From a virus: a stretch of DNA of 20,336 nt. The notes beneath the pieces are model-generated. The model was not told the origin of the DNA, searched no databases, and worked only from the letters and a program-made list of their open reading frames with translations. Position numbers and translations under genes: made by a program. This document shows, piece by piece, positions 1 through 20,336 of the stretch; position 1 is the first letter of the stretch, and the number at the start of each line of letters is the position of its first letter. The stretch spans positions 1-20,336 of the IMG/VR virus record IMGVR_UViG_3300009419_000131; one strand, 5' to 3'.

Positions 1-267
1 AGGTGGGCTTGAGGGTGTCATTGGTATGGTGTATTGGGGAATACCAATAGCTGACCCTTGTGGTGTTACGATTTGGTTGGGGTAAACCGTCAATGGTTGG
101 CCTACCGTATTGCCTTGCGGTGTTAATAAATTAACCGAATTGCCGTTTTGCTGGATATAGCCAGTAACTTGGCCCTGCGGGTTTGTAATTACATAAGTTT
201 GGGCGGCAGCATCTTGCATACCTAACCCTAAAATGTAACCAATAAAAAAGATAATGGTTTCCTTCAT
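1..267 (-). CDS. Secreted Gln/Pro-rich small protein, 3' end cut by window
   Basis: Reading frame of at least 89 codons running off the left edge. The start is the ATG at 265-267, preceded by the repeated leader AAGTGAGATAGAC. The N-terminus (MKETIIFFIGYILGLGMQDAAAQ) reads as a signal peptide with an Ala-rich cleavage region near residues 20-23. The rest is low in charge and rich in Gln, Pro, Thr and Asn, with a loosely repeated TPQG motif (residues about 28-30 as NPQG, then 49-52 and 67-70). It is probably exported to the periplasm or envelope. It is the last visible gene of the leftward unit that starts at the promoter at 823-851. No family is recognised; the coding call rests on the signal peptide, open frame and shared leader. 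Confidence 0.7.
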   Translation of the reverse strand, partial: MKETIIFFIGYILGLGMQDAAAQTYVITNPQGQVTGYIQQNGNSVNLLTPQGNTVGQPLTVYPNQIVTPQGSAIGIPQYTIPMTPSSPP

Positions 268-306
268 GTCTATCTCACTTTTCTTAAAGTACGCCCCCGC
301 AGGGGC
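268..306 (-). promoter_or_regulatory. Intercistronic leader module, copy 1
   Basis: Read on the minus strand: a hairpin GCCCC-TGCG-GGGGC (306-293), then ACTTT...AAAAGT as a short inverted repeat, then AAAAGTGAGATAGAC directly before the ATG at 267. It lies between the stop of the 313-522 gene and the next start. The same arrangement occurs at 523-560 and 3899-3934. GTGA can pair with the UCAC just upstream of the CCUCC at the 3' end of 16S rRNA, so this may be an extended ribosome-binding site. The hairpin followed by a weak T stretch could also attenuate transcription. Confidence 0.6.
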
Positions 307-312
307 TAGGGT

Positions 313-522
313 TTAAATTGGAAACTGGATTCTGCGATCTTCCCACTCTGAAATGATCCGCTCCATTTTTTGCTTAATCTTTTTGCTAGGATAACGACCA
401 GTTGCGGTGTAGGCGTTTAAGGCATCATTATCCCAAACCCAATACTTATACCCGTTGTCAAAGCTATATTGAAAATAATATCTAGAGGTTAAATCAATTT
501 TGTCTTTGCTGATAACTTTCAT
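313..522 (-). CDS. Small hypothetical phage protein
   Basis: 69 residues, from the ATG at 520-522. The start is supported by the leader AAAAGTGAGATAGAA immediately upstream. The protein is basic and rich in aromatic residues (RYYFQYSFDNGYKYWVWDND), with a Lys-rich helix-like stretch (SKKIKQKMERIISEWEDRR) near the C-terminus. It has no signal peptide, membrane segment or catalytic motif that I can identify. It lies in the leftward early unit between the 73-residue gene and the secreted protein, with the repeated hairpin module on both sides. Function unknown; the WVWD-containing half suggests a small folded domain rather than a spurious frame. Confidence 0.65.
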   Translation of the reverse strand: MKVISKDKIDLTSRYYFQYSFDNGYKYWVWDNDALNAYTATGRYPSKKIKQKMERIISEWEDRRIQFPI

Positions 523-560
523 TTCTATCTCACTTTTCTAAAAGTAGCCCCCTAGGGGGC
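523..560 (-). promoter_or_regulatory. Intercistronic leader module, copy 2
   Basis: Read on the minus strand: a perfect 14-bp palindrome GCCCCCTAGGGGGC (560-547), then ACTTTT-AG-AAAAGT as a second inverted repeat, then GTGAGATAGAA ending at the ATG of the 313-522 gene. It begins just after the stop of the upstream gene. Order and sequence match the copies at 268-306 and 3899-3934. Confidence 0.65.
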
Positions 561-566
561 AGTTAA

Positions 567-788
567 TTATCTGTCGTACTTGTTTGTTACATCAAACTTG
601 TCAGCAATTGCGTCTTGTTCCTTGCCAGCCAAATAAAGGCTTAATGCTTCTTTTTGAATAGGCAGTAAATCTGATTGATTTTTAATCATGGAACAAACAA
701 CTTTAGCTAACGCTGTATCAGCAGATAAATTGTTGTCAGGTTCATCTCTGTAATCTTTGATGATGCTGTAAATTTGCTTGGAGTACAT
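567..788 (-). CDS. Small hypothetical phage protein
   Basis: 73 residues. I place the start at the ATG at 786-788 (MYSKQIYSII). A longer frame would begin at 854, but its extra 22 codons overlap the promoter and operator at 823-851 and have no ribosome-binding site. The chosen start is preceded by AAAGTGAGAAAGGCAACAAA, related to the leader used by its neighbours. The protein is mainly helical and mildly acidic, with a middle segment (TALAKVVCSMIKNQSDLLPIQKEALSLYLAG) followed by KEQDAIADKF, which might be helix-turn-helix-like. No family recognised. It is the first gene of the leftward early unit. Confidence 0.6.
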   Translation of the reverse strand: MYSKQIYSIIKDYRDEPDNNLSADTALAKVVCSMIKNQSDLLPIQKEALSLYLAGKEQDAIADKFDVTNKYDR

Positions 789-822
789 TTTGTTGCCTTT
801 CTCACTTTGATTAAGTAAGACC

Positions 823-851
823 AGTTTATTAAGGTAGCTTAACCATGTCAA
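823..851 (-). promoter_or_regulatory. Leftward sigma70-type early promoter
   Basis: On the minus strand, -35 TTGACA (851-846, perfect consensus), 17-bp spacer and -10 TAAACT (828-823, 4 of 6). Upstream is a strongly AT-rich tract (852-900) that could act as an UP element. It would drive the leftward genes at 788 and below. The spacer contains the operator-like palindrome at 829-842. Confidence 0.75.
829..842. promoter_or_regulatory. Operator-like palindrome, site 1
   Basis: TTAAG-GTAG-CTTAA, a perfect 5-4-5 inverted repeat placed between the -35 and -10 boxes of the leftward promoter. It has the same half-sites and spacing as sites at 1500-1513, 1555-1568 and 3595-3608. A protein bound here would block RNA polymerase. 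Confidence 0.7.
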
Positions 852-1135
852 CACTTTTCTGCATATTTATAAAAATATTTTTAGTTGTTGTTTTTTTACA
901 CATAGCTTGCCCAAAGGTGATAGCACCCCATCCATTCAAGAAGTTGGTCTTGAACTAATGCTCCCAAAGGTAGTGTTCAATCGTTATAAGGTTGTCTATC
1001 ACCATTGTCCTTGTAACTTGTGTAGTACCCACTCAAGTCTACGGGGCTTGCTGTCAGGTGTAAACCAGCCCATGTTCTGTTCCACGCCACCCATTTAGGT
1101 GCTTAATATCGTTTGGAGTACGAATGGGACAGGCA
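852..1135. other. Gene-free region with AT tract and several inverted repeats
   Basis: I see no convincing gene here. 852-900 is AT-rich; 873-897 resembles 3546-3574. 905-1130 is more balanced and carries perfect inverted repeats: GGTGATAG (916-923) with CTATCACC (996-1003), enclosing TTCAAGA (935-941) with TCTTGAA (948-954). Further on are ACTTG/CAAGT (about 1016-1036), GGGCT/AGCCC (about 1044-1071) and CCCATT/AATGGG (about 1090-1128). CCCAAAGGT is directly repeated (910-918 and 963-971, first base differing in context). The pattern is compatible with a folded RNA, but direction of transcription and family are unknown. Confidence 0.4.
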
Positions 1136-1250
1136 ATAAAAAAGGGCTTTAGGGGTGGCTTTGTGCTAGAACGGCTTAAGAAATGCCTCTTATCTCATTT
1201 CCTAAACCCACAAAATCACCTCTAAAACCCTTACTTATCGAGTGTTCTAG
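1136..1250 (-). terminator. Very long hairpin terminator or structured 3' RNA with pseudoknot-capable bulge
   Basis: Arms at 1142-1165 and 1209-1232 (24 nt each, 20 exact Watson-Crick matches plus wobbles) continue into inner arms 1173-1185 and 1196-1208 (13 pairs on the minus strand, two of them G-U), with a 10-nt loop. On the minus strand six T residues (1143-1138) follow at once, as in an intrinsic terminator for the helix-turn-helix gene that ends at 1278. The only large interruption is a 7-nt bulge (1166-1172); its exact complement lies outside the hairpin at 1244-1250, so a pseudoknot or alternative fold is possible. Confidence 0.65.
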
Positions 1251-1277
1251 TCCTCAATAATTAAATTCTACTACAAG

Positions 1278-1499
1278 TTATTCCAACTCAGGCCAAATTA
1301 ATTTATGGTTATGCGGAAATAAGGTTTTACGGGTAATTAACCCGTGTGATTCTTTTTCTAATGTTGCAGCTAGGATCACCAGCTTATCTTGCGGAATATC
1401 CCCGTTCTGCCACATAGATACGGCAGGTACAGATACCCCGACTATCTTGGATACACGGGTACATCCACCTAATAATTTGATAATTGCTGTTGCGTTCAT
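1278..1499 (-). CDS. Cro/CI-like (YdaS-type) helix-turn-helix repressor
   Basis: 73 residues from the ATG at 1497-1499. Residues about 13-33 (CTRVSKIVGVSVPAVSMWQNG) fit the helix-turn-helix of small Cro/YdaS-type phage regulators: the 'LGGxTxVSxxVGVSxxAVSxW' pattern with a recognition helix around VPAVSMW, then the usual IP-x3-L-x3-A helix. It has no dimerisation or LexA-like cleavage domain, so Cro-like length rather than full CI. It is transcribed away from the SSB operon, the classical layout of an immunity region. Palindromes in its own promoter and three others suggest it is autoregulated and controls both arms; binding is inferred. No Shine-Dalgarno is seen, and the mRNA may be leaderless. 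It could alternatively act as the antitoxin-type member of a YdaS/YdaT pair, but no partner is adjacent. Confidence 0.85.
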   Translation of the reverse strand: MNATAIIKLLGGCTRVSKIVGVSVPAVSMWQNGDIPQDKLVILAATLEKESHGLITRKTLFPHNHKLIWPELE

Positions 1500-1513
1500 G
1501 TAAGGTATCTTAA
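1500..1513. promoter_or_regulatory. Operator-like palindrome, site 2
   Basis: GTAAG-GTAT-CTTAA on the plus strand, one mismatch from the 5-4-5 palindrome of the other three sites. It abuts the start codon of the helix-turn-helix gene and covers its predicted -10 box, fitting negative autoregulation. Confidence 0.65.
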
Positions 1514-1535
1514 CTTATTTACAACACTTTAGCAA
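1507..1535 (-). promoter_or_regulatory. Promoter of the helix-turn-helix gene
   Basis: On the minus strand, -35 TTGCTA (1535-1530), 17-bp spacer, -10 TAAGAT (1512-1507); each box matches consensus at 4 of 6. With a normal -10 to start distance, transcription would begin at or within a few bases of the ATG, so the message would be leaderless or nearly so. That agrees with the lack of a ribosome-binding site. Confidence 0.55.
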
Positions 1536-1542
1536 ATACTTG

Positions 1543-1571
1543 TTGACTTGTGGTTTAAGGCATCTTAATAT
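1543..1571 (+). promoter_or_regulatory. Rightward early promoter
   Basis: -35 TTGACT (1543-1548, 5 of 6), 17-bp spacer, -10 TAATAT (1566-1571, 4 of 6). It would drive the gene at 1626 and the SSB/exonuclease operon. The operator-like palindrome 1555-1568 overlaps the spacer and the -10 box. Confidence 0.7.
1555..1568. promoter_or_regulatory. Operator-like palindrome, site 3
   Basis: TTAAG-GCAT-CTTAA, perfect 5-4-5 inverted repeat inside the rightward promoter. It lies 41 bp from site 2, so the divergent promoters could be controlled together. Confidence 0.7.
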
Positions 1572-1625
1572 CTTAGGTACGGTATGTGCCGTGTTAACTA
1601 CCCAAGCGGGTGAGAAAGAGTAAAT

Positions 1626-1868
1626 ATGAGTGACTATGACCAGCAGTTAGCTGACCAAGTTCAGACTGAATTTGAGTTAGACGAAACCTTTAAAGACTTG
1701 GAAGATGGTGTACTTCTTACCAATCGTCAAATTGACCTACTACGCCATTGCTGCGGCTTTCCTAAACGCAACACCCATGTAAATCCTGTATTGCGTGATG
1801 TTGTCAATGACATTGGCAATTGCTTTGGCAACCCTTTAAATACATTTCCTAAAATTTGGAGCAAATAA
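1626..1868 (+). CDS. Small hypothetical protein, first gene of the rightward operon
   Basis: 80 residues. The start ATG at 1626 lies behind GGTGAGAAAGAG, the leader type shared with other left-arm genes, and about 55 nt downstream of the predicted promoter. The N-terminal third is acidic (DETFKDLEDG); the middle has LLTNRQIDLLRHCCGFPKR, a helix-like stretch with a Cys pair and basic end. No family is recognised. The stop codon directly precedes the ATG of the SSB-like gene (TAAATG), so the two are surely co-transcribed and probably translationally coupled. Being first in the operon it may be an early regulatory or DNA-transaction protein, but the sequence gives no direct clue. Confidence 0.7.
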   Translation: MSDYDQQLADQVQTEFELDETFKDLEDGVLLTNRQIDLLRHCCGFPKRNTHVNPVLRDVVNDIGNCFGNPLNTFPKIWSK

Positions 1869-2483
1869 ATGATTATTTCCGATAGCAGCAAAGAGTTTAA
1901 GATTGCCCCAGCAGGGCTGCATATGGCCCGTTTGTACAGCGTCATTGATCTAGGGCATCAAGCTACCGAATGGGCTGGCGAAACCAAGATCATGCACAAG
2001 GTCGTATTTACTTGGGAACTGCACGGTGATGACGATGCAGGGCTACCGCTAAAAACAGACGATGGTAAGCCTTTAATCGTGTCCAAGCGATATACCGTCA
2101 GTTTAGGCGATCAAGCACGGTTACGGCAAGACTTAGAAAGCGGGTCAAATAAAAAGATGACTGCGGAAGATCGCAAAAACTTTGACTTAAAAGGCTTGCT
2201 GGGTAAGTTCTGCATGGTCAACATCACGCATAGTGAAGATGGCAAATACGCTAACATCAGCGGTATCAGCCCAGTTCCTAGCGCATTGCGTAGTGTGCAG
2301 CCCGAGGGCATCAACCCAGTATTGCACTTTTGGCTGGCTGAGTTTGACCAAGCAAAGTACGATTCTTTGCCTAAGTACTACAAAGAAAAGATTGCAGAAA
2401 GTAGTGAGTGGCGGGGGCAGAAGCAGCGTGAAGCTGATGTGCCTAAAGTTGAAGATGTAAAACTTGACGATATTCCATTTTAA
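1869..2483 (+). CDS. Single-stranded DNA-binding protein-like
   Basis: 204 residues. The strongest clue is the C-terminus: an acidic, flexible stretch ending VKLDDIPF, matching the DDDIPF-type tail by which bacterial SSB recruits repair and replication partners. The N-terminal part (residues about 1-135) has alternating beta-type segments (HMARLYSVIDLG, KIMHKVVFTWEL, FCMVNITHSEDGKYANISGI) compatible with an OB fold, as in phage SSB/replication proteins. It is directly followed, after one small gene, by a PD-(D/E)XK exonuclease, the usual partner in phage recombination modules. Starts at the ATG touching the previous stop. The SSB role is inferred from tail and context; the OB fold cannot be proven by eye. 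Confidence 0.7.
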   Translation: MIISDSSKEFKIAPAGLHMARLYSVIDLGHQATEWAGETKIMHKVVFTWELHGDDDAGLPLKTDDGKPLIVSKRYTVSLGDQARLRQDLESGSNKKMTAEDRKNFDLKGLLGKFCMVNITHSEDGKYANISGISPVPSALRSVQPEGINPVLHFWLAEFDQAKYDSLPKYYKEKIAESSEWRGQKQREADVPKVEDVKLDDIPF

Positions 2484-2493
2484 GGGGAACAAC

Positions 2494-2643
2494 ATGAAAA
2501 AATTATTTGTAGGTATTTGCTTTTCTTTGACAGCTACTTTGGTATATGCAAACTGCACTACGCATACCCTTATGCAAGGCGGTCGTTTTGTAACTTGTAC
2601 AACTTGCTGCTATGGTGGCAATTGCAACACTACCTGTTATTAA
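2494..2643 (+). CDS. Cys-rich secreted mini-protein
   Basis: 49 residues, ATG at 2494 behind a good ribosome-binding site (AAGGGGAACAAC). MKKLFVGICFSLTATLVYA is a textbook signal peptide, cleaved after YA. The mature part of about 30 residues holds six Cys (NCTT..., TCTTCC, NCNTTCY) with Gly, Thr and Asn, suggesting a small disulfide-bonded or metal-binding exported peptide. It sits between the SSB-like gene and the exonuclease, so it is expressed early. Because it is targeted to the envelope, roles such as superinfection exclusion or host-surface alteration are conceivable, but nothing in the sequence shows which. Confidence 0.7.
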   Translation: MKKLFVGICFSLTATLVYANCTTHTLMQGGRFVTCTTCCYGGNCNTTCY

Positions 2644-2650
2644 GGCGCAC

Positions 2651-3394
2651 ATGATAGTTAAAGAAAAGGTGACAGAAAATGGTCATTGGTACACAAAAGA
2701 CGGCACTCCAGCCTATACAACCATCGGCAAGACTGGTGAACGGGCAACCACGCTTCGTGACGCACGGAAACTCGGACTTTTGCCAAGTGTTACAACAATT
2801 AACGGAATGCTATCGAAAGCAGGGCTTGATACATGGAAGCAGCAACAAGTCCTCTTAGCCGCTTTAACCCTGCCTAGACAGCCTGACGAACCTGAAGCTG
2901 ACTGGCTGGCTAGGGTAATGCAAGATAGCAAGGCTACGGGTCGGGAAGCTGCGGAACGGGGTACGGCTATTCATGCGGTTATTGAAGCCTATTTCGATCA
3001 GGTGTATATGCCTGAAAAGCCACCGTACTTGGATGCAGTTAGCAAAGCCTTGCTGGATGCGTTTGGAAACCAGCTATGGCTTCCTGAGAAGTCTTTTGGG
3101 CATCCGCTAGGGTTTGGTGGCAAATGCGACCTGATGGCTAAAAACGGCTTTGTAGTCGATTTTAAGACCAAAGACACGAACCTAGACAAAGTTGATGTTT
3201 ACTTTGAACATGAGATGCAACTGGCGGCATACCGTGAGGGTCTTGGAGTACCTAATGCAAAGTGCGCTATTGTGTTTGTCAACGGCACTACCAATCAGGT
3301 AAAGCTGATTGAAATTGAGGAGCAAAAGCTACAAAATGGCTGGGAATGCTTCCAACATCTGCTACGGGTCTATCAGATCAAGAACGGAATATAA
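2651..3394 (+). CDS. PD-(D/E)XK (Cas4/RecB-like) exonuclease
   Basis: 247 residues from the ATG at 2651. A start at 2612 is possible but would lie inside the Cys-rich gene; 2651 follows that gene's stop and an AAGG motif. The RecB/Cas4-like nuclease motifs are visible in order: RGTAIHAVIEAYF (His108, Glu112), GKCDLM with Asp160, VVDFKTK with Asp170 and Lys172 (the D-x-K metal and catalytic pair), and MQLAAYREG with Gln190 and Tyr194 (QxxxY). Length fits phage exonucleases. It probably resects double-strand ends for recombination, working with the SSB-like protein two genes upstream. No Cys ligands for a Cas4 iron-sulfur cluster are apparent. The stop TAA overlaps a tiny ATG frame (3394-3468), which I do not call as a gene. 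Confidence 0.85.
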   Translation: MIVKEKVTENGHWYTKDGTPAYTTIGKTGERATTLRDARKLGLLPSVTTINGMLSKAGLDTWKQQQVLLAALTLPRQPDEPEADWLARVMQDSKATGREAAERGTAIHAVIEAYFDQVYMPEKPPYLDAVSKALLDAFGNQLWLPEKSFGHPLGFGGKCDLMAKNGFVVDFKTKDTNLDKVDVYFEHEMQLAAYREGLGVPNAKCAIVFVNGTTNQVKLIEIEEQKLQNGWECFQHLLRVYQIKNGI

Positions 3395-3545
3395 TGCGGT
3401 ATGGGCGGTGGGGTAGACAAAATCTATGCTCCTTCACGGGACTACCGCCCACCATCTTAGGGCGTTAAGCCGCCATAGTAGGATGCAGTAATTAGGGAAT
3501 TTTGCGGCTTTCTGCCCTATTTGTAGCAACTGCTAAATACTGCCC
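3395..3545 (+). other. Structured intergenic region after the exonuclease gene
   Basis: Most of the 264-bp gap after the exonuclease has nested inverted repeats: GGGCGGT (3403-3409) with ACCGCCC (3444-3450); AAGCCGC (3467-3473) with GCGGCTT (3504-3510); and overlapping with the last, TAGGG (3493-3497) with CCCTA (3515-3519) inside GCAGT (3485-3489) with ACTGC (3529-3533). The last two sets are mutually exclusive folds. No good poly-T follows a stem, so this is not a simple terminator. A 24-codon frame at 3394-3468 is present but unsupported. Confidence 0.4.
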
Positions 3546-3586
3546 AAATATTTTTTTACTTTTGTTGTTTTTTTGTAAAAAAGTGC

Positions 3587-3615
3587 TTGCTTTATTAAGT
3601 TGGCTTAACTAAACT
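3587..3615 (+). promoter_or_regulatory. Second rightward promoter
   Basis: -35 TTGCTT (3587-3592), 17-bp spacer, -10 TAAACT (3610-3615), followed by GG as in the leftward promoter at 823-851 (also TAAACTGG). The upstream AT-rich tract (3546-3580) resembles that of the leftward promoter. It would drive 3659 and the following genes. The spacer carries operator site 4. Confidence 0.65.
3595..3608. promoter_or_regulatory. Operator-like palindrome, site 4
   Basis: TTAAG-TTGG-CTTAA, perfect 5-4-5 inverted repeat between the -35 and -10 boxes of the second rightward promoter, matching sites 1 and 3 in half-sites and position. Confidence 0.7.
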
Positions 3616-3658
3616 GGAGTTACTCCATTGGGGAGTGAGATAGAAAAAGGAGCAGCAA

Positions 3659-3892
3659 ATGGACTACGAAAAAGAAATCGCAATGTTTGGTACTACTCTT
3701 GGTGTTGTAGAAGCCAACATAGAAAACGCCAGCAACATCAATATGCGTTTAATGGGTATGTTGTCCGATGTTCAAACGCTTATGCAACAAGGCAGCATTG
3801 TTGAAGCAAACCAATTAATTAACCGTGTTAAGTACTACTTTGCAGAATACACAGATACCCGTAATTTGGTATTTGCAGGTGATAAAGTTTAA
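3659..3892 (+). CDS. Small hypothetical helical protein
   Basis: 77 residues, ATG at 3659, preceded by GGAGCAGCAA and further upstream by GGGAGTGAGATAGA, the leader motif shared with other left-arm genes; here an inverted repeat ACTCC/GGAGT (3622-3636) takes the place of the usual hairpins. The protein is almost entirely helical with heptad-like hydrophobics (LGVVEANIENASNINMRLMGMLSDVQTLM) and resembles small phage coiled-coil proteins. No known family or motif. It is the first gene behind the promoter at 3587-3615, so it is likely controlled by the operator there. Confidence 0.65.
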   Translation: MDYEKEIAMFGTTLGVVEANIENASNINMRLMGMLSDVQTLMQQGSIVEANQLINRVKYYFAEYTDTRNLVFAGDKV

Positions 3893-3898
3893 TTAAAC

Positions 3899-3934
3899 GC
3901 CCTTCGGGGCATACTTTTGAAAAGTGAGATAGAG
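3899..3934 (+). promoter_or_regulatory. Intercistronic leader module, copy 3
   Basis: GCCC-TTCG-GGGC hairpin with a stable UUCG-type loop (3899-3910), then ACTTTT-G-AAAAGT inverted repeat, then GTGAGATAGAG directly before the ATG at 3935. It is the same arrangement as on the minus strand at 268-306 and 523-560, so the element serves genes of both early units. Confidence 0.65.
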
Positions 3935-4525
3935 ATGAAAAATATTAATAGATATGTTCCAAAAGGCTTTCAACTCATTAAAGCTGTACCCGAGTTAGGT
4001 CTTGAAGTTTACGGAATATACAGCCCAAAAGTGCTTGCTATTTGCTTTGCAGGCAAAAGAAGCAAGTCTGACTGGTACTACAGCTTTTCTAATGTTGAGT
4101 GCTTAAACAAAAAGATTGACCAAACCATTGAGGGTTTAAACGCTGCAATAGCCGCCAAAATGGAAAAGAAAGTACTTAGAACCAAGAAAGCGGATGTTTC
4201 TGTTGGTGATGTATTTAGGGCTTCTTGGGGTTACGATCAGACCAATATTGACTATTACCAAGTTGTTTCAGTAATTGGCAAGATGGTTGAAGTTTGCAAG
4301 ATTGGCAGCGAGGGTCAAGACGATTGCTTTATGTCAGGTATGTGTGTTCCAGTAGTTGACAACTTTATCGGTAAGCCTTTTAAGAAGTTGGCGCAATGCT
4401 GTGAATACGGTGGTGAAGCAAGAATCAAGATTAATAGTTTTTGTAGTGCTTACAAAATGAAGCCTGTTGCAATGATTGGCAATAAGGCAGTTTATGAAGC
4501 CAGCAGATATTCTTACTACGCATAA
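3935..4525 (+). CDS. Conserved-looking hypothetical protein
   Basis: 196 residues from the ATG at 3935; an upstream TTG at 3917 would start inside the leader module and is unlikely. The N-terminal half has a basic, aromatic segment (GKRSKSDWYYSFSNVE) and a helix rich in Ala and Lys. The second half begins VSVGDVFRASWGYDQTNIDYYQVV, a pattern I know from uncharacterised phage and plasmid proteins (GDVF...SWGYDQTNIDYYQV), followed by Cys residues at several points (VCKIGS, DDCFMSGMCVP, AQCCEYGG). No catalytic motif is recognised. It lies in the middle early unit; the next gene follows after AAGGGGG. Confidence 0.7.
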   Translation: MKNINRYVPKGFQLIKAVPELGLEVYGIYSPKVLAICFAGKRSKSDWYYSFSNVECLNKKIDQTIEGLNAAIAAKMEKKVLRTKKADVSVGDVFRASWGYDQTNIDYYQVVSVIGKMVEVCKIGSEGQDDCFMSGMCVPVVDNFIGKPFKKLAQCCEYGGEARIKINSFCSAYKMKPVAMIGNKAVYEASRYSYYA

Positions 4526-4534
4526 GGGGGTTAT

Positions 4535-4681
4535 ATGGACATCAAGATATTAGAAAAAAGTTTAGCTGGTCAGCAGTTTGTTTTGAAATTCAGCAAAAAC
4601 CCTGTGCAGATTGAAAGAGTTAAAAAAGCGATATACAGACTAGAAAATCAGATTTTAGCCATTAAGAAAGGTATGAAATGA
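4535..4681 (+). CDS. Small basic hypothetical protein
   Basis: 48 residues, ATG at 4535 behind AAGGGGGTTAT, a strong ribosome-binding site. Sequence begins MDIKILEKSLAGQQ and ends in a Lys-rich helix (ERVKKAIYRLENQILAIKKGMK), net basic. Its stop overlaps the next start by four bases (ATGA at 4678-4681), indicating translational coupling. Too short to assign; it could bind nucleic acid given its charge, but that is a guess. Confidence 0.6.
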   Translation: MDIKILEKSLAGQQFVLKFSKNPVQIERVKKAIYRLENQILAIKKGMK

Positions 4682-4953
4682 ACTTAGAAAAATTACAAAG
4701 CAAATTACCAGTATTGCCAAATTTTAGGTTTATTGGCAATGATTTGGTAGAAGTACTGGAAAAGCCATGCAGCTTTATTAGGGATGACAGGTTGTTTATC
4801 AGCGGTGAAAACGGTGACAATGCCTGTGATTACTATGGCGAATTTAGGGGTGGCTTTCCTTACATCAACCCAGCTTTAGAGGAGTTTGCAGCTAAAAACG
4901 GTGGGTATTTTGATTGGGAAAATCCAGCTTGTATCGTATTTTGTAAAAATTAA
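4678..4953 (+). CDS. Small hypothetical protein
   Basis: 91 residues, start overlapping the previous stop (ATGA). The sequence has beta-rich character with many aromatic and Gly residues (FRFIGNDLVEVLEKPCSF, DNACDYYGEFRGGFPYINP, GGYFDWENPACIVFCKN) and four Cys. A further frame starting at 4886 overlaps its end, but I place the next start at 4964, just beyond this stop. No family recognised. It belongs to the tightly packed set 4535-5508, where starts overlap or closely follow the previous stops. Confidence 0.65.
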   Translation: MNLEKLQSKLPVLPNFRFIGNDLVEVLEKPCSFIRDDRLFISGENGDNACDYYGEFRGGFPYINPALEEFAAKNGGYFDWENPACIVFCKN

Positions 4954-4963
4954 AGGGGCTATC

Positions 4964-5206
4964 ATGCTACAGAGTGAAAAAGATTCAGAACGGTTTTATG
5001 AAGCGCAGCGCAAGTTTGAGCAACGCCAGCGTATGATCGATAAGGGTTGGGGCGATGTAAAAGCCTACAAAGCCTTAGAAGCTGAGAAAAAGCGAAAAGA
5101 TCGCATGGAATCTATCCGTTTGTTTATTCTTGGCGGTCTGTTTGCGGTGGTCTTTTGTGTGCTTTTCTTTGGTGCTAATTACTTGATTAACGGGTACACA
5201 ATATGA
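4964..5206 (+). CDS. Single-pass membrane protein with charged N-terminal helix
   Basis: 80 residues from the ATG at 4964, behind AAAGGGGCTATC. A longer frame from 4886 lies in the previous gene and is rejected. Residues 1-50 form a highly charged helix (SEKDSERFYEAQRKFEQRQRM, then ALEAEKKRKDRM). Residues about 51-74 (IRLFILGGLFAVVFCVLFFGANYL) are a membrane segment with a short tail. The flanking Lys/Arg suggests the charged part is cytoplasmic. Early position and topology would suit an inner-membrane protein acting on the host during takeover, but function is unknown. It overlaps the next gene by ATGA. Confidence 0.65.
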   Translation: MLQSEKDSERFYEAQRKFEQRQRMIDKGWGDVKAYKALEAEKKRKDRMESIRLFILGGLFAVVFCVLFFGANYLINGYTI

Positions 5207-5508
5207 ATAACAAGTGGACTAAAGAAAACTTTGAACTGTACGATGCCAGCCACCCTGAAATATGGGAAATGTTTGTCAAGTTCTCATTACAGGTGGCAGC
5301 TAAACGCAAGTACTTCTCGGCTAAATGCGTCTTTCACCGTGTTCGCTGGGAAACCGTTGTAGGTAATTCAGGCGATTTTAAGATTGATGACGGCTGGATC
5401 AGTCATTATGCCCGTAAGTTTGCTAAAGAGTACCCTGAACACGAAAACTTGTTTGAGTTTAGGGTTCGTAAGCAAAGCTACCACAACGACCACTACGCCC
5501 CGTTTTAA
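5203..5508 (+). CDS. Conserved phage protein of unknown function
   Basis: 101 residues, start coupled to the previous stop (ATGA at 5203-5206). It matches a pattern I recognise from many phages: 'EIWEMFVKFSLQVAAKRKYFSAKCVFHRVRWET...DFKIDDGWISHYARKFAKEYPEHENLFEFRVRK'. The repeated features are the FSA...HRVRWET block and the YARKF...YPEHE..F.R block. It is basic with conserved His, Arg and Trp, so nucleic-acid interaction is possible. The family is uncharacterised. It is the last gene of the rightward unit; its stop overlaps the stop of the convergent endolysin gene. Confidence 0.7.
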   Translation: MNNKWTKENFELYDASHPEIWEMFVKFSLQVAAKRKYFSAKCVFHRVRWETVVGNSGDFKIDDGWISHYARKFAKEYPEHENLFEFRVRKQSYHNDHYAPF

Positions 5509-5933
5509 GCGTAGGGTCTAGTACCGCTGCGGTCAATAATTAAAGACTGTCTGCGAGGAGTATCGCCAGCAGTATTAGGCACAGAAATATGTGTCCAGCG
5601 GTCAAATTCTCGAATAATTTGGTCATATCCAATCCCCGATGCAATTACAGCCTTTACGACTTCATCGGGGGTCATGCTCGGTACTCGTATATCTGCGGCA
5701 CAACCAATCCGATGCTGGCTAGTGTCCTTTGATCCTACCGCATCATTTACCTGTTTGCAACGGAATGCCGAGTTAATCATTACGGGTTTGCCACCCAGTA
5801 CCGTTTTTACTTCTTCTAAGAAGTTGGCTAGGCGCACAAGGTTAGCCATCTCGGTAGCGTTTGGCGTATTGTCAAACTGGCGGTGATCCGTATGGGTCAG
5901 TTCATCAAGGGTGAAATGTTCGGATAGGTTCAT
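5505..5933 (-). CDS. Endolysin, peptidase M15 (zinc D-Ala-D-Ala carboxypeptidase type)
   Basis: 142 residues, the length of compact M15A phage lysins. Motifs: INSAFRC (about 53-59), SQHRIGCAADIRV with zinc ligands His74 and Asp81, and WTHIS with His115; together these are the SxHxxxxAxD...H signature of M15 peptidases that cut the peptide bridges of peptidoglycan. There is no signal peptide, so export needs a holin; the upstream gene encodes a holin-like protein, with overlapping stop and start (ATGA-type). It is the last late gene, ending tail to tail within the stop of the plus-strand gene. Identification is firm from the motifs and the lysis context. Confidence 0.9.
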   Translation of the reverse strand: MNLSEHFTLDELTHTDHRQFDNTPNATEMANLVRLANFLEEVKTVLGGKPVMINSAFRCKQVNDAVGSKDTSQHRIGCAADIRVPSMTPDEVVKAVIASGIGYDQIIREFDRWTHISVPNTAGDTPRRQSLIIDRSGTRPYA

Positions 5934-6436
5934 TTTTTCATCATCTCCTGAATTTCTTTGTTTTTATCCTTGCTGCCTTGGCTTGATCCAAAGTAAAACG
6001 ATAAGACTTGACCTGCGCTACTGGTAATAAATCCAAGTGCAAAAATCACCATTTGTTGCTGGTCTACAGGTACATCACGAAACATCAAAATAGCGATAAA
6101 CATAAACGCAAGCGATACCGTACCCAATGCAAGGATCGGTACAACAGATTTGTCTAGCTTGGTAGCGTATTGCGATGTAGCGACTTCTGAATAGGCTTTA
6201 CGGGCAGAATCACGGTCTGCGGCTTCCAGTTTGGCGTACTCAAGGTCTAATTCTTTGAGTTTGAGGGTCATCTCAGGGTTGCCAGTCAAAGCGGCTGTAA
6301 CGCCTTCTATGGTGTCATCGGGTATGCCTAGCTTAGAAGCGATCCAGCCCACAGCAGCACCGCCAGCAGGCCCAGCAACAGCAGTAGCCAAGACAGGAGC
6401 AACGCCTTTAAGAAGTCCAATTAGGGTATCCATCAT
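5930..6436 (-). CDS. 3TM holin-like protein (GTA_holin_3TM type)
   Basis: 168 residues. Hydrophobic segments lie at about 5-35 (LIGLLKGVAPVLATAVAGPA), 99-119 and 129-150, separated by a charged helix (MTLKLKELDLEYAKLEAADRDSARK). The end FYFGSSQGSKDKNKEIQEMMKK, with membrane segment followed by a Ser/Lys-rich tail, is typical of the 3TM holin family found beside endolysins in phages and gene transfer agents. It would form the inner-membrane lesion that releases the endolysin. It overlaps the endolysin start by four bases and the upstream gene likewise. Confidence 0.75.
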   Translation of the reverse strand: MMDTLIGLLKGVAPVLATAVAGPAGGAAVGWIASKLGIPDDTIEGVTAALTGNPEMTLKLKELDLEYAKLEAADRDSARKAYSEVATSQYATKLDKSVVPILALGTVSLAFMFIAILMFRDVPVDQQQMVIFALGFITSSAGQVLSFYFGSSQGSKDKNKEIQEMMKK

Positions 6437-6693
6437 TTTTTGGTTCTTTCCTCGATCAATTTAACCCGTACATGAAGTTCATGCAGTTCTTTATAAATTT
6501 CTTCCCGTTGTTTGGCCCTGCGTTCTGCGGATATTGGGCTGTCTGTGGGCACACCTTCAGAAGTAATTAGGGCTGGCATTTTGCCTTCAATTTGGGTAAG
6601 ACGGGTTTGAAATGAAGATACTTGACCGAGCAGCCAAGCTATACAGGCTACCAATATTGGAATTACCGCCTTGAGTACATCCTGCATATTCAT
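6433..6693 (-). CDS. Small membrane protein with coiled coil, lysis module
   Basis: 86 residues. The N-terminal segment 7-25 (LKAVIPILVACIAWLLGQV) is a membrane anchor, followed by a heptad-like helix, a loop (about 40-55) and a C-terminal charged coiled coil (RRAKQREEIYKELHELHVRVKLIEERTKK). N-in/C-out topology with periplasmic coiled coil would suit an i-spanin or a holin-associated protein, but I see no embedded or adjacent lipobox protein to act as o-spanin. It overlaps the holin-like gene and follows the 151-residue gene directly, so all are one lysis block. Confidence 0.65.
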   Translation of the reverse strand: MNMQDVLKAVIPILVACIAWLLGQVSSFQTRLTQIEGKMPALITSEGVPTDSPISAERRAKQREEIYKELHELHVRVKLIEERTKK

Positions 6694-7149
6694 TTAAAAC
6701 GCCCCCAAAATAAACTTTAGCCACAATGTCACCATCAGCGCAGCCATAAAACAGTAAAACTGTACACGCCTAACCGCTTTTAAATCGTGTTGAAATTCCT
6801 CGTTATTTTTGCGTTCCATGTTTTCAATGTCTAGCTTGATCCTAAGTAACGCATCCCACTCTTTTGCACCGTACTGCTTTACAAACTTAATTTTTAAATC
6901 TGCTTCTTCGTCTGATATTTGTTTCTTGCGCTTCCATTCTTCTAATGCCTTGACTAACGCTCGTTCTTTCTTAAACTCTGCTTCCCGTCTTGCCCGTATG
7001 CGCTCTTGCGCTTTTTGCTGCGCTACATCAACTGCATCTTTTTGTATGTTTTCAATCTGTTTACTTACAGATTTACTGGCTTCACGGGCAGAATCTAAAC
7101 CGCCACTTAGCCCTTTTGCCCCTTCAGACAACCCAAGTAAATCAGACAC
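6694..7149 (-). CDS. Coiled-coil protein with C-terminal membrane anchor
   Basis: 151 residues. Residues about 1-35 are Gly/Ser-rich and helical; 35-128 are a long charged helix (AQQKAQERIRARREAEFKKERALVKALEEWKRKK and onward). The last 20 residues (FYCFMAALMVTLWLKFILGA) are a membrane anchor. The stop TAA overlaps the ATG region of the next gene. Position between the tail-fibre gene and the holin suggests a lysis or ejection accessory role; no known family is recognised. Confidence 0.65.
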   Translation of the reverse strand: MSDLLGLSEGAKGLSGGLDSAREASKSVSKQIENIQKDAVDVAQQKAQERIRARREAEFKKERALVKALEEWKRKKQISDEEADLKIKFVKQYGAKEWDALLRIKLDIENMERKNNEEFQHDLKAVRRVQFYCFMAALMVTLWLKFILGAF

Positions 7150-7154
7150 TTCAT

Positions 7155-7385
7155 TTACTTACTGGAAAACCAATGTGCGACAAAACCCATGACGGTACTA
7201 GCTGAAGATACAATGCCCAGCCCAAGCCACAAAGCACCACGACTGCGGTTAGCCATTGCAACAAGCGATTCAATGCTGGCTTCCAGTTTGTCAATTTTGT
7301 CTGACATTTCCTGAAATTTGGCTTCATAGTTTTCCACCTTTTGCCATAAAGCACCGTAGCGGATCAAGTCTATTCCGTTGTCCAT
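7155..7385 (-). CDS. Small membrane protein with N-terminal coiled coil
   Basis: 76 residues. The pattern IDLIRYGALWQKVENYEAKFQEMSDKIDKLEASIESLVAMANRS is an amphipathic coiled coil, followed by a membrane helix at about 51-72 (ALWLGLGIVSSASTVMGFVAHW). This architecture is common among small phage proteins beside holins. I chose the ATG at 7385 over an overlapping frame starting at 7354 because of the coherent topology and the GGAAC upstream. It lies immediately after the short tail-fibre gene, making three anchored coiled-coil proteins plus one holin in a row. Confidence 0.65.
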   Translation of the reverse strand: MDNGIDLIRYGALWQKVENYEAKFQEMSDKIDKLEASIESLVAMANRSRGALWLGLGIVSSASTVMGFVAHWFSSK

Positions 7386-7386
7386 A

Positions 7387-7665
7387 TTAAAAAGTTCCGC
7401 AATTTACCGTATAAGTGCCAGTTTGCAAGAAGTTAACAGAAACAGCATCACCGCTTGCGGTAGCGTCTGCCACATTCTCAATCAGGTTGTTGGTCATATT
7501 TAATGCGCCCGTCATTGGGGTTTGACCGTCTGCGGCTACCGATTGGGTAAGCGCAGCAGCAATATCTGACAGCGATGTATTAGCCCAGCTAGATGTAATT
7601 GTTGTGCCTGTAACTACTGGATTACCTGCTGGTAGGGTATATGTACCCGATCCGTTTCTTGACAT
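7387..7665 (-). CDS. Short tail-fibre N-terminal module
   Basis: 92 residues. MSRNGSGTYTLPAGNPVVTGTTITSSWANTSLSDIAAALTQSVA is the recognisable N-terminal attachment sequence of many podovirus fibre proteins, followed by GQTPMTGALNMTNNLIENVADAT, a phage tail-fibre repeat. Normally a long receptor-binding shaft follows; here the protein stops after NFLQTGTYTVNCGTF. No frameshifted continuation is visible downstream, where a different complete gene begins at once. So it is either a naturally short adaptor fibre or a truncated one, with host-recognition domains supplied elsewhere. The ATG overlaps the previous stop (TAATG). Confidence 0.75.
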   Translation of the reverse strand: MSRNGSGTYTLPAGNPVVTGTTITSSWANTSLSDIAAALTQSVAADGQTPMTGALNMTNNLIENVADATASGDAVSVNFLQTGTYTVNCGTF

Positions 7666-9470
7666 TATTTTTTCCCTTTTCTTAACTCATCTGCTATTTT
7701 TTCAGGTGTAAAGTTTAATGATTCTTGCACTTGTTTGGTTAGCTTTTGCTTTTCTAAGGCTTCTGATCCTACTTCAACCATTGGGCCAACCAACGGGATT
7801 CTGTTTATTAGCTTGTTTAATACCCTGTCCATTGCACTAGCAGTATTAGACTGATTGATACCTGCAACTGGGGAATTAATCGTAATGGCAGTATCTCTCA
7901 GGTTTCTAATTTCTTGTGCGCCTGACTTACCAAACATATAGTCTAATTTGCCTGATTTATCCAAATTTTTAACGATTATGTCAAATTGTTTAGGATTAAA
8001 ATTACGCTGTCCTAAAGAATCTGTTTGAATATTGGAAGTAATCGCATTTCTAATGTTTTCAATAGTTTGACCTTGCAACTCTTTAAAAGCCTGTTGACCA
8101 TTGGGTGTCTTTTTAAGGGTTCTTCCTAATGACTTTAAGCTATCTAAATCAGATTGCATTACAGCTTTATCAAATACCTTTTCTAAGGCAACAACTCTAT
8201 CATTAGAATTTGGCTTTTTGCTTAATAAATCATTAACTAAACCAATATTTTCAAATTCATTAGCAAATTTAGTTCTTAACCGCCTTGCTTCTTTAAACAG
8301 ATCACCGCCAGCGTTTTCTGTAACCCCGTCAATCATTTTTTTAATATCGCCACCAAACGCCATATTGCTAGGGCTATCGCCTGATAGTCTATTAACCATC
8401 TTGCGTACTTCTTCAATTTCATTTAAGGTCATTTCACCGTTTTTAGACAATTGATCCAATTTCATTTTGGCACTATTAATAACTGGAGCATTAACCGCTT
8501 CAGGTTCTAAAGTGTCAAGTTGGTCAATGATTCCTTGAACATTAACTTTTTGTTGACCTTCGTCAGATGCTCTAGCGGTTGTGTACGCACTCTTATAAGC
8601 ATTTTTAGATTTATTGGCGGTTTCCCTTAATGCAGTATCAACTGCTTCACCAGTAGGTCTTAGGTAAAACGGATTAGCAACTTGCGCTCCTGTAGCATCT
8701 ATATAAGCATCTAAGTTTTGACCAATTTTGGTATTTCTTAATTCTTGGGCTGCAATCAATGGTCTACCTATATCTGCTGGGTAGGTTTTCATTGTTTCAG
8801 CTTCAAACTGTTGATCGGCTAGGCTTCTTGTGGCTTGACCTTTGCTTAAATCAATAGGAACACGCAACTGCCTAGCCATTTCCACTCTTTGTGCGGCTAA
8901 CGGAACTTCTGCTGCACCTGCGCCTGACATAGTAGAAACAGGGGCAGGGGGTGGCGCAACTTGTCTTAGGGCTTGTGCGATTCGTGGGCCAGTTTCCTGT
9001 ACCGTTTGTGCAGCCTGTCTTACCTGTGTAGGTGTTCCGCTTACAGACCTTGCATAACTAGGTAACATTCCCACATTAGGAAGAACAGGGGGCAATTTAC
9101 TGGCTTCAAGCGCACTACCCATGCTTTGCAGTATGTCTTGGCTTACGGGGCTAGTAGGCTGGTATTGAAACCGTTGTCCAAACTCAGGGCTATCAAGACG
9201 CTTATTAGTGCCTTGTTGGATGTTTTGTATAGCACCTGCACCAATCCCTAAAAATGGGGCTGCTGCGCCTGTAACAATGGCTGCTGGCACTTCATACAAT
9301 GCCTTTACCCGATCCATCATGGTACGGGGTGGCTCTTGTACTACAGGTGGATTTGGCACTTCGCCAACTAGAGTAGGAACATCGCTGGTAATGATGTTTC
9401 CTTGATCCATAACAAATCCAACGGGTAAACCGCCTGATTTTTCTAGTACGAACCCTTGTGGAAGTGCCAT
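7665..9470 (-). CDS. Putative internal virion/DNA ejection protein
   Basis: 601 residues. The N-terminus has paired short repeats (LPQGFVLEKSGGLPVGFVMDQG) and a Pro-rich stretch, then a hydrophobic patch around 57-82 (LYEVPAAIVTGAAAPFLGIGAGAI). Most of the rest is helical, rich in Lys, Asn, Gln and Glu, with no enzyme motif. A small Pro/Ala region (APPPAPVSTMSGAGAAEVPLAA) separates the halves. Large helical proteins of low conservation between the tail tube and fibre genes are usually ejection proteins in podoviruses, released into the host envelope ahead of the DNA. Starts at an ATG touching the previous stop. The assignment rests on position and composition. Confidence 0.5.
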   Translation of the reverse strand: MALPQGFVLEKSGGLPVGFVMDQGNIITSDVPTLVGEVPNPPVVQEPPRTMMDRVKALYEVPAAIVTGAAAPFLGIGAGAIQNIQQGTNKRLDSPEFGQRFQYQPTSPVSQDILQSMGSALEASKLPPVLPNVGMLPSYARSVSGTPTQVRQAAQTVQETGPRIAQALRQVAPPPAPVSTMSGAGAAEVPLAAQRVEMARQLRVPIDLSKGQATRSLADQQFEAETMKTYPADIGRPLIAAQELRNTKIGQNLDAYIDATGAQVANPFYLRPTGEAVDTALRETANKSKNAYKSAYTTARASDEGQQKVNVQGIIDQLDTLEPEAVNAPVINSAKMKLDQLSKNGEMTLNEIEEVRKMVNRLSGDSPSNMAFGGDIKKMIDGVTENAGGDLFKEARRLRTKFANEFENIGLVNDLLSKKPNSNDRVVALEKVFDKAVMQSDLDSLKSLGRTLKKTPNGQQAFKELQGQTIENIRNAITSNIQTDSLGQRNFNPKQFDIIVKNLDKSGKLDYMFGKSGAQEIRNLRDTAITINSPVAGINQSNTASAMDRVLNKLINRIPLVGPMVEVGSEALEKQKLTKQVQESLNFTPEKIADELRKGKK

Positions 9471-10855
9471 TACTTGCCCCCTGCTGGTTTCCAGTTAATA
9501 CCGCCATCCGTAGATACGATCCGCTGACCTGTTGTTGGGTTAGTAGCGTATTGAGGTGCGCCAATAGATACTTTACCAGCCGCTCTAGCAGCTTCAGTTT
9601 TAGCGTCACCTTGAGTTTTGGTGCTAATGCTATCCCAGTTACCTTCAGGATAATATTTTTTCTGCAAGTTAATCATTTCCTCAATAGTTCCCAAGCGAGA
9701 AGCAATTGGAATGTTTGGATTGCCTAGATCACCAGCAAGTTTTTGGTACAAGATAACATCCATTACACCTTGTGGGCCTTCAAACCTTGGCTGCTTCATT
9801 GTCAAAGCACCTGACAACAGATTTAATCGTGCATCAGCTTTAGATGCTTCACCACCGCCACCAAAAAATTCTCTAGTGCCAGTCACAATGTTAGACAATC
9901 TGCCTGAACTTGGTGCTTCTGAACTTAACAATGTAGAAGCGGATTTCATCAAATCAAAGCTATCTTTAGCGTTTCGTTGATTTTTAGCTAATTCATCGCT
10001 AAATTTAGCTGCTGCTTCTTGGTTTGCTTTTGGCGAAATAGTTGGATTGTATTGATATTGCGGCTGTACGGCAGGAGTAAAGCTGTCTTTAGGCGGTTGT
10101 GGAGCATTAGCCATTGGCATAGCAGGTGCGTTACCCATTGGCATACCGCCAGCAGCAGGAGCATTGCCCATAGGCATACCAGCAGGTACGCCACCAGCAG
10201 TCATACCTGTATTAAACATCAGGTTTGCGCTTGAAATAGCCTGATCTCCAGCCCGTAGATTTAGACTTGCCCGCTCATAAGCTGACATTTCAGGTTTAAC
10301 ACCGCCAATTTGGAACGAACCAATTGGATCAGGTGAATTAACATCAATAACACCTTCACGGGTTTTGCCTGTTTTCTCATCAGTAAAGCTGGCTTTTTCC
10401 CATTTAGGCCCTTGCGTCAAGTTCTTCATGCCAACAGCTTGCAATGCAGGATTATATGCAGTTGCAGCAAACAAGTTAGCAGCTTGACGATCAGGTACAT
10501 TCTGTGTCATCAATGGTGCGCCTGTGGGAGTTGGCCCTGCCAATTCACTCTGTTTAGGATTCATCAGGTTTTGATACTGGCTTAACTCATCACCGTAACG
10601 CTGACGCAATTGAGAAGCTAAAGCTAATGCTTGTTTATCGCCTTTTTCTGCCATGCGTGTGCCAGCGTACATTTGCGCTAATGGCAGTACATTTTGAAAA
10701 AAGCTAGGGGCAACATAACGCCCGCTAACCATTTGTCCTTGCGGTTGCTGACCACCTTGCTGCATTAGCATTTGCGCCATTTGTTGCTGGCGGTTTAGCT
10801 GTTGCTGCTCTGCAAACAGTTCGGGGGGTAAAGTTCCAGCGGGATTGATCGCCAT
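9470..10855 (-). CDS. Putative internal virion protein with MPMGNAPA repeats
   Basis: 461 residues. The N-terminal 45 residues are Gln/Met-rich (QQQLNRQQQMAQMLMQQ). Around residues 220-250 is a low-complexity repeat of the unit MPMGNAPA (three related copies, the last as MPMANAPQ), rich in Met, Gly and Pro. The second half is helical (KFSDELAKNQRNAKDSFDLMKSASTLL) and includes a Gly-run (GGGGE), ending in a short beta-like tail (PTTGQRIVSTDGGINWKP). It sits among the other Gln/Ala-rich virion genes, so a structural, probably ejected protein is likely. No family is recognised with certainty. Confidence 0.5.
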   Translation of the reverse strand: MAINPAGTLPPELFAEQQQLNRQQQMAQMLMQQGGQQPQGQMVSGRYVAPSFFQNVLPLAQMYAGTRMAEKGDKQALALASQLRQRYGDELSQYQNLMNPKQSELAGPTPTGAPLMTQNVPDRQAANLFAATAYNPALQAVGMKNLTQGPKWEKASFTDEKTGKTREGVIDVNSPDPIGSFQIGGVKPEMSAYERASLNLRAGDQAISSANLMFNTGMTAGGVPAGMPMGNAPAAGGMPMGNAPAMPMANAPQPPKDSFTPAVQPQYQYNPTISPKANQEAAAKFSDELAKNQRNAKDSFDLMKSASTLLSSEAPSSGRLSNIVTGTREFFGGGGEASKADARLNLLSGALTMKQPRFEGPQGVMDVILYQKLAGDLGNPNIPIASRLGTIEEMINLQKKYYPEGNWDSISTKTQGDAKTEAARAAGKVSIGAPQYATNPTTGQRIVSTDGGINWKPAGGK

Positions 10856-10857
10856 AA

Positions 10858-11232
10858 TTAAAGACCTCGTTCTTGTGCTGCAAGCATTCTGCTTGTTTGC
10901 GAGTAAGGATCAGTTCCATATTGGTTTGAAATGCTATATTGCGTCATTGGGTTATAAGTACTTAAACCGCCCATTTGTGCATCTTTAGCATTAACAGCAG
11001 CTTGGTCAGGCTTATCTTTACGCAACATTGCAGCCATCATCATTGGGTTCATCCCACCGCCCTGACCAGTTTGACCAGCAGCCTGCGTTAATGCTTGACC
11101 TTGTTGCATTGCCGCATTTTGATTCGCTTGTTGCAGCCCAATGTTTTGAAAAGCTGGGTTTAGTCTAGCAAGTTCATTAGGATCGGTAGGCTGCATATAA
11201 GAGCCTACATTAGTGAAATAGTTGTTATTCAT
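10858..11232 (-). CDS. Small Gln/Met-rich virion protein candidate
   Basis: 124 residues, ATG at 11230-11232 overlapping the end of the previous gene by 8 bases. Composition is very biased: Gln, Asn, Ala and Met in the middle (QQANQNAAMQQGQALTQAAGQ, then GGGMNPMMMAAMLRKDK), with Tyr/Ser/Asn at the C-terminus. It has no charged enzyme-like core. Together with the 461- and 479-residue neighbours of similar composition it probably forms an internal or tail-associated virion component. Function unknown. Confidence 0.55.
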   Translation of the reverse strand: MNNNYFTNVGSYMQPTDPNELARLNPAFQNIGLQQANQNAAMQQGQALTQAAGQTGQGGGMNPMMMAAMLRKDKPDQAAVNAKDAQMGGLSTYNPMTQYSISNQYGTDPYSQTSRMLAAQERGL

Positions 11233-12664
11233 TTAACGCCCCATAATTAACCATTTTGTAACCATCTGCATTGGTAATAACTGCTTCAGGTTGCACCAAT
11301 TCAACTTCTTGAGCCATAACACCAACAAATTTACCATGCCCTGCAATGTCTTTGTATTCAGGTTTGTACTCAAATTCATAGACTGGCAAACCGTTTGGCA
11401 ACCAATGAATCTGCTTAATGTTTTCTTTCATGCGAATGTCAGAGAAAGCCATAATTCCAGCACCGCCTAATCCCATCAAGCCTTGATTAAAATTCTGTTG
11501 GGCAGCTTGCTTTTGGTTAAAGTCACCCATCTGAGCGTTGTAACCCATCTGCGCTGCGCCTAATATGTCAGCACCGCTGGTTGTAGCTTGCTGGGCAGAA
11601 TTAACAAATGACGGGTTTTGTACCTGTGCGCCAGTACGCAATGCGCTTAAAGTGTTAAGCGGCATATTGTATTGGGTCAATGCTTGGTTATAAGCCTGTT
11701 GTTGCGCTTGATTACTCAAATTAGCACCAGCTTGCTGATTTGCAAACATTTGTTGCATAGCAGCGTTGTTTTGCTGATTAGCGGCTAATTGGTTTTGATA
11801 ACCTTGTTGCCCTGCTTGATTGTTAAAACCTAATCCAGCTAGTTGATTTGCGTAGTTCTGTTGGGCTGCTTGGTTGCTTAACTGAACATTTGCGCCTTGC
11901 GCTTGGTTCTGTCCGAGCATTGCTTGGTTAGCAAATTGACCGCCTTGCAAGGCTTGACCAAACATATTTTGCTGAACATTTTGACCAGCCAATTGTGCTT
12001 GTGTAAGTAAGTCATTGGTCTTTTGACCTTGTTGCATCATGGCACGGTTATATGCTTCCGTACCAGCAACAATGCCTTGATTAGCTAATTGGGCCTGTAA
12101 TCGTTCTTCACTTTGTTGGATCTGTGGCTGTAAGCGTTGATTTAGCAACGCAGTAGCTTTATCCCAACCTTCCATGCCTTGATAATCTAGTCCTGTTTGT
12201 AAAGTTGGCGCATTGCCCATACCTTGCGCTTGAGCAGCCGTTCCTGCTTGAGAAAACTGTGGGCCTTGACCAACTCTACCTAATTGTGGGCCTTGACCGC
12301 CATATTGAATAGCTGGGGTATTGGGGTTAAATCCACGCCCCATCACATCTTGTACTTGACCTAATTGGGATGTAATTGCAGAACCTAAACCCAAACTTGC
12401 GGCATTTTGGTTGTTTAGAAGTTGTTGTCCTGTATCAGATAGGCTTGTAGTGGCAGTCCAAGTCGGATTGCCGTATGGATCTGCACCTGTAATTGTGTAA
12501 TTAAGGTTTCCATAAGGAGTGACTTGGTTTACACGGTTAGCGGCTGTAGCTGCACGGGCAGCGTCTAAGTTACCTTGTGCCGTTTCTTGTGCCGCAGCCG
12601 CATAATTTGGTGCTGCTGGCGCACTTGGCGCAGGGCCTAATCCTAAAAATCCACCACCACCCAT
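11225..12664 (-). CDS. Gln-rich virion protein with C-terminal S74 (endosialidase-type) chaperone domain
   Basis: 479 residues. The first ~40 residues are Gly/Pro/Ala-rich (GFLGLGPAPSAPAAPNYAAAAQE); about 190-400 is extremely Gln/Asn/Ala-rich with recurring NQA and QAQQ units. Residues about 405-479 carry the intramolecular chaperone of endosialidase: SDIRMKENI (Ser408, the self-cleavage site type), YEFEYKPEY, then GVMAQEVE...PEAV, and a closing VNYGAL. Such domains trimerise beta-helical fibres and then cleave themselves off. Here the upstream part looks like a helical ejection or tail protein rather than a beta-helix, which is unusual. Starts behind AGGAGAATGAC. Confidence 0.8.
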   Translation of the reverse strand: MGGGGFLGLGPAPSAPAAPNYAAAAQETAQGNLDAARAATAANRVNQVTPYGNLNYTITGADPYGNPTWTATTSLSDTGQQLLNNQNAASLGLGSAITSQLGQVQDVMGRGFNPNTPAIQYGGQGPQLGRVGQGPQFSQAGTAAQAQGMGNAPTLQTGLDYQGMEGWDKATALLNQRLQPQIQQSEERLQAQLANQGIVAGTEAYNRAMMQQGQKTNDLLTQAQLAGQNVQQNMFGQALQGGQFANQAMLGQNQAQGANVQLSNQAAQQNYANQLAGLGFNNQAGQQGYQNQLAANQQNNAAMQQMFANQQAGANLSNQAQQQAYNQALTQYNMPLNTLSALRTGAQVQNPSFVNSAQQATTSGADILGAAQMGYNAQMGDFNQKQAAQQNFNQGLMGLGGAGIMAFSDIRMKENIKQIHWLPNGLPVYEFEYKPEYKDIAGHGKFVGVMAQEVELVQPEAVITNADGYKMVNYGALNE

Positions 12665-12665
12665 G

Positions 12666-13109
12666 TCATTCTCCTCTTACTGTTCTTAAAGGGCATTTGA
12701 TGTCGAGCCATCGACAATCTTCACGCCTCATAGCCATAATCACTAAATCACCATCCATGTGAGCATCAGGGATTTCGGCTATTACTTTAAAACCAAGGTG
12801 TCGGTTTAGTTTTAGGGCAGATTCATTATCTGCACAAACTTGACCTAGTATAACGCTAACGCCTAGTTTATTAAAGGGATAATCGAAAGCCGCCCACAAT
12901 AAATCTCTGCTCATCCAATTTACTTCGTCTACTGCCGCAATGTGCATTTGACACGCTTTTGGCATAAAACTAGCAAATCCTACTACTGCTACTAAATTCC
13001 CGTCTATTTCCTGCCCAATACATACTGTTTCTATTGGTAATGGGTGGTTCATCATCCGAACCAGCCAATCACCCATGTACTTTTGATCTTCGGTTGTAAC
13101 CGTTCTCAA
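12666..13109 (-). CDS. GNAT-like acetyltransferase-fold protein
   Basis: 147 residues. The start is TTG at 13109, immediately following the previous stop and behind GGGGGCGTACTTTAA; the first internal ATG is at codon 12. Segments GNLVAVVGFASFMPKACQMHIAAVDE, an Arg-containing region, and NESALKLNRHLGFKVIAEIPDA (Asn95 onward) follow the GNAT order, ending in the N-x-x-A-x3-N-x-x-LGF motif typical for acetyl-CoA-binding N-acetyltransferases. The usual Q/R-x-x-G-x-G/A loop is not clear, so catalysis is uncertain. T7-like and other podoviruses place GNAT-like proteins near the tail genes. A structural role is therefore as likely as an enzymatic one. Confidence 0.7.
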   Translation of the reverse strand: MRTVTTEDQKYMGDWLVRMMNHPLPIETVCIGQEIDGNLVAVVGFASFMPKACQMHIAAVDEVNWMSRDLLWAAFDYPFNKLGVSVILGQVCADNESALKLNRHLGFKVIAEIPDAHMDGDLVIMAMRREDCRWLDIKCPLRTVRGE

Positions 13110-15113
13110 TTAAAGTACGCCCCCACGCTCCATTACATAATCAGTACTAGCCCAATGCAACTCAATGTTTCTAGCTGCCACATTCAAGTTAATAGAACCT
13201 GCAAAGCCTAAACCTGTAACGCCTTGCCAAATTTTAGTGGTAATTAAGCCACCTGACCAGTTTGCGTTATCCCACCTAGAAGCATCCCAAACCCCGTCAC
13301 TTAGGGTAGTTGGGTTAAATTGCACCTGCCCTAGCTGACTTTGGGTGTCAAAGTCTACGCTTAGACCGCATACGACATTAGGTACACCGCCTGTAGACTG
13401 TAGAATTGGTCTAACCATCATAAAACGCTTTAATTGACCTTGGCTGTCAAAATAGCTGTAGGCTTGCTGGGCGGTTGCGGTAATGTTTGAACCATTGTCT
13501 GAATAACCATCGTAGAACAGTCCTACATAGCCATCACCGCCAAAGTGCATTTCGGCTTCGCCTGATACTTCCCAGCAATAACCCTGAATACCAGTAAATC
13601 TGCCCCATGCCTTAGTAATGTTGTGCATTACAAACTGCTCCATTCCCGTACTGGTAGGAATAGACAAAATAAGCATATTTGCACTAGCAAAATAGTTAAT
13701 TTGCCAGCCAAATAAATCCCTATATAGGGTGGCAGCTTGGCTTACAGCAAAATAAATCTTATCGGTAAGGTTTACACGGGGGTCTAGGCGGCTAGATTGC
13801 AGGGCAGAAGCTAAAGGCACTAATCCGTCTTGCGTTAATAGCAATAAATCGCCTGCAAACTTGTAAAAGCACCTGCGGTTAAAGGTTTGACCTAATTGCC
13901 ATACGCCTTTTAATGCCCAAGTGTCAGCATTATCGGGGTCTGTACCGTTAAATACGATAATTTCACCCATGCTAGTGACAAATACTGCGTAATCGTCTGC
14001 GCCTTGACCTGCATCAAGTGTCCAAGTACCCATTGCTTGCAAATAACCAGCATTACGGGCAATTCCACCAAAATAAAGTGGTGAAGCTGGGCCACTAATC
14101 GCATCTACATCCAAATACCAACAAGCTAAAGTGTCTTTTTGGGTGAAATAAAGCCTGTTTTTAAATAGGTTTACACCGATAAATGTATTTGAATTAACGC
14201 CAGTAATGCCAATTGTCGTATATGAACCAGTTATGGATGTTGCAGTAGAAGTACCAGTTGAAGTGTAAGTAAATGCGTTTGCGCCCGTTACGGTAATGAC
14301 AAAAGTACCATTAAAGGTAGCTTCAGAAGCACCGCTAACGGTTACTCTGTTGCCCGTTGCTAAGCCATGTGCAGTTGCAGTAGTAAATGTGGCTGTTGCA
14401 GAAGGGCTTGTACGGGTAATTGCGCTAATTGCGGCAGCCGTTGTAGTTGTAGCCATATAAAACCAGCGTGTACCGTCATAAATCATTACTGGGTCTACAC
14501 CATTACAAGCTATTAAAAAATGTCCTGCGGTATTGCTTAAATTGACTGATTGCAATTTATCGCTGTCTAAACCATCAAATACCCGTACCGCTGGGTTTAC
14601 GGATGTTTCGTATATCTTGTCACCTGCTGCGGCAAATAGCTTGTAACCACCTATTTCCGTGTAGTTCATCAGAGTATTGACTGGTGTAGTAATCCCTATT
14701 TCATAGCTGCCAACAGTCGATGCGCTGCCACTAGGTACAGCCGCCATTGTGTAAGTAAATGAAGTGCTATTAACTACGGTAATGGTATATACACCGTTGT
14801 ATTCGGCAGGTGTGCAGCCTGAAATAGCTACTTGCTTGCCAGTTGCAAGTCCGTGTGCCGTAGAAGTAGTAAGCGTAGCAACCAAACTGACACGGGTAAT
14901 GGTGCTAATGGCTACTGCACCAGTAGGCGTAGTCAATAGGCTAGATTGTGTCCAGCCTTTACGCATCGTTACATCAGTAGGGGTCGGATACCAGTTTACA
15001 AGCTGAATCGCATCCATCGGATTCATATTTGCTTGCGAATCCCGTGCATTCCAACCACCAATAGGGGCTGGTACGGAAGTCGTATTAGCGGAAAACTTTT
15101 TAGCGACCGCCAT
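13110..15113 (-). CDS. Tail/head-completion protein with duplicated beta domain
   Basis: 667 residues. The N-terminus (PIGGWNARDSQANMNPMDAIQLVNWYPTPTDVTMRKGW) is characteristic of podovirus tail or DNA-stabilisation proteins that close the connector. Two homologous beta modules are inserted at about 68-143 and 228-304, each with AIS-I-TR-, TAHGLATG--V--SG, a NG-Y/F-IT segment and F-YT. The rest alternates beta strands as in a propeller (FAAAGDKIYETS, HFLIACNGVDPVMIYDG, YAVFVTSMGEIIVFNG), compatible with a tail nozzle or tubular protein B-like role. It follows the adaptor gene, the standard order. The duplicated modules probably decorate the tail surface. Confidence 0.75.
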   Translation of the reverse strand: MAVAKKFSANTTSVPAPIGGWNARDSQANMNPMDAIQLVNWYPTPTDVTMRKGWTQSSLLTTPTGAVAISTITRVSLVATLTTSTAHGLATGKQVAISGCTPAEYNGVYTITVVNSTSFTYTMAAVPSGSASTVGSYEIGITTPVNTLMNYTEIGGYKLFAAAGDKIYETSVNPAVRVFDGLDSDKLQSVNLSNTAGHFLIACNGVDPVMIYDGTRWFYMATTTTAAAISAITRTSPSATATFTTATAHGLATGNRVTVSGASEATFNGTFVITVTGANAFTYTSTGTSTATSITGSYTTIGITGVNSNTFIGVNLFKNRLYFTQKDTLACWYLDVDAISGPASPLYFGGIARNAGYLQAMGTWTLDAGQGADDYAVFVTSMGEIIVFNGTDPDNADTWALKGVWQLGQTFNRRCFYKFAGDLLLLTQDGLVPLASALQSSRLDPRVNLTDKIYFAVSQAATLYRDLFGWQINYFASANMLILSIPTSTGMEQFVMHNITKAWGRFTGIQGYCWEVSGEAEMHFGGDGYVGLFYDGYSDNGSNITATAQQAYSYFDSQGQLKRFMMVRPILQSTGGVPNVVCGLSVDFDTQSQLGQVQFNPTTLSDGVWDASRWDNANWSGGLITTKIWQGVTGLGFAGSINLNVAARNIELHWASTDYVMERGGVL

Positions 15114-15115
15114 GA

Positions 15116-16018
15116 TTAACTGCCGTAGCCAGTATCAGGGATATTAGCCCAGCCAATAAGAACGGCACTTGGCTGCGGTGCAAAAGATAATGTAGCCGAT
15201 CCTTTGTCGTTTGCTTTGGCAATGCTGAGATAACGCTGGTAATCTTGTTGCAATGCGGTAGTGTCAAACGACTTAATTTGGAAGTATTTAAGTTTAGTCA
15301 GGATTGCAATGACCGAATCATCTAATACGGTAGTGTCGGTATCTGCTGTAAAGCTGTTCTTTACTTCGCCTGTTGCGCTGCGTACAAACCCTTTAGAACG
15401 GTACTCAAAGCCTAAATTTTCGAGGGTGTTGTATGGTGGCCATATCTGAAACTCATCACCAAGAATACGCCAACGAACCCGTGGGCCGGTCGAAATATAG
15501 CCTGATTTAAGCCATTGCCATTGCTGTGCGTCAACTGGCCCCAACATTTGCCAATGTTTTGTACGATCCCAATGAGTATTATCTGTAATAGTTTCGTAAT
15601 CAGGTGGCAGCGGATATTTGGTTTTACTAAAAGTAACCGTGCCGCCAATGCTTGTTGCTGTAGCTAATTGACTGGTGCTTACTGTCGATCCTGTAACAGA
15701 TTCAACATAGGTATCTTGGGGTATTGCTGTGCCTACGATAGAGTAAGTATTGTCCAAACCTGTGACATTACCAACATTTAACAGGTCGTAAGTGCCGTTG
15801 ATAGTGTCGCAGGTTGTGGTTATTGCTGTCGTGTAGAAACGGTATTCCAACTCCAATGCTTGCCAATCATGCTCTTTAATAAGGTCATACCCAGCACGAT
15901 TCATTAACGCAAGAATCTGCTGCACATCTTGGCTAGTGTTACCAACTACAAAAGTCGGTACGGCAAGGTTAAGTTCAGAAGTTACTTGCTGAACCAATTG
16001 GAGTAGGTTAGATGACAT
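15116..16018 (-). CDS. Tail adaptor / tail tubular A-like protein
   Basis: 300 residues. Typical adaptor features: an N-terminal helix bundle (LLQLVQQVTSELNLAVP, then QDVQQILALMNRAGYDLIKEHDWQALELE), PLPPDYETITDNTHWDR, and a beta segment WRILGDEFQIWPPYNTLENLGFEYRSKGFV, then a C-terminal helix (LKYFQIKSFDTTALQQDYQRYLSIAKAND). This pattern is known from connector proteins that join portal and tail in podoviruses. A beta-rich insert at about 60-135 (TTTCDTINGTYDLLNVGNV onward) replaces the shorter loop of the family. The gene follows the 216-residue protein and precedes the large tail protein, the expected neighbourhood. Confidence 0.75.
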   Translation of the reverse strand: MSSNLLQLVQQVTSELNLAVPTFVVGNTSQDVQQILALMNRAGYDLIKEHDWQALELEYRFYTTAITTTCDTINGTYDLLNVGNVTGLDNTYSIVGTAIPQDTYVESVTGSTVSTSQLATATSIGGTVTFSKTKYPLPPDYETITDNTHWDRTKHWQMLGPVDAQQWQWLKSGYISTGPRVRWRILGDEFQIWPPYNTLENLGFEYRSKGFVRSATGEVKNSFTADTDTTVLDDSVIAILTKLKYFQIKSFDTTALQQDYQRYLSIAKANDKGSATLSFAPQPSAVLIGWANIPDTGYGS

Positions 16019-16669
16019 TTAGGCTTCCTCTGTGGCTACCGTTTTCTGTTTACGGGGTTTCTTTTCACCAACAGCAGCAAGTATAGTAGCCATTTGCTCT
16101 TGCATTAAGGCTAACTTCGCATCTGTTTCTGCCTTTATTTTAGCAGTTTCTAGTTCCTTTTTGGCAAGTTCTTCTTTCAAAGCGTTAATTTCATGCTCAC
16201 GCTTATCGGTTTCTGCTGCCGTTGTTGCTAGATTTAAAAATGCCTTTGCCTTGTCACGGAACGAATACGGTGACATTCCTGCCACCATGCCGATACGCTG
16301 TAACTGTTGATCTGAAGCGTGTGCAATAGATTCTACGGTTTGGAACTTAATTGCCCTTAATTCTTCGGCTTGGCTCTTTGATACTAAAGGCCATTCCGAT
16401 AAAGGCGTTCCAACCACTTCTTCGTCATGCGCTCCCTGTCTATTCATGTAATTAGCCCATTGAATAGGGAAACGCTGCTTATGGTTTTGCAACGCATAAG
16501 TGTCGATTTCGGTTAGGGTATCGCCAGCAACGCAGATATGTACAAAATCAAAGTCTTTGTAGATTGGTCTGCCAGCGTCTATGGATTCTTGCTCTTGTTG
16601 TACGGATTTCTTGTAAAAGCGTACTTGTAAGCGTGAATCTGCTCCTTGTTGATCTGATGGTAAAGCCAT
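16019..16669 (-). CDS. Conserved phage head-region protein with C-terminal coiled coil
   Basis: 216 residues. The middle (DTYALQNHKQRFPIQWANYMNRQ, then GTPLSEWPLVSKSQAEELRAIKFQTVESIAHASDQQLQRIG) is a conserved pattern among phage proteins of unknown function placed between capsid and tail genes. The C-terminal ~75 residues form a charged coiled coil (ETDKREHEINALKEELAKKELETAKIKAETDAKLA) with a basic tail (KKPRKQK). Starts at the ATG at 16669 behind TTAGGAGATTTAAAA. A structural or assembly role is inferred from position only. Confidence 0.65.
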   Translation of the reverse strand: MALPSDQQGADSRLQVRFYKKSVQQEQESIDAGRPIYKDFDFVHICVAGDTLTEIDTYALQNHKQRFPIQWANYMNRQGAHDEEVVGTPLSEWPLVSKSQAEELRAIKFQTVESIAHASDQQLQRIGMVAGMSPYSFRDKAKAFLNLATTAAETDKREHEINALKEELAKKELETAKIKAETDAKLALMQEQMATILAAVGEKKPRKQKTVATEEA

Positions 16670-16704
16670 TTTTAAATCTCCTAAGTGGTTAGGGTTAATT
16701 AAAA

Positions 16705-16738
16705 TTAAAAAAGGGGCTACTTGTTAAAGTAACCCCCT
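16705..16738 (-). terminator. Intrinsic terminator downstream of the decoration-like gene
   Basis: On the minus strand: stem AGGGGGTTACTT (16738 down) with AAGTAGCCCC (16722-16713), loop TAACA, followed by six T residues (16712-16707) and further T. One bulged G. It probably cuts late transcription partly after the capsid and decoration genes, raising their mRNA relative to downstream genes. Confidence 0.8.
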
Positions 16739-16758
16739 GTTTTTACTACATTTTGCGA

Positions 16759-17064
16759 TTAAACGCTAGTTGCTGCAAACCAAGCATAAGCACCTGAAGC
16801 TACGGCTACGGCTGGGCTTGTATAAGAGCCGCCTGAAGCTGTAACAACGAATGTGGAAGCATTGATCGAGCAAGTAGCAGTAGAAGCTGTAATAGCTGCA
16901 CCTGCAACGCCCAATACATAACGCTTACCGTCTGATGCCCAAACTTGTGAACCAGCAGGGCCGTTCGCAGGAATGGTTACAGTAGTTGCGCCAATCACTT
17001 GAGTGGTAGATTGAACTACATCATCCAAGTTAATGCCCGAGGTAGGGGTTATTGAATATGACAT
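16759..17064 (-). CDS. Head decoration-like protein
   Basis: 101 residues, strongly beta, rich in Ala, Thr, Ser, Val and Gly, with almost no charged residues and only one Cys. Sequence core: GSQVWASDGKRYVLGVAGAAI, TATCSINASTFVVTASGGSY, PAVAVASGAYAWF. It follows the capsid gene by 27 bp and is preceded by AAAGGAAAATATC, nearly identical to the capsid leader, then ends before the terminator. Such placement and composition fit a capsid decoration or cement protein made in amounts similar to the capsid. No specific family is recognised. Confidence 0.6.
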   Translation of the reverse strand: MSYSITPTSGINLDDVVQSTTQVIGATTVTIPANGPAGSQVWASDGKRYVLGVAGAAITASTATCSINASTFVVTASGGSYTSPAVAVASGAYAWFAATSV

Positions 17065-17091
17065 GATATTTTCCTTTAATTAGTCAGTTGA

Positions 17092-17870
17092 TTAAGAACC
17101 AGTCAAAATGCCCTGCAATGAAGCGTTGGAGCAAGTTAAATTGCCGGCCCAACCATACAGCTTCACGATTGCATCTTGGTTAATCGATTGACGCTCACCA
17201 CCGATAGGAACGAAATTACGCTCTTTGTGTGGTCGGAAGAAGATGTAATCGGTGTTCAAGAGGTACATATACAATGCGTTCTCTTGTGCGCCAATACCAC
17301 CGCCCAGTACCACATCAGCAGACATACCGCCACCGTAGAACTTGAGGGATGCGAAACCTGCTGCACCTTCGTCTACACCAGCAATACGCTGAATCGCTTG
17401 CAAAGAAGCTACATAACGCTGATATAAAGTGTTACCAGCAATAATAAGGTCAACCTTATCATTTCCACGAACAGATTTGATAGCAGCAGTAGTCATAGCA
17501 GCTTGGATCAAAGCGGAAGTGTCAGCACCAGTAGTTGCTTGGTTCTGCCAAAACGCCCAGTTTGCACGGTTGATACCACCGTATGTGCCTGTGGTTGGTG
17601 AAGTGCTGATAGCAGCGGCTAAACCTGTAATGTTCTTACCACCGTTACCAGTACCGTCACCATACAAGTCACCTGAAATGCGGTTCAACAGACGGGCTTC
17701 AGAAACTTGCATACGACCATCAAGCAGGTCGATGATTGCTTCTTTGCTGCTGTTTTGCAACATTTCAAGACCACTCATTGTCACAGAATCAGCATACTGA
17801 GTAATGCTGAACTGAGCCGCAGAAATGGGGCTATCAGGGGTGATGTTTAATACTTCATCAATTTTGTTAT
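17092..17870 (-). CDS. Major capsid protein, exon 2 (residues 72-330)
   Basis: Second exon of the capsid gene. The open frame continues upstream of the first internal ATG (17784) through DEVLNITPDSPISAAQFSI... QYADSVTMSGLEMLQ, which already reads as capsid sequence, so 17784 is not the real start. Joined to exon 1 at 18139 it gives 993 nt, 330 residues plus stop, in frame, with SYSG-Y-NKIDEVLNI across the junction. Sequence such as LLNRISGDLYGDGTGNGGKNITGL and FASLKFYGGGMSADVVLGGG is typical of HK97-fold phage capsid proteins. It would form the shell on the scaffold encoded upstream. Exon boundary is deduced from intron structure, not shown by RNA data. Confidence 0.85.
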
Positions 17871-18138
17871 CGTAGTGGCTCTTTATCCGCTACTTCAGTA
17901 TGTCACCATACTGTTCAGACTATATCATCCCTTTCGGGTGGGAAGCTCTTGGGGGTATTACTGATTTCTCTCGACCCCTAGTCGTTACACCTTCTGTGTC
18001 CCTAGCCCTTTCGGGTTACATACACAGCTTGGCTCGGTATTATCTTTAAACTCACCTAAATTTAAAGGTTTCCACCGAATTCATCCCATTTGCTTTACAT
18101 ACTCGCTTAATGCAAGAGTGTAAAGGGGCTAGAAGTCA
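17871..18138 (-). ncRNA. Group I self-splicing intron in the capsid gene, ORF-less
   Basis: 268 nt on the minus strand. P1: exon GGGU (18142-18139) pairs with the internal guide GCCC (18129-18126), giving the required U-G pair at the 5' splice site. P2: 18125-18119 with 18099-18093 (7 bp). Another stem pairs 18067-18061 with 18050-18044. P7: GACTA (18983-type R element at 17983-17979, context ACGACTA) with TAGTC (17922-17918, context GATATAGTCT). P9: CAGTATG-GTGA-CATACTG (17913-17896). A last hairpin 17893-17887 with 17878-17872 ends right before the omega G at 17871. Two CCC-GAAA-GGG hairpins are also present. An in-frame stop ends unspliced translation after 81 residues. No homing endonuclease is encoded. 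Confidence 0.93.
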
Positions 18139-18352
18139 ACCCACTATACGAATTAGCGTTATTAGTCGCTGGATCGTTGTACATGATCTCCTCAAGGATC
18201 ACATTACCGCCTGAAAAAGGCCGTACATTCCCTTTGGAGTTAAGTCGTTGAAGAATTGCGTTGTTCTGCGTTAAGTTATCGGCCAACACACCGCTACGAC
18301 TTTGAATGGTAGTAGCGATAATATCGGTGATTGCGCTATTTGCGAATGCCAT
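18139..18352 (-). CDS. Major capsid protein, exon 1 (residues 1-71)
   Basis: First exon, ATG at 18350-18352 behind AAAGGAAATATC, an excellent ribosome-binding site. Encodes MAFANSAITDIIATTIQSRS...NVRPFSGGNVILEEIMYND...NNANSYSG plus one base of codon 72; this N-terminal helix and following beta region match podovirus-type HK97-fold capsid proteins. Reading on into the intron adds ten non-homologous residues and then stops at 18107, giving an 81-residue dead-end product. It lies 23 bp after the scaffold gene. Exon 1 is 214 nt, phase 1, compatible with exon 2. Confidence 0.87.
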
Positions 18353-18375
18353 GATATTTCCTTTATTAGATTAAG

Positions 18376-19464
18376 TTAAACCCGACCGCCTTCTGCATCG
18401 GCTAAATTAGCCATCAGCAAAGACCGTCTATCCTTTGCATCTGTCTTAGACACTTGACCGCTAGGAGTAACGGATCGTGGACTAACAGCAGTTGCTTTAG
18501 CTTTAGCTACTTGCTGTGCCTTAGACGCTTGGGTATTAGCCGATTTCAGGAGTTTTTCCTGCTCTAGCTTGTACGCTTCGTCATTCATACGCACCGCTTT
18601 GGCATAAGCCGTTTCTAGGTTTGGGGCTAAACCTCGCTCAAGTAATTGAGCCATATCTTCCCTTACCATGTCAAAGTGCGGAAACCGCTCTCTGTCACTA
18701 CTTACCCGATTGATTTCTTGGCTCAATCGAGCATTTTCTTCTTGCTCCCGTATCGCTGACAGTTGATAAACTTGTTGCTGTGTAGCTTGAAGTTGTTGCA
18801 TTAACTGTTGCTGATACGGATCTACATACGCTTGTTCAGGCATCTGAACTGCGTCTTGATTTAATTGTATTCCATAATCTTGTGCAAGTCTATGGAACAT
18901 CTGCACCTTTTCTTGGTAGGGTGCTTTGGATAAAACCATGTGCGCCCGACCTAAATTGTTAATCCAAGTTACAGGGTGAATACCTTGTGCTTGCAATTCA
19001 GGAATGTAAGGGCCAATCGCTTCCGTAAGCTGCCGTGCATTGTCGGCTTCTGCTTTGTAGGCAGAAACGCCCTTTTTGTACTCGGATTCACGCTGGTTGG
19101 CGTATTCAGCAAACTTAGCAAACTCCGCTTTATCTAGCGGCTTGCCTTCCTGCATCTTATTCCATACATCCACATACTCTTTTTTCCAAGTAGTAGGGCG
19201 TTTTATTTCCTCGTCAGGTACATCACTAGCTTCTGCCACCAAGTCAGATTCTTCAGCGGAATCCTGCTCGGAACTGGTTTCTTGGGCTTTGAAGCGACCT
19301 TTTTCGTCACGACTGGTTTCTTCGCTGCTATCTTCTTCGCTGGCGTTTTCGGCTTGGATTGGATCGTCATTTACTGCAATCTCCTTTTCAATAGGGGCTT
19401 CTAAAGTGCCTTCTTCGGCTTGGTCTAAGGCTGCTTCTAGTAATTCTCTGCGGTCATCTGACAT
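18376..19464 (-). CDS. Capsid scaffolding protein
   Basis: 362 residues. The N-terminal ~90 residues are very acidic and Ser/Glu-rich (AENASEEDSSEETSRDEKGRFKA; SSEQDSAEESDLVAEASD). The middle begins RPTTWKKEYVDVWNKM, a motif common in phage scaffolds of this type, then a long helical and coiled-coil part with a Gln-run (YQQQLMQQLQATQQQVYQL). The C-terminus is basic (KSANTQASKAQQVAKAKATAVSPRS...DAKDRRSLLM), as in scaffolds whose positive C-terminal region binds capsid. Its place directly upstream of the major capsid gene is diagnostic. It would be lost from the mature head. Confidence 0.85.
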   Translation of the reverse strand: MSDDRRELLEAALDQAEEGTLEAPIEKEIAVNDDPIQAENASEEDSSEETSRDEKGRFKAQETSSEQDSAEESDLVAEASDVPDEEIKRPTTWKKEYVDVWNKMQEGKPLDKAEFAKFAEYANQRESEYKKGVSAYKAEADNARQLTEAIGPYIPELQAQGIHPVTWINNLGRAHMVLSKAPYQEKVQMFHRLAQDYGIQLNQDAVQMPEQAYVDPYQQQLMQQLQATQQQVYQLSAIREQEENARLSQEINRVSSDRERFPHFDMVREDMAQLLERGLAPNLETAYAKAVRMNDEAYKLEQEKLLKSANTQASKAQQVAKAKATAVSPRSVTPSGQVSKTDAKDRRSLLMANLADAEGGRV

Positions 19465-19472
19465 GGTTTTCC

Positions 19473-19850
19473 CTATCTGTAAGTAAGTTTGGAGTATGCA
19501 ATCTCAGCAATCTGCCGTTTACGGGCTTCTTGATCTTTGCGGCTAATTTCAATGGGTTTATTCTGCATTGGCACAGCATCGCCAATTTCCACGCAGTTAT
19601 TACGCTTTAGGTTCTCCCGATGGGAAGATCGGCTGCCTACCCATGTACCGTCAGCCATGCTTATGTGTCCTGCAATGTCAGGCATCACCATAGGGGCTTC
19701 CCTAGACTTCATGGCTACCTTATCCAGCCACGATGCTTTGGCGGCTTCTAAGCCGATCGTAGGTGTCCACCATTCTAGGAAAAATTCCTCATCAGTTTGT
19801 TTAACTTCAACATGATTTCCTTCGGAATATCCGCATTTAGGGCAAAGCAT
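19473..19850 (-). CDS. Hypothetical protein with N-terminal CxxC
   Basis: 125 residues, ATG at 19850 sharing bases with the previous stop (TAATG). MLCPKCGYSEGNH carries one CxxC plus a possible His, half of a zinc ribbon; the second pair is not evident (only Cys85 later), so zinc binding is doubtful. The central part, MPDIAGHISMADGTWVGSRSSHRENLKRNNCVEIGD, is a pattern I associate with uncharacterised phage proteins located just before scaffold genes. The C-terminus is basic. It is probably involved in head morphogenesis by position; function unknown. Confidence 0.65.
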   Translation of the reverse strand: MLCPKCGYSEGNHVEVKQTDEEFFLEWWTPTIGLEAAKASWLDKVAMKSREAPMVMPDIAGHISMADGTWVGSRSSHRENLKRNNCVEIGDAVPMQNKPIEISRKDQEARKRQIAEIAYSKLTYR

Positions 19851-20336
19851 TACATTCTCCTTAAAATTTCGGGTAATTGATCGTATTCATCAGGTCTGAG
19901 GGTCAAAACGCTGTCGTACCAACGGGCATTTTTCCACCGCCAGCAGACAAATTCCTCTTTTGGCAGCAAAACTACGCATCTAACGCCCAAAGCACCAGCC
20001 AAGTGAGCCGTTCCTGTGTCTACCGTAACCACGCCACGCATGGCTTTCATGTGTTTAGCGGTGATTGACCAGTCTTTCTTCCAGCCATCGTCAGGCAGCG
20101 GTCTAAAGTTGCCATCGGATTCAGGGTTTAGGCTGTAAACATCGTCACCGACCAGCTTTTCCATGTGTTCTATGGATATAGACTTGATCCAATGCAATGC
20201 ACCCTTGCTGGCTGACCAATTTACGCCTATTTTCTTAGGAATATTGCTAGGTACGGCTTCAAAATAACCTTCTGAACCCACGACTTTAGTGTTTGAAACG
20301 GGAAATAGGGCTTTTACATAGGGCATTGCGCAGTCA
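19850..20336 (-). CDS. GT9-like glycosyltransferase domain protein, 5' end outside window
   Basis: The frame is open to the right edge (codons continue upstream of the ATG at 20324-20326), so the N-terminus is probably missing. The visible 158+ residues look like the C-terminal nucleotide-sugar half of glycosyltransferase family 9 (LPS heptosyltransferase-like) proteins: KKIGVNWSAS (phosphate-contacting start of the domain, residues about 31-40), RPLPDD, and the strong motif VDTGTAHLAGALG (about 102-114) followed by RCVVLLP, then WRW...RWYDSV. A sugar transferase next to capsid genes could modify a virion protein or host surface. The gene overlaps the next by TAATG, so it is part of the late operon. 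Confidence 0.75.
   Translation of the reverse strand, partial: DCAMPYVKALFPVSNTKVVGSEGYFEAVPSNIPKKIGVNWSASKGALHWIKSISIEHMEKLVGDDVYSLNPESDGNFRPLPDDGWKKDWSITAKHMKAMRGVVTVDTGTAHLAGALGVRCVVLLPKEEFVCWRWKNARWYDSVLTLRPDEYDQLPEILRRM

What the first reader, a model, noticed from the sequence alone, without database searches (positions are those of the whole stretch)
1136..1250. 37-bp hairpin with a bulge that can form a pseudoknot
A stem with arms 1142-1165/1209-1232 and 1173-1185/1196-1208 is far longer than a normal terminator. Its single bulge (1166-1172) is exactly complementary over 7 nt to 1244-1250, just outside the stem. Pairing is better on the minus strand (inner 13 pairs complete with G-U), and six T follow there, so the RNA is likely the 3' end of the repressor message or a small RNA released from it.
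Basis: partly seen in the sequence, partly recalled or inferred. Interest (0 to 1): 0.55.

Follow-up and report, generated by a model that had tools for sequence, protein, structure and literature searches.

The report
Kissing-loop RNA gene in freshwater phages
The odd hairpin is real: it looks like a small RNA gene of a bacterial virus that folds back on itself through a conserved loop-to-bulge contact, its shape is kept in many related viruses while its letters change, and it sits in front of exchangeable, mostly undescribed structured RNAs.

Summary
The hairpin and its 7-nt bulge complement are present as described, and the pseudoknot is supported by covariation: in 16 distinct close relatives it is paired in all cells, with 5 of 7 pairs changed on both sides. 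Across 158 distinct hairpins, 130 carry a bulge-to-upstream match of 6 bp or more, with 50 different sequences. The geometry is fixed: outer arm 21-26 nt, bulge 7 nt in 113 of 140.

It is probably more than the 3' end of the cro message. A -10-like box precedes the 5' hairpin in most relatives, so it looks like its own ~120-nt RNA gene. Right after its U tract comes a second structured RNA. In the window this is a family without an Rfam match, with two short covarying pseudoknots of its own. The same hairpin type is followed by four different 3' RNAs, 54 of 54 distinct cases; one is Rfam's Betaproteobacteria-1.

Best guess: a promoter-attenuator unit whose tertiary contacts gate read-through into the 3' RNA. 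Gating is inferred; no transcript data exist.

The parts
1278..1499 (-). Cro/YdaS-like helix-turn-helix gene just upstream
   Evidence: Pfam P22_Cro E 1.8e-6 and YdaS E 1.8e-4, both under the curated cut-off; PHROG transcriptional repressor E 2.8e-8
1265..1270 (-). -10-like box TAGAAT, inferred own promoter; +1 expected near 1258
   Evidence: read; in relatives a box with 5 of 6 or more matches in 32 of 37 distinct upstreams, shuffle rate 29%; at 4-10 nt before the 5' hairpin in 27 of 38
1237..1258 (-). P1, small 5' hairpin (1258-1253 with 1242-1237) whose loop is the pseudoknot strand
   Evidence: invariant in A2; 4 bp or more in 36 of 38 distinct upstreams, but the permissive control gives 58%
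1244..1250 (-). PKa, CUAGAAC, pairs with the bulge
   Evidence: 5 of 7 pairs with double changes, all 16 rows paired
1209..1232 (-). outer stem, 5' arm
   Evidence: helix 3, 96.9% of cells paired, 8 pairs with changes on both sides
1173..1208 (-). inner stem-loop (1208-1196 with 1185-1173)
   Evidence: 94.7% of cells paired
1166..1172 (-). PKb, GUUCUAG, the 7-nt bulge
   Evidence: bulge is 7 nt in 113 of 140 distinct relatives
1142..1165 (-). outer stem, 3' arm
1138..1143 (-). U tract, six U; expected RNA 3' end near 1137
   Evidence: a U run was required for a hairpin to be counted
905..1123 (-). 3' structured RNA, family 1 (CGYACTCC...), not in Rfam; 3' limit approximate
   Evidence: model R1 match at 992-1123; no Rfam match
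1081..1117 (-). family 1 pseudoknot 1: loop of H1 (1117-1114) with YGGA (1084-1081)
   Evidence: helix 2: paired in every row scored; one of its 4 pairs varies (A-U, G-C, G-U, U-A); L310 has UUCU/AGAA (by eye)
1072..1094 (-). family 1 pseudoknot 2: loop of H2 (1094-1092) with 1074-1072
   Evidence: helix 4: 94.3% of cells paired, G-C to C-G in 5 rows
823..851 (-). promoter-like site of the next gene, overlapping a TTAAG-CTTAA palindrome at 829-842
   Evidence: 10 of 12 consensus matches; palindrome read

Best explanation
Shown: the minus strand of 1258-1138 encodes a structured RNA: a 5' hairpin loop pairs with a 7-nt bulge in a long hairpin that ends in a U tract, and this fold is conserved while its sequence is not. 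Supported but not proven: it starts from its own sigma-70-like promoter and ends at its own terminator, giving an RNA of about 120 nt. Inferred mechanism (my choice): it is a promoter-attenuator unit. By default RNA polymerase stops at the U tract and releases the short RNA. The 5' strand can capture the bulge (and in type B also the hairpin apex) before the last stem strand is made. That hinders or delays the final helix and lets polymerase read into the structured 3' RNA and the early replication genes. I put about 0.75 on the separate RNA gene and about 0.35 on gating as its use.
For: Covariation of bulge and loop in 16 of 16 type A rows and 50 different pseudoknot sequences in 130 of 158 distinct hairpins. 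Conserved dimensions: outer arm 21-26 nt, inner stem median 13 bp, bulge 7 nt in 113 of 140. -10-like box in 32 of 37 distinct upstreams, at 4-10 nt before P1 in 27 of 38. A terminator-like long hairpin lies before 253 of 283 anchored 3' RNAs. All 54 distinct type B hairpins with 150 nt or more downstream are followed by one of four structured RNA families. In type B a second pairing, linker with apical loop, reaches 6 bp in 72 of 140 rows against a permuted mean of 8.8 and maximum of 19. By simple A-form geometry it cannot coexist in cis with the full stem in any of those 72, which fits a switch.
Against: No RNA data of any kind. The bulge contact alone is sterically compatible with the full stem in 124 of 140, so it need not oppose termination. 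28 of 203 family 1 and 2 of 29 family 3 RNAs had no such hairpin found upstream, and bacterial copies of Betaproteobacteria-1 show no such hairpin by eye, so the 3' RNA does not need it. 23 of 158 distinct hairpins had no 3' bulge detected and 5 had a bulge with less than 6 bp. No clear -35 box was seen in the window. A pairing of the RNA 5' end with bases after the U tract is clear mainly in type B and fails in several type A rows.
Confidence: 0.5

Rival explanations
1. An ordinary but elaborate 3' end of the cro message: the hairpin only terminates and protects transcripts from the early promoter, and the pseudoknot stabilises it.
For: It lies 20-30 nt after the cro stop codon, with a U tract. 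The loop-bulge contact can coexist with the stem in 124 of 140 relatives.
Against: The -10-like box next to P1. Other genes lie between cro and the unit in some phages. The constant coupling to a structured RNA downstream. Terminators need no fixed 7-nt bulge.
Confidence: 0.2
2. A trans-acting small RNA or RNA-protein scaffold, for example a decoy or counter-defence RNA, that needs the shape and not the sequence. Exchange of hairpin types reflects an arms race.
For: Strict geometry with free sequence. Unit sits beside the first early gene. High turnover of hairpin types: 22 clusters.
Against: No partner, target or defence gene was identified. It would not explain the constant coupling to the 3' RNAs.
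Confidence: 0.2
3. An RNA that pairs with copies of itself: P1 loop of one molecule with the bulge, and linker with the apex, of another.
For: The second contact is unreachable within one fully folded molecule in 72 of 72 type B rows. Kissing loops help assemble the ornate RNAs OLE, ROOL and GOLLD (PMC12286853, passages).
Against: A switch explains the same geometry. Type A lacks the second contact.
Confidence: 0.1
4. The 3' RNA is the working part: a put-like antitermination signal for the early operon, with the hairpin as its first terminator.
For: Position after the cro-like gene parallels HK022 putR, about 270 nt downstream of the PR start, with putL in the other operon (PMC9378689, passages). 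The window's other early operon also has a structured RNA at 3394-3560.
Against: put RNAs are about 70 nt with two stem-loops; family 1 is over 200 nt with several pseudoknots. A signal placed after the terminator cannot help the same polymerase pass it.
Confidence: 0.15

Closest known systems
HK022 putL/putR antitermination RNAs
   Same: Phage early-operon cis RNAs; one lies in the rightward operon, one in the leftward (PMC9378689, passages read)
   Different: put is ~70 nt with two stem-loops; here there is a U-tract hairpin with loop-bulge pseudoknot plus an RNA of over 200 nt
Betaproteobacteria-1 RNA (Rfam RF02932)
   Same: Occurs as one of the four 3' RNAs behind the same hairpin type (L010, L023, L027)
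   Different: The window's own 3' RNA does not match it; bacterial copies examined lack the hairpin unit
GOLLD and ROOL phage RNAs
   Same: Large, pseudoknotted phage RNAs of unknown function with kissing loops (PMC12286853, passages)
   Different: No Rfam match to either; found here by early genes
RydC-type small RNAs with a pseudoknot next to the terminator
   Same: Small RNA with pseudoknot and 3' terminator (PMC4337610, search listing and abstract start only; details recalled)
   Different: RydC is shorter and a conserved single gene (recalled); here the fold is kept across many unrelated sequences
Lambda late leader (6S RNA between PR' and tR', recalled)
   Same: A promoter, a short RNA and a terminator that gates downstream genes
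   Different: Lambda gating is by protein Q; no conserved pseudoknot known to me; the position differs

Membership tests
Intrinsic terminator | stem followed directly by a U tract | tested here: met
   six U at 1143-1138
Intrinsic terminator | transcript ends there | not testable with these tools
   no RNA data held
HK022 put RNA | about 70 nt, two stem-loops | tested here: not met
   against the description read
HK022 put RNA | suppresses termination downstream | not testable with these tools
   needs in vitro transcription
Betaproteobacteria-1 RNA (RF02932) | covariance-model score over the gathering cut-off, window RNA | tested here: not met
   no match in the window
Betaproteobacteria-1 RNA (RF02932) | same test, 3' RNA of relatives L010, L023, L027 | tested here: met
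   100.8-105.6 bits, cut-off 49.4
GOLLD / ROOL | match to the Rfam model | tested here: not met
   none in the window; none in 24 source entries (L100 given twice)
Pseudoknotted RNA | covariation of the crossing helix | tested here: met
   helix 2
Small RNA gene | own promoter | tested here: inconclusive
   -10-like box in 32 of 37 upstreams against 29% in shuffles; no clear -35; no start mapped

The most novel reading that the evidence does not exclude
A two-part, plug-in RNA system of phages: an RNA gene defined by shape alone (5' hairpin loop kissing a 7-nt bulge two helical turns up a terminator hairpin) works as a protein-free transcription switch, and exchangeable large RNAs are plugged in behind it, each with its own unknown activity.
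Probability: 0.3. Interest if true: 0.9.

Novelty: new variant of a known kind. Interest (0 to 1): 0.74.

Why it matters
Terminator-like hairpins are usually read as plain stops. Here, in more than a hundred distinct phage sequences, the stop carries a covarying tertiary contact of fixed geometry and is coupled to structured RNAs, of which one is a known family of unknown function and the others gave no Rfam match. If the contact controls termination, it is a simple, protein-free, sequence-swappable switch. If not, it is still an abundant class of structured RNA gene in freshwater phages, and it gives Betaproteobacteria-1 RNA a genomic setting in which its role can be tested.

Tried and rejected
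Chance: rejected. Coding region: family 1 alignments carry 1-nt indels. The antisense 'ORF' cluster c4 in 11 loci and annotated proteins over such units (UOF81610.1 in MW202753.1; UOF80260-UOF80264 in MW202674.1) are most simply spurious. microRNA hits of Rfam (MIR8706, mir-365) score far below their cut-offs and only reflect a long hairpin. The repeat finder reported no inverted repeat at its settings, although the stem is there. DNA similarity searches of other family 1 modules and of a type B unit in 50,697 phage records gave nothing; only MW202753.1 came up by DNA, and MW202674.1 through its Cro protein.

Pairing of the RNA 5' end with bases after the U tract: 6 bp or more in 9 of 30, permuted mean 2.0, maximum 6, mostly type B; treated as a type B feature. 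Family 1 in bacteria: 2 of 399 genomes of the order of G001, one weak. RF02932: 6 of 399 with a match, 4 over the cut-off. Families 2 and 4: 10 of 55 and 9 of 51 predicted pairs have compensatory changes, and both fold better than column shuffles, but for family 2 the reverse strand folds slightly better (-68.7 against -65.1), so its strand is open. RNAalifold for model R1 chose a pseudoknot pairing in place of H1; the model is used only for searching. svsR paper PMC12803456: a word search found nothing on cro, promoter, terminator or pseudoknot. Papers on Betaproteobacteria-1 RNA: none held.

One search has 158 distinct hairpins and searches have 140 rows because the duplicate rule differs.

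Full report
What is there. The window is a virus record with phage head, lysis and recombination genes. At 1278-1499 on the minus strand lies a Cro/YdaS-like gene; the other early operon starts at 1626 on plus. The stated hairpin, bulge and 7-nt complement are exact. In addition 1244-1250 is the loop of a small hairpin, 1258-1253 with 1242-1237, so the contact is loop to bulge.

Is it conserved. A scan for the Cro-like protein gave 80 loci. Sixteen distinct sequences of the window's hairpin type were aligned. The pseudoknot pairs in all 16 rows: CUAGAAC/GUUCUAG, CUGAAAC/GUUUCAG, CUUGAAC/GUUCAAG, GUUGAAC/GUUCAAU, AUAGAAC/GUUCUAU, AUUGGAU/AUCCAAU, AUCGAAC/GUUCGAU. Five of 7 pairs changed on both sides. 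The whole structure has 97.1% of cells paired against 91.7% in shuffles, and sliding partners by 1 to 3 columns drops it to 30-51%. One named GenBank phage, MW202753.1, has the same hairpin with CUGAUAAC/GUUAUCAG.

Same shape, other letters. Pattern scans brought many more phage loci. Anchored on four kinds of 3' RNA, 283 places were examined and a U-tract hairpin with 14 or more pairs was found before 253, in 22 sequence clusters. Of the 16 clusters with a detectable 3' bulge, 14 match their own upstream by 6 bp or more; six clusters had no bulge by this procedure. Of those six I see a match by eye in the L006 type (UUGGCAU/AUGCCAA) and the L149 type, and none in the L180/L102 and L198 types. 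Of 158 distinct hairpins 130 match, 23 had no bulge detected, 5 fell short. Dimensions hardly vary: outer arm 21-26 nt, bulge 7 nt in 113 of 140, inner stem median 13 bp. A second GenBank phage, MW202674.1, shows a TATAAT box, UUGGCGGA/UCCGCCAA and the U tract after its cro-like gene.

Own promoter. A -10-like hexamer with 5 of 6 or more matches lies within 30 nt upstream of PKa in 32 of 37 distinct upstreams; shuffles give 29%. It lies 4-10 nt before P1 in 27 of 38. In the window the box is TAGAAT at 1270-1265, putting the start at about 1258, the first base of P1. I saw no clear -35. The spacing suggests a start site, but a -10-like pause element is not excluded; such an element is discussed for putL in PMC9378689 (passages).

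What follows. In the window the U tract is followed by a minus-strand structured RNA, 1123 to about 905, with the near-invariant loop ACUCC in 133 of 139 distinct members. On 35 diverse members 99.1% of cells in 22 pairs are standard pairs (85.9% in shuffles), and 11 pairs carry double changes. This includes two short pseudoknots, in which 1 of 4 and 1 of 3 pairs show double changes. A third pairing, GGUGR with YCACC, is seen by eye. It has no Rfam match (for the distant copy L198). Type B hairpins, 54 distinct cases with 150 nt or more downstream, are followed by four unrelated RNAs in 26, 12, 9 and 7 cases. The set of 12 contains Betaproteobacteria-1 RNA, Rfam RF02932 (L010, L027; L023 also has it). 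So hairpins and 3' RNAs are exchanged independently at the U tract. Bacterial copies of RF02932 and some family 1 members (L087, L095, L166, L186) lack the hairpin.

Context. The units lie in the same direction as the genes around them, between a first early gene (Cro-like, a family without a hit, or HNH) and replication or helicase genes. This is where lambda-type phages keep nutR or putR.

How it may work. In type B a second match, linker to apical loop, is present in 72 of 140 rows (permuted mean 8.8, maximum 19). Either it belongs to an earlier folding state, before the last strand of the terminator is made, or it forms between molecules. I prefer the first: an attenuator in which capture of bulge and apex hinders the final helix. 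The bulge contact alone is compatible with the stem in 124 of 140, so for the window's own type A the gating claim is weaker.

Novelty. Rfam 15 has no model that matches hairpin or family 1. Nine literature searches in the held open library showed no paper that describes them; most subscription papers are not held, and I read listings only, plus passages of PMC9378689 and PMC12286853 (and a word search of PMC12803456 that returned no passage).

Verdict. Observation confirmed; interpretation partly supported; an unexpected class of modular phage RNA, mechanism open.

Noticed in passing
window 3394-3560 (+): A second structured RNA in the other early operon (GGGCGUUAAGCCGCC...GCGGCUUU...AACUGC...GCCC), right after the exonuclease gene; relatives carry several exchangeable versions. 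No Rfam match in the window.
   Followed up: partly
window 263-306, 517-569, 3611-3660, 3900-3940: A repeated element before start codons: a short hairpin, then GTGAGATAG and the start codon; 263-306 and 517-569 also match each other, the other two were seen by eye.
   Followed up: no
window 829-842, 1501-1513, 1555-1568, 3596-3609: TTAAG-N4-CTTAA palindromes near promoter-like sites and before cro; likely operators of the Cro-like protein.
   Followed up: no
L156 3554-3673 (-): A second unit in the same phage contig: U-tract hairpin with CCGGUGAU/AUCACCGG, then Betaproteobacteria-1 RNA, on the opposite strand to its family 1 unit.
   Followed up: partly
L390 2562-2693: A chimeric 3' RNA: 3' half of family 1 with an unrelated 5' half, behind a normal hairpin unit; the 3' RNAs are themselves modular.
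   Followed up: no
L100, L132, L139, L148, L159: Family 1 RNAs preceded by a different long hairpin without a U tract, behind an HNH gene.
   Followed up: no
window 1278-1626: Divergent early operons with a Cro-like gene and no repressor gene in between, unlike Acinetobacter phage Ab1656-2, which has a LexA/CI-type gene there.
   Followed up: no
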